Positions 1 through 64,000 of a stretch of 64,000 nt of DNA are shown one piece after another. Position 1 is the first letter of the stretch. Each line of letters starts with the position of its first letter. Origin of the DNA: Oceanibacterium hippocampi (GTDB lineage: Bacteria > Pseudomonadota > Alphaproteobacteria > Sneathiellales > Sneathiellaceae); NCBI RefSeq assembly GCF_900172325.1, contig NZ_FWFR01000001.1:1566335-1630334 (forward strand), given 5' to 3'. The notes under the pieces were generated by a model. It searched no databases. It worked only from the letters and a program-made list of their open reading frames with translations, and was not told the DNA's origin. A program made the position numbers and the translations under genes.

Positions 1-260
1 TGACGATCACCGTCCGGCGCGAGGGCAGCCGCATCGCCGCGGCCGTCACGAATCGGGGCGAGCCGATCGCGCGCGAGCATCTGCCGCGCCTGACCGAACG
101 CTTCTACCGGGTCGACAATGCCCGCTCGCGGCGGCTCGGCGGTACCGGGCTCGGGCTTGCCATCGTGAAGCATATCGTCAACCGGCATCGCGGCTCTCTG
201 GCCATCGATTCGGGCGCGGAACAGGGCACGGTCTTCACTGTTTACTTCCCGGCCCGCTGA
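1..260 (+). CDS. phoR: PhoR-type sensor histidine kinase, C-terminal fragment
   Basis: Only the end of this gene lies in the window; the start is off the left edge. The readable frame gives the ATP-binding end of a HisKA/HATPase_c kinase: the phrase RFYRVDNARSR followed by GGTGLGLAIVKHI is the F and G2 box region typical of PhoR, and the protein ends in VYFPAR. The family senses phosphate status through the Pst-PhoU complex and phosphorylates PhoB. Neighbours support the name: pstSCAB-phoU-phoB follow on the same strand, the usual alphaproteobacterial order. The 190 bases after the stop contain the Pho-box-like repeats that should drive pstS. The kinase identity is firm; the PhoR name rests largely on context. 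Confidence 0.88.
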   Translation, partial: TITVRREGSRIAAAVTNRGEPIAREHLPRLTERFYRVDNARSRRLGGTGLGLAIVKHIVNRHRGSLAIDSGAEQGTVFTVYFPAR

Positions 261-317
261 CCGCCAGGCGGCGGACCGGGAACCCGGCGGAGCGCCCGGA
301 TTTCCGCGCCGCGACGG

Positions 318-357
318 CCGTCATCAAAGTGTCATGTCCCTGTAATAGACCCGACAC
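318..357 (+). promoter_or_regulatory. Pho-box-like PhoB binding repeats upstream of pstS
   Basis: Three heptamers, CCGTCAT at 318, GTGTCAT at 329 and CTGTAAT at 340, sit exactly 11 bases apart, with a weaker fourth unit CCGACAC at 351. PhoB family members bind direct repeats resembling CTGTCAT with 11-bp spacing, usually in place of a -35 element. The first start codon downstream is pstS at 451. A possible -10 lies near 368, but it is poor. Position and periodicity make this a good candidate for phosphate-starvation control of the whole operon. Confidence 0.75.
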
Positions 358-450
358 CGGGCACCGGTAGCACGGTCTCACCAGGCGGCATCACCGGCCC
401 GTACCGTTCAAGACGGCGGGCGCTGCTCCGCGAATATGGAGAGATAAGTC

Positions 451-1476
451 ATGAAGAAGATTCTGAGCCTTGCGTTGCTCGCCACGGTCGCCGTTGTCGG
501 GGCCGCCGAGGCCCGCGACCAGATCCGCGTCGTCGGTTCCTCGACCGTGTTCCCGTTCTCGACCGCGGTGGCCGAGACTTTCGGCAAGACCTCGGGCTTC
601 AAGACCCCGGTCGTCGAGAGCACCGGCTCGGGCGGCGGTCTGAAGCTGTTCTGCGCCGGCGTGGGCCCGGAGCATCCGGACATCACCAACGCCTCGCGTC
701 GGATCAAGGAATCCGAGGTCGAGCTGTGCGCCAAGAACGGCGTCAAGGAGATCACCGAGGTCAAGATCGGCTTCGACGGCATCGTTTTCGCCAATTCCAA
801 GGCGACCGCGGAAGTCGATCTCAGCCTGAAGGACATCTTCCTCGCGCTGGCCAAGGAAGTGCCGGTCGACGGCAAGCTGGTCGCCAACCCGTACAAGACC
901 TGGAAGGACGTCAACCCGGCCCTTCCGGCGACCAAGATCGAGGTTCTCGGCCCGCCGCCGACCTCCGGCACCCGCGATGCCTTCGTCGAGCTCGCCATGG
1001 AGGGCGGTGCCAAGCAGATCGAGATGCTGGCCGATCTCCGCGAGTCGGACAAGAAGGCCTTCAGGGCGGTCGCCCATTCGATCCGCGAGGACGGCCACTA
1101 CATCGAGGCCGGCGAAAACGACAACCTGATCGTCCAGAAGCTCGAGGCCAATCCGGACGCTTTCGGCGTCTTCGGCTACAGCTTCCTCGACCAGAACTCC
1201 GACAAGATCCAGGGCAGCGCCATCGGCGGCGTCACCCCGACCTTCGAGAATATCGCCGGCGGTGACTACAAGATCTCCCGCTCGATGTTCTTCTACGTGA
1301 AGAAGGCGCATGTCGGCACCATCCCCGGCATCAAGGAGTTCGTCGGCGAGTTCACCAGCGAGGATGCCTTCGGCGAATTCGGCTACCTGACGGACAAGGG
1401 GCTGATCCCGCTGCCGGAAGAGGAGCGCGCCAAGGTTCGTGACGAGGCCGTCAGCATGCAGTCGCTGACGATGTAA
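451..1476 (+). CDS. pstS: Phosphate ABC transporter, periplasmic phosphate-binding protein PstS
   Basis: 341 residues. A signal peptide (lysines at 2-3, hydrophobic core to about residue 18, AEA cleavage site near 21) precedes a PBP-like fold. The mature start VVGSSTVFPFS and the later SGTRDAF stretch are phosphate-contacting loops typical of PstS. It captures phosphate in the periplasm and delivers it to PstCA. A GGAGAG ribosome site lies just upstream of the ATG. It follows the Pho-box-like repeats and is separated from pstC by about 136 bases holding a strong hairpin, which suggests it is made in excess over the membrane components. Confidence 0.96.
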   Translation: MKKILSLALLATVAVVGAAEARDQIRVVGSSTVFPFSTAVAETFGKTSGFKTPVVESTGSGGGLKLFCAGVGPEHPDITNASRRIKESEVELCAKNGVKEITEVKIGFDGIVFANSKATAEVDLSLKDIFLALAKEVPVDGKLVANPYKTWKDVNPALPATKIEVLGPPPTSGTRDAFVELAMEGGAKQIEMLADLRESDKKAFRAVAHSIREDGHYIEAGENDNLIVQKLEANPDAFGVFGYSFLDQNSDKIQGSAIGGVTPTFENIAGGDYKISRSMFFYVKKAHVGTIPGIKEFVGEFTSEDAFGEFGYLTDKGLIPLPEEERAKVRDEAVSMQSLTM

Positions 1477-1494
1477 GACCAGGCCGGTGGCGGG

Positions 1495-1516
1495 CGCTTC
1501 CGGATCGCCGGAAGCG
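1495..1516 (+). other. Intercistronic hairpin between pstS and pstC
   Basis: Arms CGCTTCCGG (1495-1503) and CCGGAAGCG (1508-1516) are perfectly complementary around a 4-base loop ATCG. It starts 18 bases after the pstS stop. No T-run follows, so it is not a canonical terminator. Such hairpins after binding-protein genes often protect the upstream message from 3' exonucleases or attenuate the downstream permease genes. That role here is inference. Confidence 0.7.
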
Positions 1517-1612
1517 TGCCGCGCCGGTTCTTGCCTGTCGCGCGCAGGGAACGTTACAACGGGCCGTCGCGCGCGGCCGCAAGTTTCCGGAACGAGAAGC
1601 GGATCCAGTAAC

Positions 1613-2995
1613 ATGCCAGTGTCCACACTCGCGATCGTCCTCGTCCTGATGGCGCTTTCGGCCTTCTACATGGGTCGGCGCCGGGCCACTGCCGCCCAGG
1701 CGAACGGCGGCTACCGGACGAGTTCGCGGCCGCATCATCACGGCCTCTACCTGGCGATCTGGGTGGCGATCCCCGCGGCGCTCGTGGCCGCGTTCTGGCT
1801 GTTGATCCAGGGCTACGTGATCGACAGCATCGTCCTTGCCGATCTCCCTCCCGCCTACGCCGACATATCTCCCGACCGGCTCAACCTGCTGCTGCAGGAG
1901 ATCCACTCGGTGGCCGGCGGCGGCATCGTCGGCCGCGAGGTCGACGACGGGCTGCGCCTGCTCGCCGAACGCTACCATGACCTCAGCATGATCGGCGACG
2001 CGGCCCGGCTGGTGCTGGTGCTCGGCCTCGCGATCGGCGCCTTCGTCTTCGCCCTGCGCCGGATCTCGCCGCGCCTGCAGGCCCGCGAACGGGTCGAGAA
2101 GGTCATCATGATCTTCCTGATCGTCGCTTCGACGATCTCGATCCTGACGACGGTCGGCATCGTGCTGTCGCTGCTTTTCGAGACGATGCGTTTCTTCGAC
2201 AAGGTGCCGATCACCGAATTCCTGTTCGGCCTCAACTGGAGCCCGCAGACGGCGCTCCGTTCCGACCAGGTCGGCTCGTCCGGCGCCTTCGGCGCGGTCC
2301 CGCTGTTCGCCGGCACGTTGCTGATCACGCTGATCGCGATGCTTGTCGCGGTGCCGATCGGGCTGATGAGCGCGGTCTACATGACGGAATTCGCCAGCCC
2401 CCGCTTCCGCGCCACGGTCAAGCCGCTGCTGGAGATCCTGGCCGGCGTGCCGACCGTGGTCTACGGCTTCTTCGCGGCACTGACCGTCGGCGTCTTCTTC
2501 CGCGACCTGGGCGACGCGATCGGCCTCGACATCGTCTCGGAAAGCGCGCTCGCGGCCGGCGTAGTCATGGGCGTGATGATCATTCCCTTCGTTTCCTCGC
2601 TCAGCGACGACGTCATCAACGCGGTGCCGCAATCGCTGCGCGACGGCTCCTACGGGCTCGGCGCGACCAGGGCCGAGACGATCCGCCTGGTCATCCTGCC
2701 GGCCGCGCTGCCCGGCATCGTCGGCGCCGTGATGCTGGCGATCAGCCGGGCCATCGGCGAGACGATGATCGTCGTGATGGCCGCCGGCTTCGCCGCCAAC
2801 CTGACCGCGAACCCGCTCGAGGCCGTCACCACCGTCACCGTGCAGATCGTCGGCCTGCTGGTCGGCGACCAGGAATTCGACAGCGCCAAGACACTGGCGG
2901 CCTTCGCGCTCGCGCTGGTGCTCTTCCTGGTGACCCTGGGGCTCAACGTCATGGCCCTCATGTTCGTCCGAAAGTATCGAGAGAAATATGACTGA
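1613..2995 (+). CDS. pstC: Phosphate ABC transporter permease PstC
   Basis: 460 residues from the ATG at 1613 (MPVSTLAIV). The reading frame stays open back to 1487, but that stretch overlaps the hairpin and reads unlike protein. Membrane segments lie near residues 3-20 and 38-60, then a periplasmic loop and a further segment. The BPD_transp_1 permease core occupies the C-terminal half, with the coupling-helix region around DGSYGLGATRAETI. This is longer than the roughly 300-residue enterobacterial PstC, but long N-terminal extensions are common in alphaproteobacteria. It forms the phosphate channel with PstA. Its end overlaps the pstA start by 8 bases. Confidence 0.94.
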   Translation: MPVSTLAIVLVLMALSAFYMGRRRATAAQANGGYRTSSRPHHHGLYLAIWVAIPAALVAAFWLLIQGYVIDSIVLADLPPAYADISPDRLNLLLQEIHSVAGGGIVGREVDDGLRLLAERYHDLSMIGDAARLVLVLGLAIGAFVFALRRISPRLQARERVEKVIMIFLIVASTISILTTVGIVLSLLFETMRFFDKVPITEFLFGLNWSPQTALRSDQVGSSGAFGAVPLFAGTLLITLIAMLVAVPIGLMSAVYMTEFASPRFRATVKPLLEILAGVPTVVYGFFAALTVGVFFRDLGDAIGLDIVSESALAAGVVMGVMIIPFVSSLSDDVINAVPQSLRDGSYGLGATRAETIRLVILPAALPGIVGAVMLAISRAIGETMIVVMAAGFAANLTANPLEAVTTVTVQIVGLLVGDQEFDSAKTLAAFALALVLFLVTLGLNVMALMFVRKYREKYD

Positions 2996-4313
2996 TCAGG
3001 CGATAAACGAGAGTGGTTCGGAGAGCGTCAGGTCGTCGACCGTCTCAGACGATGCCTTCCGGGGTCGCCTGAAGCGCCGCCACGCCGCCGACCGGCGTTT
3101 CCGGCTGATCGGTCTTGGCGCCATCCTGGTCGCACTGACCATGCTCGGCATCATCCTCGTCAGCATCGTCGGCAAGGGCTACACCGCCTTCGTTGCGACC
3201 GAGATCATGCTGACCGTCGATCTCGACCGGTCGGTGATCGATCCGAAGGGCACCGGCGACCCGGCGGTCATCGGCGCGGCAAGCTACGGCAAGCTCATCC
3301 GCGATGCGATGATGGCGGCCTTTCCCGAGGTCAAGGAGCGGCGCAAGCTGCGCTCGCTGTTCGGTCTGGTATCCGGCGAAGCCTCGCACGAAATCCGCCA
3401 GTACGTGCTCGACAACCCGGACGCGATCGGAACACGTCAGGCGTTCTGGTTCCCGGCCGACGACAACATCGACATGCTCGTGAAGGGACATATCGATCGC
3501 AAGTCGGCGGAAGGCGACCGCAAGGTCAGCAACGACGAGATCGCCTGGGTCGAGCAGCTCGAAGCGAGCGGCGCCGTGCGGACCGTGTTCAACAGCCGTT
3601 TCTTCAGTTCGGGCGACAGCCGGGAACCGGAGATCGCCGGGGTCTGGGGCGCGGTCGTGGGATCCTTCTTCATGCTGGTGGTGACGCTGCTGCTGTCCTT
3701 CCCGATCGCCGTCATGACGGCAGTCTATCTGGAGGAATTCGCGCCGAAGAACCGCTGGACCGACCTGATCGAGGTCAATATCAACAACCTCGCCGCGGTG
3801 CCGTCGATCGTCTTCGGCCTGCTCGGTCTCGCGGTCTTCCTGAACGTCATGCACCTGCCCCGTTCGGCGCCGATCGTCGGCGGCCTGACGCTGGCGCTGA
3901 TGACGCTGCCGACGATCGTCATCGCCGCGCGGGCGGCGCTCGGCGCGGTGCCGCCGTCGATCCGCCAGGCGGCGCTCGGGATGGGCGCCTCGCCGATGCA
4001 GACGGTGTTGCACCACGTGCTGCCGCTGGCCATGCCAGGCATCCTGACGGGCACCATCCTCGGCATGGCGCGGGCGCTTGGCGAGACCGCGCCGTTGCTG
4101 ATGATCGGCATGGTCGCCTTCATTGTCGATATTCCGAGCGGGGTGATGGATCCGGCGACGGCGCTTCCGGTGCAGATCTACCTCTGGGCCGACAGCCCGG
4201 AACGGGCGTTTGTCGAGAAGACGTCGGGCGCCATCATGGTGCTCCTCGGCTTCCTCATCTTCATGAATGCAATCGCGGTGCTGCTGCGCAAGCGATTTGA
4301 ACGACGCTGGTAA
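2988..4313 (+). CDS. pstA: Phosphate ABC transporter permease PstA, DUF3333 type
   Basis: 441 residues. A cytoplasmic N-terminus is followed by a membrane segment near 41-63, then about 150 residues of extracytoplasmic sequence matching the DUF3333 extension of alphaproteobacterial PstA, then the permease core with the coupling sequence [14 protein letters not shown]. It pairs with PstC in the inner membrane. The ATG lies inside the last codons of pstC, so translation is probably coupled. The extension has no assigned function in the family as far as I know. Confidence 0.94.
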
Positions 4314-4323
4314 GGGAAAAAGC

Positions 4324-5130
4324 ATGTCACAAGCATTGGCCGATCGCACTGCCCGCACCGGCGTTCCGGACGACGATATCGCTGTCAGCGGCCGCGACAT
4401 CTCGGTCTTCTACGGCGAGAAACAGGCCCTGTTCGACGTCGATATCGATATTCCGCGCCAGCAGGTGACCTCGCTGATCGGTCCCTCCGGCTGTGGCAAG
4501 TCGACCTTTCTGCGCTGCATCAACCGGATGAACGACACCATCCCGGGCTGTCGCGTGACGGGCGAACTGTTCCTCGACGGGGAGGATATCAACAGCCCGA
4601 GGATCGACGTGGTGCAGCTTCGCGCGCGGGTCGGCATGGTGTTCCAGAAGCCGAACCCGTTCCCGAAATCGATTTACGACAACGTGGCCTACGGGCCGCG
4701 CATCCACGGCCTGGTGAAGAATCGCGGCGAGGCCGACGAGATCGTCGAGCGGAGCCTCGAGAAGGCCGGCCTGCTGAAAGAGGTGAAGGATCGCCTGCAG
4801 GAGCCGGGGACCGGGCTGTCGGGCGGCCAGCAGCAGCGTCTCTGCATCGCCCGGGCGCTGGCCGTCGGGCCGGAAGTGCTGCTGATGGACGAGCCCTGCT
4901 CGGCGCTCGACCCGATCGCGACGGCCAGGATCGAGGAGCTCATCGAGGAGCTCAAGGCGAACTACACGATCATCATCGTCACCCATTCGATGCAGCAGGC
5001 CGCCCGCGTCTCGCAGAAAACGGCCTTCTTCCATCTCGGGCAACTGGTGGAGGCGGGCCTGACCGAGAGGATCTTCACCAGTCCGGAGGACGAGCGCACT
5101 CAGGGTTACATTACCGGCCGCTTCGGCTGA
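4324..5130 (+). CDS. pstB: Phosphate ABC transporter ATP-binding protein PstB
   Basis: 268 residues from the ATG at 4324 (MSQALADR); an upstream in-frame start at 4267 would overlap pstA and is unlikely. Walker A GPSGCGKS is at 53-60, the signature LSGGQQQR near 162, and Walker [13 protein letters not shown] follows. The CSALDP variant is typical of PstB. It hydrolyses ATP to drive phosphate import through PstCA and also takes part in signalling to PhoR with PhoU. It lies ten bases after pstA. Confidence 0.97.
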
Positions 5131-5146
5131 GGGGGAGGATTACCCG

Positions 5147-5881
5147 ATGAATGAGAAGGGTCATATCGTCAAGTCGTTCGACACCGATCTGACGGAGATA
5201 TCGAACCTGGTGATGCGCATGGGCGGTCTCGCCGAGGCGCAGCTCGCCATGGCCATCGACAGCCTGGTCAAGCGCGACAGCGAGCTTGCCCAGCAAACGG
5301 TCCAGGGCGACGGCAAGGTCGACGAGCTGGAGCGCGAGATCGACAACATGGCGGTGCGGATGCTGGCGCTGCGCCAGCCGATGGCCGCCGATCTGCGCGT
5401 CGTCATCGCCGCGCTGAAGATCTCCACGATGCTGGAGCGGATCGCCGACTACGCAGCCAACGTGGCCAAGCGGGTCATCGCCATCAACAAGCTGCCGCCG
5501 ATCCGCCCGTCGCACGCGGTGCCGCGCATGGCACAGCAGGTGCAGGCGATGATCAAGGACGTGCTCGACGCCTACCAGAACAACGATTCGGACCTCGCGA
5601 TGCAGGTCTGGCGGCGCGACGCGGAGGTCGACGAATCCTACAACAGCCTGTTCCGCGAATTGCTGACCTACATGATGGAGGACCCCCGCAACATCGGCGG
5701 TTGCGCCCATCTGCTGTTCATGGCGAAGAATATCGAGCGGGTCGGCGACCTGACGACCAACGTCGCCGAGATCATCCACTACCAGGTGCACGGGCACGAG
5801 CCCGAGAAGGCCCGGCCAAAGGGCGACGAAACGAGCTTCGCCACCGTGACGATCGACGACAAGGCCGAGGGAAGCGAATGA
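5147..5881 (+). CDS. phoU: Phosphate signalling protein PhoU
   Basis: 244 residues, the usual length. Two PhoU repeats (about 18-105 and 120-210) carry the metal-binding motif pattern, seen in LERIADYAANVAKR and IERVGDLTTNVAE. PhoU links PstB occupancy to PhoR and keeps the Pho response off when phosphate is plentiful. A GGGGGAGGA ribosome site precedes the ATG. The stop overlaps the phoB start as ATGA. Confidence 0.96.
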   Translation: MNEKGHIVKSFDTDLTEISNLVMRMGGLAEAQLAMAIDSLVKRDSELAQQTVQGDGKVDELEREIDNMAVRMLALRQPMAADLRVVIAALKISTMLERIADYAANVAKRVIAINKLPPIRPSHAVPRMAQQVQAMIKDVLDAYQNNDSDLAMQVWRRDAEVDESYNSLFRELLTYMMEDPRNIGGCAHLLFMAKNIERVGDLTTNVAEIIHYQVHGHEPEKARPKGDETSFATVTIDDKAEGSE

Positions 5882-6579
5882 CCGCGCGCATCCTGATCGT
5901 CGAGGACGAGCCGTCGCTGGTCGCGTTGCTGCGCTACAATCTCGAATCCGAAGGCTATCAGGTCGACGAGGCGTCGGACGGCGAGACCGCCCTGCAACTC
6001 GTCCAGGAGGGGCCGCCGGACCTGCTGCTGCTCGACTGGATGCTGCCCGAGGTCTCGGGCATCGAGATCTGCCGGCGGCTGCGCGCCTCCAGCGAGACCA
6101 GGAACCTGCCGATCATCATGGTGACCGCGCGCGCCGAGGAGAACGACCGCATCCGCGGGCTCGACGTCGGGGCGGACGACTATATCGCGAAGCCGTTCTC
6201 GCCGGCCGAACTGCTGGCACGGATCCGTGCCGTGTTCCGCCGGATCCGGCCGGCGCTCGACAGCGAGGTGCTGACCTACCAGGACATCGTGATGGATCTC
6301 GCCGCCCACAAGGTGCGGCGCAGCGAGCGCGAGGTCCATCTCGGACCGACCGAATTCCGGCTGATGCGCTACTTCCTCGAACGTCCGGGCCGGGTGCTCA
6401 CACGCGAACAGCTGCTCGACGGGGTCTGGGGTCGCGACGTCTATGTCGAGGAACGCACCGTCGACGTTCATATCCGGCGGCTGCGCAAGGCGATGAACGG
6501 GGAGGACGAGATCGACCTGATCCGCACCGTCCGGGCCGTCGGCTATGCGCTCGACGTTCCGGCGATGGCCGAACGCTAG
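5878..6579 (+). CDS. phoB: Phosphate regulon response regulator PhoB
   Basis: 233 residues. The receiver domain (1-120) has the acidic pocket VEDEPS, the phospho-acceptor D53 in LLLDWMLPE, and the KPFSP loop. The OmpR-type winged helix (about 130-230) includes PTEFRLMRYFLERPGRVLTREQLLDGVWG. When phosphorylated by PhoR it activates Pho-box promoters such as the one before pstS. It begins inside the phoU stop codon, so it is the last gene of the pst operon. The next gene converges on it four bases away. Confidence 0.96.
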   Translation: MTARILIVEDEPSLVALLRYNLESEGYQVDEASDGETALQLVQEGPPDLLLLDWMLPEVSGIEICRRLRASSETRNLPIIMVTARAEENDRIRGLDVGADDYIAKPFSPAELLARIRAVFRRIRPALDSEVLTYQDIVMDLAAHKVRRSEREVHLGPTEFRLMRYFLERPGRVLTREQLLDGVWGRDVYVEERTVDVHIRRLRKAMNGEDEIDLIRTVRAVGYALDVPAMAER

Positions 6580-6583
6580 GCGC

Positions 6584-7054
6584 TCAGGCCTCCCTCGCTC
6601 CCCGGGGCGTGAGCCAGCGGCTCATCACGAACACCGTTTCGACCGCGTAGCCGATCCGCTCGTAGAAGGCCCGGGCCGCATCGTTTCCGTCGCGCACCAT
6701 CAGTTCGACCTTGGGCGCGCCGAGCCCGGCCAGCCATTGCTCGGCATGCGCCACCATCCGCCGGCCGAGGCCGGTGCCGCGATGGCGCGGCGCGACCGCG
6801 AGATAGTAGATCCAGCCACGATGCCCGTCGAAGCCGCACATCACCGTGGCGACGATCTCCCCGGCCGGTTCCGCGGCGACGAAGAGCGCCGAAGAGGGGT
6901 TGCGCGCGCAAAGCGCGATGTCGGCCTGCGGATCGTTCCAGGGCCGGGTCAGGGCCGCGGCATCCCAGAGCGCCACGATGGCGGAAATGTCGTCGTCCCG
7001 GAAGGGGCGTGGCGCGGGGCTCTGCACAATCCCGGCGGCCCGCCGCGGCCTCAA
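6584..7054 (-). CDS. GNAT family N-acetyltransferase
   Basis: 156 residues if translation starts at the TTG at 7054, which overlaps the mlaC stop as TTGA; a GTG at 7027 is the alternative. The GNAT acetyl-CoA loop is clear: VAPRHRGTGLGRRMV, with the C-terminal AARAFYERIGY motif. This arrangement resembles the YpeA group, whose substrates are mostly unknown. It is the last gene of a minus-strand run mlaA-mlaC-GNAT, so it may be co-expressed with outer-membrane lipid maintenance. I do not assign a substrate. Confidence 0.88.
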   Translation of the reverse strand: MRPRRAAGIVQSPAPRPFRDDDISAIVALWDAAALTRPWNDPQADIALCARNPSSALFVAAEPAGEIVATVMCGFDGHRGWIYYLAVAPRHRGTGLGRRMVAHAEQWLAGLGAPKVELMVRDGNDAARAFYERIGYAVETVFVMSRWLTPRGAREA

Positions 7055-7662
7055 TCGACCTTGACGCTCTGCTTCCGCAGGCGGTCAAGCAGGGCATCGA
7101 CGCCCTGCGGCGAATTCTGGATCACCGAGCCGAATTCGGAGCGGTGCGTCAGGGCCATCGATACGCCTTCCACGGCGACATCGACGATCAGCGGCTTGCT
7201 GCCGTCCTCTCGGACCCGCCAGTCGACCCGGAGCGGCGGACGCTGGCCGCGCTTGATCACGGTATTGACCGAGGTTTCCTTCTCGTTCAGCTCGGTCGCG
7301 CCGGTGATCTCGAAGGTCTCGCCGGAATACTCGCCGAGCCGCGCCGCATAGACGCTGAGGACGTAGGATTCGAACAGGCGGCTGAACTCCTCCTGCTGTT
7401 CCTCGCTGGCCTGGCGCCAGTAGCGGGCCAGCACGAAGCGACCGATCCTCGGCAAATCGAAATCCCGCTTCAGCAGGGTTTCAAGGCCGGCGATCCGCTC
7501 GGACGCATCGAGCTTGTCGTTGCTGAGCAGGGCGATCGCCTCGTCGCCGAGGTTGCGGACGAATTCCCGCGCCTGGTCGGCTCCGGCATGGGCGAGGCCG
7601 GCGCCCATCAGCCCGGTCACAAACAGGAGCGTGGCGACGGCGCGAAGCATGCGGTGGAACAT
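7051..7662 (-). CDS. mlaC: Phospholipid transport periplasmic protein MlaC (Ttg2D family)
   Basis: 203 residues. A signal peptide (hydrophobic core about 8-22, AHA site near 26) precedes a Tol_Tol_Ttg2 domain, recognised from RDFDLPRIGRFVLARYWR and the C-terminal DVAVEGVSMALTHRSEF pattern. MlaC shuttles phospholipid between the outer-membrane MlaA complex and the inner-membrane MlaFED transporter. It follows mlaA by 8 bases. The inner-membrane partner genes are not here but about 51 kb away in the same window. Confidence 0.92.
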   Translation of the reverse strand: MFHRMLRAVATLLFVTGLMGAGLAHAGADQAREFVRNLGDEAIALLSNDKLDASERIAGLETLLKRDFDLPRIGRFVLARYWRQASEEQQEEFSRLFESYVLSVYAARLGEYSGETFEITGATELNEKETSVNTVIKRGQRPPLRVDWRVREDGSKPLIVDVAVEGVSMALTHRSEFGSVIQNSPQGVDALLDRLRKQSVKVD

Positions 7663-7670
7663 CGGTCGAT

Positions 7671-8504
7671 CTACTCCGCCGCCGCCTCGGAAATCGTCTC
7701 GGCGTCAAGATCCTCCTGGAATTCGAAGGATATCGTCGCCGTCTCATCGAGCGGCGCCGGCGCGCCGTTACGAATCTCGTCGCCGCGACGCTGGCGGTAG
7801 AGCGAGCGGAGCGTGGCATAGAAGTCGATGGCGTTGCGTTCGATATCGTCGAGCGTCTCGAGGTTCCGCGCCCGGTAGTCGACCGCGTCGACGGCGCTGC
7901 GAACCATGATGAACTCTGCCGCCTCGTTCCGCCGCAGCCAGTTGTTCCACGGGTCGACGTAATATTCGAGGGCCGTGCCCGCGAGCTTGCGCGGTGAACT
8001 CGGCCCGAGGACCGGAACGACAAGATAGGGGCCCTCGGGAATGCCCCAGACCGCGAAGGTCTGGCCGAAGTCCTCGTTGTGTTTCTCCAGGCCGAACCAG
8101 CTGTCGGCAACGTCGAACAGGCCGAACACGCCGATGGTCGAATTGACCGCGAAACGCCCCACGGTGGTCCCGGCGCGGTTCACCTCGCCCTGCAGCAGGT
8201 CGTTGGCGAAGATCACCGGGCCGCGCAGGTTGTCGAGGGCGTTGCGCACCGAATCCTGGACCGGATCGGGCAGGGTGCCGCGATAGATCTCCGCGACCGG
8301 GCGCAGCAGGATCTGGTCGAGGAAGCGGTTGACCTCGAAGAAATAGCGGTTCATCGGCTCGAGCGGGTCGTTCGCCTCGTTGTAGGCGGCGACTGCCTCC
8401 TGGTCGTCGCGATCGGGCATGCTGGCGCAGGCCGACAGCGTCAGCGCCATCATGGCGGCGAGCCAGATGCCAGGTCGGAAAAGGATTTTCGCAGCAGAGA
8501 GCAT
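7671..8504 (-). CDS. mlaA: MlaA (VacJ) outer-membrane lipoprotein
   Basis: 277 residues from the ATG at 8504; a TTG at 8516 is possible. A lipoprotein signal with lipobox LSAC precedes the MlaA domain, with the hallmark NDPLEPMNRYFFEVNRFLD and later DNLRGPVIFANDLLQGE, FAVNSTIGVFGLFDVA and YLVVPVLGPSS. The C-terminal tail is acidic and low-complexity. The protein removes misplaced phospholipid from the outer leaflet and passes it to MlaC, the next gene. Confidence 0.94.
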   Translation of the reverse strand: MLSAAKILFRPGIWLAAMMALTLSACASMPDRDDQEAVAAYNEANDPLEPMNRYFFEVNRFLDQILLRPVAEIYRGTLPDPVQDSVRNALDNLRGPVIFANDLLQGEVNRAGTTVGRFAVNSTIGVFGLFDVADSWFGLEKHNEDFGQTFAVWGIPEGPYLVVPVLGPSSPRKLAGTALEYYVDPWNNWLRRNEAAEFIMVRSAVDAVDYRARNLETLDDIERNAIDFYATLRSLYRQRRGDEIRNGAPAPLDETATISFEFQEDLDAETISEAAAE

Positions 8505-9097
8505 ATACCGGCTCAACTCTTGTTGTGCTTACGCGATCATTCTCGGACGCCGTTGCGACGCCATCTCTCCGGTGCTTTCATCCACCCCGCAGACTCAGAC
8601 CCGTTGGCCGGATTACGGGCGTACGAAGCCATGCGGAGATTATCCTACGACTAATCTCACGACTCGATCGGTAGCATATAGCCACCCTGTCGACCAGTAA
8701 ATGGCAGGCTGGGGCGGTATATTCGATAGGTCTGTTGCGGAAATGCCGCGGCGATTAACGAATTCGAATCCTTCATTAATTTCAGCAATCAAAGGCGAAA
8801 TGATACATTTTTGCATCATATCGCAGGGAAACGCTGGCGATCGGGCGGCGGCCGTCGCGCGGGTTGCGGCGCCATGGCGTCCGGATCCGCGGCCGGGGAT
8901 TAACCATGTGGGAAAACCGCGATCCGGCTGGCGTGCGCCGGATCGTCGCCGCGGGTTGCCGCCGGTGCGGGGAATCGCCGCGAATCTCCGTCTGGCGACA
9001 CCGTCCCGGGCTATACAAAGACATAAAGATATGTTTATATGTAATTCGGAGATGCCCCGCGTCGCGGGCAAACGGCGAATGCGAGAAGAGGTCGGCA
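8505..9097. other. Divergent intergenic region between mlaA and the ArsR-methyltransferase gene
   Basis: About 590 bases without a convincing gene; open frames here lack ribosome sites and coding character. The stretch 8740-8825 is much richer in A and T than its surroundings and holds a small hairpin (arms ATGATAC at 8800 and GCATCAT at 8813, one mismatch, loop ATTTTT). The right end carries the palindrome at 9021-9040. The left part probably holds the mlaA promoter on the minus strand; I cannot place it with confidence. Confidence 0.6.
9021..9040 (+). promoter_or_regulatory. Imperfect palindrome, candidate SahR-type operator
   Basis: ATAAAGAT at 9023-9030 abuts ATGTTTAT at 9031-9038; the second half is the reverse complement of the first except for one base. 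It lies 60 bases before the ArsR-methyltransferase start, in an AT-rich island within GC-rich DNA. From memory, operators of SahR-family methionine-cycle regulators are palindromes of ATAAAGAT type. Autoregulation and control of metF are therefore inferred, not shown. Confidence 0.65.
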
Positions 9098-10057
9098 ATG
9101 GAAGCACTGCTACAGGCGCTGAAGGCGGCGGGCGAACCGACGCGGCTTCGCCTGCTGGCGTTGTGCGCGCGGGGTGAACTCACGGTCACCGAGCTTACCC
9201 AGATTCTCGGGCAGAGCCAGCCACGCATTTCCCGCCATCTTAAACTGCTGTGCGATGCCGGCCTGCTGAACCGCTTCCGCGAGGGCAGCTGGGCTTTCTA
9301 TCGGCTGGCCCATGCCGGGCCTGGCGGGGAGATCGCCGAGCGGCTGATCGGGCTGATCGATGACGACGATCCGGCCCGCCGCCGCGACCTGGCACGGCTG
9401 GACGACGTCAAGGGCGAACGCGCCAGGGCGGCGGCGGCCTACTTCCGTGCCAACGCGGCCCGCTGGGACGAGATCCGCACGCTCTATATCGCCGAAGCCG
9501 CGGTCGAGGAGGCCCTGCTCGAATTCTTCGCCGACCGCGAGATCGGCAATTTCCTCGATATCGGCACCGGCACGGGGCGGATCCTGCAGGTTTTCGGGCC
9601 GCGTGTCGGCCAGGGAATCGGCATCGACATGAGCCACGAGATGCTGGCCATCGCGCGTGAAAGCCTGGAACGGGCCGAGCTTCGCAATTGCCAGGTGCGC
9701 CATGGCGACATGTACCATCTGCCGCTGGAGGACCGGTCGGTCGACGCCGTGGCGATCCATCAGGTGATGCATTTCGCCGACGATCCGCAGGCGGTGATCC
9801 GCGAGGCGGGGCGGGTGCTGCGTCCGGAAGGCCGGCTCGCGATCGTCGATTTCGCGCCCCACGATCTCGAATTCCTGCGCACCGAACACGAACATCGCCG
9901 GCTCGGCTTCGAGGACGGCGAGGTCGCCGAATGGTGCAGCCTGGCCGGGCTTCGGCCGATTCCACCCCGGCGGCTCGACGGCGAGCCGCTGACCGTTTCG
10001 CTCTGGGCGGCGGAGAATCCCGCCCGGGATGTCCCCGCGACTGCAGTTCAAGGATAA
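9098..10057 (+). CDS. ArsR-family regulator fused to a SAM-dependent methyltransferase domain, SahR-like
   Basis: 319 residues from the ATG at 9098, preceded by GAGAAGAGG; the frame is open further upstream but without coding character. Residues 1-90 are an ArsR winged helix (EPTRLRLLALCARGEL, then QSQPRISRHLKLL). Residues about 115-310 are a class I methyltransferase fold with the SAM-binding motif FLDIGTGTGR at 152-161. ArsR proteins with this fusion next to metF match SahR, described as a repressor of methionine-cycle genes responding to S-adenosylhomocysteine. The methyltransferase domain probably acts as a ligand sensor rather than an enzyme, which is inference. No ArsR metal-site cysteine pair is evident in the DNA-recognition helix. 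Confidence 0.85.
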   Translation: MEALLQALKAAGEPTRLRLLALCARGELTVTELTQILGQSQPRISRHLKLLCDAGLLNRFREGSWAFYRLAHAGPGGEIAERLIGLIDDDDPARRRDLARLDDVKGERARAAAAYFRANAARWDEIRTLYIAEAAVEEALLEFFADREIGNFLDIGTGTGRILQVFGPRVGQGIGIDMSHEMLAIARESLERAELRNCQVRHGDMYHLPLEDRSVDAVAIHQVMHFADDPQAVIREAGRVLRPEGRLAIVDFAPHDLEFLRTEHEHRRLGFEDGEVAEWCSLAGLRPIPPRRLDGEPLTVSLWAAENPARDVPATAVQG

Positions 10058-10063
10058 CCGCGA

Positions 10064-11005
10064 ATGATCAACCTTGCCGGAAGGCCGCTGCGCGACATGG
10101 AGGACCGCCTGTCGCTGGCGCGCGCCAATGCTCGGCTCCGCGTGTCGTTCGAGTTCTTCCCGCCGGCGACCACGACGATGCGTGACAGCCTCTGGCGCGC
10201 GATCACCCGGCTGGCGCCGATGCGGCCGACCTTCGTTTCGGTCACCTACGGGGCCGGCGGTTCGACCCGGGAACGCACGCACGAGACGGTTCACCGGATC
10301 CGTCGCGAGACCGACTTGGAACCGGCCGCCCACCTGACCTGCGTCGACACCTCGGCCGGCGAGATCCGCGACATCGCGGCCCGCTACTGGGACGAGGGCA
10401 TCCGTCACATCGTCGCCTTGCGCGGCGACCCGCCGGAGGGCGGCGCGTCCTTCCGGCGCCACCCGGACGGCTATGGTTCGGCGGTCGAACTGGTTGCCGG
10501 GCTGAAGAAGGTCGCGGACTTCGAAATCAGCGTCGCCGCCTATCCGGAAATCCACCCGGAGGCGCGCTCCAGTCTTGCCGATATCGACTTCCTGAAGGCA
10601 AAGATCGACGTCGGGGCGAGCCGCGCGATCACCCAGTTCTTCTTCGATCCGGACTGCTATTTCCGCTTTCTCGACCGGGCGCTGGCGCGCGGAATCGAGG
10701 TGCCGATCGTGCCGGGAATCCTGCCGGTCAGCAATTTCCAGAAGGTCGCCGAGTTCGCCGGCCGCTGCGGCGCCAGCGTGCCGGCCTGGCTCGCCCATCT
10801 GTTCGAGGGGCTGGACGGCGATCCGGCAACCCGGCAGCTGGTCGCGGCAATGGTCGCCGCCGAGCAGATCCGTCGTCTGCAGGCCGGGGGCATCAGCGAT
10901 TTCCATTTCTACACGCTGAACCGGGCCGACCTGGTCTATGCCATCTGCCATGCCCTGGGCCTGAGGACCGCGACGCAGGAGGACGATGTCCGCGAAGCCT
11001 GCTGA
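10064..11005 (+). CDS. metF: Methylenetetrahydrofolate reductase MetF
   Basis: 313 residues, a TIM-barrel flavoprotein. The N-terminal catalytic motif FEFFPP is at 29-34, followed by VTYGAGGSTRERT, the LRGDPP loop, and ITQFFFDPDCYFRF and IVPGILPVSN later. It reduces 5,10-methylene-THF to 5-methyl-THF, which supplies methyl groups for methionine. It lies 6 bases after the SahR-like regulator, so the two are one transcript, probably under the palindrome at 9021. The usual partner metH does not follow. Confidence 0.95.
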   Translation: MINLAGRPLRDMEDRLSLARANARLRVSFEFFPPATTTMRDSLWRAITRLAPMRPTFVSVTYGAGGSTRERTHETVHRIRRETDLEPAAHLTCVDTSAGEIRDIAARYWDEGIRHIVALRGDPPEGGASFRRHPDGYGSAVELVAGLKKVADFEISVAAYPEIHPEARSSLADIDFLKAKIDVGASRAITQFFFDPDCYFRFLDRALARGIEVPIVPGILPVSNFQKVAEFAGRCGASVPAWLAHLFEGLDGDPATRQLVAAMVAAEQIRRLQAGGISDFHFYTLNRADLVYAICHALGLRTATQEDDVREAC

Positions 11006-11034
11006 ACCGGGAGATCGGGGGGCGCCGATACGCC

Positions 11035-11577
11035 TCAGGCGTCGAGCGGTTCGGCGAGGTTGAGCAGGCTCGGCGCGGTCTCGATGATTCTCTCGAGGAT
11101 CGTCTGCGCCTGGGCCAGGCTGGCCCGGATATCGTCCGAAATCCGGTCGGCGAAGCGCGGGTCTTCCAGCGCTTCCTTCGATTGTTCGAGCCGGCGCAGC
11201 TCGGTCATCAGCATTTCCTTGGCACCGATCGGCAGCAGCGTCGAGCCGGACAGGACCATGAAGAACCGCACGCTGGCGTTGATCAGCCCGTGCAGGGTGA
11301 CGATCCGGAGATTGTCGAACTGGATCTCGAGATCCGACAGGGTCGCGGCGTCGAGTTCGACATTGGCGAGGCGGTCGGGAATGAGCGAGGCGAGGGTCTC
11401 GAACTGCGAGACCTTGCGGCGGAAGTCGTCATACATCTCGAAGCTGTGCTTGGTCGCCTCTTTCTCGGCACGATCGGCAAGCCGGAGAATCTCGTTGGCC
11501 TGACGTTCGAGCGCGCCGATCAGATCGGTCACCTCCGATTTCGTGTATTTCTTCCTGTCTACGCCGACGATCGCCAT
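11035..11577 (-). CDS. Uncharacterised helical protein
   Basis: 180 residues that I do not recognise. It is rich in charged helix-forming residues, with coiled-coil-like heptads near 15-75 (LIGALERQANEILRLADRA and following) and again near 130-170. A more hydrophobic stretch around 95-118 (GLINASVRFFMVLSGSTLL) could be a buried helix; it is weak as a membrane segment. No signal peptide. It converges on metF and sits alone on the minus strand. The ATG at 11577 has a GGGCAGCGG sequence before it. Codon use looks normal for the genome, so it is probably a real gene. Confidence 0.72.
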   Translation of the reverse strand: MAIVGVDRKKYTKSEVTDLIGALERQANEILRLADRAEKEATKHSFEMYDDFRRKVSQFETLASLIPDRLANVELDAATLSDLEIQFDNLRIVTLHGLINASVRFFMVLSGSTLLPIGAKEMLMTELRRLEQSKEALEDPRFADRISDDIRASLAQAQTILERIIETAPSLLNLAEPLDA

Positions 11578-11662
11578 CCGCTGCCCGATAGTTCAGAACT
11601 CACTGGTAAGCGCAGACTAGGGGCCAATGGCGAATATTTCCTTACTGGAAAGCAATCGGCGC

Positions 11663-12364
11663 CTACCAGGGCAGCGCCTTTCCCTGATAGTCGAAGAAAC
11701 CGCCGTGCCGGGCCGGTTCGAAACCGTCGATCAGCCGGCGGAGTCCGGCGACGCTCTCCTCCGCCTCGATCGTGGCGCCGGGGCCGCCCATGTCGGTGCG
11801 GACATAGCCGGGATGGACGATCAGCACGCCGAAGCGGTCCCTGAACTCGATCGACAGCGAGCGCGCGGCCATGTTCAGCGCCACCTTCGAGGTCCGGTAG
11901 GGAACCGCGTTGGTCGCCGCCAGATTGCCGATCGACCCCATCGTCGAGGACAGGAAGACGACCAGGCCGTTCTCGGCCCGGCCCAGCGCATCGGCAAGCA
12001 GCCGGGTCAGGCGATAGGGCGCCTGGCAGTTGACGCGGAAGGCCTCGCTCCACGCCGCTTCGTCCGGGATCTCCCCGCCCGGTCGTGCCGGGCCGATGAT
12101 GCCCGCGTTGTTGATCAGCAGGTCGAGACTGCTCTCCCCGAGCGCCCCGGCGAGCGCCGCGCCGTCGCGCGCGCTGGTCACGTCAAGGCGGTGCAGGTGA
12201 AGCTCGCCGGGACTCCCGGCGGCCAGCGCCATCAGGGTCGTCGCTTTCTCCGGCGTCCGGCAGGCGGCGTGCACGCGCCAGCCGTCGGCCAGGTAGCGGC
12301 GGCAGAATTCGAGGCCGAGGCCGCGGGCGGCGCCGGTGACGAGAACGGATTTCATGTCGGGCAT
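11663..12364 (-). CDS. Short-chain dehydrogenase/reductase
   Basis: 233 residues, a classical SDR. The NAD(P)-binding motif TGAARGLG is at 10-17, LLINNAG near 80-86, the catalytic serines in VFLSSTMGS, and the active-site YRTSK around 150. The GPA-type loop and PGYVRTDMGG follow. The short length and the family resemblance suggest a C-factor/YbbO-like reductase acting on a carbonyl substrate that I cannot name. It lies 45 bases downstream of the transporter gene on the same strand. Confidence 0.9.
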   Translation of the reverse strand: MPDMKSVLVTGAARGLGLEFCRRYLADGWRVHAACRTPEKATTLMALAAGSPGELHLHRLDVTSARDGAALAGALGESSLDLLINNAGIIGPARPGGEIPDEAAWSEAFRVNCQAPYRLTRLLADALGRAENGLVVFLSSTMGSIGNLAATNAVPYRTSKVALNMAARSLSIEFRDRFGVLIVHPGYVRTDMGGPGATIEAEESVAGLRRLIDGFEPARHGGFFDYQGKALPW

Positions 12365-12409
12365 TGCGAACGGTATCCCTGGGCTGGCGTCGGATCGGTC
12401 CGCGCCGCC

Positions 12410-13375
12410 TCAGACTTGTGGCGGTTTCGCGGGCGGCGCGGGCGGCCGGCCCGAGAAGCGCCGGTAGATCGGCGACAGCACGGCCGGCAACATGTACATC
12501 GGCAACTGGCCCATGGCGAAGAAAACGATGACCTCGAAGCTCGCCTTGTCGGCCAGCACCGCCAGCACCAGGCCCATGTTGCAGTTGCCCGACAACAACC
12601 CGATCGTCATCGCGTCGCGCCCCCCGAATTTCAGGAAGAGCAGCGAGCTGACCCCTTGCAGGACGAGGTTGGCGAGGAAGGCGGCGACGATGCAGGCGAC
12701 CACGTAGATCGGGCGCTGGAAGGTGAATTCCGTGACCCCGTCCATGATCGCGAGCGCGAAGACCAGCATGGCGAGGACGGCGCCGGCGTCGAGGCTGGGC
12801 GCCTGCCGGCGCAGCCAGGCCGGCCCGGCGATCTTGCGGGCGATTGCCGCGACGATGAACGCGCTGCCGATCAGCCCGCCGAGGCGCAGCATGAACTCGA
12901 GGAGAGAGATCTGCAGTTCGAGGCCGAGCAGGGCGAGCGCGATCAGCGGCAGCGTGAACGGCGCCAGCACCATGCAGACGATGACGGCGACCACGACGAG
13001 TTCGCCGTTCAGGCCGACGAACAGCGCGATCGCCGCCGCCGAGACGATCGGCGGGGCCGCTGTCATGAGGACGAGCGCGGTCTGCAATCCGCCGCCGATG
13101 CCGAGCGCTTCCGTGACCAGATAGGCCGCGACCGGCGAGACGATCAGCGCCCAGAAGGTGATCAGCCCGATCATCACCGGGCGACCGACGTAGCTGCCCA
13201 TGATCTGCCAGTCGAGCCGCATCAGCGCGATGATCAGCGGCAGCAACAGCATCGGCACGAGCATCGGTCGCGCCAGCTGGGCGAGCGGCGGGATCGCGAA
13301 TCCGACGAGCACGCCGATGGCGAGGATCTTCGTGCCGTTCCGGCCGGTCCAGTGCAGCAGTTGAAGCGGCGACAT
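12410..13375 (-). CDS. Bile acid:sodium symporter-like membrane transporter
   Basis: 321 residues from the ATG at 13375 (MSPLQLLHW); the frame upstream of that is open but reads as noise. About nine or ten hydrophobic segments cover most of the length. Features that suggest the SBF/BASS superfamily are the unwound helix region around ALVLMTAAPPIVSAAA and the second half GGRDAMTIGLLSGNCNMGLVLAVL, whose GN-containing crossover resembles the sodium-binding motif. The substrate is unknown. It shares a divergent 208-base promoter region with the desaturase gene. Confidence 0.75.
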   Translation of the reverse strand: MSPLQLLHWTGRNGTKILAIGVLVGFAIPPLAQLARPMLVPMLLLPLIIALMRLDWQIMGSYVGRPVMIGLITFWALIVSPVAAYLVTEALGIGGGLQTALVLMTAAPPIVSAAAIALFVGLNGELVVVAVIVCMVLAPFTLPLIALALLGLELQISLLEFMLRLGGLIGSAFIVAAIARKIAGPAWLRRQAPSLDAGAVLAMLVFALAIMDGVTEFTFQRPIYVVACIVAAFLANLVLQGVSSLLFLKFGGRDAMTIGLLSGNCNMGLVLAVLADKASFEVIVFFAMGQLPMYMLPAVLSPIYRRFSGRPPAPPAKPPQV

Positions 13376-13583
13376 CGGGTTCCGTGCAGCAGGGCGCGAC
13401 TGCGCGTATGAGGAGACAAGGTGCGAAAGAACGCGCGTGAGAGGATCTGGGCGTTCAATCGTGATTAGCGGGTTTCTCGTCGCTCTGCCAGTCCCTGCAA
13501 CGGCAAGCTGTTGATCGGGGACAGGGCGCCGCTCGGTCGCCCGGCGGTTGCAAATCGCGGGATTCGGCATAGGCTGATGCGCC

Positions 13584-14651
13584 ATGGACAAGGCGGGCAG
13601 GCATGATGCCGGCGATCCGGCGCTGGGCAGCCTGGCGGGCGAGGAATTCCGCGCCGGCCGGGGCGGCGCGCTCGCCGGCGCCGAACTCAAGGCGTTGAAC
13701 CGGCTGGACGACCGGCAGGCGCTGCTTTCGGTCGCCGTCGACGTCGCGATGATCGCCGTCACCGCCTGGGTCGCGCTCCGCTGGTGGAGCGCCTGGACGG
13801 TCCTGCCGGCGATGCTGGTCATGGCCTCGCGCCAGCATGCCCTGGTCATCATCGCGCACGAGGCGGTCCATTACCGGCTGTTCTCGGGCCGTCTCGCCAA
13901 CGAGATCGTGGGCCGGCTGGCCGGTTACGCGGTCGGCATCTCGATGTGCACCTACCGGGTCGTGCACCGGCTGCATCACAACCATCTCTACGGGCCGTCG
14001 GACCCGGACATGCCGCTGATGGCCGGCTACCCGCGTGGCCGGCTCTATCTCGTCCGGAAGCTGGCCAAGGACCTCTGCGGTCTCGGCGCCTGGCGCAACT
14101 TCGCCTATTTCTTCGGCGCGCCGGGCCTCAACCGGGAAACCGGCGCCGCGGCGCGGCCGCTCATCGATACCTCGGAGCGGCTGGGACGGCAGGCGCTGGC
14201 CGATCGATGGGCGATGCTCGCCGTTCAGGCGGGGCTGCTCGGGCTTGCGCTCTCAGGCGGCTGGTGGCGTGAGTACCTGCTGCTCTGGGTCGTCCCGCTG
14301 CTGACGATCTTCCAGGTGCTGCTCAGGCTCAGGGCGGTGCTGGAACATGGCGCGCCGGCCAATCCGGCGGAGGTCCGCCAGGCGGCCCGCACAAACCATT
14401 GCCCGGGCCCGCTCCGCTGGCTGCTCTTCCCGCACGCGGTGAACTACCACCTGGAGCATCACCTCTATCCGGCGATCCCGCACTACAACCTGCCGAAGGC
14501 GCACGCGCTGCTCGCGGCGCGCGGTTTCCTGGACGATGCCGAGGTCAGGCCGGTCGGGGCGACGCTGCGCCGGATCTTTGCTGATCCGGTGCCCGATCCG
14601 AATCCGGACCCGGAATCGCCTCCGGGCCCGGCTTCGGGACAGACTGCCTAG
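13584..14651 (+). CDS. Membrane fatty acid desaturase family protein
   Basis: 355 residues with the three histidine boxes of membrane di-iron desaturases and hydroxylases: HEAVH near 92, HRLHHNH near 128, and HLEHHLYP near 290, plus hydrophobic segments around 47-85 and 215-250. The family introduces double bonds or hydroxyl groups into acyl chains or isoprenoids; the substrate is not predictable here. The last 30 residues form a Pro/Asp-rich tail (repeating PDP and PNP). Its TAG stop and the porin stop on the other strand share the four bases CTAG. Confidence 0.85.
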   Translation: MDKAGRHDAGDPALGSLAGEEFRAGRGGALAGAELKALNRLDDRQALLSVAVDVAMIAVTAWVALRWWSAWTVLPAMLVMASRQHALVIIAHEAVHYRLFSGRLANEIVGRLAGYAVGISMCTYRVVHRLHHNHLYGPSDPDMPLMAGYPRGRLYLVRKLAKDLCGLGAWRNFAYFFGAPGLNRETGAAARPLIDTSERLGRQALADRWAMLAVQAGLLGLALSGGWWREYLLLWVVPLLTIFQVLLRLRAVLEHGAPANPAEVRQAARTNHCPGPLRWLLFPHAVNYHLEHHLYPAIPHYNLPKAHALLAARGFLDDAEVRPVGATLRRIFADPVPDPNPDPESPPGPASGQTA

Positions 14652-15721
14652 AAGACGAGGCGGGTACCGACGATCCCGAACAGGTTGTCGCCATCGGTGC
14701 TGACGCCGCCGGCGGTCGCGCCGTTGACGTCGTCGTAATATTGCACGCCGCCAAACACGGTGACCCCGAGGCCGAGGGCGTAGCTGGCGCCGACCTCGAC
14801 GCCGTCGGCGCTGTCGAGGCCGTCGGTATCGCGATGGACAAAGGCGACGCCGGTCGTCCAGGGGCCGCGTTCGTAGCTGACGCCGACGGTATACTCGGTG
14901 ATGTCCGCGCCCGAGACGCCGCCCCGGTTGTCAAGCTGGCGATAGCCGGCACCCAGCTTGAACTGCTTCCAGCCGAGGTTGCCGCCCACCGTCCATTCCC
15001 GCGGATCCTGGCGGGTCGGGCCGCCGGATTCGGCGTCGCCCCAGCCGTAGCTGCCGGACACCGCGACCTTGAAGTCGCCGTAGGTGCGGACGTAATTGGC
15101 GCCGAGTTCGACCACGTCGCCGATCGTGCCGTCGGAGAAATCGTCGAACTCGCTGCCGCTGTAGGTGCCGCCGCAGCCGCCTTCCTCGCAACGGTCCGGG
15201 GTGTAGGAGGCGCCGAGCTGCAGGCCGGCGAAACGCGGCGAGAAATAGGTGACCTTCTCGGAATCCGTGGTCAGGTCGACGCCGCGCGTGGTGAAGTTGA
15301 TGCCGACCGGCGAGAAGACCGGGTCGTCGAAGCCGTAGCCGGGGATCGGCATCGGCGCGGTGACATGCATCAGGTAGGCGGCGGAATTCTCCGACCCGAT
15401 GTTCAGCCGGCCCCAGTTGCCGGCCAGGTAGATATAGCTCTCGTCGATCTGGTCGCCGCAGGTCTCGGCTTCGAGCTGGACGTTGACGCCGACCGTGAGG
15501 CCGTTGTCGAGCGTCGTCTCGCCGGTGAAATGGATCTCGCCCTCGCGCGCCAGATGCCGGGACCGGCGCCCCGCGTCATTGTCGTAGTCGGATACGACGA
15601 AGGTCCCGTAGAAGTAGCCGCCGACGCCGATCCGGATCGGCTCATCCGCGCCCGCCGTACCGGCGAGGGCGGAAGAGGCGAGCAGCGCGGTGGTTCCGAG
15701 AAGCACGGAGCGGGTAGACAT
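14648..15721 (-). CDS. Outer-membrane porin
   Basis: 357 residues from the ATG at 15721 (MSTRSVLLG). A signal peptide ends near AGA at 23-25. The mature part alternates polar and hydrophobic residues as in beta strands: GGYFYGTFVVSDYD, then GRLNIGSENSAAYLM, with the aromatic C-terminus GTRLVF expected for BAM recognition. It resembles the Gram-negative porin family (porin_4) of alphaproteobacteria. One extracellular-loop-like segment has closely spaced cysteines (RCEEGGCGG). It has its own promoter region with an inverted repeat at 15830-15862. Confidence 0.88.
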   Translation of the reverse strand: MSTRSVLLGTTALLASSALAGTAGADEPIRIGVGGYFYGTFVVSDYDNDAGRRSRHLAREGEIHFTGETTLDNGLTVGVNVQLEAETCGDQIDESYIYLAGNWGRLNIGSENSAAYLMHVTAPMPIPGYGFDDPVFSPVGINFTTRGVDLTTDSEKVTYFSPRFAGLQLGASYTPDRCEEGGCGGTYSGSEFDDFSDGTIGDVVELGANYVRTYGDFKVAVSGSYGWGDAESGGPTRQDPREWTVGGNLGWKQFKLGAGYRQLDNRGGVSGADITEYTVGVSYERGPWTTGVAFVHRDTDGLDSADGVEVGASYALGLGVTVFGGVQYYDDVNGATAGGVSTDGDNLFGIVGTRLVF

Positions 15722-15829
15722 CGGCGAATTCCTGTTGCTGTGTACCGGCCGAACGGCCGAGATGACTTTCGAGGTTCCACTTAGGGCAACAAAGCGGCGG
15801 AGGAAAGACAACCTGACCCGTGGAAAGGT

Positions 15830-15862
15830 GTTTTCACAAATTCGTGTGATAATGGTGAAAAC
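15830..15862 (-). promoter_or_regulatory. Inverted repeat in the porin promoter region
   Basis: GTTTTCAC (15830-15837) and GTGAAAAC (15855-15862) are perfect inverted copies with a 17-base spacer, an arrangement that places both arms on about the same DNA face. The site lies 109-141 bases upstream of the porin start on the minus strand, in a locally AT-rich stretch. A dimeric regulator site is plausible; no regulator is identified. Confidence 0.5.
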
Positions 15863-15903
15863 CTTCCGATTTCGTTGCTCCTGCCCGGCGCGGCCGCCCG
15901 GCG

Positions 15904-18900
15904 TTATTCCGCCGCTTCCCGGCGTTCGTCCGCAACCCCGTAACCGCCGCCGGTCGGGGTCTGGATGACGAAGATGTCGCCGACCGCCATGTCGGTGCGG
16001 TCGCGGCCCTCCAGCGTCTCGATGCTGCCGTCGGTGCGCTCGACCCATTGCGCGCCGACCGCGCCGTTCTCGCCCCCGGCCAGGCCGAAGGGCGGGACCT
16101 TGCGGTGGCTGGACAGGAGGGCCGCGGTCATCGGTTCCAGGAAGCGGATCCGGCGGAGCGTCCCGTCGCCACCGTTATGCCGGCCACGGCCACCCGAGCC
16201 GCGCCGGATCTCGAAGCTTTCGAGCCGGACGGGGAAGCGCCATTCGAGGATTTCCGGGTCGGTCAGCCGGGCGTTCGTCATGTGGGTATGGACGGCGCTG
16301 GTGCCGTCGAAATCCGGCCCGGCCCCCGAGCCGCCGCAGATCGTCTCGTAATACTGATACTGCTCGTTGCCGAAGGTGAAGTTGTTCATCGTGCCCTGGG
16401 CGGCCGCCATGACACCGAGCGCACCGAACAGGCAGTCGGTGATGCATTGCGAGGTCTCGACATTACCGGCGACGACGGCGGCCGGGTAGTGCGGGCGCAG
16501 CATCGACGGTTCCGGGATGATCACGTCCAGCGGCTTCAGGCAGCCGGCATTGAGCGGGATGTCGCCCTCGACCAGGCAGCGGAAGACGTAGAGCACGGCC
16601 GCCATGCAGACCGCCGTCGGCGCGTTGTAGTTGGTCGGGTGCTGCGGGCTGGTGCCGGTGAAGTCGATCCGCGCGCTGCGCGCCTCCTGGTCGATCGAGA
16701 TCGCCACCTTGATGACCGTGCCGTCGTCGAGCGGATAGCTGAAGCTGCCATCCTTGAGCACGCCCAGCACGCGCCGGACCTCGGCCTCGGCGTTGTCGCG
16801 GACATGGCGCATGTAGGCATGCACGACGTCGAGGCCGAAATGGCCGACCATCTTGCGGATTTCCTGGATGCCCTTCTCGCAGGCGGCGATCTGGGCCTTC
16901 AGGTCGGCGATGTTCTGGGCCGGGTTGCGCGACGGATATTCACCGGACGACAGGATCGCGACCATCTCCTCCTCGAGGAAGCGGCCGCCGTCGACGAGCA
17001 GCAGGTTGTCGAGCAGCACGCCTTCCTCTTCCACCGTGCGGCTGTCGGGCGGCATCGAGCCCGGCGTCTTGCCGCCGATATCGGCGTGATGGCCGCGGCT
17101 CGCGACATAGAAGATGACCTGCCGGCCGTCGTCGTCGAAGACCGGCGTGATGACCGTGACGTCGGGCAGGTGGGTGCCGCCGTTGTAGGGCGCGTTGAGC
17201 ACGTAGACGTCGCCGGGTTTCATGGTCTCGGCGCGTTCCCGGATCACCGTCTTGATGCTTTCCGACATCGAGCCCAGGTGGACCGGCATGTGCGGCGCGT
17301 TGGCGACCAGTTCGCCGTCGAGGTCGAAGATCGCGCAGGAGAAATCGAGCCGTTCCTTGATGTTCACCGAATAGGCGGTCTTCTCCAGCACCGTGCCCAT
17401 CTGCTCGGCCGCGTTCATGAACAGGTTGTTGAAGATCTCCAGCATCACCGGGTCGACCTCGGTGCCGATGGCGACCCGCTTCGGCAGCGCCTGGACCCGG
17501 GTGAGGACAAGGTGGCGGCGGACGGTCAGCTCGGCCTCCCAGCCCGGTTCGACGACGGTCGTGCCGGTCGCCTCGACGATCACCGCCGGGCCCGAGATCC
17601 GGTCGCCGGGTTTCAGCGCCTCGCGATCGATGAAGGCGCTGTCGTGCATTTCGCCGGCCATGAAGACCGGGCGGGCCGCCAGCCGTTCGACCGTGTCGAG
17701 GCCGCCGTCGCCGGCCGCCTCGACCGGATCCTCGACCGCCTCGCCGGCACCGACCACCTCGACCGCGGCGGCCTCGACGACCATCGCCTTGTCCGGGGTG
17801 GTGAAGCCGTAGCGCTGCCGGTGGGCATCCTCGAAGCGGGCGACGATCTCGTCGTGGCTGCCCCATTCGACGACGATGGAATTGTCCGAACCGCCGTATT
17901 TGACATGCAACTGGCGGTGCACCGCGATCCGGCTCTCGGCGATTCCCTGGGCCCGCATCTCGGCGAGCGCGTCGGTGGCAAGCGTGTCGAGGGTCGTCGC
18001 GATGCCGTCGAGCTGGTCGGGGGCAAGGCGCGCCTCGACCGCCTGCTCGCGCATCACCCGGATGTCGGCGAGACCCATGCCGTAGGCCGACAGTACGCCG
18101 GCGTGCGGATGCAGCATGACCTTGCGGATGGCCAGCGAATCGGCAACCAGGCAGGCATGCTGCCCGCCGGCCCCGCCGAAGCAGTTCAGCACGTATTCCG
18201 AGACGTCGTAGCCGCGCTGCACGGAGATCTTCTTGATCGCATTCGCCATGTTCTGCACGGCGATTCGCAGGAAGCCGGCGGCGACCTCCTCGGGGCTCCG
18301 GGCATCGCCGGTCTCGGCGCGGATCCGTTCGGCCAGTTCGGCGAATTTCGCCTTCACCACATCGGCGTCCAGCGCCTCGTTGCCGTTCGGCCCGAAGACC
18401 TTGGGGAAGAAGGCCGGGTCGAGCTTGCCCAGCATGACGTTGCAGTCGGTGACGGTCAGCGGCCCGCCGTTGCGATAACAGGCCGGGCCCGGATAGGCGC
18501 CGGCGGAATCCGGGCCGACCCGGTAGCGGGCGCCGTCGAAATGCAGGATCGAGCCGCCGCCGGCGGCGACCGTGTTGATCAGCATCATGGGCGCGCGCAT
18601 GCGGACACCGGCGACTTCCGTCTCGAAGGTCCGCTCGTATTCGCCGGCATAGTGCGAGACGTCGGTCGAGGTGCCGCCCATGTCGAAACCGATGACCTTG
18701 CCGAAGCCGGCCATCTCGGAGGTCCGCACCATGCCGACGACGCCGCCGGCCGGGCCGGACAGGATCGAATCCTTGCCCTGGAAGAAATGCGCGTCGGTGA
18801 GCCCGCCGTTCGACTGCATGAACATCAGCCGGGTGTCGCCGAGCTCGCGCGCGACCCGGTCGACATAGCGCCGCAGGATCGGCGAGAGATAGGCGTCGAC

Positions 18901-19548
18901 GACGGTGGTGTCGCCGCGCGAGACGAGCTTCATCAGCGGGCTGGTCTCGTGGCTGGTGGAGACCTGGGTGAAGCCGATCTCGCGGGCCAGCGCCGCCACC
19001 TTCCGCTCGTGCTCGGTGAAGCGGTAGCCATGCATGAAGACCACGGCGCAGGCGCGGATGCCGCGCTCGTAGGCTGCCCGCAGGCCGGCGCGGGCCGCGT
19101 CGATGTCGAGTTCGCGCACGACCTCGCCGCGGGCGCCGATCCGTTCGTCGATCTCGACGACGTCGCTGTAGAGCATTTCCGGCAGGCGGATATCGAGGTC
19201 GAACAGCCGCGGGCGGGTCTGGTAGCCGATCCGGAGCGCGTCGCGGAAGCCCCGCGTGATGACCAGCAGGGTACGCTCACCCTTCCGTTCGAGCAGCGCG
19301 TTGGTGGCAACCGTGGTGCCCATCTTCACGGCGCCAACGCGGGCCGCCGGGATCGGCTCGCCGGCACCGACGCCGAGCAGGTCGCGAATGCCTTGCAGGG
19401 CGGCATCCTCGTAGCGTTCGGGATTCTCGCTCAGGAGCTTGTGGGTGACGATACGGCCTTCCGGGTCGCGCGCCACCAGGTCGGTGAAGGTGCCGCCGCG
19501 ATCGATCCAGAATTGCCATTCGCCCACGCTCATGCCGCTCTCCGCCAT
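15904..19548 (-). CDS. Fused hydantoinase A/B, 5-oxoprolinase-type ATP-dependent amidohydrolase
   Basis: 1214 residues from the ATG at 19548; the ATG at 19533 (MSVGEW) has an equally good ribosome site. The N-terminal half is hydantoinase A/oxoprolinase: [14 protein letters not shown] near 13, the kinase-like [13 protein letters not shown] near 290, and GGAGGQHA near 460. The second half from about residue 690 is hydantoinase [21 protein letters not shown], the HADIGG motif and [21 protein letters not shown]. This full-length fusion matches eukaryotic-type 5-oxoprolinase, which opens 5-oxoproline to glutamate with ATP, but N-methylhydantoinases and acetone carboxylase relatives share the architecture. 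No neighbour settles the substrate. Confidence 0.88.
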
Positions 19549-19884
19549 TCTCGCTCGCTCCAAGCTCGTCGCCGTCAATCGCCGTCGGGACATCGACTGG
19601 ATGGCCGCCCCGGGTGATCCATCGTTCGTTGCAACTGCAATTATGATCCGGACCGGGCACCGAAAACGACTCCTAATCGGCCGCTGGCCCGCGTCCGGCT
19701 GCGCGGCGCATTCTAGGCGTCGGGCGAGGGGCGTCAATGCAACTGAAAGTCAGGGCCCGCATCCGTGGCGCCTGCCGCCGGGGCGAGGCGGGGCGCGGGG
19801 ATTAGGGCATTTTCGGGGCATGCTGGAACGGCTCGCCGCCACCTGCTAGGCTCGCCGTTCGAAACCAGCGACGACGGACTCGGG
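19549..19884. other. Divergent intergenic region between the hydantoinase and djlA genes
   Basis: 336 bases separate the two divergent starts. It contains the palindrome at 19629-19640 next to a CATAAT-like -10 for the minus strand. On the plus side the frame of djlA is open back to 19765, but that stretch reads as noncoding. I see no RNA gene or further gene here. Confidence 0.55.
19629..19640 (-). promoter_or_regulatory. Palindrome beside a candidate -10 of the hydantoinase gene
   Basis: TTGCA-AC-TGCAA is a perfect 5-base inverted repeat around a 2-base centre, about 81 bases before the hydantoinase start. On the minus strand the neighbouring sequence CATAAT (19640-19645) resembles a -10 box, so a bound protein would block the promoter. 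No convincing -35 was found, and the regulator is unknown. Confidence 0.42.
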
Positions 19885-20637
19885 ATGAGTATTTGGGGCA
19901 AGATACTGGGCGGGGCGGCGGGCTTCGCCCTCGGCGGGCCGCTCGGCGCCCTGATCGGCGGACTGGCCGGGCATGCGGTCGACCGCATTCGAGGCGACGA
20001 GACCGAGCTCGACACGAAGCCGCGCACCGAGGACCTGGCCGGAACCCGGCAGATTGCCTTCACCATCGCGGTGATCGCGCTCGGCGCGAAGATGGCGAAG
20101 GCCGACGGTGTCGTCACCCGCGACGAGGTCAAGGCCTTCGAGGAAGTCTTCCGCATTCCCGCGCACGAGCGCAAGAACGTCGCGCGGGTCTTCAACATGG
20201 CCCGGGAATCGACCGCCGGCTTCGAGGTCTATGCCCGCCAGGTGGCGACCCTGTTCCGCGGCAACCCGGCGGTGCTCGAGGATCTGCTGCACGGCCTCTT
20301 CCACATCGCCAAGGCGGACAATGTCCTGCACGAGCGGGAGGAGGAATATCTCCGCGCCGTGGCCTCGATCTTCGGTTTCGACGAGGCCGCCTACCATCGC
20401 ATCCGGGCGATCCATTTCGGCGACATCCGCGAGAATGCCTACGAGATTCTCGGCGTCGAGCCGACGATATCGACCGACGAACTGAAGCGGGCCTACCGCA
20501 AGCTGGTCCGCGAGAACCATCCCGACAAGCTGATCGCCCAGGGCGTGCCGCAGGAATTCGTCGACCTCGCGAACGAGAAGCTGGCCCGGATCAACGACGC
20601 CTACGACCAGGTGATGCGCAGCCGCGCCGCCGCCTGA
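19885..20637 (+). CDS. djlA: DjlA-like membrane-anchored J-domain co-chaperone
   Basis: 250 residues from the ATG at 19885, which has a CGGG just before it. A glycine-rich hydrophobic N-terminus (about 6-32) looks like the DjlA membrane anchor. A TerB-like helical domain spans about 50-165 (KMAKADGVVTRDEVKAFEEVF). A J domain from about 178 ends the protein and carries the essential HPD in ENHPDKL. It would stimulate DnaK ATPase at the inner membrane and has been tied to envelope stress in enterobacteria. The EamA gene follows by 25 bases. Confidence 0.9.
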   Translation: MSIWGKILGGAAGFALGGPLGALIGGLAGHAVDRIRGDETELDTKPRTEDLAGTRQIAFTIAVIALGAKMAKADGVVTRDEVKAFEEVFRIPAHERKNVARVFNMARESTAGFEVYARQVATLFRGNPAVLEDLLHGLFHIAKADNVLHEREEEYLRAVASIFGFDEAAYHRIRAIHFGDIRENAYEILGVEPTISTDELKRAYRKLVRENHPDKLIAQGVPQEFVDLANEKLARINDAYDQVMRSRAAA

Positions 20638-20662
20638 ACCCCCTGCCGAAACGGTCGCGCCC

Positions 20663-21538
20663 ATGCCGGTCAGTCACGTGCTCCTCGCGATGGTCGCGAA
20701 CCTCGCCTGGGGCTTCAACTTCATTGCCGGCAAGTTCGGCGTCGAGCATTTCCCGGCGATCCTCTTCACCTCGATGCGGTTCGGCCTGATGGCGGTGCTC
20801 CTGGTCCCGTTCATGAAACGGGTGCGGACGCGCGAGCAGTTCGGCAAGATCGTGCAGATCGCGCTGCTGATGGGGGTGCTGCATTTCGCCTGCATGTTTT
20901 CCGGCCTCGGTCGCGCGGCGGACATCAGTTCGGTGGCGATCCTGAGCCAGCTTTACGTGCCCTTCGCGACCATCCTGGCGATCGTCCTGCTGAAGGAAAC
21001 GGTCGGCTGGCGGCGAGCCTCGGCAATCGGCGCCGCCTTTCTCGGCGTGCTCGTCATCGGTTTCGACCCGACCGCCTTCCGGCATCCCGACGCGGTCGTG
21101 CTGGTCGCCGCCGGGGCGTTGTTCATGGCGATCAACAACATCGTCGCGCGCACGCTCAGCGGTGTCGACGTCTTCACCCTGCAGGCCTGGATGGGGCTGA
21201 TCGCCGCCCCGACGCTGTTCGCCGGCTCGATGATCCTGGAAGACGGGCAATGGGAAGCGCTGGCCTCCGCCGGTGCCCTCGAATGGAGCTCGGTCGCCTA
21301 TTCCGCGATCGTCACCTCGATCATCGGCCATGGCTGCATCTATTTCCTGCTGCAGCGCCACCCGGTCTCGGTCGTCGCGCCCTACATGCTGCTGACGCCG
21401 ATTCTCGCGGTGATCTTCGGCGTGCTGATCTGGGGCGACGTGCTGACCTGGAAGCTCGTTCTGGGCGGCATCCTGACCCTCGCCGGGGTCGCGGTGATCA
21501 CCCTGCGTTCCGCGCGTTCCGCGCGGCCGGCGTCCTGA
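20663..21538 (+). CDS. EamA family (DMT superfamily) transporter
   Basis: 291 residues with ten predicted membrane segments in two EamA repeats, the first opening with MVANLAWGFNFIAGKFG and the second ending near GVLIWGDVLTWKLVLGGILTL, a typical YdcZ/EamA closing. Such proteins usually export amino acids or metabolites; the substrate cannot be read from sequence. It ends 2 bases before the amidase start, so djlA-eamA-amidase are probably co-transcribed. Confidence 0.9.
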   Translation: MPVSHVLLAMVANLAWGFNFIAGKFGVEHFPAILFTSMRFGLMAVLLVPFMKRVRTREQFGKIVQIALLMGVLHFACMFSGLGRAADISSVAILSQLYVPFATILAIVLLKETVGWRRASAIGAAFLGVLVIGFDPTAFRHPDAVVLVAAGALFMAINNIVARTLSGVDVFTLQAWMGLIAAPTLFAGSMILEDGQWEALASAGALEWSSVAYSAIVTSIIGHGCIYFLLQRHPVSVVAPYMLLTPILAVIFGVLIWGDVLTWKLVLGGILTLAGVAVITLRSARSARPAS

Positions 21539-21540
21539 CA

Positions 21541-22290
21541 ATGACGGACATCACCCGCCGGGCCTCGCCCAACCACGACGCGCGCCCGCCGGGCGGTCCG
21601 GTCGATATCCTGCTGGTGCATTACACGGGCATGGAGAGCGCCGAAGCCGCCCTCGACCGGCTCTGCGACCCGGCCGCCAAGGTCAGCGCGCATTATCTGA
21701 TCGACGAGGCGGGCAGGATCTTCGCCCTGGTCGACGAGGCGCGGCGGGCCTGGCACGCGGGGGTTGCCTCGTGGGCCGGGGCTGCCGACATCAACGCCCG
21801 CTCGGTCGGCATCGAACTGGTCAACCCGGGCCACGAATTCGGCTACCGGCCGTTCCCGGAGGCGCAGATGCGGGCGCTCGACGGACTGGCGATCGCGATC
21901 GTCGCGCGCCATGGGATCCCGCCCCACCGGGTGATCGGTCATTCCGACGTGGCGCCCGAGCGGAAGCAGGATCCCGGCGAGCTGTTCGACTGGGCGAGGC
22001 TCGCGCGCCTTGGTCTCGGGCTCTGGCCGGCGCCGGATTTCGCGCCGTCGCCGCATGCCGAAGCGCTCGGCCCCGGGGCATCGGGGGCGGCGGTCGTCGA
22101 CCTGCAACTGGCCCTCGGCGGCCTCGGCTATCGCGTCGAGGGGACCGGGCTCTACGACACCCCGACCGGGGCGGTCGTTACCGCCTTCCAGCGCCACTGG
22201 CGACAGTCCGGGGTGGACGGGATCGCCGATGGCGAGACCCGCTCGCTCATCCATCACCTCCTCGACAGGTTGCCTGACGGGCCGGCTTGA
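21541..22290 (+). CDS. N-acetylmuramoyl-L-alanine amidase (AmpD/AmiD type) with peptidoglycan-binding domain
   Basis: 249 residues. The amidase_2 domain (about 15-155) shows the zinc ligands in ILLVHYTGM and VIGHSDVAPERKQDPGELFDW. A PG_binding_1 domain (about 175-235) follows with GASGAAVVDLQLALGGLGYRV. It cleaves the lactyl-alanine bond of muropeptides. The lack of a signal peptide suggests a cytoplasmic recycling role like AmpD, whereas the C-terminal binding domain is typical of AmiD; I cannot decide. The start at 21541 lies two bases after the upstream stop. Confidence 0.9.
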   Translation: MTDITRRASPNHDARPPGGPVDILLVHYTGMESAEAALDRLCDPAAKVSAHYLIDEAGRIFALVDEARRAWHAGVASWAGAADINARSVGIELVNPGHEFGYRPFPEAQMRALDGLAIAIVARHGIPPHRVIGHSDVAPERKQDPGELFDWARLARLGLGLWPAPDFAPSPHAEALGPGASGAAVVDLQLALGGLGYRVEGTGLYDTPTGAVVTAFQRHWRQSGVDGIADGETRSLIHHLLDRLPDGPA

Positions 22291-22320
22291 CCGGGGGACG
22301 GGCGCGGCGTAAGTCAGTTC

Positions 22321-22718
<398 letters not shown>

Positions 22719-22781
22719 CCGCTCTTCCGTCCGCTTCGCTGGGCTGCTCCCCTCAATCGGGCAGGGTCTTGCCTCGCGCCC

Positions 22782-23576
22782 CTACGGTGCGACGCAGGGC
22801 TCCCTCGGCGCGAGCGCGATGTCGTCGGCCGCGTGATAGCGGACGATCACCCGGCGCGGCAGCGCCTGCCGGTTGTTGCGTCGGGTCTTGTAGAAGGGCA
22901 CCAGCGGGTCGCGGTCGATATTGGGATCCTCCTCCAATATCGACGAGGTGACGAAATCGAGAAAGGTGGCATGCAGGGTCGTGCCGGCCGGCAGGGCGCG
23001 GGCGGCGGCGGATTCCCCGGCTGATTCCCACGTCATCCAGGCGGCAAGCGGATCGCCCTCGGCCTTGGTCTCGCCGCAGATCCGCGTCGGTTTGCCATAG
23101 GCCGCCTCGAGCGCGGCGACGATCTCCAGGTAGTCGCGAAGCGCCATGGCGCCCCGGCGCCGCTGCATCATCACCTGGCGCAGGCCGCCGCTCGCCTCGT
23201 CGATCTGCAGGATGACGTCGAAGCGCTGACCGGCAAGCGGCTGGTCGAGCAGGGCGAACGGCGCCCGCATCGGGCCATAGCGCCAGGGTGGGGAAAGTTC
23301 GCGCAGACGCTCGCCGAAGGCGGCCCGGACCGCGCCAGCCGGCATCCCCCAGTGGAGACGGTCGAGGGCGAGCCCCTCCAGGCCCGAGTCCGGGGGTGTC
23401 CCGGCCGCGATCGCCCGCGACGATGGGGGCGCAACCGATCCGAGGAGTGCCAGGACGACCGCAAGCAGGATGGCCGGGATCCCGAGGCGGGGGCGGCGAC
23501 GGTTCGCGAACGGCGTCGCCGCGACGGCGCCCGACTTCGCCCCGGCGCCGAAATCGGCCGCCGCGAAAAAGAACAT
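22782..23576 (-). CDS. Uncharacterised exported or membrane-anchored protein
   Basis: 264 residues from the ATG at 23576; an ATG at 23609 adds residues from an AT-rich, noncoding-looking stretch. A basic N-terminus (NRRRPRLG near 25) precedes one hydrophobic segment (about 33-50), then a proline/alanine-rich linker, so the rest should be periplasmic. The globular part begins LEGLALDRLHWGMPAGAVRAAFGERL, which resembles small periplasmic domains that fold around a WGM motif, and later has LRDYLEIVAALEAAYGKP. I do not recognise a family. It converges on rnpB and is divergent from the mraZ promoter. Confidence 0.72.
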   Translation of the reverse strand: MFFFAAADFGAGAKSGAVAATPFANRRRPRLGIPAILLAVVLALLGSVAPPSSRAIAAGTPPDSGLEGLALDRLHWGMPAGAVRAAFGERLRELSPPWRYGPMRAPFALLDQPLAGQRFDVILQIDEASGGLRQVMMQRRRGAMALRDYLEIVAALEAAYGKPTRICGETKAEGDPLAAWMTWESAGESAAARALPAGTTLHATFLDFVTSSILEEDPNIDRDPLVPFYKTRRNNRQALPRRVIVRYHAADDIALAPREPCVAP

Positions 23577-23702
23577 AATACGAACACACTGTTGTCCAAG
23601 TAATACCATGGCGACTGATTATGGCTGTTCTGCAAGGGGGATGGCGAGCTGCTTTCGGATGTTGGATTTACCTTCAATTTTAGCCATTTGGTGCCGCGGA
23701 AA

Positions 23703-23779
23703 CCCAAGGATTTAGGGGTGGTTCCCATTGACTCCCCATGTCGTACCATGCTATCCCAAATGATCCCATCCGCAGCCCA
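23703..23779 (+). promoter_or_regulatory. mraZ promoter with repeated CCCA half-sites (candidate MraZ boxes)
   Basis: CCCA occurs at 23724, 23735, 23755, 23765 and 23776, with ACCA at 23745, so six units recur every 10-11 bases; another CCCA at 23703 is two turns upstream. Read on the other strand these are TGGG units, the core known for MraZ direct-repeat operators. They overlap a plausible sigma-70 promoter: TTGACT at 23728 and TATCCC at 23752 preceded by TGC, spacing 18. The mraZ start is at 23842. Autorepression by MraZ is therefore a strong inference. Confidence 0.7.
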
Positions 23780-23841
23780 TGTCATGTCGGGCCGGACCGG
23801 AGGGTGGGGGCGTTCGTAGGGCTCAAGTCGGGACGGAAACG

Positions 23842-24306
23842 GTGTTTGTTTCCAATTTCACCAACAGGATCGACAAGAAGTGGCGGGTTTCCGTGCCCGC
23901 GCGCTATCGCGCGATTCTGTCCGAAGCCCAGGATTCGGTGATCTACGCCTATCCCCATCCGACCTCGCCCTCGATCGTCTGCTCAGGCATCGGCCCGATC
24001 CGCGAACTGCAGGCCTCGATCGGGAAGTTCAACCCGCTGTCGCAGGATTTCGACGACTTCGCCGACGCGCTGCTGTCGCAGATCGAGGAGATGTCCTGGG
24101 ACAACGAGGGCCGCGTCGTGCTGCCGGAGAACCTGCGGATCCACGCCGGGCTTTCGGATTCATGCGTCTTTGCCGGCCGTGGCGATACCTTCCACATCTG
24201 GGAGCCGGCCGCCTTCCAGCGTCGCCTCGAGGAGGCCCGGCGCAACGCCCAGAGCCGCCGCGATCAGCTGTCGCGCATCACGCCGCCCGGCGGGAGCGGC
24301 GCATGA
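23842..24306 (+). CDS. mraZ: Transcriptional regulator MraZ
   Basis: 154 residues from the GTG at 23842, preceded by GGGACGGA; upstream in-frame ATG codons would add residues that overlap the promoter repeats. Two SpoVT-AbrB-like repeats carry the family motif: [17 protein letters not shown] near 5 and [13 protein letters not shown] near 95. MraZ is a ring-forming DNA-binding protein that represses its own dcw operon. First gene of the cluster, with ATGA overlap to rsmH. Confidence 0.94.
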
Positions 24307-25274
24307 CCGCCGGCGCTCGTCAGGCGCCTGGGCACGAGCCCGTCATGCTCGGGGAAGTGGTGACGGCGCTCGCGCCCCGCGATGGGGCCGTCTACGTCGA
24401 CGCCACCTTCGGCGGCGGCGGCTACAGCCGCGCCATCCTGGAGGCGGCACGCTGTCGCGTGGTCGGTATCGATCGCGATCCGGCCGCCCGGCCGCGGGCC
24501 GAGGCGCTGGCAGCCGAGTTCGGCGACCGTCTCGAATTCGTCGAGGGCTGCTTCGGCGACATGGAGCGCTTGCTCGGCGCCCTCGGCATCGAGGCGATCG
24601 ACGGGGTTGCCTTCGACTTCGGTGTCTCGTCCTTCCAGATCGACCAGGCGGAGCGGGGCTTCTCCTTCAGCAAGGATGGCCCGCTCGACATGCGCATGGG
24701 CGCCGACGGGCCGACCGCGGCCGACATCGTCAACGAGCTGTCCGAGGGCGAACTCGCCGACATCATCTACCGCTATGGCGAGGAACGCCGGTCGCGCGCC
24801 GTCGCGCGTGCCATCGTCGCGAGCCGGGCCGAGGCGCCGATCCGGACCACCAGGGCGCTCGCCGCGCTGGTCGCCCGCGTGGTCCGCAAGAGCGGCGACA
24901 TCCACCCGGCGACGCGGACCTTCCAGTCGCTCCGCATCCACGTCAATGACGAGCTCGGCGAGATCGAGCGTGGCCTCGCCGCGGCCGAGCGGCTGCTCCG
25001 TCCGGGCGGCCGGCTTGTCGTCGTCGGCTTCCACAGCCTTGAGGACCGGATCGTCAAGCGGTTCCTGATCGCCCGCGCCGGGCTTGCGGGGCGGCCGTCC
25101 CGCCACCAGCCGGACTTGCCGCCGGCACAGGCGCCGAGCTTCGAGCTGCTGCATGGCGGCGTGACGAAGCCGGGGGCCGGCGAAACGGCGCGCAATCCGC
25201 GGGCCCGCTCGGCGCGCCTGCGCGCGGCGGTGCGGACAAGCGCCCCGTCATGGCCGCTGGAGGACGCGGCATGA
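24303..25274 (+). CDS. rsmH: 16S rRNA (cytosine(1402)-N(4))-methyltransferase RsmH
   Basis: 323 residues. SAM motif [16 protein letters not shown] near 30, then [19 protein letters not shown] near 103 and the C-terminal [20 protein letters not shown]. The enzyme adds the N4 methyl group to C1402 in the decoding centre. It overlaps mraZ upstream and ftsL downstream as ATGA. Its position in the dcw cluster is universal and not explained by its reaction. Confidence 0.97.
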
Positions 25275-25693
25275 GGGGGCTGGTTGTCTTCGCCACCGTC
25301 GTCGTCGTCGGCGCGGCCTATGGGCTTTACGAGCTGAAGTACGAGGTCGAGCATCTCGAGGACCGGCTTCGCAGCCTGAACGGCGGCATCGCCGACAGCC
25401 GCGACGCGATCGAGGTGCTGCGGGTCGAATGGAGCTATCTGAACCGCCCGGAATACCTGCAGGAACTGGCGACGCAATATCTCGACTACCAGCCGATCGC
25501 GGCGACCCAGGTGGCCGAGATCGATCGTTTGCCGTTCCGCCCGTTCGATCGTGACGAGAACGAGCTCGATTCCATCGACGGCGTCCCGGTGCCGCGCGAC
25601 AAGCCGAGCCGGGCGCCGCTGATCGGCGGCGACCAGCCGGGCGCGGCGGCCCGCATGGTCGCCTACCATCTCGCGACGGGGGAGAGGCGCTGA
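25271..25693 (+). CDS. ftsL: Cell division protein FtsL
   Basis: 140 residues, identified mainly by position between rsmH and ftsI and by topology: short cytoplasmic start, one membrane segment (about 3-19), then a coiled-coil-like stretch [33 protein letters not shown]. The sequence ends in a low-complexity, proline- and charge-rich tail. FtsL joins FtsB and FtsQ to activate septal wall synthesis by FtsWI. It overlaps rsmH as ATGA and ftsI as TGATG. FtsL is poorly conserved in sequence. Confidence 0.88.
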
Positions 25694-27489
25694 TGGTGTC
25701 GCTCGGCCGTTCTCCCGATCTGCAGGCCGGGTCCGCGATGGCCCTGCCGCCGCGCGGACGCAAGCGCCGGGGCTTCGGCTTCGGGCTCGATCCGAACCTG
25801 ACGCTGCGCCTCGAAGGCGGCGCCAAGGCAACCCTGGAGCAGGGCCGCAACCGGGTTGTGGTGGCCGGCGTGCTGTTCGCCGTCTGCTTCTCGGTGATCG
25901 CGATCCGTCTGGTCGGCCTGACTCTGATGCAGGGCGAGGACGTCCGCAATTACGCGGCGATGCGCTCGGTCGCCGCCGAGCCGACCCGGAGCCGGGCGGC
26001 GATCTACGACCGCAACGGCAAGCTGCTGGCGGCCAATATCGCGAGCTGGTCGCTCTACGCGAACCCGCGCAAGATCGACGCCCCGAAGACGCTCGCCCGC
26101 TCGCTCAACCGGATCATGCCCGAACTCAGCCTCGCCGGGCTCGAGGCGGATCTGTCGAGCGACCGCAAGTTCATCTGGATCAAGCGCCACCTGACGCCGC
26201 GCCAGCGTTTCGAGGTCAACCGCCTGGGCGAGCCGGGACTGGAGTTCGAGCCGGAGGAGCGTCGCGTCTATCCGCAAGGGCGGCTGGTCTCGCATGTCGT
26301 CGGCTTCACCGACGTCGACAATCACGGCATCGCCGGGATCGAGCGGACCTTCGACGGCTCGCTGACTGGCGAGCGCGGCGGCGAACCGGTGACGCTCTCG
26401 CTCGATCTCCGCGTCCAGCACGCGCTCCGCGACGAGCTGCTGCGCGCGGTTTCCGACTTCCAGGCGGTCGGCGCCACCGGCGTCGTCATGGACGTGTTGA
26501 GCGGCGAAGTGCTGGCCATGGTCTCGCTGCCCGATTTCGACCCGAACAAGCCGCAGGACGATCCGAAGGACGCGCTGTTCAACCGCGCCACCGCCGGCGT
26601 CTACGAGATGGGCTCGACCTTCAAGACCTTCACCATCGCGATGGCCCTCGATCTCGGCGTCGTCGGGATGGAGAACGGCTACGACGCCTCGAAGCCGATC
26701 CGCGTCGGGCGCTTCCGGATCCGCGATTTCCACGCCAAGAACCGCTGGCTGTCGGTGCCCGAGATCTACATGTATTCCTCGAACATCGGCGCCGCGAAGA
26801 TGGCCATCGATGTCGGCATCGATCGCCAGCAGGCCTTCATGGGCGCGATCGGGCTGCTCGACCGGCCGGCCCTCGAACTGCCCGAGGTGGCCGCGCCGAT
26901 CCTGCCGCCGCGCTGGAAGACGACCGAGGCGATGACGATCTCCTTCGGGCACGGCCTCTCGGTCAGCCCGTTGCAGACCGCCTCGGCGGTCGCCGCGATG
27001 GTCAATGGCGGGGTCATGCTGCCGGCGACCCTGATCCGGCGCGACCCGGCCTCGCCGCTCAGCGGTCGCCGGGTGATCAGCCAGCGCACCTCCGAGAAGG
27101 TCCGCCGCCTGATGCGTCTCGTGGTCGACGAGGGCACCGGCGGCAAGGCGGCCGCGGTCGGCTACGTGGTCGGCGGCAAGACCGGCAGCGCCGAGAAGGC
27201 GGTCAACGGCCGCTACAAGCGCGACGCGCTGCTGACCTCGTTCATCGCCGCCTTCCCGATGAACAGCCCGCGCTACCTCGTTTTCGCCATGCTCGACGAA
27301 CCGCAGGGCAACAAGTCGACGCACAATTACCGCACCGCCGGCTGGACCGCGGCACCGATCGTCGGGCGCACGGTGGCGCGCATCGCGCCGATCCTCGGCG
27401 TCGAACCGGCGGACGAGGAATCGCCGGAAATCCGCAACGCGCTGCTCGTGAAGATCAAGACCAGGGAGGGCCGGGATGCGGCTTTCTGA
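25693..27489 (+). CDS. ftsI: Peptidoglycan D,D-transpeptidase FtsI (PBP3)
   Basis: 598 residues. Cytoplasmic basic N-terminus, one membrane segment (about 57-78), PBP dimer domain, and transpeptidase domain with STFK at S308, SSN at 362-364 and KTG at 496-498. It crosslinks septal peptidoglycan with FtsW. Its start shares one base with the ftsL stop, and its end overlaps murE by 14 bases. Confidence 0.97.
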   Translation: MVSLGRSPDLQAGSAMALPPRGRKRRGFGFGLDPNLTLRLEGGAKATLEQGRNRVVVAGVLFAVCFSVIAIRLVGLTLMQGEDVRNYAAMRSVAAEPTRSRAAIYDRNGKLLAANIASWSLYANPRKIDAPKTLARSLNRIMPELSLAGLEADLSSDRKFIWIKRHLTPRQRFEVNRLGEPGLEFEPEERRVYPQGRLVSHVVGFTDVDNHGIAGIERTFDGSLTGERGGEPVTLSLDLRVQHALRDELLRAVSDFQAVGATGVVMDVLSGEVLAMVSLPDFDPNKPQDDPKDALFNRATAGVYEMGSTFKTFTIAMALDLGVVGMENGYDASKPIRVGRFRIRDFHAKNRWLSVPEIYMYSSNIGAAKMAIDVGIDRQQAFMGAIGLLDRPALELPEVAAPILPPRWKTTEAMTISFGHGLSVSPLQTASAVAAMVNGGVMLPATLIRRDPASPLSGRRVISQRTSEKVRRLMRLVVDEGTGGKAAAVGYVVGGKTGSAEKAVNGRYKRDALLTSFIAAFPMNSPRYLVFAMLDEPQGNKSTHNYRTAGWTAAPIVGRTVARIAPILGVEPADEESPEIRNALLVKIKTREGRDAAF

Positions 27490-28933
27490 CTTGGTCAACG
27501 GTGACGCCCTCGGACCTGTCGCCGACCGCGAGATCGCCGGGCTTTCCGCCGACAGCCGCGAGATCCGGCCGGGCTACCTGTTCGCCGCGCTTGCCGGCTC
27601 GCGCGCCGACGGCGCCAGCTATATCGCCGACGCGGTGCGCCACGGCGCCGTCGCCGTGCTGACCGCGCCGCAGGTGTCGGCCGAGTTCGACGCGGTCGCC
27701 CGCCTGACCGACGAGAATCCGCGCCGTCGCTTCGCGCTGATGGCGGCCCGTTTCTATCGCGAGCAGCCCGGCACCATCGCCGCCGTGACCGGCACCAACG
27801 GCAAGACCTCGGTGGCCAATTTCACCCGCCAGATCTGGGACCGGCTGGGCTGGCGCGCGGCCAGCCTCGGCACCCTCGGCGTGCTTGGCCCGGACGGCGA
27901 GCGGCCGCTCCGCCACACCACGCCCGACCCGGTCGAGGTGCACCAGATTCTCGCCGGACTGGCGCGCGACAAGGTCAGCCATCTGGCCCTCGAGGCGTCG
28001 AGCCACGGTCTCGACCAGTGCCGGCTCGACGGGGTCAGGGTGTCGGCCGCCGCCTTCACCAACCTGACGCGCGACCATTTCGACTATCACCCGACCGCGC
28101 AGGATTACCTGAACGCCAAGCTCCGCCTCGTCAACGCGGTCATGGCGCCGGGCGGCGCGGTCGTGCTGAACGCCGACAGCGACGCCTTCGAGGCATTTCG
28201 CGACGCCGCTCTGGCGCGTCGCCACCGCATTCTCACCTACGGCCGCCGGGGCAAGGATATCCGCCTCGTCTCGGTCGAGGCAGAGAGCAATGGACAGGCT
28301 CTCCGGTTCGAGTTGATGGGTCGTGTCCATGACGTGTTCCTCCCGCTCGTCGGTGCATTTCAGGCCCAGAATGTGTTGTGTTCCCTTGGCTTGGTAGTGG
28401 CCTGCAATGCCGACGAGTTTTCCGCGGTAGCGGCACTTTCGGGGCTCCGGGGCGTACCGGGGCGTGTTGCGTTGGTTGCCCGGCATGGCAACGGAGCCCC
28501 GGTCTTTGTCGACTACGCGCATACGCCAGACGCGCTCGCCAACGTGCTCCAGGCGCTCCGGCCCCATTGCCGGGGTCGGCTGGTCGCGATCTTCGGCTGC
28601 GGCGGCGACCGCGACCCGGGCAAGCGCCCGGAAATGGGACGCGCCGTGGCCGAGCATGCCGATATCGCGATTCTCACCGACGACAATCCGCGCGGCGAGG
28701 ACCCGGCAGCGATCCGCAAGGCGGCCATGGCCGGCTGTCCGCAGGCGATCGAGATCGGCGACCGTGCCGAGGCGATCAGGGCCGGCATCGGGATGCTGGA
28801 GGCGGACGACCTGCTGGTGATCGCCGGCAAGGGCCACGAGCAGGGCCAGGTCGTCGGCGACAAGGTTCTGCCCTTCGACGATTCGAGTGTCGCGCGCCAG
28901 GTCGCGCAGGCCCTCGGCGGGAGCGCGAAATGA
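27476..28933 (+). CDS. murE: UDP-MurNAc-L-Ala-D-Glu:meso-diaminopimelate ligase MurE
   Basis: 485 residues. The ATP loop VTGTNGKTS is at 105-112, the HTTPDPVE loop near 150, and the DNPRGEDP motif near 402 marks preference for meso-diaminopimelate rather than lysine. It adds the third residue of the stem peptide. It overlaps ftsI by 14 bases and murF by 4. Bases about 28270-28500 (residues 265-341) use visibly less GC-biased third positions (TTG, TGT, CTT, GTA, GTT) than the rest of the gene, although the protein frame stays intact. Confidence 0.97.
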   Translation: MRLSDLVNGDALGPVADREIAGLSADSREIRPGYLFAALAGSRADGASYIADAVRHGAVAVLTAPQVSAEFDAVARLTDENPRRRFALMAARFYREQPGTIAAVTGTNGKTSVANFTRQIWDRLGWRAASLGTLGVLGPDGERPLRHTTPDPVEVHQILAGLARDKVSHLALEASSHGLDQCRLDGVRVSAAAFTNLTRDHFDYHPTAQDYLNAKLRLVNAVMAPGGAVVLNADSDAFEAFRDAALARRHRILTYGRRGKDIRLVSVEAESNGQALRFELMGRVHDVFLPLVGAFQAQNVLCSLGLVVACNADEFSAVAALSGLRGVPGRVALVARHGNGAPVFVDYAHTPDALANVLQALRPHCRGRLVAIFGCGGDRDPGKRPEMGRAVAEHADIAILTDDNPRGEDPAAIRKAAMAGCPQAIEIGDRAEAIRAGIGMLEADDLLVIAGKGHEQGQVVGDKVLPFDDSSVARQVAQALGGSAK

Positions 28934-30354
28934 CCGCCCCGGCACTCTGGCGGGCCGGCGACGCCGTGGTCGCGTCCTCCGGCACGGCGACCGCCGACTG
29001 GGCGGCGACCGGCGTCTCGATCGATAGCCGCACGCTGGCGCCCGGCGACCTGTTCGTCGCCCTCGACGGGCCGAGCCGTGACGGCCACCAGTTCGTCGCC
29101 GACGCGTTGCGCCGTGGCGCTGCCGCCGCGATGGTGACCCGTCGCCCGGAAGGTGTCGCGGATGACGCGCCGCTGCTGATCGTCGAGGATACGCTGGCCG
29201 CGCTTGAGGCGCTCGGGACCGCGCGCCGCCGCGCGGTCGACGCCCGCGTCGCCGCCGTGACCGGCAGCGTCGGCAAGACCGGCAGCAAGGAGGCGCTGCG
29301 CAAGATCTTCGCCGACCAGGGCCGCTGCCATGCCAGCGAGGCGAGCTACAACAACCAGTGGGGCGTGCCGCTCAGCCTTGCGCGGATGCCGCAGGACAGC
29401 GAGTTCGCGATCTTCGAGCTCGGCATGAACCACGCGGGCGAGCTTGGCCCGCTGTCCCGGATGGTCCGGCCCCATGTCGCCCTGATCACCACGATCGCGC
29501 CGGTGCACCTGGAATTCTTCGCCAGCGAGCGGGCCATCGCCGCCGCCAAGGCGGAGATCTTCGAGGGCATCGAGCCCGGCGGCACGGTCGTGCTCAACCA
29601 CGACAACTCGCACTTCCACTTCCTCGCCGACGCGGCCAGGGCCGCCGGCATCGGCCATGTCGTCTCGTTCGGCAGCCATCCGGAATCCGATGTCCTGCTC
29701 AAGGCGAGCAACCTGTTCGCCGGCTTCAGCTGCGTGCATGCCAGCGTCAACGGCCAGGCGGTGGCCTATCGCGTCGGCCTGCCGGGCCAGCACTGGGTCG
29801 AGAACTCGCTCGGTGTGCTCGGTGTCGTCGCGGCCATGGGCGGCGATCTCGCCCGCGCCGCGCTCAGCCTCGGCCAGCTCGCCCCGATCAAGGGCCGCGG
29901 CCGCCGTCACCGGGTGATCATCGCGGGCGGCGGTTTCGAGGTCATCGACGAGAGCTACAACGCCAATCCCGCCTCGATGCGGGCGGCGATCGCGGTGCTC
30001 GGCCAATCGGAGGTGAAGTCCGGCGGCCGCCGTGTCGCGGTGCTGGGCGACATGCTGGAACTCGGCGCCAATGCCGGACGGCTCCACGCCGAGCTCGCGC
30101 CGGCGCTGCTCGAGGCCGGCGTCGACCAGGTCTTTCTCTGCGGCGCCAACATGGCCGCGCTCGCCAGCGCGCTGCCGCCGGAGAGGCTGGCCGCCCATGA
30201 AGGCGACGCCGCGAAGCTTCGCGACCGCGTGCTGCACGGCGTTCATTCCGGCGACGTGGTGCTGATCAAGGGATCGCTCGGCAGCCGCATGGCGCCGATC
30301 GTCGAAGCGCTGCTGCACCTCGGGCATGCCCCCGAGATGCGGGCGAACGGGTAG
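28930..30354 (+). CDS. murF: UDP-MurNAc-tripeptide:D-alanyl-D-alanine ligase MurF
   Basis: 474 residues. Mur ligase order is complete: N-terminal UDP-binding domain with VSIDSRTLAPGDLFVAL, ATP loop VTGSVGKTGSKEAL near 113, the central FELGMNHAGELGPLS and the C-terminal domain with DESYNANPASMRAAI. It adds D-Ala-D-Ala made by Ddl (37.5 kb in the same cluster). It starts inside the murE stop, and 9 bases separate it from mraY. Confidence 0.97.
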   Translation: MTAPALWRAGDAVVASSGTATADWAATGVSIDSRTLAPGDLFVALDGPSRDGHQFVADALRRGAAAAMVTRRPEGVADDAPLLIVEDTLAALEALGTARRRAVDARVAAVTGSVGKTGSKEALRKIFADQGRCHASEASYNNQWGVPLSLARMPQDSEFAIFELGMNHAGELGPLSRMVRPHVALITTIAPVHLEFFASERAIAAAKAEIFEGIEPGGTVVLNHDNSHFHFLADAARAAGIGHVVSFGSHPESDVLLKASNLFAGFSCVHASVNGQAVAYRVGLPGQHWVENSLGVLGVVAAMGGDLARAALSLGQLAPIKGRGRRHRVIIAGGGFEVIDESYNANPASMRAAIAVLGQSEVKSGGRRVAVLGDMLELGANAGRLHAELAPALLEAGVDQVFLCGANMAALASALPPERLAAHEGDAAKLRDRVLHGVHSGDVVLIKGSLGSRMAPIVEALLHLGHAPEMRANG

Positions 30355-30363
30355 GGGCGGCCG

Positions 30364-31452
30364 ATGCTGTACAATTTCGTCACCCCCTTCGCGGACGATT
30401 TCGGGGTCCTCAACCTGTTCCGCTACATCACCTTCCGGACCGGCGGCGCGACCATCACCTCGCTCCTTGTCTGCTTCCTGTTCGGCCAGCGGATCATCGA
30501 CTGGCTGCGCAGCAAGCAGCATGCCGGCCAGCCGATCCGCGACGACGGGCCAAGCTCGCACCTGATCGCCAAGCAGGGCACGCCGACCATGGGCGGCTTC
30601 CTGATCCTGCTCGGCGTCGGCTCCGGCAGCCTGCTCTGGTGCGACCTCTCCAATCCCTACGTCTGGGCCGTGCTGATGGTCACCGCCGGGTTCGGCGCGA
30701 TCGGTTTCGCCGACGACTACCTGAAGGTGAGCCGCCACAATGTCCGCGGCGTGCCGGGCCGGATCAAGCTCATCGCCGAGGCCGCCATCGCCCTCGCGGC
30801 GACCGCCTGGATCATGTATTTCATGCCCGCGCCGCTCTCGTCTGGGCTCGCCATCCCGTTCCTGAAGACGGTGCTGATCAACTTCGGCTGGTTCTTCCTG
30901 ATCGTCGGCGTCTTCGTGCTGGTCGGCGCCTCGAACGCGGTCAACCTGACCGACGGGCTGGACGGCCTGGCGATCGTGCCGGTGATGATCGCGGCCGCCT
31001 CGTTCGCGCTGATCGCCTACCTGGTCGGCAACGCGGTCTTCTCGAACTACCTGCAGATCCACTATGTTCCCGGCGCCGGCGAGCTTGCCGTGCTGTGCGG
31101 CGCGCTGGTCGGCGCCGGGCTCGGCTTCCTCTGGTTCAACGCCCCGCCGGCGATGGTCTTCATGGGCGACACCGGCTCGCTGTCGCTCGGCGGCACGCTC
31201 GGCGCCATCAGCATCGTCACCAAGCACGAGCTGGTGCTGGCGATCATCGGCGGCCTGTTCGTGCTGGAGACGGTCTCGGTGATCGTCCAGGTCGCCTCGT
31301 TCAAGATGACCGGCCGCCGGGTCTTCCGGATGGCGCCGCTGCATCATCATTTCGAGCAGAAGGGATGGGCGGAATCGACCGTCGTCATCCGCTTCTGGAT
31401 CATCGCGGTAATCCTGGCGCTGGCCGGGCTTGCCACCCTGAAGCTGCGGTAG
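30364..31452 (+). CDS. mraY: Phospho-MurNAc-pentapeptide translocase MraY
   Basis: 362 residues, ten membrane segments. Family motifs: KQGTPTMGG near 72, FADDYLKV near 117, [10 protein letters not shown] near 198, [10 protein letters not shown] near 268 and MAPLHHHFE near 325, which include the catalytic aspartates and the HHH motif. It makes lipid I from UDP-MurNAc-pentapeptide and undecaprenyl phosphate. It is flanked by short gaps (9 and 5 bases), unlike most of its neighbours, which overlap. Confidence 0.97.
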
Positions 31453-31457
31453 CGCCG

Positions 31458-32858
31458 ATGATCGTGATCGACAGCTATCGCAACAGGGACGTTGCCGTGT
31501 TCGGGCTCGGCAAGAGCGGTCTTTCGACCGCCGCCGCGCTTGCCGCGGGCGGGGCCCGGCCCGTGCTCTGGGACGACGACGAGGGTCGCTGCGCCGCCGC
31601 CGCCGCCGCCGGATACCGGCTCGCCGACCCGGCCGGCGCCGACTGGCCGACCGACGGACCGCTGGTCCTGAGCCCCGGCGTGCCGCTGCACGGTCCGACG
31701 CCGCACCCGGTGGTCGACCGGGCCCGGGCCGCGGGCCAGGAGATCATCGGCGACGTCGAGCTCTTCCTGCGCCAGGACCTGCCGGCCCGGCGCGTCGGCA
31801 TCACCGGCACCAACGGCAAGTCGACGACGACCGCGCTGCTCGGCCATATCCTGGCGGAGGCCGGTTACAGCGTCGCGGTCGGTGGCAATCTCGGCGATCC
31901 GGTGCTCTCGCTCGATCCGCTCGACGGTGCCGGCATCCATGTGCTCGAACTGTCGAGCTACCAGCTCGACCTGGCGCCGTCCTGGTCGGGCGACGTCTCG
32001 GTGCTGCTCAACATCAGCCCCGACCATCTCGACCGCCATGGCGGGATGGCCGGCTACCTCGCGGCCAAGCGCAAGATCTTCGCCCGCCAGTCCGGAAACC
32101 AGGTCGCCGTGGTCGGTGTCGATGACCGGACCACGGACGGGATCCGCCGCGATCTCGAACGCCGGGCCAGCGGGCCGGTGGTGCCGATCGGCGTCGGCCG
32201 GCGGCTCGACGGCGGCGTCTACGTGGTCGACGGGATGCTGTTCGACGGACGCGGCCAGAGCGCCGAATGGATGGCCGAGCTGAAGGACGCCCGTGCCCTG
32301 CCGGGACGCCACAACTGGCAGAACGCCGCCGCCGCGGCCGCCGCGGCGCTCTCGCTCGGGCTCGAGCATGGCGCCGTCGCCGACGGCATCCTGAGCTATC
32401 CCGGCCTTGCCCATCGGCAGGAAATCGTCGGGCGCTGCGAGGGCATCCGTTTCGTCAACGATTCCAAGGCGACCAATGTCGACGCCGCGACCCGGGCGCT
32501 GGCCAGCTACGGGACGATCTACTGGATCGCCGGCGGCCGCGCCAAGGGCGAGAGCCTGGATCCGCTGTCGCCCTATTTCGACCGCATCCGCGGCGCCTGG
32601 CTGATCGGCGAGGCGGCGGAGGATTTCGCCGGCTTCCTCGGCCGCCGGGTCCGGACCGAGATTTCCGGCACGCTGGCCCGCGCGGTCGAGGCTGCGTGGC
32701 GCGCGGCGCGGGCGGATGGCGAGCCGGATGCGGTCGTGCTGCTGTCGCCGGCCTGTGCCTCGTTCGACCAGTTCGCCAATTTCGAGGCCCGCGGCGAGGC
32801 CTTCCGGGCAGCCGTCGCGGCGCTGCCGGAAGCCTGTGAGACGGAGGCCGGCCGATGA
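31458..32858 (+). CDS. murD: UDP-N-acetylmuramoyl-L-alanine:D-glutamate ligase MurD
   Basis: 466 residues from the ATG at 31458. FGLGKSGLST at 15-24 is the N-terminal dinucleotide-like loop, GITGTNGKSTTT is at 114-125, LELSSYQLD near 173 and the C-terminal FVNDSKATNVDAATRAL near 333. It adds D-glutamate to UDP-MurNAc-L-Ala. It ends inside the ftsW start codon. Confidence 0.97.
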   Translation: MIVIDSYRNRDVAVFGLGKSGLSTAAALAAGGARPVLWDDDEGRCAAAAAAGYRLADPAGADWPTDGPLVLSPGVPLHGPTPHPVVDRARAAGQEIIGDVELFLRQDLPARRVGITGTNGKSTTTALLGHILAEAGYSVAVGGNLGDPVLSLDPLDGAGIHVLELSSYQLDLAPSWSGDVSVLLNISPDHLDRHGGMAGYLAAKRKIFARQSGNQVAVVGVDDRTTDGIRRDLERRASGPVVPIGVGRRLDGGVYVVDGMLFDGRGQSAEWMAELKDARALPGRHNWQNAAAAAAAALSLGLEHGAVADGILSYPGLAHRQEIVGRCEGIRFVNDSKATNVDAATRALASYGTIYWIAGGRAKGESLDPLSPYFDRIRGAWLIGEAAEDFAGFLGRRVRTEISGTLARAVEAAWRAARADGEPDAVVLLSPACASFDQFANFEARGEAFRAAVAALPEACETEAGR

Positions 32859-33979
32859 GCGCGATCAGCCGCGTCGACCGTTCGATCGTCGGCCACTGGT
32901 GGTGGACCGTCGACCGCTGGACCCTGCTCTGCATTCTCGCGCTGGTGCTGTTCGGCGCCCTGATGACGCTTGCCGCGAGCCCCGGCGTGGCCGACCGGAT
33001 CGGCCTCGACAGCTTCCATTTCGTGCGCCGCCAGCTCGCCTATCTGCCGTTCGCGGTGGCGCTGATGATCGCCGTCTCGCTGCTCTCGCCGCTCTGGGTC
33101 CGCCGGGTTGCCTGCCTCGTGTTCCTGGGCGCGCTGACGCTGACCGCGCTCACCCTGGTGATCGGCGCCGAGGTCAAGGGCGCCCAGCGCTGGATCTGGC
33201 TCGGCGGCTTCACCCTGCAGCCGAGCGAGTTCCTGAAGCCCGCCTTCGCGGTCGTCGCCGCCTGGATGTTCGCCGAACAGCGCCGCGACGGCGGCCTGCC
33301 CGGCAACGCGATCTGCATGGCCCTGTTCGCGGTCGTGCTGTCGCTGCTGCTGTTGCAGCCGGACGTCGGCATGGCGCTGGTCATCTCGGTGGTCTGGTTC
33401 GGCCAGTTCTTCATCGCCGGCCTGCCGCTGATCTGGGTCGTCGGCCTCGCGATCATGGGGATCGGGCTCGCGGTCGGCGCCTATGCCTTCTATCCCCACG
33501 TGACCAGCCGGGTCGACCGGTTCCTCGATCCGACCGGCGGCGACAACTACCAGATCGACCGCGCGATGGAGGCCTTCCATGCCGGCGGCCTGTTCGGGCG
33601 CGGGCCCGGCGAGGGTGCCGTGAAGGCGGTCCTGCCGGACGCCCACACGGACTTCATCTTTGCCGTCGTCGCCGAGGAATACGGTCTCTTCATCTGCCTG
33701 CTGGTGGTCGCGATCTTCGCCTTCATCGTGCTGCGCGGTTTCCTCCGTCTGCTCGAGTGCAAGAACTTCTTCGTGATGCTCGCGAGCGTCGGACTGCTCA
33801 CCCAGTTCGGCCTGCAGGCGATCATCAACATCGGCGTCAACCTGCGGCTCATGCCCGCCAAGGGCATGACCTTGCCGTTCATTTCCTACGGCGGCTCCTC
33901 GCTGCTGGCGCTTGCCTTCTGCATGGGCATGGTGCTGGCGTTCGGCCGCCGCCGTCCGGGCCTGGGAGCGGAATTATGA
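32855..33979 (+). CDS. ftsW: Septal peptidoglycan glycosyltransferase FtsW
   Basis: 374 residues, a SEDS protein with about ten membrane segments. Motifs: [23 protein letters not shown] near 109, the extracellular loop [30 protein letters not shown] near 228, and [15 protein letters not shown] near 264. It polymerises lipid II at the septum with FtsI. ATGA overlaps on both sides (murD and murG). Confidence 0.96.
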
Positions 33980-35130
33980 GCGAAATCGGGCGGACCATCC
34001 TGCTCGCCGCCGGTGGCACCGGCGGCCACGTCCTGCCGGCACAGTCGCTTGCCGTCGAACTGCAGTCGCGCGGCTGGCAGGTGGCGCTTGCCACCGATGC
34101 GCGCGGCGAACGCTACGAGGCGCTGTTCCCGGGCGTCACCGTCCACCGTCTGCCGGCCGGCACCTTCTCGTCCCCCGGGCTCGGGGCGAAGCTGCGGGCG
34201 GGCCTCGCGATCGTGAACGGCTACCGGCTCGCCCGCCGCCTGATCCGCCGCCTCGATCCGGTCGCGGTGGTCGGTTTCGGCGGTTACCCGTCGCTGCCGA
34301 CGATGCTGGCGGCGACGCGCGGCAGCCGGCCGACGGTGCTGCACGAACAGAATGCCGTGCTCGGCCGCGTCAACCGCCTGCTGGCGCCGCGCGCGACCCG
34401 GATCGCGACGGGCTTCGAGACCATCGAGGGCGTGCGCCCGGACGATCTGGCCAAGGTCGTGCTGGTCGGCAACCCGGTGCGCCAGGCGATCGCCGCGGTT
34501 CGCGCGCTGCCCTATACCGCGCCGGGCGACGGCGGCGCGCTCCGCCTGCTCGTGCTCGGCGGCAGCCAGGGCGCGACGGTCTTCTCGGAAATCGTGCCGG
34601 AGGCGCTCGGCCGCCTGCCACAGGCGATGCGGCGGCGTATCCGGATCACCCAGCAATGCCGGGCCGAGGACCTCGAGGCGGTCCGCCAGCGCTATCGCGA
34701 TCTCGGGATCACGGCGGACCTGGCGAGCTTCGTCAGCGACGTGCCGGCGCTGCTCGGCTCCTGCCACCTCGCGATCACCCGGGCCGGCGCCTCGACGGTT
34801 TCGGAACTGGCGGTCGCCGGCCGGCCGTCGATCCTGGTGCCCTATCCGCATGCCACCGACGACCACCAGAGCGCCAATGCCCGCGCGCTCGTCGCGGCCG
34901 GCGGCGCCTGGGTGATGCCACAGGACAAGTTCACCATCGATTCCTGCCGCCAGACCCTCGAGGCCCTGCTCAGCGACCCGGAATCGCTGCAGGAGATGGC
35001 CGATGGCGCCCGCTCCGCCGGCCGCCCGGAGGCCGCCCGCGATCTGGCCGACCTGGTCGAGAAACTGCTGCCGGAGCAATCCCGGCTCGGCCGCCAGAGC
35101 ACCGTGACCCGGACGATGGTGGCCGCATGA
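33976..35130 (+). CDS. murG: UDP-GlcNAc:lipid I N-acetylglucosamine transferase MurG
   Basis: 384 residues, two Rossmann-like halves of GT28. The lipid I loop [10 protein letters not shown] is at 13-22, then [15 protein letters not shown] near 95, [11 protein letters not shown] near 116, and the donor site [25 protein letters not shown] near 268. It converts lipid I to lipid II on the inner membrane surface. ATGA overlap with both neighbours. The C-terminal 20 residues are a family-variable tail. Confidence 0.97.
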
Positions 35131-36551
35131 GAGCGCTTCCCCTCGATATCGGGCTCATCCACTTCGTCGGCATCGGCGGCATCGGCATGTCGGGCATCGC
35201 CGAGGTCATGCACAATCTGGGCTACCAGGTGCAGGGTTCGGACATGGCCGCGAATGCCAACGTACAGCGGCTCCGGACGCTCGGCGTCAGGGTCTTCGAG
35301 GGGCATGCCGCGGAGCAGGTCGGCGAGGCCAAGGTGGTGGTCGTCTCGACCGCGGTGAAGCGCGACAATCCGGAAGTTCGCGCCGCCCGCGAGCGCCATG
35401 TCCCGGTCGTCCGCCGGGCCGAGATGCTGGCCGAACTGATGCGCCTGAAATGGTCGATCGCCGTCGGCGGCACGCATGGCAAGACGACCACGACCTCGCT
35501 GATGGCGGCCCTGCTCGACCGCGCCGAATTCGATCCGACCGTGATCAACGGCGGCATCATCAATGCCTATGGCACCAATGCCCGGCTCGGCGAGGGCGAA
35601 TGGATGGTGGTCGAGGCCGACGAATCCGACGGCAGCTTCACCAAGCTGCCGGCGACGATCGCGGTCGTCACCAACATCGACCCGGAGCATCTCGACTTCT
35701 ACGGCGACTTCGACAAGGTGCGCGACGCCTTCCGCGCCTTCGTCGAGAATATTCCCTTCTACGGCTTCGCCGCGCTCTGCCTCGATCATCCGGAAGTGCA
35801 GGCGCTGATGGGCCGGATTTCCGACCGCCGCCTGCTCGCCTACGGCTTCTCGCCGCAGGCCGACGTGCGCGGCGTCGATGTCGACTTCGCCGAGGGCCGT
35901 TCGCGCTTCGCCGCCGAGATCGGCGACCGCCTGCCCGGCGGGCCGCGCCGGATCGAAGGCCTCGGCCTGCCGATGCCCGGCCGGCACAATGTCCTGAACG
36001 CGCTCGCCGTGGTCGCCGTCGGCGTCGAGATGGGCTTCACCGACGAGGTGATCCGGGGCGCGCTGGCCGGCTTCGAGGGCGTGAAGCGCCGCTTCACCCG
36101 GACCGGGATCGTCAACGGCGTCACCATCATCGACGACTACGGCCACCATCCGGTCGAGATCGCGGCCGTGCTGAAGGCCGCGCGCCAGGCCTACGAGGGG
36201 CGGGTGATCGCCGTCGTCCAGCCGCACCGCTACAGCCGGTTGCGCGACCTGTTCGAGGATTTCTGCAGCTGCTTCAATGACGCCGACTCGGTCGTCGTCA
36301 CCGATGTCTACGCCGCCGGCGAGGCGCCGCTCGAAGGGGTCGACCGGCAGGCGCTGATTGACGGCCTTCGCGCCCATGGCCATCGCCGGGTCCGCGGCCT
36401 CGACGGTCCGGCCGCGCTGGCCGGGGTCGTCGCCGAGGAAGCCGAAGCGGGCGATGTCGTGGTCTGCCTCGGCGCCGGCTCGATCTCGGCATGGGCCAAT
36501 GCGCTGCCCGAGGACCTCACCCGGCTGACCGCGAAAGAGGCGTCCGCATGA
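35127..36551 (+). CDS. murC: UDP-N-acetylmuramate:L-alanine ligase MurC
   Basis: 474 residues. [18 protein letters not shown] at 11-28 is the glycine-rich UDP loop, [11 protein letters not shown] at 114-124 the ATP loop, [10 protein letters not shown] near 170 and [10 protein letters not shown] near 335. It starts stem-peptide synthesis by adding L-alanine. The next substrate step, MurB, lies immediately downstream with an ATGA overlap, although the reaction order is MurB then MurC. Confidence 0.97.
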
Positions 36552-37489
36552 TGGCCCTCGAACGGAACAGCGGACTGATCGACCGGCTGCCGGCGGTGCG
36601 CGGCAGCTACCGGGCCGATGTGCCGCTTGCAAAATTCACCTGGTTCCGCGTCGGCGGCCCGGCCGAGGTCCAGTTCAAGCCGGCCGATGCCGACGATCTC
36701 GCCGCCTTCCTCGCCGGACGCCCGGCCGACGTGCCGGTGACCGTGATCGGCGTCGGCACCAACATGCTGATCCGCGACGGTGGCATTCGGGGTGTCGTCG
36801 TCCGCCTCGGGCCGGCCTTCGCCGAGATCGCGATCGCCGACGGCGAGATCGTCGCCGGCGCCGCGGCCCAGGATCTGACCGTCGCCCGCAGCGCCGCCCG
36901 GGCAGGCGTGGCAGGGCTCGAATTCCTGAGCGGCATTCCGGGCGTGATCGGCGGCGCGCTGCGCATGAACGCTGGCGCCTACGGCCGCGAGATCAGCGAC
37001 GTGCTGGTCTCCGCCAGCGCCCTCGACGGGCAGGGCGGGCGGCACGAACTCGCCGCCGACGAGCTCGGCCTTACTTACCGCCACAGCAGTGTGCCGGGCG
37101 ACTGGATCTTCATCTCGGCCCGGTTGCGCGGCGGGAGCGACAGCCCGGCCGCGATCGAGGCCCGCATGGCCGAGATCCAGGCGAAGCGCGAGGCCAGCCA
37201 ACCGATCCGCGCGCGTACCGGCGGCTCGACCTTCGCCAATCCGCCGGGTCGCAAGGCCTGGGAGCTGATCGACGGGGCCGGCTGTCGCGGCTTGCGCCGT
37301 GGCGGCGCGATGGTGTCGGAGCAGCACACCAATTTCCTGATCAACACCGGCACGGCGACCGCCGCCGACCTCGAGGGGCTGGGCGAGGAAGTTCGCCGCC
37401 GGGTCTTCGAGAAATACGCGGTCGAGCTTCGCTGGGAGATCGAGCGGGTCGGCGAATTCGCCGACAAGCCGGGGAGGACGGTCGCATGA
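36548..37489 (+). CDS. murB: UDP-N-acetylenolpyruvoylglucosamine reductase MurB
   Basis: 313 residues. FAD-binding motifs [12 protein letters not shown] near 32, [19 protein letters not shown] near 68 and [18 protein letters not shown] near 127; the C-terminal domain has [18 protein letters not shown] with the catalytic serine, then [10 protein letters not shown]. This layout fits the type IIa/IIb short form. It makes UDP-MurNAc. The ATG at 36548 sits inside the murC stop, and the following codon is also ATG. Confidence 0.97.
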
Positions 37490-38397
37490 AGCATGTCGCG
37501 GTGCTCATGGGCGGCTGGTCGACCGAACGCGAGGTCTCGCTGGTGAGCGGGCACGCCTGTGTCGCGGCGCTGACGGAAGCCGGCTACCGGGTCACCCCGG
37601 TCGACGTCGACCGCAACGTAAGCAGCCATCTGCAGGCACTTGCCCCGGATGTCTGCTTCAACGCGCTGCATGGACGGTTCGGCGAGGACGGGACGATCCA
37701 GGGCCTGCTGGAGATCATGGGCATCCCCTACACCCATTCCGGTGTGATGGCCTCGGCGCTGGCGATGAACAAGCCGGTCGCGAAGACGCTGTTCGCCGCG
37801 GCGGGGCTCCGCTGCGCCGAGGGCGAGGTCACCACGCGCAAGGCGCTGGCCGCCGGCCGGACGCCCGACGTGCCCTATGTCATCAAGCCGCTCAACGAGG
37901 GATCGAGCGTCGGCGTCAGCCTCGTCTTCGAGGGCGACAACCAGAGTTTCTCCGATGCCGACTGGCCCTTCGGCGAGGAGGTGCTGGTCGAGCGCTACAT
38001 TCCCGGCCGGGAAATCCAGGTCGCGGTGATGGGCGACGAGGCGCTCGGCGCCGTCGAGATCCGCCCGCTCGGCCGCTTCTACGACTACGAGGCGAAATAT
38101 ACCGGCGGCAAGGCCGAGCATCTGATGCCGGCGCCGCTCGACGAGACGGACTATGCCGAGGCGCTCGACATCGCGCTCCGCGCGCACAGGGCGCTGCACT
38201 GCCGGGGCGTGAGCCGCGCCGACCTGCGCTTCGACGATACCGGCGGGGCGGGCGAGCGCGGCTTCTACCTGCTGGAAATCAACACCCAGCCCGGCATGAC
38301 GCCGCTCAGCCTGGTGCCGGAAATCGCCGCCGCGCGCGGCATCGACTTCAAGACGCTGGTCGCATGGATGGTGGAGGACGCGGGATGCGATCGCTGA
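37486..38397 (+). CDS. ddl: D-alanine:D-alanine ligase Ddl
   Basis: 303 residues, an ATP-grasp enzyme. MGGWSTEREVSLVSG near 8 replaces the usual GGxSxEHEVS loop; the grasp region has VIKPLNEGSSVGVS near 125, and the metal site is LLEINTQPGMTPLSLVPEIA near 264. It supplies the dipeptide used by MurF. It overlaps murB as ATGA and ftsQ by 13 bases. Confidence 0.97.
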   Translation: MKHVAVLMGGWSTEREVSLVSGHACVAALTEAGYRVTPVDVDRNVSSHLQALAPDVCFNALHGRFGEDGTIQGLLEIMGIPYTHSGVMASALAMNKPVAKTLFAAAGLRCAEGEVTTRKALAAGRTPDVPYVIKPLNEGSSVGVSLVFEGDNQSFSDADWPFGEEVLVERYIPGREIQVAVMGDEALGAVEIRPLGRFYDYEAKYTGGKAEHLMPAPLDETDYAEALDIALRAHRALHCRGVSRADLRFDDTGGAGERGFYLLEINTQPGMTPLSLVPEIAAARGIDFKTLVAWMVEDAGCDR

Positions 38398-39422
38398 TGG
38401 CGATGATCACCGGCCGGTCGGCAACCGGTCGCGGAACCCGGGGCAAGACGTCGGCCGGGAGCGGAACCCGGGCCGGGCGCAAGCCCAAGACCCGGGCCGT
38501 GCCGGTGCGCGCCGAACCGAAACTCCGGGTCGCGAAGCCGGCCGCGCCGAACGCGCCGCGCAAGGTGCCGACGGCGACGAAGCGCGACAACCGGCGCACG
38601 CCGACCCGGCGCGGCAGCGGCAAGCGCCCGGCGCCGCGCTGGCTGGCGCCGACGCTCGTCGCGGCCTCCGTGCTGGTCGTCGCGGGCGGGGTGGCCGGTG
38701 GCGGCTACCTGCTCTACCAGGGCGGCTATGTCGACCGCATGGGCGCGGCCGCCAACGACACGCTGCGGGCCGGCATGATGCGGGCCGGGCTGGTGCTGCG
38801 CGACGTCACGGTGGAAGGCCGGCGGCGGACCGATGCCGACGACATCCTGCGCGCCGTCGGCGTCGCCCGGGGCGATCCGATCTTCGACATCGACCCGTAC
38901 GAGATCCGCCAGCGCATCGAGCGGCTCGGCTGGGTCCGCTCGGCGAGCGTCGAGCGCCGGCTGCCCGACAGCGTGCATATCCGCCTGGAGGAACGGCGGC
39001 CGTTCGCCCGCTGGCAGCACGAGGGCCAGACGGTGCTGATCAGCCGCGACGGCAGCGTGATCGTGAAGTCCGATCCGGCCGAGTTCCGTTTCCTGCCACG
39101 GGTCGTCGGCGGCGGCGCCGAGGCGGTCGCGGCGAAGCTGTTCGACCAGCTTGCCGAGAAGCCGGAGCTGTTCGCCCGGGTCCGCAACGCGATCCGTGTC
39201 CGCGACCGGCGCTGGGACCTGCAACTCGACAACGGGATCATCGTCAAGCTGCCCGAGGACGGCATGAAGGAGGCCTGGTTGCGCCTCGCGCTTCTCGAGG
39301 CCGACGACGCGATTCTCGCCCGCGACCTGCTCGCCATCGATCTCAGGGTGCCCGGGCGGGTCTTCGTCCGGCTGACGCCCGATGCGGCGGCGGTGCGGCG
39401 CCAACCGGGGAAAGACACGTAG
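38385..39422 (+). CDS. ftsQ: Cell division protein FtsQ
   Basis: 345 residues from the ATG at 38385, which has GGAGG seven bases upstream; other in-frame ATG codons lie at 38364 and 38397. A long basic, proline- and alanine-rich cytoplasmic region (about 1-85) precedes one membrane segment (about 87-110). A POTRA domain follows (LRDVTVEGRRRTDADDILRAVGV, near 135-205), then the FtsQ beta domain. It recruits FtsB/FtsL to the division site. Cytoplasmic tails of this length are usual in alphaproteobacterial FtsQ. Confidence 0.93.
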   Translation: MRSLMAMITGRSATGRGTRGKTSAGSGTRAGRKPKTRAVPVRAEPKLRVAKPAAPNAPRKVPTATKRDNRRTPTRRGSGKRPAPRWLAPTLVAASVLVVAGGVAGGGYLLYQGGYVDRMGAAANDTLRAGMMRAGLVLRDVTVEGRRRTDADDILRAVGVARGDPIFDIDPYEIRQRIERLGWVRSASVERRLPDSVHIRLEERRPFARWQHEGQTVLISRDGSVIVKSDPAEFRFLPRVVGGGAEAVAAKLFDQLAEKPELFARVRNAIRVRDRRWDLQLDNGIIVKLPEDGMKEAWLRLALLEADDAILARDLLAIDLRVPGRVFVRLTPDAAAVRRQPGKDT

Positions 39423-39469
39423 TGAGCAGTGCAGATGCAACACGAACAGCCAGGGGGAAAGGCCGTAAC

Positions 39470-40714
39470 ATGGTCGCTGTAGGTCGAAACGGGCCGCTTG
39501 CGGCGCTTGATATCGGAACGACGAAGGTATGCTGCTTCGTCGCGCGCCAGGATGCCGGCGCGTTGCGCGTTACCGGGATCGGGCATCAGGTGTCGCATGG
39601 CCTCAGGGCCGGTGCGATCACCGACATGGAGGCGGCCGAGGAATCGATCCGTGCGGCCGTCGATGCCGCCGAGCGCATGGCCGGGGAAACGATCCGCGAG
39701 GTCGTCGTCAGCCTGTCCGGCGGCCAGCCGGTCTCGCACACCGTCGGTGTCGAGGTCGCGATCGCCGGGCACGAGGTCGGCGACAGCGACCTGCGCCGGG
39801 TCATGGACCAGGCCCGCGCGCGGCAGGAGCCGGGCGACCGCGAGGTCATCCACGCCCTTCCGGTCGGCTATACCATCGACGGCAGCCGCGGCATCCGCGA
39901 TCCGCGCGGCATGTACGGCGAGCGTCTCGGCGTGAACATGCACGTTGTGACGGCGCAGACCGGCGCCCTCCGGAACCTGGCGATCTGCATCGAGCGCTGC
40001 CACCTGCAGGTCGCCGACATCGCTGTCGCGCCGTACGTCTCGGGCCTCGCCTGCCTGGTCGAGGACGAGATGGATCTCGGCGTCACGGTGATCGAGATGG
40101 GCGGCGGCACGACCTCGCTCGCGATCTTCTACGACGGCGCCGTGGTCCATACCGACGTGATCCCGATCGGCGGCACGCATGTCACCAGCGACATCGCCCG
40201 GGGCCTCGCGACCACGACCGCCCATGCCGAGCGGCTGAAGACGCTCTACGGCAGCGCCATTCCGAGCCCGTCGGACGAGAAGGAACTGGTCGACGTGCCG
40301 CTGATCGGCGAGCAGGACGACGACGTCGCCAATCATGTGCCGCGCTCGATGCTGGTCGGGATCGTCAAGCCGAGGATCGAGGAGACGCTGGAACTCGTTC
40401 GCGACCGGCTGATCACCTCGGGCCTGGAGAAGGCGGCCGGGCGCCGGGTCGTGCTGACCGGCGGCGCCAGCCAGCTTGCCGGCGTGCGCGAGCTCGCCGC
40501 CCGCATGCTCGACAAGCAGGTCCGGCTCGGCAAGCCGATCCGCATCAAGGGCCTGGCCGACGCCACCGGCGGCCCGGCCTTCGCGGCCTGTGCCGGGCTG
40601 CTGTCCTACGCAACCATGGAACAGCGTGACGCGACGCCACGCCGTCTTCGCGACGAAAGCGCCGCAACGGGAACCTTCGGCCGGCTGGGACGCTGGCTGA
40701 AGCAGAACTTCTGA
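39470..40714 (+). CDS. ftsA: Cell division protein FtsA
   Basis: 414 residues from the ATG at 39470, chosen because GGGGGAAAGG lies just before it; a GTG at 39422 overlapping the ftsQ stop would add 16 residues. Actin-fold motifs: AALDIGTTKVCCFVA near 10, then VIEMGGGTTSLAIF near 208 and VLTGGASQLAGVRELA near 328. The C-terminal LGRWLKQNF is the amphipathic membrane-targeting helix. It tethers FtsZ to the membrane and connects it to late divisome proteins. Confidence 0.95.
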   Translation: MVAVGRNGPLAALDIGTTKVCCFVARQDAGALRVTGIGHQVSHGLRAGAITDMEAAEESIRAAVDAAERMAGETIREVVVSLSGGQPVSHTVGVEVAIAGHEVGDSDLRRVMDQARARQEPGDREVIHALPVGYTIDGSRGIRDPRGMYGERLGVNMHVVTAQTGALRNLAICIERCHLQVADIAVAPYVSGLACLVEDEMDLGVTVIEMGGGTTSLAIFYDGAVVHTDVIPIGGTHVTSDIARGLATTTAHAERLKTLYGSAIPSPSDEKELVDVPLIGEQDDDVANHVPRSMLVGIVKPRIEETLELVRDRLITSGLEKAAGRRVVLTGGASQLAGVRELAARMLDKQVRLGKPIRIKGLADATGGPAFAACAGLLSYATMEQRDATPRRLRDESAATGTFGRLGRWLKQNF

Positions 40715-40777
40715 GACGATGACCACTAGACGCAACCGCATTGACCCTTGTGACCTGAGCGACCGGGAGGTTTGGAA

Positions 40778-42448
40778 ATGGGACTGAACTTGAGCGCACC
40801 GACTGATACCGAGCTGAAGCCGAAGATCGTTGTCTTCGGGGTTGGCGGAGCCGGCGGAAACGCCATCAACAACATGATCGAGTCCGAGCTTCAGGGGGTC
40901 GAGTTCGTCGCCGCGAACACCGACGCCCAGGCACTCGCCCAGTCCCGTGCGGCCCGCCGCATCCAGCTCGGCGCGGCACTGACCCAGGGTCTCGGCGCCG
41001 GTTCCAAGCCCGAGGTCGGCTGCAAGGCGGCCGAGGAGACGATCGAGGAGATCGTCCAGGAGCTCGAAGGCTGTCACATGTGCTTCATCACCGCCGGCAT
41101 GGGCGGCGGGACCGGCACGGGCGCGGCCCCCGTGGTCGCCGAGGCGGCCCGCCAGCTCGGCATCCTTACCGTCGGCGTGGTCACCAAGCCGTTCCAGTTC
41201 GAGGGATCGCACCGCTCGCGCCTCGCCGAGGAGGGGATCCGCGAACTGCAGCATTATGTCGACACGCTCATTGTCATTCCGAACCAGAACCTGTTCCGTC
41301 TCGCCAACGAGAAGACGACCTTCGCCGATGCCTTCCGCATGGCGGACAACGTGCTCCACTCGGGCGTTCGCGGGGTCACCGACCTGATGGTCATGCCGGG
41401 CCTGATCAATCTCGACTTCGCCGACGTCAACACGGTGATGAGCGAGATGGGCAAGGCGATGATGGGGACGGGCGAGGCCGAGGGCGAGACCCGGGCGATC
41501 GACGCGGCCGAGGCGGCGATCTCCAACCCGCTGCTCGACGATGTCTCGATGAAGGGCGCCCGCGGCGTGCTCATCAACATCACCGGCGGTCTCGACCTCA
41601 CCCTCTACGAGGTCGACGAGGCGGCGAACCGGATCCGTTCGGAAGTCGACCCAGAAGCCAACATCATCGTCGGTTCGACCTTCGACGAGAGCATGGAAGG
41701 CAAGATGCGGGTTTCGGTCGTCGCCACCGGCATCGAGAGCGAGGCCAACTGCCAGCCGCGGCCGGTCAACGTGACGCCGCTCCGTCGTCCGGGCGAACGC
41801 CCGGCGATCGAACGGCCGACCGGCGAAGCCTCCTCCGCGCCGCGCACCCCCGAAGCCCAGCCGGTGACGGCCCAGGCGTCGGTCGAGGCAGCCGAGCTCC
41901 CGTTCGGCCAGGCCCAGCCGGCAATGGCCTCGGCCGGCGAAGCCGCCGCCGCGCCGCGCGCCTCGCTGGCCCGCGATTCCGGCCAGATGTCCGACCCGGC
42001 GCCTCAGATCGGCAACCTCGCCCTGTCGCGGGATGTCGAGCCGAATGCCCGTCGCGAGGACAGCTTCATCGCGCCGCGCCCGAGCCAGCCGAAGCAGGGC
42101 CCGACGCTGCGCAGCGGCGAGCGGCCGACCGAGGTCGGACCGACCGAGAAGCCGAAAAGGAAGTCGAGCTTCTTCGAGCGGATGACCAGCGTCGCCCGTG
42201 GCCACAAGGAGGACCAGGGGGAAGCGGCGTCGAAGCCGAACCCGATGTCGCGCCTGGCCCAGCCGGTCGAACGCGCCGCGCCCGCCGCGCCGGAACATGA
42301 CCCGGCCGACGATCTGCTCGACCAGGCGCCGGTCGCCCGCGAGCCGCGCAAGGCGGCCGTCCAGCCCGGCCGGGACAAGATCGTCCAGAAGCAGTTCGAG
42401 GAAGACCTGCTCGACATCCCGGCCTTCCTCCGTCGGCAGGCGAATTGA
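40778..42448 (+). CDS. ftsZ: Cell division GTPase FtsZ
   Basis: 556 residues from the ATG at 40778, with GGGAGG seven bases upstream. The GTPase domain has [16 protein letters not shown] near 18, the tubulin signature [11 protein letters not shown] near 109 and [11 protein letters not shown] near 211. From about 320 to 540 comes a long disordered linker rich in Pro, Ala, Glu and Gln. The last residues [13 protein letters not shown] are the conserved tail that binds FtsA. The long linker is typical of alphaproteobacteria. 63 bases separate it from ftsA. Confidence 0.97.
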
Positions 42449-42767
42449 CAGTGGTGGAAGCCGGGGCGCGAGCCCCGGCTTCCGAATTCGCGCCCCGGGC
42501 TAGCGCGCGCGGTTGACCGCCGGCCCGGCAGTCCGCCATCCGATCCCGGCCGGAAATTGCGTTTTCCAAATTGGTAATATGGCGTTACAAAAGGTGAGTT
42601 GATCAGGGGGGCAGGCTTCGTTAGTGAATGGCGATGGAATGGCCGTGGATTCTTGGGCGACGGCCGAATTCCTGAAGTCGACGTCGTCGGCGAAGCGCCG
42701 GGCGAGAAATCGAGATCCCGATCCGGGCTGCATCCGGCAACGCCCGTCGCACCTTTGATACAAGTCT
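42449..42767. other. Intergenic region between ftsZ and lpxC
   Basis: 319 bases. After the hairpin it holds no gene I can support; short open frames lack ribosome sites. The stretch 42550-42600 is AT-rich and contains the palindrome CCAAATTGG (42566-42574, extended imperfectly to 13 bases). This is the likely promoter and operator region of lpxC, but I could not find a well-spaced -35/-10 pair. Confidence 0.5.
42456..42483 (+). terminator. Strong hairpin after ftsZ
   Basis: Arms GGAAGCCGGGGC (42456-42467) and GCCCCGGCTTCC (42472-42483) are perfectly complementary over 12 bases around a GCGA tetraloop. It starts 8 bases after the ftsZ stop. No T-run follows, so it may be a Rho-assisted or partial terminator, or a barrier that protects the ftsZ message. 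It separates ftsZ from lpxC. Confidence 0.7.
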
Positions 42768-43724
42768 GTGGGGCAAGAACTGTTGTTCAAGCAAAAGACC
42801 ATCAAGAACGAAGTCGCTTGCTCCGGAATCGGCCTGCATTGTGGCCGTGAAGTCTCTGTTCTTTTCCGCCCGGCACCGGAGAATTCCGGGATCCGCTTCG
42901 TCCGTTCCGACCTGCGCCGGAATGGCGCGGCGACGGATGACTGCATGATCGAGGCGCGCTATACCGCCGTCGCCGATACCATGCTCTGCACCACCCTCGG
43001 CAATCCGGGCGGTGCGAAGGTGGCGACCGTCGAGCATCTGCTGGCCGCCCTGTCCGGCCTCGGAATCGACAATCTCGTGATCGAGCTTGACGGCCCGGAA
43101 GTGCCGGCCGTGGACGGCTCATCGGCGCCGTTCGTCGCGCTTCTCGAAGGCATCGGGCTCGTCCGCCAGGACGCGGTGCGGCGCTACATCCGGATCGAGC
43201 GCGCCCTCCGCGTCGAGGATGGCGAACGCTTCGTCGCCGTCGAGCCGGCGGACGGGTTCGAGATCGGCTTCCGCATCCGCTTCCGCAATCCGCACATCGG
43301 CGAGCAGTCCTGCCGCTTCGAACTGAGCGACGGGGTCTTCCAGCGCGAACTCGCGGGTGCCCGCACCTTCGGCCTGTTCGAGGATGTCTCGCGCATGAAG
43401 GCGATGGGACTGGCCCAGGGCGGTTCGCTCGACAACGCCGTTGTCGTCGGCGACGACGGCGTGATGAACGAGGACGGGCTCCGCTTCGGCAACGAGTTCG
43501 TCCGCCACAAGGCGCTCGACGCGATCGGCGACCTCTACCTCGCCGGCGCGCCGATCCTCGGCCGCTTCCATGGCGACCTTGCCGGGCACAGCCTCAATGT
43601 CGCCCTGCTGCAGGCGCTGTTCGCGGACGAAACGGCCTGGTCCTACGTCGACGGGGAGGGCAACCGGCTGGCCGCCGGCGCCCCCTGGCCGAGTTCGCGC
43701 GCGGCGGCTCCGGCGCACGCCTGA
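42768..43724 (+). CDS. lpxC: UDP-3-O-acyl-N-acetylglucosamine deacetylase LpxC
   Basis: 318 residues. The start is a GTG at 42768, which places the usual QKTIKNEVACSGIGLHCG eight residues in. Zinc ligands are in TVEHLLAALSGLGI near 85 and RHKALDAIGDLYLAG near 245; the second domain has ELAGARTFGLFEDV near 195. It performs the committed step of lipid A synthesis. Its location at the end of the dcw cluster is usual in proteobacteria, but the 319-base gap and ftsZ hairpin suggest a separate promoter. Confidence 0.96.
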   Translation: MGQELLFKQKTIKNEVACSGIGLHCGREVSVLFRPAPENSGIRFVRSDLRRNGAATDDCMIEARYTAVADTMLCTTLGNPGGAKVATVEHLLAALSGLGIDNLVIELDGPEVPAVDGSSAPFVALLEGIGLVRQDAVRRYIRIERALRVEDGERFVAVEPADGFEIGFRIRFRNPHIGEQSCRFELSDGVFQRELAGARTFGLFEDVSRMKAMGLAQGGSLDNAVVVGDDGVMNEDGLRFGNEFVRHKALDAIGDLYLAGAPILGRFHGDLAGHSLNVALLQALFADETAWSYVDGEGNRLAAGAPWPSSRAAAPAHA

Positions 43725-43778
43725 GCCCTTCCGGCCCGATATTTCCAGACGCTCGTCAGCCGCCCCAGCGCGGACTGC

Positions 43779-44165
43779 CTATTCGACGGACTTCTGCGGG
43801 CCGTTCTCGGCAAGACTGCGGATCAGGCTGCTGACCGCGGTGCGCAGTCCCGGCTCGCTGATCTGGCCGTAGTTCCGCACCAGGTCGATCGTGCTGCGCC
43901 TGGTCCCGCCATGTTCGAGATCGGCGATCGGATGATTCGGCTCAAGGTCGTCGAAGAAATAGTGGATGTCGACGTCGAGTTCGTGGGCGATTTCATACAG
44001 CCGCCCGGCGCTCACCCGGTTGGCGCCGGTCTCGTATTTCTGTACCTGCTGATAGGAAATGCCGAGCGCGACGGCGACATGCTCCTGTGTCAGGCCGAGC
44101 TCGATTCGGCGTTTCCGGATTCGCTCCCCGACGTGGCGGTCCACGTTGTGTGCGAGCTTGTTCAT
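43779..44165 (-). CDS. XRE-family helix-turn-helix regulator
   Basis: 128 residues from the ATG at 44165, preceded by GGGGGAA. The HTH_3 domain covers about 12-72 (VGERIRKRRIELGLTQEHVAVALGISYQQVQKYETGANRVS), followed by IHYFFDDL and a variable tail. This form, with IHYFF after the HTH and a short C-terminus, is common in alphaproteobacteria, where relatives act as local or stress regulators. It converges on lpxC and diverges from bamD. Possible operators lie in its upstream region at 44218-44244 and 44314-44363. Confidence 0.9.
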   Translation of the reverse strand: MNKLAHNVDRHVGERIRKRRIELGLTQEHVAVALGISYQQVQKYETGANRVSAGRLYEIAHELDVDIHYFFDDLEPNHPIADLEHGGTRRSTIDLVRNYGQISEPGLRTAVSSLIRSLAENGPQKSVE

Positions 44166-44217
44166 CAAATTCCCCCGAGGATACGGAAAGGCGCGTGCCG
44201 GGGTCATGCATCCGGCG

Positions 44218-44244
44218 ACGTCCGTTGGTCGGGACGCCGGACGT
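44218..44244 (-). promoter_or_regulatory. Inverted repeat upstream of the XRE regulator
   Basis: ACGTCCG (44218-44224) and CGGACGT (44238-44244) are perfect inverted copies with a 13-base spacer, 53-79 bases before the XRE start. Centre-to-centre spacing is 20 bases, about two helical turns, which suits a dimeric regulator. Autoregulation is inference. Confidence 0.45.
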
Positions 44245-44313
44245 TCGACCCCGCCGCTTTTCCTTGATCAGTGTTTCGTCGGATCGCTCCGATATTGCAT
44301 TGAAGTGTAGGAT

Positions 44314-44363
44314 GGTTGGATTCGCCATGACATTCGTCGAAAGTATAGGTTGGAAAATCAACC
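44314..44363 (+). repeat. Direct GGTTGGA repeats in the XRE/bamD divergent region
   Basis: GGTTGGA occurs at 44314-44320 and 44348-44354, 34 bases apart, and the second copy forms a short inverted repeat with CAACC at 44359-44363. The stretch is more AT-rich than its surroundings. It lies between two divergent genes and could be a regulator site. Two copies of seven bases could also be chance. Confidence 0.35.
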
Positions 44364-44406
44364 ATACGGATGCATGGCGAGCCGTCTCCGGGCGCGTTCG
44401 AGGCAG

Positions 44407-44434
44407 TTGCCCGACGGCCATTATCCTCTATAGT
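44407..44434 (+). promoter_or_regulatory. Sigma-70-like promoter of bamD
   Basis: TTGCCC at 44407-44412 and TATAGT at 44429-44434 with a 16-base spacer, 25 bases before the bamD ATG. Four of six bases match at each element. The divergent neighbour makes an own promoter necessary. Confidence 0.6.
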
Positions 44435-44458
44435 CCGCGCGTGGAGAACGTGGTGACT

Positions 44459-45295
44459 ATGATCCGAACGAACCGTTACGGCCGCGCCGTGCGCCGCATC
44501 CGGCGCCTCGCTCCGGCGCTCGCGCTTGCCCTGCTGCTTGGAGCCTGCGCCGGCTCCGAGGAGGAATATGTCGAGCGCCCGGTCGACGAGCTTTACAACT
44601 CGGCCATGAACCAGCTCGAGAACGGCGAGTATGTCATCGCCGCCCAGCAGTTCGACGAGGTCGAGCGCCAGCATCCCTATTCGGTCTGGGCGACCAAGGC
44701 CCAGGTCATGGCGGCCTTCGCCAACTATCAGAGCAACCGCTACGACGACGCGATCCTTGCCGCCGAGCGCTTCATCCAGCTCCATCCCGGCCACAAGGAC
44801 ACGCCCTACGCCTATTACCTGATCGCGATCAGCTACTACGAGCAGATCGCCGATGTCGGGCGCGACCAGAAGCTCACCCAGCTCGCGCTGAACGCGCTCG
44901 ACGAGGTCGTGCGCCGCTATCCCAACAGCGAGTACGCCCGCGACGCGCGCCTCAAGATCGACCTGACCCAGGATCATCTGGCGGGCAAGGAAATGCGCAT
45001 CGGCCGCTACTACCTGCGCCAGGGCCATTATGTCGCGGCGATCAACCGCTTCCGTACGGTGGTCGAGAACTACCAGACGACATCGCATGTGCCCGAGGCG
45101 CTGCACCGCCTCACCGAGGCCTATCTGGAACTCGGTGTCGTCGACGAGGCGCAGGCGGCGGCAGCGGTGCTCGGATTCAATTTCCCGGGCAGCGAATGGT
45201 ATCTCGATTCGTACGCTCTCCTGACCGGCAAGAATCTCCGGCCCGAGGCGAACGAGAGTTCCTGGATCGTTCGTGCCTGGGATAACGTCTTTTGA
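44459..45295 (+). CDS. bamD: Outer-membrane protein assembly factor BamD
   Basis: 278 residues from the ATG at 44459. The lipoprotein signal ends in lipobox LLGAC near 27-31. TPR units follow: ELYNSAMNQLENGEYVIAAQQFDEVERQHPYS near 46-77, then DDAILAAERFIQLHPG, and RQGHYVAAINRFRTVVENY near 185. BamD is the essential lipoprotein of the BAM complex that inserts beta-barrels such as the porin in this window. In alphaproteobacteria it usually follows lpxC, as here, with one regulator gene between them. Confidence 0.95.
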   Translation: MIRTNRYGRAVRRIRRLAPALALALLLGACAGSEEEYVERPVDELYNSAMNQLENGEYVIAAQQFDEVERQHPYSVWATKAQVMAAFANYQSNRYDDAILAAERFIQLHPGHKDTPYAYYLIAISYYEQIADVGRDQKLTQLALNALDEVVRRYPNSEYARDARLKIDLTQDHLAGKEMRIGRYYLRQGHYVAAINRFRTVVENYQTTSHVPEALHRLTEAYLELGVVDEAQAAAAVLGFNFPGSEWYLDSYALLTGKNLRPEANESSWIVRAWDNVF

Positions 45296-45308
45296 CGGCT
45301 GACGGGCG

Positions 45309-49098
<3,790 letters not shown>

Positions 49099-49105
49099 AC
49101 TCCGC

Positions 49106-49852
49106 TCAGCCGAACCCGGCGCGGACGAGGATATTGAGGCCGAGCGCCAGGATCGCGACGAAGAAGACGCGTCGGAAGGCCGTTTCCGAGAGCCATTGCC
49201 GCAGCCGCTGTCCGAGGATCATGCCGAGGATCGCCGGCAGCAGCGCCAGCGTCGAGGTCAGCGCCAGCGGCCCGTCGAGGAGCCGGTTGCCGCCGAGCGC
49301 CAGGCCGAGCGCCGCGGTCGAGGCGGCGAACAACATGCCCATCGCCTGGACCAGCATGTCGCGCGGCAGGCCGATCGCCTGCAGGTACATCACGCCGGGC
49401 ACCACGAAGGAGCCGGTCAGGCCGGTCAGCAGGCCGTTCGCCGCGCCGAAGCCGGGCCCGGCCCAGCGCTCCCGTGGGGGGCGTATCGTGATCCGGACGC
49501 CGGCCAGGCCGAGCGCCGCGTAGGCGACCAGCAGAACGCCGAGCAGGGCGGTGAGCAAGCCCACGTCGAGCCGGGTGAGCATTGCCGCGCCGATCCAGAT
49601 CGTTGCCGTGGCGGCGAGCAGGAACGGCCAGAGCCTGCGGATCAGGGCCCGCGCGTTGCCGCCGGTCGCGGCCTGCCAGAGGTTGGTGGCGAGCGACGGC
49701 ACAATCATCAGCGCCATCGCCGTCGTCAGGTCGAAGACCGTCGCGAGCAGTGCCAGGCTGACCGTCGGCAGGCCGAGCCCCACCACGCCCTTGACGCCGC
49801 CCGCAAGCAGGAAGGTGAGGGCGATCGCGACCATCGCCGCCGGTTCGAACAC
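49106..49852 (-). CDS. TauE/SafE family membrane permease
   Basis: 248 residues, about eight hydrophobic segments. The first has the family-typical LLAGGVKGVVGLGLPTVSLALL near 15, and the second half repeats the pattern in GPGFGAANGLLTGLTGSFVVPGVMYLQ near 130. Family members export sulfite, sulfoacetate or related organosulfur anions, but many have no known substrate. It is 4 bases downstream of the aminopeptidase gene on the same strand, so probably co-transcribed. Confidence 0.88.
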   Translation of the reverse strand: MFEPAAMVAIALTFLLAGGVKGVVGLGLPTVSLALLATVFDLTTAMALMIVPSLATNLWQAATGGNARALIRRLWPFLLAATATIWIGAAMLTRLDVGLLTALLGVLLVAYAALGLAGVRITIRPPRERWAGPGFGAANGLLTGLTGSFVVPGVMYLQAIGLPRDMLVQAMGMLFAASTAALGLALGGNRLLDGPLALTSTLALLPAILGMILGQRLRQWLSETAFRRVFFVAILALGLNILVRAGFG

Positions 49853-49856
49853 GGGC

Positions 49857-51881
49857 CTAGCCGAGCGGTGCCGTCGCCGCCTCGAGCCAGGCGAGCGCCT
49901 CGCCGGACAGGGCCGGCGCCGCGTTCTCCCTGACCCGGGCGTGATAGGCGTCGAGCCAGCGCCGTTCGCCGTCGTCGAGCAGGGCGGTGTCGACGAGGTT
50001 GCGGTCGATCGGCGCGAGCGTCAGTGTCTCGAAGCCGAGCAGCGGGCGTTCGCCGCCCTCCGGGACGCCGCATTCGATCACCGCCACCAGGTTCTCGATC
50101 CGGATGCCGTAGGCGCCGGTCTTGTAGTAGCCGGGCTCGTTGGAGACGATCATGCCGGGGCGGAGCGCCACCGTGTTGCCGATCTTGGAGATCCGCTGCG
50201 GCCCCTCGTGAACGCCGAGATAGCTGCCGACGCCGTGCCCGGTGCCGTGATCGTAGTCGAGGCCCGCCTGCCAGAGCGGCTGGCGCGCCAGGGCGTCGAG
50301 CTGGCTGCCCGTGGTGCCGGCCGGGAAGCGCGCGGTGGCGAGCGCGATATGGCCCTTCAGCACGCGCGTGAAGCGGTCCTTCATCTCGGCGCTGGGGGTG
50401 CCGATGGCGACCGTCCGGGTGATGTCGGTGGTGCCGTCGAGATATTGCCCGCCGGAATCGACCAGGTAGAGCGAGCCCGGTTCGAGCGTGCGATTGCTCG
50501 CCCTTGTCGCGTGGTAATGCACGATCGCGCCGTTCGGCCCGGCACCGGAGATCGTCCCGAAGGAGAGGTCGCGGATCAGCTCGCCCTCGGCCCGGAAGGC
50601 GCGGAGCCGCTCCTGCGCGCTCATCTCGTCGATCGTGCCGTCGGCCCCGTTCGCCGCCAGCCAGGCGAGGAAGCGGCTGACCGCGATGCCGTCGCGGCGA
50701 TGGGCGGCGCGGGCGCCGTCGAGCTCGGTCGGGTTCTTGCAGGCCTTGGGCAACTGGCAGGGATCGTCGGCAAGGACCGGCTGGGCGCCGGCCCGGCGGA
50801 GCCGCTCGAGAACCCAGACGCCGGTCGACGCGGGATCGACCCGGACCTTCCTGCCGGCCAGCGCGTCGAGGGCCGGGCCGAAGCGATCGGGCTGACTGAT
50901 GGTCACCGCGTTGCCGCAATGGCGGCGCAACTCGTCGTCGACCTTGCGCGGATCGATGAACAGCTCGGCCGTCGCATCGGCGTGGAGAATGGCGAAGGAA
51001 AGCGGCAGCGGCGTATGCGGCACGTCGGCGCCGCGGATATTGAGCAGCCAGGCGATCGAATCCGGCAGCGTCAGCACGACCGCATCGGCACCGTCGAGCG
51101 CGCCTGCGACCTCGGTCCGCTTGTCCGCCGATTCGCGTCCGCTGTAGGCTAGCGGCAGCGGCCGGGCCGGCGACAGCGGCGCCGGCGGCCGGTCGGTCCA
51201 GACGGCGTCGATCGGGTTGCCGTCGGTCGCCTTGAGCGTCGCCCCCCGCTTCTCGATCGCGGCCCTGATCCGGGCCAGACCGGATTCGGTATGCAGCCAC
51301 GGGTCGAAGCCGATGACCTCGCCGGCCTGGACGGTCTCGGCGATCCACGCCTCGGGCGGTTCGTCGCTGACATGGCGCGGGGTGAAGAGCGCCGCGTCGA
51401 CCTGCTGGCGCACCTGCAGTGTGTAGCGGCCGTCGACGAAAATCGCCGCCGTGTCGCGATGCACGATGGCGAGCCCGGCCGAACCGGTGAACCCGGTCAG
51501 CCAAGTCAGCCGCATGGCGCCGGGCGGCACCCATTCGCCGTGATACTCGTCGGAGAGCGGCACCAGGAAACCGTCGAGCTCGCGGTCGGCGAGTTCGACG
51601 CGGAGCCGGGCGAGGCGGTCGGCGCTTGCCGCCGGATCCTCGACGATCGCCTCGAAGCGTTGCGCGCGTTCGCGCAACAGCGATGCAAGCCGTGCGCTCA
51701 TGGCCGCATCGTCGGCCGGCAGCAACGCGAGCCCGTCGTGGCCGCCCAGCCGTTCGGGCGCGGCGGCGATGCCGTCGATCAGGGCGGACAGGGCCTCGAC
51801 GTCGGTGGCGCCGTCGCCGGCATCCTCGGCCTCGAGAAGGCGGGCAACCAGTTCCCGGGTCGCCTGGGGGGCGTCGCGCAT
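49857..51881 (-). CDS. Xaa-Pro aminopeptidase (M24B), with N-terminal extension
   Basis: 674 residues from the ATG at 51881, supported by GCAGGAG seven bases upstream. Two creatinase-like N-domains (about 83-400) precede the pita-bread M24 domain. Metal ligands appear in LVDSGGQYLDGTTDITRT near 466, in HGTGHGVGSYLGVHEGP near 549, and E residues in ENLVAVIE further on. It removes N-terminal residues before proline. The protein core begins near ASADRLARLRVEL; the 80 residues before it are an acidic, helix-rich extension I do not recognise. Confidence 0.94.
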   Translation of the reverse strand: MRDAPQATRELVARLLEAEDAGDGATDVEALSALIDGIAAAPERLGGHDGLALLPADDAAMSARLASLLRERAQRFEAIVEDPAASADRLARLRVELADRELDGFLVPLSDEYHGEWVPPGAMRLTWLTGFTGSAGLAIVHRDTAAIFVDGRYTLQVRQQVDAALFTPRHVSDEPPEAWIAETVQAGEVIGFDPWLHTESGLARIRAAIEKRGATLKATDGNPIDAVWTDRPPAPLSPARPLPLAYSGRESADKRTEVAGALDGADAVVLTLPDSIAWLLNIRGADVPHTPLPLSFAILHADATAELFIDPRKVDDELRRHCGNAVTISQPDRFGPALDALAGRKVRVDPASTGVWVLERLRRAGAQPVLADDPCQLPKACKNPTELDGARAAHRRDGIAVSRFLAWLAANGADGTIDEMSAQERLRAFRAEGELIRDLSFGTISGAGPNGAIVHYHATRASNRTLEPGSLYLVDSGGQYLDGTTDITRTVAIGTPSAEMKDRFTRVLKGHIALATARFPAGTTGSQLDALARQPLWQAGLDYDHGTGHGVGSYLGVHEGPQRISKIGNTVALRPGMIVSNEPGYYKTGAYGIRIENLVAVIECGVPEGGERPLLGFETLTLAPIDRNLVDTALLDDGERRWLDAYHARVRENAAPALSGEALAWLEAATAPLG

Positions 51882-52186
51882 GATTTCTCCTGCGATTACA
51901 TCGTTTACGCGGTAATGAACCCGCCTGACGCGGATCGAATTCCTGAGCTATGCAGAAAACGCAGATCTAAGTTGCCAACTGCGCCTGCGAAATCAGCCTG
52001 TAAGCGGTTGTTTTTTAATAGATGCGGTGCAACATCTGGCTCGTGACAAGCGAACGCGAATTGTACCGCGTGAAACCTGGAAAGGGGATTGTGGGGCCGG
52101 ATGAGGTTTCCGGCAACTCCGGTCTTCCAACCAGGGACATCGTATCGGACCAAATGAGCCAAGACGGCAAGTCAAGGAGTGAGATC
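51882..52186. other. Divergent intergenic region before the DUF1127 gene
   Basis: 305 bases with AT-rich stretches. It contains a six-base T-run at 52011-52016 after a possible stem (see the terminator entry), and a small inverted repeat ATTAC/GTAAT at 51895 and 51912. No promoter for the DUF1127 gene was assigned with confidence, and no protein-coding frame is credible. Confidence 0.5.
51977..52016 (+). terminator. Possible orphan intrinsic terminator
   Basis: AACTGC at 51977-51982 can pair with GCGGTT at 52004-52009 (one U-G), with an inner CTG/CAG pairing, and a run of six T follows one base later. Long T-runs are rare in this GC-rich sequence. No plus-strand gene ends upstream here, so if real, it would end an unannotated transcript such as a small RNA. 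The stem is weak, and chance is quite possible. Confidence 0.35.
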
Positions 52187-52537
52187 ATGAACAGCTACAC
52201 GATGCAGGATATGCAGGAACGAGCCCAGGTCAGCGAACATGTCGCGCCGTCCCAGGTTGAATTCCTGGACATTCTCGACCGCGCCCGCCAGCTTCGCGCC
52301 GAAGCGATGCGGGGCCTGTTCGAGAAGGCCTTCGGCGGCATCGGCACGCGCATGCGTACCTACCTCCAGAAGCGTTCGGCTTACAACGAGCTGATGAATC
52401 TCGACGAACATTCGCTCCGCGATATCGGCCTGACCCGCGGCGACATCCGCGCGGCGGTTGACGGTCGCTTCTACCGCGGCGCCAACGACAACGTCGAGAG
52501 CGGCGAAGTCGTCGCCTTCGGTCGCGAAGCTTCCTGA
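52187..52537 (+). CDS. DUF1127 domain small protein
   Basis: 116 residues from the ATG at 52187, which follows AAGGAG eight bases upstream; longer in-frame starts exist without ribosome sites. The C-terminal part holds a DUF1127 domain near 65-100: YNELMNLDEHSLRDIGLTRGDIRAAVDG, arginine-rich with the pattern L-x-L-D-x-x-L-x-D-I-G. DUF1127 proteins in alphaproteobacteria have been linked to phosphate metabolism, RNA turnover and stress; no enzymatic activity is known to me. It is alone between divergent and convergent neighbours. Confidence 0.86.
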   Translation: MNSYTMQDMQERAQVSEHVAPSQVEFLDILDRARQLRAEAMRGLFEKAFGGIGTRMRTYLQKRSAYNELMNLDEHSLRDIGLTRGDIRAAVDGRFYRGANDNVESGEVVAFGREAS

Positions 52538-52555
52538 GCTTCGACTACCGCTCCG

Positions 52556-53422
52556 TCACTTGCCGAGCACCAGGGTCGGCCACTGGCCGACCCGGTGCCT
52601 TCGGACGAGGCGGAGCCCCTGAAGGCGATAGGCGCTGCGTACCTGGGCTTCCTGCCAGTCGAGCAGACCGGCAAGCACCAGCCGCCCGCCCGGCGCCATC
52701 AGGCCGGCGACAGCCGGTGCCAGCCGGATCAGCGGCCGGGCAAGTATGTTCGCGGTGATCAGATCGTAAGGCCCACCCGCCCGGATTGACGGATGGGCGG
52801 GGCCGTCGGCGACGAACAGCGACAGATAGCGCTGCAGGTGGTTCAGCCGGGCATTGCCGGCCGCCACGGCCACCGAGCGGGCGTCGATATCGCTCGCCAT
52901 GACCGGACGGCGCAGGACATGCGCGGCCGCCATGGCCAGCACGCCGGAACCGCAGCCGAGGTCATAGGGCCGCGAGAATTCCCGTTCCTTGAACAGGCGA
53001 TCGAGCGCCTGGAGACAGCCCCGGGTGGTCTGGTGATGACCGGTCCCGAAGGCCTGCCCGGCGTCAATCAGCAGATCGACCGCGCCCGGATTGGACGAGA
53101 CCGGATCGTGACTGCCATGCAGGTAGTAGCGTCCGGCCTGGACCGGGATCAGGCCGGCACGCGACATCGATACCCAGTCCTGCGGCGTCAGCGGCCCGAT
53201 CCGGTATTCGAGGCCGTCGAGCAGGCGCTCCAGCGCGGCCGCGTCGGGTGGCGTCTCGAAATAGGCGCGCAGTTCCCATTCGCTGTCCTCGCCGGCCCGC
53301 TCCCGGGTGACCACGGCATCGGCGAAGGCGTCGAAGAAGTCGCCGAGCCGGTCGATGACCAGCCGGGCGCCGTTCACGATCAGCTCGTGCGTGGTGTTCT
53401 CAGGCCGGGTCGACAAAGGCAT
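52556..53422 (-). CDS. prmA: Ribosomal protein L11 methyltransferase PrmA
   Basis: 288 residues. The N-terminal substrate-recognition domain (about 1-95) is followed by GQAFGTGHHQTTRGCLQAL near 118, SAM motif I DLGCGSGVLAMAAA near 148, and ANILARPLIRLAP near 213, the characteristic N-I-L-A-x-P-L motif. It methylates L11 lysines and the N-terminus. Its start overlaps the uvrD end by 23 bases, so it is co-transcribed with it. Confidence 0.94.
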   Translation of the reverse strand: MPLSTRPENTTHELIVNGARLVIDRLGDFFDAFADAVVTRERAGEDSEWELRAYFETPPDAAALERLLDGLEYRIGPLTPQDWVSMSRAGLIPVQAGRYYLHGSHDPVSSNPGAVDLLIDAGQAFGTGHHQTTRGCLQALDRLFKEREFSRPYDLGCGSGVLAMAAAHVLRRPVMASDIDARSVAVAAGNARLNHLQRYLSLFVADGPAHPSIRAGGPYDLITANILARPLIRLAPAVAGLMAPGGRLVLAGLLDWQEAQVRSAYRLQGLRLVRRHRVGQWPTLVLGK

Positions 53423-55703
53423 CCATCACTTTTTTCCGGCCCGCCTTCTCGAATTCGATCTCGAGCTTGTTGCCGTCCATCGCCCTGATCCGGCCATAGC
53501 CGAATTTCTGGTGAAAGATCCGCTGGCCGAGCGCATAGCCGCCTTCGGGTCCCGACGTCTCGACCACCGTCGCCTCGCCCTCGATGAGCCCGCCGCGCCG
53601 TTCGTAGCGGGCGCCATAGCCTTTCTGGCGGCCGCGCCAGTCGGATTTCTCCCACGGCGCCTCGTAGGCGCCGCCGGCGCCGCCGGCGCCGCCGACCCGG
53701 CCCCAGCCGGCGCCGCCGCTGCCGTAGATGCCGGGGTCGGAAAGCTTCTCCACGTGATCGGCCGGCAGCTCCTCGACGAAGCGGCTCGGGATCGAGGATT
53801 GCCACTGGCCGTGCACGCGACGGTTCGCGGCGAAGGAAATCGTGCATTGGCGCCGCGCCCGGGTGATCCCGACATAGGCGAGGCGGCGTTCCTCCTCCAG
53901 CCCCTTCTGGCCGCTTTCGCCGAGCGCGCGCTGGTGCGGGAACAGGCCTTCCTCCCAGCCGGGCAGGAAGACATGCTCGAACTCCAGGCCCTTGGCCGAA
54001 TGCAGCGTCATCAGCGAGACCATGTCCTCGTCGCGCTGCTCGGCATTCTCCATGACCAGCGCGACATGCTCGAGGAAGGCGGCGAGCGTCGGGAACTCCT
54101 CCATCGCGCGGATCAGTTCCTTCAGGTTCTCCAGCCGGCCCGGCGCGTCGGGGCTGCGGTCGTGCTGCCACATGGCGGTATAGCCGCTTTCGTCCAGCAC
54201 GGTCTCGGCGAGCTCGTGATGCGGCATCACGTCGATCAGTGCCCGCCAGCGCCGGAAATCGTCGAGCAGCCGGGCCAGCGCGGTGCGCGCCTGCGGGCGC
54301 AGCTCGTCGGTCTCGACGATCGCCGTGCCGGCCCCGAGCAGTGTCGTGCCGGCGGCCCGCGCGGTCTCGTGCAGCTTCTTCACCGTTGCCGCGCCGAGCG
54401 CCCGCTTCGGCACGTTGATGATGCGCTCCAGCGCCAGGTCGTCATCGGGCTGGGCGACCATGCGCAGATAGGCCATGGCGTCGCGGATCTCGGCGCGCTC
54501 GTAGAAGCGCGGGCCGCCGATCACCCGGTAGGGCAGGCCGAGGGTGAGGAAGCGTTCCTCGAAATCGCGGGTCTGGAAGCCGGCCCGGACGAGGATCGCG
54601 ATATCGTCGAGGCGGGCGCCGTCGCGCTGCAGCGCCTCGATATCCTCGCCGATGATGCGCGCCTCCTCGATCCCGTCCCAGACGCCGCGCAGGCCGACCA
54701 TTCGGCCGGGATCGTCGTCGGTCCAGAGGGTCTTGCCGAGGCGGGCCTCGTTATGGGCGATCAGCGCCGAGGCGGTGGCGAGGATATGCCCGGTCGAGCG
54801 GTAGTTGCGCTCGAGGCGGACCACCTTGGCGCCGGGGAAGTCGCTCTCGAAACGCAGGATGTTGTCGACCTCCGCGCCGCGCCAGCCGTAGATCGACTGG
54901 TCGTCGTCACCGACGCAGCAGATGTTGTGATGCGACTGGGCGAGCAGGCGGAGCCAGAGATACTGCGCGACGTTTGTGTCCTGGTACTCGTCGACCAGGA
55001 TGTAGCGGAACTGTTCCTGGTAGCGGGCGAGAATGTCCGGATTGCTCGAGAACAGGGTCAGCGTGTGCACGAGAAGGTCGCCGAAATCGCAGGCGTTGAG
55101 CGTCAGCAGCCGGGCCTGGTAGGCGCGGTAGAGTTCCAGCGCCTTGCCGTCGGCAAAACCGTTGCCGTCGCCGCCGCCGACCTTGTCGGGCGTCAGGCCC
55201 TTGTCCTTCCAGCGGTCGATGACGGCGGCGAGCGCCCGCGCCGGCCAGCGCTTCACGTCGACCTCGTGGGCTTCCAGCACCTGCTTCAGCAGGCGGAGCT
55301 GGTCGTCGGTGTCGAGGATCGTGAAATTGCTCTTCAGGCCGACCAGCTCGGCGTGGCGGCGCAACAGCCAGACGCCGATGGCATGAAAGGTGCCGAGGCG
55401 CACATCGCCGGCGATCGGGCCGACGAGGGCGGCCAGCCGGTCCTGCATCTCGCGCGACGCCTTGTTGGTGAAGGTCACCGCGAGGACCTGCCAGGGCTGG
55501 CAGCGCCCGGTCGCCAGCAGATGGGCAAGCCGGGTCGTTAGCACCCGGGTCTTGCCGGTACCGGCGCCGGCAAGCACCAGGACCGGGCCGTCGAGGGCCT
55601 CGACAGCCTCGCGCTGGGCCTCGTTGAGCTTGGCGAGATAGGGCGCGGCGGCGGGCTGGCGGGCTGGCGGCGCCGCGGCAAGATCGAAGGGATCGTCGTT
55701 CAT
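53400..55703 (-). CDS. uvrD: UvrD/PcrA-type superfamily 1 DNA helicase
   Basis: 767 residues. Motif I LAGAGTGKTRVL near 48, motif Ia FTNKASREM near 76, II LVDEYQDTN near 239, III DDDQSIYGWRGAE near 265, IV VRLERNYRSTGHIL near 293, and V/VI VSLMTLHSAKGLEFEHVFLPGWEEG near 560. 3'-5' helicase for mismatch and nucleotide excision repair. Length fits UvrD. A Gly/Ala-rich segment near 670-678 is encoded by three exact 9-base repeats. The last 40 residues form the tudor-like C-terminal domain (LGQRIFHQKFGYGRIRAMDGNKLEIEFEKAGRKKV). Confidence 0.96.
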   Translation of the reverse strand: MNDDPFDLAAAPPARQPAAAPYLAKLNEAQREAVEALDGPVLVLAGAGTGKTRVLTTRLAHLLATGRCQPWQVLAVTFTNKASREMQDRLAALVGPIAGDVRLGTFHAIGVWLLRRHAELVGLKSNFTILDTDDQLRLLKQVLEAHEVDVKRWPARALAAVIDRWKDKGLTPDKVGGGDGNGFADGKALELYRAYQARLLTLNACDFGDLLVHTLTLFSSNPDILARYQEQFRYILVDEYQDTNVAQYLWLRLLAQSHHNICCVGDDDQSIYGWRGAEVDNILRFESDFPGAKVVRLERNYRSTGHILATASALIAHNEARLGKTLWTDDDPGRMVGLRGVWDGIEEARIIGEDIEALQRDGARLDDIAILVRAGFQTRDFEERFLTLGLPYRVIGGPRFYERAEIRDAMAYLRMVAQPDDDLALERIINVPKRALGAATVKKLHETARAAGTTLLGAGTAIVETDELRPQARTALARLLDDFRRWRALIDVMPHHELAETVLDESGYTAMWQHDRSPDAPGRLENLKELIRAMEEFPTLAAFLEHVALVMENAEQRDEDMVSLMTLHSAKGLEFEHVFLPGWEEGLFPHQRALGESGQKGLEEERRLAYVGITRARRQCTISFAANRRVHGQWQSSIPSRFVEELPADHVEKLSDPGIYGSGGAGWGRVGGAGGAGGAYEAPWEKSDWRGRQKGYGARYERRGGLIEGEATVVETSGPEGGYALGQRIFHQKFGYGRIRAMDGNKLEIEFEKAGRKKVMDAFVDPA
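53667..53693. repeat. Three tandem 9-base repeats inside uvrD
   Basis: The unit GGCGCCGCC is repeated exactly at 53667, 53676 and 53685. On the coding (minus) strand it gives a Gly-Gly-Ala repeat in the linker before the C-terminal domain. Copy number could vary by slippage without breaking the frame. Confidence 0.8.
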
Positions 55704-55782
55704 GCCGGGAGATATAACCGATGCCGGTGGCGCGGAACAGGGGCGAAGGGCGGGAAGTGACGGGCGCCCGGCCGAACCGCCG

Positions 55783-57561
55783 TCACTGCGATTCCTTGTG
55801 TTTCTGCTCGCTGCGGATCAGGGCCGCGTTGTAGGCCATCAGCAGGTCGCGGTAATGCAGCACGCCGACGACGTGATTGTCGTCCAGCGGGTCGATGACG
55901 GCGACGCTGTCCTCACCGCCGCCGGTCATGGCGTCGAGCGCCTCCTTCAGGCTGCTCTGGGCCTCGACGATGGTCTGCGCGCGATGAGCGATGACCCCGG
56001 CAGTCGCCGCCGCGTCCGCCTCGCCGGCGAAGATCACCTGCTTGACGTCGCTGAAATCGAGATGGCCGACCAGGTGCCCCTCGCGGTCGATGACGACGAA
56101 ATCGGTGCTCGGGCTCTGTTCCAGCAGGGTTCGGACCTCTTCCGCCGAGGCGTCCTCGTGGACATACTGCACCTTCCGGCGCATCACCTCGCGAACGCTT
56201 CGGCGCTCCAGTTCCTCGCTGGCGCTGTCATGGCCGAGGGTGACACCGCGCCGGGTCAGTTGCCATTGGAAGAAGCTGCCGCCGACGATGCGCCGTGCGA
56301 CCACCGAGGCGATGACGGCGGCGACCATAACGGCGATCGACATCTTGTAGTCGCCGGTCAGCTCGAAGACGATCAGGATCGTCGAGATCGGCGCGCCGAG
56401 CACGCCGGCGGCGACCGCGCCCATGCCGATGATCGCGTAGGCGCCGTGGCTCGCGGCCAGTTCCGGGAAGACGCCGGCGGCAATGATGCCGTAGGCGCCG
56501 CCGGTCATCGCGCCGACGAAGAGCGAGGGCGAGAAGACCCCGCCGCCGAAACGGGCGCCGTAGCAGATCGCCGCTGCTGCCGTTTTGAGGACGATCAGGG
56601 CGAGCAGCAGGTAAAGTGGAAGCTGTTCGCGAAGCGCCATGTCGGTGGCCTCGTAGCCGACGCCCACGACATGCGGGAAGACGATGGCGATGGCGCCGAT
56701 CAGCAGCCCGCCCGAGGCCGGCATCAGCAGGAGCGGGATCTTGATCCGCTCCGCCACGTCCTCGGCGAAGGTCAGGCTCCACATGAAGATCACCGCGACG
56801 ATTCCGCTGACCAGCCCGAGCAGGGCGAAGGCCGGGAATTCCCAGAACGAGGTGATCGCGTAGTCGGGGATCGAGAAGGCCGGGAAGTCGCCGATATGGG
56901 CGCGGCTGACCAGGGTTCCGGCGACCGAGGCGATGACGATCGGCGCGAACGAACGCAGCGCGTAGGAGCCGAGCACCACTTCCAGAGAAAAGAAGACCCC
57001 GGCGATCGGCGCGTTGAAGGAGGCGGCGACGGCGGCCGCGACGCCGCAGCCGAGCAGCGTGACGGCGAGCGTGCGCGGCAGCCGGAGATAGCGACTGGCG
57101 ACGCTGCCGAGCGCCGCGCCGAGGTGGACGACCGGCCCCTCGCGGCCGAGCGAGGCGCCGACGCCGAGCGAGGTGGCGTTGATCATCGCCGCCATCAGGC
57201 CCTCGCGCAGGCTGACCCGGCTCGCCCGGATCTGCGACGCCTCGATCGCGTCGGACACGGCGAGCGAGCGGTGCTCGGGCATCAGGTAGCGCAGCACCGC
57301 GCCGATCACCAGGCCGCCGACCGCCGGGGCCAGCAGCAGGTGCCACCAGGGCAGTTCCGCCAGCAGGGTGACCGTCTGCTCGGTGCGGAAGCCGTAGAAG
57401 AGATTCTGCACCTCGCCGATCGCGAGCCGGAAGCCGAGCGCCCCATAGCCGACGATCGCGCCGAGCAGCGGCGCCCAGGCAAGCAGGATGATCTGCTCGT
57501 TATGGGTGATGCGCAGCCAGTGGCGCGCGATCGTTCGCCTTGATCCTCTGTTGAACGGCAT
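55783..57561 (-). CDS. ClC-family chloride channel or antiporter with CBS pair
   Basis: 592 residues. About ten membrane helices (about 25-430) carry GREGP at 139-143, whose E141 is the gating glutamate, and GGGVFSPSLFVGA near 350, the GxFxP anion site. The first ClC motif GSGIP is not recognisable; the matching position reads LAVSDAIEAS. Two CBS domains (about 455-575) follow, with VREVMRRKVQYVHEDAS. Prokaryotic ClCs are usually Cl-/H+ exchangers for acid tolerance. The CBS pair suggests nucleotide regulation. The gene ends 79 bases before the uvrD start. Confidence 0.92.
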   Translation of the reverse strand: MPFNRGSRRTIARHWLRITHNEQIILLAWAPLLGAIVGYGALGFRLAIGEVQNLFYGFRTEQTVTLLAELPWWHLLLAPAVGGLVIGAVLRYLMPEHRSLAVSDAIEASQIRASRVSLREGLMAAMINATSLGVGASLGREGPVVHLGAALGSVASRYLRLPRTLAVTLLGCGVAAAVAASFNAPIAGVFFSLEVVLGSYALRSFAPIVIASVAGTLVSRAHIGDFPAFSIPDYAITSFWEFPAFALLGLVSGIVAVIFMWSLTFAEDVAERIKIPLLLMPASGGLLIGAIAIVFPHVVGVGYEATDMALREQLPLYLLLALIVLKTAAAAICYGARFGGGVFSPSLFVGAMTGGAYGIIAAGVFPELAASHGAYAIIGMGAVAAGVLGAPISTILIVFELTGDYKMSIAVMVAAVIASVVARRIVGGSFFQWQLTRRGVTLGHDSASEELERRSVREVMRRKVQYVHEDASAEEVRTLLEQSPSTDFVVIDREGHLVGHLDFSDVKQVIFAGEADAAATAGVIAHRAQTIVEAQSSLKEALDAMTGGGEDSVAVIDPLDDNHVVGVLHYRDLLMAYNAALIRSEQKHKESQ

Positions 57562-57701
57562 CGACCGGCCCGGAACGTGATGGTCCGGCTATTAAAGAAT
57601 GCCGCTCCGACAGAAGCAAACATGGAGAATCAACAGCTTCCGCCTTGAGATGCCGAGCCTGTCCCGATCCCGGTCGCGCCCCGCCGGTCCGGTGGCAGGC
57701 C

Positions 57702-58487
57702 TCAGCGGCCGATCCCGTATTCCCGCGCCCAGGCGAGTCCCTCGGCCGTGCCGGCGAGCGGGCGGTATTCGCAGCCGATCCAGCCGTCATAGCCGATCTC
57801 GTCGAGCAGGCCGAACAGGTAGGAATAGTTGATCTCGCCGGCCGACGGCTCGTTTCGGCCGGGCGGATTGGCGACCTGCACATGGCCGATGGCGTCGATA
57901 TGGCGGCGCAAGGTGGTCGCCAGGTCGCCCTCGGTGACCTGGGCGTGATAGATGTCGAACTGCAGTTTCAGGTTCGCGGCGCCGACTTCCGCGATGACCC
58001 GGAGCGCCTGGGCGGTGTCGCGCAGGAAGAAACCCGGGATGTCGCGCTGGTTGATCGGCTCGATCAGCAGCATGATGCCCTCGGCGGCGAACGCCTTCGC
58101 CGCGTGGGCGAGGTTGTCGACGTAGGTCGCGTGCGCGCGGTCCGGGTCGACGCCTTCCGGCGCGACACCGGCTAGCGCATGGACGCGACGGCAGCCGAGC
58201 GCGCCGGCATATTCGATGATCTGCCCGACGTCGGCGTGGAATTCCGCCTCGCGCCCGGGCAGGCAGGCGATGCCGCGCTCGCCCTTGCCCCAGTCGCCGG
58301 CCGGCATGTTGATCAGCGCCTGTTCGAGCCCGGCGGCCTTGAGCGGCCCGGCAACCTCGGCCGGCGAGAGGCCGTCCGGGAACATGTATTCGACGGCCTT
58401 GAAGCCGGCCGCCGCGGCGGCGGCGAAACGGTCGGCAAAGTCGCGTTCGGTGAACAGGAAGCTGAGATTGGCGGCGAAGCGGGGCAT
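57702..58487 (-). CDS. Hydroxypyruvate isomerase family protein (Hyi/OtnI-like)
   Basis: 261 residues, an AP-endonuclease-2/xylose-isomerase-like TIM barrel. NLSFLFTERDFADRFAAAAAAGFKAVEYMFP opens the protein; metal ligands include E in LLIEPINQRDIPGFFL near 142, D in LQFDIYHAQ near 176 and E in GCEYRP near 240. Hyi converts hydroxypyruvate to tartronate semialdehyde; OtnI homologs act on oxo-tetronate. No glyoxylate or tetronate genes flank it, so the exact substrate stays open. Divergent from the mlaE gene. Confidence 0.9.
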   Translation of the reverse strand: MPRFAANLSFLFTERDFADRFAAAAAAGFKAVEYMFPDGLSPAEVAGPLKAAGLEQALINMPAGDWGKGERGIACLPGREAEFHADVGQIIEYAGALGCRRVHALAGVAPEGVDPDRAHATYVDNLAHAAKAFAAEGIMLLIEPINQRDIPGFFLRDTAQALRVIAEVGAANLKLQFDIYHAQVTEGDLATTLRRHIDAIGHVQVANPPGRNEPSAGEINYSYLFGLLDEIGYDGWIGCEYRPLAGTAEGLAWAREYGIGR

Positions 58488-58610
58488 GTCGGGTTTTCCG
58501 TGCGGACGATCCTGCGGGTCTGGCCGATATCCTCGGGCGCGCCTCCCCTCCGGTCAAGGCGCTCGCTTGCCGGGGCGGCCGGGCCGTGACATGCTACGTC
58601 ATTGGTATGA

Positions 58611-59792
58611 ATGCTGGATCGAGGGAACATTGCGGCGGATGAGGGCGTGAGCCGCGAGAACGTCAGTCCGGCGGGCTGGATCGAATGGCGCGACGGTGCC
58701 GCGGGCGGTTCCGTCGTTCTCGGCGGGCCGTGGACGATCCGCCAGGCCGGCGCGATCGAGCGTCTGCTCGACCGCTTCACGCCGCCCGTCGCCGAGCGCG
58801 TCGAGGTCGACCTGACGGCGCTCGAGGCACTCGATACCGCCGGCGCGTGGCTGGTCTACCGGACCTGCAAACGGCTCGGTGCGGACGGCCGTGAGGTCGT
58901 CGTCACCGGCGCGCGCGAGGAGCATGACATCCTGCTCCGCGAGGTTGCCGGCAACGACAATCCCTGCGAGATCGAGCCGCCCACGGAGAATGTCGTCGTC
59001 CGCCTGCTGGCCGAGGTCGGCCGGGAGACCGTGCGCCTCGGCCACGAGACCCGCAATCTGCTGGGCTTCTTTGGGATCGTGATGAGCACGGTCGGGCGCG
59101 CGCTCGTCAACCCGCGCCGGCTCCGCTTCACCTCGCTGGTCTACCACATGGAGCAGAGCGGCCTGAACGCGCTGCCGATCATCGGGCTGATCTCCTTCCT
59201 GATCGGCGTCGTGCTGGCCTACCAGGGGGCGACCCAGCTCCGGCGTTTCGGCGCCGATGTCTTCGTCGTCGATCTGATCGGCGTCTCGATCCTGCGCGAG
59301 ATCGGCATCCTGCTCACCGCCATCGTCATTGCCGGCCGCTCCGGCAGCGCCTTCACCGCGCAGATCGGCGCCATGAAGGTGAACGAGGAGGTCGACGCCA
59401 TGCGCACCCTCGGCCTCGACCCGGTCGAGGTGCTGGTCGTGCCGCGCGTGCTGGCGCTGATGATCACCCTGCCGCTGCTCGGCTTCTTCGCCGACATCAT
59501 GGGGCTGATGGGCGGGGCGCTGATGGCCTGGGCCTCGCTCGACATCCAGCCGAGCCTCTACCTGGAGCGGCTGCAGCAGTCGGTCACCTTCTGGACCTTC
59601 TGGACCGGCATGATCAAGGCGCCGTTCTTCGCCGCGACGATCGCCATGATCGGCTGTTTCGAGGGCTTCCAGGTGTCGGGCAGCGCCGAGAGCGTCGGCC
59701 GGCTGACGACCCGGGCGGTGGTCGAGGCGATCTTCCTGGTCATCATCATCGACGCCGGCTTCTCGATCTTCTTCGCCGTGGTCGGGGTCTAG
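58611..59792 (+). CDS. mlaE: STAS-MlaE fusion, phospholipid ABC transporter permease
   Basis: 393 residues from the ATG at 58611; a GTG at 58647 is the alternative. Residues about 20-120 resemble a STAS domain (VEVDLTALEALDTAGAWLVYRT), as in MlaB. MlaE follows from about 150, with membrane segments and the family sequence IAGRSGSAFTAQIGAMKVNEEVDAMRTLGLDP. The fusion supplies both MlaB-like and MlaE functions in one chain. It is the first gene of the operon mlaE-mlaF-mlaD-lipoprotein. MlaA and MlaC are encoded near 7-8.5 kb. Confidence 0.92.
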   Translation: MLDRGNIAADEGVSRENVSPAGWIEWRDGAAGGSVVLGGPWTIRQAGAIERLLDRFTPPVAERVEVDLTALEALDTAGAWLVYRTCKRLGADGREVVVTGAREEHDILLREVAGNDNPCEIEPPTENVVVRLLAEVGRETVRLGHETRNLLGFFGIVMSTVGRALVNPRRLRFTSLVYHMEQSGLNALPIIGLISFLIGVVLAYQGATQLRRFGADVFVVDLIGVSILREIGILLTAIVIAGRSGSAFTAQIGAMKVNEEVDAMRTLGLDPVEVLVVPRVLALMITLPLLGFFADIMGLMGGALMAWASLDIQPSLYLERLQQSVTFWTFWTGMIKAPFFAATIAMIGCFEGFQVSGSAESVGRLTTRAVVEAIFLVIIIDAGFSIFFAVVGV

Positions 59793-59796
59793 GGCG

Positions 59797-60585
59797 GTGT
59801 CGGAGGAACCGATCATCGCCATCAGGGGGCTGCGCACCCAGTTCGGTAGCCAGGTCATCCACGACAACCTGGACCTGGAAGTCCGGCGCGGCGAGGTGAT
59901 CGGCATCGTCGGCGGCTCGGGCACCGGCAAGTCGGTGCTGTTGCGCACGATCATCGGCCTGATCCGCCCGAAAGCGGGCGAGATCCGGGTCTTCGGCGAG
60001 AATCTCGCGGCCATGGAAGCGACGGAGCGGCGCCGCTTCGAGCAGCGCTGGGGCGTGCTGTTCCAGGACGGGGCGCTGTTCTCCTCGTTGACCGTGGCGC
60101 AGAATATCGAGGTCCCGCTGAAGGAGCATCTGAAGCTGCCGCCGGCGCTGTCCGACCAGCTTGCCGCGCTCAAGATATCGATGGTCGGCCTGGCCGCGAA
60201 CGCGGGCCCGAAATACCCGTCCGAGCTGTCCGGCGGGATGCGCAAGCGGGCCGGCCTGGCGCGCGCGCTCGCGATGGATCCGGAGATCGTCTTCCTCGAC
60301 GAGCCGACCGCCGGCCTCGACCCGATCGGCGCCGCCGCCTTCGACGAACTGATCCGCCGCCTTCAGCAGACACTCGGGCTCACGGTCTTCATGGTGACCC
60401 ACGACCTCGACAGCCTGCACGCGATTTGCGACCGTATCGCCGTGCTCGCGGAAAAGAAGGTACTGGTCGTCGGCGACATGGCGGAGATGCTGCGGCAGGA
60501 TCATCCTTGGATCCGGGAATATTTCCATGGGCCCAGGGCCCGTGCCGCGCTCGGCGAAGCCGGGCGGGCGGAAGGAGACGACTGA
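59797..60585 (+). CDS. mlaF: Phospholipid ABC transporter ATP-binding protein MlaF
   Basis: 262 residues from a GTG at 59797, four bases after mlaE. Walker A GGSGTGKS at 39-46, LFQDGALFSSLTVAQN near 88 (the MlaF Q-loop), signature ELSGGMRKRAGLARAL near 146 and Walker B VFLDEPTAGLDP. It powers the MlaE permease. MlaD follows by 3 bases. Confidence 0.94.
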   Translation: MSEEPIIAIRGLRTQFGSQVIHDNLDLEVRRGEVIGIVGGSGTGKSVLLRTIIGLIRPKAGEIRVFGENLAAMEATERRRFEQRWGVLFQDGALFSSLTVAQNIEVPLKEHLKLPPALSDQLAALKISMVGLAANAGPKYPSELSGGMRKRAGLARALAMDPEIVFLDEPTAGLDPIGAAAFDELIRRLQQTLGLTVFMVTHDLDSLHAICDRIAVLAEKKVLVVGDMAEMLRQDHPWIREYFHGPRARAALGEAGRAEGDD

Positions 60586-60588
60586 GAC

Positions 60589-61596
60589 ATGGAAACCAAG
60601 GCCAGTCACGTCCTGATCGGCGGCTTCGTGCTGTTGTTCGTCGCCGGTATCTTCGGCTTCACGCTGTGGGCGGCGAAGATCGAGATCGACCAGGAATTCG
60701 TCTATTACGACATTCCCCTGACCGGCTCGGTGAACGGCCTCAAGATCGGTTCCGACGTTCGCTACCGGGGCATCACCATCGGTTCGGTCCAGGACATCCA
60801 GATCGACCCGGACGACCCGTCCCGTGTCCTCGTGCTGGCCGAACTGCGCTCCGATTTCCCGATCCGCGAGGGCGACGCGGCGACCTTGCAGATGCAGGGC
60901 ATCACCGGGGTCGCGGTCATCAACATCGACGGCGCAAGGGCCGGAAATCCGCCGATCGAGCCGCCCTCCGGGAAGAAGCGGGCGGTCATTCCGTCGAAGC
61001 CGTCGCAGCTCGAACGCCTGTTCCAGTCGGCGCCCGACCTGATCTCCGGCGGCGTCGAGCTGGTCGACCGGGTCTCGCAACTGGTCGACGAGAACAACCG
61101 CCAGGCGATCACCGAGATCATCGTCAATATCCGCGATCTGACCGGCGCCGTCTCCGAGCGGCGCGAGCAGATCGGCAATATCCTCGACCAGTTCGAGGCG
61201 AGCGGCGCCGACGTCTCCGAGACCCTCGCCAACCTGCGCGAGGCATCCGGCAAGGTGAGCACCATCATCGATCAGCTCGACGAGACCCTGGTGCTTGCCC
61301 GCGGCGCGATCACCGGTGTCGACGGGGTGGTCCGGAACGATGCCGCCAAGGCGCTGGGCGAGTTCCGCGCGACCATGGTCGGCGCGCAGAAGACGCTCGC
61401 CACCTTCGATGCGATGCTCGCCGAGAACCGCGAACCGATCCACGACTTCACCAGCGACGGGCTCAGCGAATTCACCCGCTTCGTCGAGGAAGCGCGCCAG
61501 CTTGTCGCCTCGCTCGAACGGGTCAGCGAACGGATCGAGAGCGATCCGGCGCGCTTCCTGTTCGGCACCCAGGAATCCGAATTCCGGGCGGAATGA
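60589..61596 (+). CDS. mlaD: MlaD/MCE domain phospholipid-binding subunit
   Basis: 335 residues. An N-terminal membrane helix (about 8-29) leads to one MCE domain (about 38-115: GSVNGLKIGSDVRYRGITIGSV), followed by a long helical region (about 140-320) with coiled-coil character. That tail makes it longer than E. coli MlaD (183 residues) and resembles the single-MCE, helix-extended proteins common in other Gram-negatives. It forms the hexameric lipid path above MlaE. The stop overlaps the lipoprotein start as ATGA. Confidence 0.93.
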   Translation: METKASHVLIGGFVLLFVAGIFGFTLWAAKIEIDQEFVYYDIPLTGSVNGLKIGSDVRYRGITIGSVQDIQIDPDDPSRVLVLAELRSDFPIREGDAATLQMQGITGVAVINIDGARAGNPPIEPPSGKKRAVIPSKPSQLERLFQSAPDLISGGVELVDRVSQLVDENNRQAITEIIVNIRDLTGAVSERREQIGNILDQFEASGADVSETLANLREASGKVSTIIDQLDETLVLARGAITGVDGVVRNDAAKALGEFRATMVGAQKTLATFDAMLAENREPIHDFTSDGLSEFTRFVEEARQLVASLERVSERIESDPARFLFGTQESEFRAE

Positions 61597-62255
61597 GAAT
61601 GATGATGGGACGCATGACCGCACAAATCGCCACGATCGCCGGCAGGTCCGCCCTGGTGGGCCTGCTTCTGCTGCTCGGCGGCTGCGCCGGCAGCCTGCTG
61701 CCGGGCTCCGGGCCGGCGCCGAACCTCTACACCCTGACGCCGAAATCGACCTTCCGCGACGATCTGCCGAAGGTCGACTGGCAGCTCGTGGTCGAGGAGC
61801 CGCTGGCCGCCGGCGGCCTCGACAACGTGAAGATCGCGCTGCGCCCGAACCAGACCGAGTTCAAGTATTTCGCCGACGCCCGCTGGACCGACCGGGCGCC
61901 GCGCATGATCCAGATGCTGATAGTCGAGAGCTTCGAGAATTCCGGGCGCATCGTCGCCGTCGGCCGGCAGTCGGTCGGGCTCCGCTCCGACTACAATCTC
62001 CGCTCGGACCTGCGCGAGTTCCAGGCGGAATATTTCGACGACGACAATCCGGTCATCCGGGTCCGGCTGAACGTCAAGATGATCCGCCAGCCGCGCCAGG
62101 AGATCATTGCCTCCGAAACCTTCGAAGGCTCCGTCCGCTCCGAGGGCCGCGACATGCAGTCGATCGTGCTCGCGTTCGACGACGCGCTCGGCACGGTGTT
62201 GCGCCGGGTCGTGGAATGGGGCCTGCTGACGCCGGGCAAAGTCGCCCCGCGCTGA
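61593..62255 (+). CDS. ABC-type transport auxiliary lipoprotein (PqiC/DUF330-like)
   Basis: 220 residues beginning MRMMMGRM; any of several ATG codons could be used. The lipoprotein signal ends in LLGGC near 29-33. The ABC_trans_aux domain (about 45-200) starts NLYTLTPKSTF. These small outer-membrane lipoproteins accompany MCE transporters such as PqiAB and probably dock the MCE protein to the outer membrane. Here it replaces any MlaC-like gene in this operon. Overlaps mlaD as ATGA. Confidence 0.88.
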   Translation: MRMMMGRMTAQIATIAGRSALVGLLLLLGGCAGSLLPGSGPAPNLYTLTPKSTFRDDLPKVDWQLVVEEPLAAGGLDNVKIALRPNQTEFKYFADARWTDRAPRMIQMLIVESFENSGRIVAVGRQSVGLRSDYNLRSDLREFQAEYFDDDNPVIRVRLNVKMIRQPRQEIIASETFEGSVRSEGRDMQSIVLAFDDALGTVLRRVVEWGLLTPGKVAPR

Positions 62256-62274
62256 CTGACCGCGCCGCGGGCGC

Positions 62275-62949
62275 TCAGCCGCCGAGCAGTGCGTAATGGC
62301 CGCCGCGCTCGATCGCGCGCCGGTAGCATTCCCGGGCATGGATGGACTCGAGAAAGGCCATGAGATGTGGGCGGTCCGTATCGAGCCCGCCCCGTGCCCG
62401 GGCCGCCTCGATCGGGAAGCTCATCATGATGTCGGCAGCGGTGAAATCGCCGCCGGCGAACCACCGGCGCTCGGCCAGTTCCGCCTCCATGAAGTCGAGA
62501 TGGAGGGCGATCTGCGGCGCGACATAGCCGGAAATCGCCTTGCCGGCGATCATCCGGGCGACCGGCCGCAGGAAGAAGGGCATCGCGGATCCGGACATCC
62601 GGTCGAACACGAGCTTCATCAGGAGCGGCGGCATCGCCGAGCCCTCGGCGTAATGCAGCCAGTAGCGGTAGCGGAGATGCTCGTCGGTACCCGGCGCCGG
62701 GGCCAGCCGGCCGTTGTCGTAACTCTCGATCAGGTAATCGATGACGGCACCCGTCTCGGCGACCACGGTGGCGCCGTCGACGATCACCGGCGACTTGCCG
62801 AGCGGATGAATGGCGCGCAGCGCGGAGGGTGCCTGCATGGTCGCCGGGTCCCGGTCGTAGCGCTTGATCTCGTAGTCGAGGCCGAGCTCTTCCAGCAGCC
62901 AGAGAATGCGCTGGGAGCGGGAGTTGTTCAGGTGGTGGACGACGATCAT
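62275..62949 (-). CDS. Glutathione S-transferase family protein
   Basis: 224 residues. The thioredoxin-like domain (1-80) has VHHLNNSRSQRILWLLEELGL with S10 as the likely active residue, HPLGKSPVIVDG and VVAETGAVIDYL near 63. The helical C-domain (about 90-215) has WFAGGDFTAADIMMSFPIEA, the N-capping motif. The form is close to bacterial GSTs of general detoxification function. It converges on the Mla operon, 19 bases away. Confidence 0.92.
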   Translation of the reverse strand: MIVVHHLNNSRSQRILWLLEELGLDYEIKRYDRDPATMQAPSALRAIHPLGKSPVIVDGATVVAETGAVIDYLIESYDNGRLAPAPGTDEHLRYRYWLHYAEGSAMPPLLMKLVFDRMSGSAMPFFLRPVARMIAGKAISGYVAPQIALHLDFMEAELAERRWFAGGDFTAADIMMSFPIEAARARGGLDTDRPHLMAFLESIHARECYRRAIERGGHYALLGG

Positions 62950-63057
62950 CGGGCTCGCTCCGGTTCCGGCGGGGCGGAGAACTCGGATGCCCCTTGTCCT
63001 TCATTCGCAACGAGGATGCGACCGGATCAGTTTCGCCGCAACCGGCGATCGCCCGGC

Positions 63058-63558
63058 TCAGGCGAAATGGCCCCCGTCGACGATCGGCTTCACGAACTGC
63101 GGCGCCTGGTCCCAGGGGAACAGGATCCAGGTATCCTGGCTGACCTCGGTGACGAAGGTGTCGACATTGGGCCGCCCGGCGGGTTTCGCGAACACGGTGG
63201 CGAAATGCGCCTTGGGCAGCATCCCGCGCACCACCTGCGCGGTCGTCCCGGTATCGACCAAGTCGTCGACGATCAGCCAGCCGGTGCCGTCGCCGGCGAG
63301 CGCCGTGGCGTCCTTCAGCACGGTCGGGTCGGCGGTCGTGCGGTCGTTCTTGTAGGTCAGCACGCAGGCGGTATCGATCATCCGGATGTCGAGTTCGCGG
63401 GCGACGATCGCCGCCGGCACCAGGCCGCCGCGGGTGATCGCGACCAGACCCTCGAACGGGCCGGCGGCGTTGAGACGCCAGGCCAGTGCCCTGGCGCTAC
63501 GGTGCAGTTCGTCCCAGGATACCGGGAATAGCTTGTCGTATGGCGCTGCCTCGGCCAT
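63058..63558 (-). CDS. gpt: Xanthine phosphoribosyltransferase Gpt
   Basis: 166 residues. [21 protein letters not shown] near 39 and the PRPP-binding [18 protein letters not shown] at 94-111. The C-terminus has [12 protein letters not shown], typical of the bacterial Gpt (XGPRT) group. It salvages xanthine and guanine to nucleotides. It is preceded on the same strand by the thioesterase gene, 30 bases away. Confidence 0.95.
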
Positions 63559-63588
63559 GGCTGATCCGTCCTTGCCTGTCTTCTGGTG

Positions 63589-64000
63589 TCACGTCTCGTC
63601 GCAGGTCTTTTTATAGGCTTCCATCGCCTGGCGGAAGTCATCGGGAATGCGCGCCGCGCCGAACGGCTCGACATGCACCATGCAGGGCGTGAGCTCGGCC
63701 CGGAAGGCGAGTTCGCCGGCGGCGTTCAGGCCGCTGATGTCGAGCGTGTAGGAGGCGCCGCCGATCCGCGCCAGCAGGACCCGCAGGTCGAACAGGTCGC
63801 CGGCGGCGAGCGGGCGCTTGAACTCGAGGGTCGTGCCGACCATCGGCGAGCCCATGTTGCGCTTCCGGCGGATGCCGTCCCAGTGCTCGCCGGTGACCGC
63901 GTGGAACCAGGCTTCCGCCGTCTCGACCGCGAAATCGAGGAAGCGCGGCGTGTAGACGATCCCGGCCGGGTCGCAATCGCCCCAGTGCACGGTGCGGCGG
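63589..64000 (-). CDS. Acyl-CoA thioesterase (4HBT family), truncated by the window end
   Basis: The stop is at 63589, and the frame stays open to the window edge, so the N-terminus is missing; the first visible residues are RRTVHWGDCDPAGIV. That motif with its aspartate is the active site of the 4-hydroxybenzoyl-CoA thioesterase hot-dog fold, followed by YTPRFLDFAVETAEAWF. A GTG at 63990 could mimic a start but would cut into the strand that precedes the motif. The acyl substrate is not predictable. Confidence 0.88.
   Translation of the reverse strand, partial: RRTVHWGDCDPAGIVYTPRFLDFAVETAEAWFHAVTGEHWDGIRRKRNMGSPMVGTTLEFKRPLAAGDLFDLRVLLARIGGASYTLDISGLNAAGELAFRAELTPCMVHVEPFGAARIPDDFRQAMEAYKKTCDET

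Follow-up and report, generated by a model that had tools for sequence, protein, structure and literature searches.

The mraZ locus and its repeat array

The window, the whole stretch of 64,000 nucleotides of Oceanibacterium hippocampi DNA that was analysed, contains a dcw cluster that is headed by mraZ. The product of mraZ was matched in two stretches by PF02381 (E 5.4e-18) and was also matched by NF001477 (E 4.7e-38), the latter with 130.5 bits, which is below the curated cut-off of 162. MraZ proteins contain two repeats with the motifs D-x-K-G-R and D-x-x-G-R, and both repeats were recognised in the window protein, the N-terminal one with DKKWR, in which W replaces the usual G, and the C-terminal one with DNEGR. 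At the position of this W, G is present in 136 of the 152 sampled proteins, two rows of that comparison being wrongly anchored. An AlphaFold model of the window MraZ, generated from two sequences, was of low confidence (pLDDT 58), and the best five rows of a structure comparison with this model were MraZ entries with Z of at most 4.0. The GTG start of mraZ, predicted from relatives, sits 30 nt 5' of the conserved DKKWR stretch, and the ORF listing places the start at the ATG at 23779, where the last unit of the array described below ends (Table 1).

Downstream of mraZ and rsmH lies ftsL (NF049847 FtsL, E 4.5e-25), followed by a PBP gene of the ftsI kind, for which the PBP models scored below their cut-offs. 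The later ORFs downstream of the PBP gene are presumably murE-, murF- and mraY-like. On the other side of mraZ, an RNase P RNA gene has as its two neighbours an amidase gene, which includes a peptidoglycan-binding domain, and an ORF that is divergent from mraZ. The start of the divergent ORF lies 94 nt from the outermost unit of the array, and the array may therefore also sit in the promoter region of that ORF.

Table 1 Features of the mraZ region, in positions of the window
Feature	Position	Strand	Remarks
RNase P RNA gene	22325-22717		RF00010, 305.9 bits
275-aa ORF	22782-23609	-	Divergent from mraZ; zero Pfam matches at E 0.05
Box -5 (outermost)	23703-23706	+	CCCA; next box 21 bp on
Box -3	23724-23727	+	CCCA abutting TTGACT (CCCATTGAC)
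Predicted -35	23728-23733	+	TTGACT
Box -2 (core)	23735-23738	+	CCCA
Box -1 (core)	23745-23748	+	ACCA; its CA opens the CATG of the extended -10
Predicted extended -10	23749-23757	+	TGCTATCCC; final 3 bases are the start of box 0
Box 0 (core)	23755-23758	+	CCCA overlapping the -10
Box +1 (core)	23765-23768	+	CCCA at the predicted transcription start
Box +2	23776-23779	+	CCCA, 11 bp past box +1
mraZ	23842-24306	+	154 aa; GTG start at 23842 predicted from relatives
DKKWR stretch of mraZ	23872-23898		
rsmH (mraW)	24303-25274	+	Overlaps the mraZ stop (ATGA); TIGR00006, E 7.1e-83

The array consists of six exact CCCA units and one ACCA unit with steps of 21, 11, 10, 10, 10 and 11 bp, and its last unit ends 62 nt 5' of an intact mraZ. 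The initial annotation had described five CCCA units, one ACCA unit and a further CCCA two turns upstream that together cover both promoter elements, and the coordinates of the units, of TTGACT and of the extended -10 agree with that description. Three properties of the array are those of MraZ operators: it is a direct repeat with a TGGG core on one strand, it has a 10-bp period, and it lies at the predicted promoter of a dcw cluster that mraZ heads.

To assess chance, the 405 nt upstream of the window mraZ were shuffled 20,000 times with dinucleotides preserved. The longest in-phase chain was six units in the observed sequence versus three in the shuffles (19 of 20,000), and none of the 20,000 shuffles reached four. 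Exact CCCA chains of two units or longer were absent from the + strand of the rest of the 64-kb window, and the longest exact chain on the - strand had two units. Across the 4.83-Mb genome, a search for three exact units at 10-11 bp returned a single match, the array site, and the backwards control pattern returned two.

The promoter itself is predicted from the -35 and the extended -10, and transcription would start at about 23763-23765. The promoter scanner did not report the window promoter because its -10 rule demands a T at position 6, which TATCCC does not have; the silence of the scanner is thus not evidence against the promoter.

Spacing of the array in the family and in the class

The order to which the genome belongs was represented by one family among the genomes searched, and a MraZ match was obtained in 22 of 25 family genomes. 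TTGA and CATGNTA were present in all 22 family loci, with a spacer of 17 bp in 21 and of 18 bp in one. When boxes were counted as CCCA or NCCA, the slots of the 22 loci were occupied as follows: -5 in 18, -4 in 2, -3 in 13, -2 in 20, -1 in 22, 0 in 15, +1 in 19 and +2 in 15. Slot -4 was thus empty in 20 of the 22 loci, so the gap that sets the outermost unit "two turns upstream" is a kept feature. The outer step from -5 to -3, again with NCCA counted, was 21 bp in nine and 20 bp in two of 11 family loci, and because of these two the re-phasing of the outer boxes is not strict. The window, which was the sole member of its genus in the family sample, had six exact in-phase CCCA units, versus at most three in the 21 family relatives.

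The class Alphaproteobacteria was sampled with 289 evenly drawn genomes, of which 245 had a MraZ match; Caulobacter vibrioides, included as a control, gave a match too. Upstream DNA was obtained for 130 of the 245 (30 loci and 100 regions), taken roughly by MraZ score, and one was dropped because its upstream stretch was short, leaving 129 loci; since sampling roughly followed the score, the sample leans towards typical MraZ. A CCCA chain of at least three units, with steps of 10-11 or 20-22 bp, was found in 105 of the 129 loci and in 33 of 12,900 shuffles. The chains had three units in 34 loci, four in 37, five in 24, six in seven and seven in three. Pairs of CCCA in these loci were 10 bp apart in 279 cases and 11 bp apart in nine, and no pair was 9 bp apart. 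With four off-phase spacings, chains on 152 loci never went beyond two units. After 127 loci were grouped by MraZ identity, the array was found in 81 of 97 groups at 70% and in 34 of 44 groups at 50%; its conservation is not confined to close kin. The initial annotation had proposed that the region be compared among relatives and had named a lack of phase conservation as a refuting result; in that comparison the phase of the repeat proved to be conserved, which excludes this refutation.

Fewer than three exact CCCA units were present in 24 of the 129 class loci. Among 26 short-chain loci defined with an earlier anchoring, 20 scored at least 11 of 16 for four in-register units, which is a raw score without a chance level, and many of the short-chain class loci have CCA units in register. 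Chains of three TGGG on the coding strand were seen in four of the 129 class loci, and coding-strand GTGG chains of at least three units in none of them.

To place the array relative to the promoter, a set of 97 promoters, that of the window and those of 96 class genomes, was anchored on TTGA and CATGNTA, with spacers of 14-20 bp permitted. The spacer between TTGA and TANNNN was 17 bp in 70 of these promoters and 18 bp in 27, and the -10 hexamer was TATCCC in 80 and TATACC in eight. Exact boxes occupied slot -5 in 21 of the 97, -4 in 13, -3 in 43, -2 in 72, -1 in 82, 0 in 83, +1 in 55 and +2 in 12, and at positions 5 bp out of phase an exact box was present in none or one of the 97.

The steps between boxes were collected, with corrected anchors for two class loci, from 97 class genomes and the window. 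In the core they were always 10 bp, from -2 to -1 in 63 of 63 cases and from 0 to +1 in 53 of 53. The step from -1 to 0 provides no evidence, because the CATGNTA anchor fixes these two boxes relative to each other. Further out, the step from -5 to -3 was 21 or 22 bp in 12 of 12 cases, that from -3 to -2 was 10 bp in 27 and 11 bp in four, and that from +1 to +2 was 11 bp in four of the five promoters with both boxes, the window included. Core units are therefore exactly 10 bp apart and outer units are mostly shifted by +1 bp, and the steps of the window array fit this class spacing rule.

The window array is long, yet it follows the rule of the class. When exact units were counted by slot from -6 to +3, eight of 97 class genomes reached six and none had more; the window has six. 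It is not the longest array, because chains that allow skips had six units in seven of 129 loci and seven units in three. A scan of the genome contigs for six-unit arrays gave at least 118 stretches, dominated by repeats with near-identical units, and is no estimate of how frequent long arrays are. Among the six-unit stretches listed with at least four different spacers, a MraZ-like motif lay behind the array only in that of an alphaproteobacterial MAG (L288).

Association with MraZ and comparison with described operators

A strict array of four exact units at 10 bp was present in 96 of the 289 class genomes, and the backwards control pattern in five of them. All 96 were among the 245 genomes with a MraZ match, versus none of the 44 without one (Fisher p 3.7e-9, kinship not corrected). 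A mraZ coordinate was available for 56 of the 96 genomes, and in 55 of these the strict array lay at most 1 kb upstream of mraZ; two matches elsewhere (in G116 and G117) were found among the 56. The window genome does not itself contain a strict four-unit run, because box -1 is ACCA. The proposal of the initial annotation that the array is a MraZ operator is strongly supported by the phase of the repeat across the class, by the confinement of strict arrays to genomes with a MraZ match and by their placement upstream of mraZ.

Among the 44 genomes scored MraZ-less, rsmH was looked for in 20 and found in 18 (19 loci), and CCCA chains of at least three units lay upstream of rsmH in two of these 19 loci. 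One of the two, L171 of genome G059, has a diverged mraZ that had escaped the MraZ search, so the 44 genomes are not all truly MraZ-less; the other is L175 of genome G136, described further below.

MraZ operators are a known kind of element. That of E. coli K-12 (NC_000913) comprises three coding-strand GTGGG units, which come after the -10. The window array shares with this operator the direct TGGG repeats at 10 bp beside the mraZ promoter and differs from it in number, orientation and position: it has six exact CCCA units on the coding strand, which run from before the -35 through to beyond the start site. Autoregulation by E. coli MraZ has been reported, and the available parts of two sources state that this protein represses the cluster (PMC8475190, PMC7761207). 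The PmraBc promoter of B. cenocepacia contains, according to the accessible portion of that report, four 7-nt repeats with 3-nt spacers, and MraZ shifts the fragment (PMC7761207). The 10-bp period of these repeats is shared by the window array, whereas the B. cenocepacia repeats are of the GTG type and follow the -10, extending across the start site, and in the same partial text they are not fused with the -35 and -10 (PMC7761207). The Mollicutes site is given in excerpts of two sources as (AAAGTGKN3)3 (PMC5282649, PMC8475190), that is, 10-bp direct repeats as in the window with a core of AAAGTG versus ATGGGA. Structures of M. genitalium MraZ with DNA have been deposited (9r4j, 9sz7), and the title of 9sz7, the part of the entry drawn on here, reads "MraZ in complex with 4 box promoter".

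The CCCA orientation of the array is that of its class, and most of the loci sampled from other groups have GTGG on the coding strand instead. Among 70 loci from 96 genomes of non-alphaproteobacterial Pseudomonadota with a MraZ match, coding-strand GTGG chains of at least three units were found in 49 and CCCA chains in two. These last two (L350 of G410 and L353 of G349) carry a GTGG array as well, and their CCCA array, which runs the opposite way, is located some 400 nt before mraZ; it perhaps serves a divergent gene. A further 19 loci came from named genomes; one had no recognisable start motif, one was from an alphaproteobacterium and had six CCCA units, and 17 were from other groups. Coding-strand GTGG chains of at least three units were present in 11 of the 17, from Paenibacillus, Ktedonobacterales, actinobacteria, Bacteroidota, Myxococcales and others, and the remaining six had fewer units. 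Upstream of mraZ in Actinokineospora, one of the 17, four-unit chains of both CCAC and GTGG were seen along with a CCCA chain, and Nocardioides sp. CFH 31398 has four CCAC and five GTGG units in the same region.

The core of the repeat differs as well. A GTG core is said to be common to the MraZ sites of E. coli, B. subtilis and mycoplasmas in the part of the source available (PMC7761207). The alphaproteobacterial units lack it and have an ATGGGA core: of 618 such units, 75% have A and 5% have G directly in front of TGG, and of 222 units from other Pseudomonadota 82% have G there. Because of this base, the alphaproteobacterial operator is classed as a variant and not as the classical GTG type, and with ATGGGA in place of a GTG core the specificity of MraZ must differ. 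The position described for E. coli and B. cenocepacia, with the repeat in the coding strand and 3' of the -10, does not hold here either: the coding strand has CCCA, and the array begins 5' of the -35 and continues across the start site.

In the initial annotation, the array had been set against known operators of about three repeats and considered longer. The figure of three holds for E. coli but not for B. cenocepacia, with four, or for the "4 box promoter" of the 9sz7 title, going by the accessible parts of these sources; six exact units are indeed more, but length is the less unusual point. The CCCA orientation on the coding strand, which had also been pointed out, is a real difference from the described operators and is a stronger distinguishing point than array length.

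Another alphaproteobacterial dcw promoter, that of Rhodobacter sphaeroides, has been described, likewise upstream of mraZ (PMC5089854). In the part of the description available, the dcw leader, with the sRNA UpsM, is 268 nt long and has a terminator, whereas in the window box 0 begins 87 nt before the predicted GTG (PMC5089854). None of the words TGGG, repeat and operator appears in the main text of that paper. A literature search of incomplete coverage found no paper on an alphaproteobacterial MraZ operator, and an earlier description is possible; nor did it find the class-wide inversion, the ATGGGA core or the fusion with the core promoter. The inverted, promoter-fused form with an ATGGGA core thus appears to be new.

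Proposed mode of action and alternatives

The boxes, their spacing and orientation, their conservation and their tie to the presence of MraZ are features read from sequence, and on this basis we consider the array very probably an autoregulatory MraZ operator at the promoter of the dcw cluster, with binding, the number of rings, steric repression and the transcription start all predicted. Each CCCA, or TGGG on the other strand, would be one MraZ box. One MraZ ring would probably hold boxes -2, -1, 0 and +1, which span the spacer, the -10 and the start; it would occupy a single face of the promoter, beginning immediately past the -35 and reaching the start site. Box 0 shares bases with the -10, and box -1 runs into the extended -10. 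Such a ring and RNA polymerase would therefore be mutually exclusive, and the overlap of box 0 with the -10 makes steric exclusion of polymerase the simplest mechanism. The cluster would in this way be repressed by its own first product, MraZ. For the outer boxes (-5, -3 and +2), the shift of +1 bp that most of them show would restore the helical phase at about 10.5 bp per turn, and these boxes probably take a second ring or offer alternative registers. The suggestion in the initial annotation of several MraZ ring contacts would fit a core of four with shifted outer units; graded repression, which it named as another possibility, may occur.

It is a real though rather unlikely possibility that only the four-box core is functional, with boxes -5, -3 and +2 as relics or spare sites. 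Occupancy drops outside the core (slot -3 in 43, -5 in 21 and +2 in 12 of the 97 promoters), three or four boxes have been described in E. coli and B. cenocepacia, and the family outer step is 20 bp in two of 11 loci. The outer step across the class, however, is 21 or 22 bp in all 12 cases, and within the family 18 of 22 loci retain slot -5 and 20 have slot -4 empty, both of which argue against relics. The sense of regulation could also be other than repression. MraZ might activate from the same operator or act in both ways, remodelling the promoter at low MraZ and blocking it at high MraZ, which we regard as unlikely. The TATCCC found in 80 of the 97 promoters is far from TATAAT and is a poor -10, as would suit an activated promoter, but an extended -10 (CATGNTA) is able to compensate for a weak -10, and the boxes overlap the -35 region, the -10 and the start site, so that polymerase should be kept out by a bound ring. 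The effects seen in other bacteria point in both directions: as summarised in the portion of one source available, filamentation on overexpression of MraZ in M. gallisepticum was reportedly accompanied by more FtsZ (PMC8475190, citing Fisunov 2016), whereas E. coli MraZ represses and loss of mraZ in M. genitalium raises ftsZ, with FtsZ overproduced (PMC8475190).

Readings in which MraZ has no part are much less probable. It is very improbable that the boxes belong to some other DNA-binding protein that acts at the dcw promoter, as MraZ sites are known to have the form of TGGG units every 10 bp and strict arrays are absent from all 44 genomes scored MraZ-less. The sites of CtrA and CenR are, to our knowledge, not CCCA arrays. 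Such a protein would account for the absence of the GTG core, and both regulators have been placed at mraZ promoters, CtrA by a motif in S. meliloti (PMC3616915) and CenR by a ChIP signal in R. sphaeroides (PMC9275681), each according to the part of the report available. A phased repeat that acts through DNA shape or as an element of the leader RNA, without MraZ, is scarcely credible. The boxes do lie on one helical face, as a shape effect would require, but the array is tied to the presence of MraZ, five of the seven boxes are upstream of the predicted start and would therefore not be in the RNA, and an Rfam search of 23400-24400 at E 0.5 gave zero matches.

The operator bound and read by MraZ as a repressor remains our preferred reading, and a bolder form of it can be put forward tentatively, as possible though short of probable. 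In the class, the operator would have been turned round and fused with the core promoter, with a change from GTGG to ATGGGA; one ring would sit on the core and a second on the outer boxes, and in long arrays such as that of the window the two would cover the whole promoter, -52 to +21 relative to box 0. The cell-division cluster that mraZ heads is widely conserved among bacteria, yet in the literature consulted the MraZ operator is known from few species, all with GTG repeats. The Alphaproteobacteria differ in orientation, in a core base and in having a box that overlaps the -10. They thereby offer a natural setting in which to ask how direct repeats are read by a ring-shaped repressor and whether the face of the ring matters, and how a protein-DNA code shifts when its site is locked into a promoter. 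They also raise the question of why the core boxes keep 10.0 bp while the outer ones are mostly shifted.

If the fusion is real, promoter strength and repression could not evolve apart, save on loss of mraZ, for which there is one case, locus L175. This locus is from a 0.8-Mb genome (G136) with no recognisable mraZ and no room for it, in which three boxes are kept about 216-236 nt before the rsmH match. TTGACG is present and the -10 is TATTTT, not TATCCC, which in this one case may represent decay of box 0 after the loss of mraZ.
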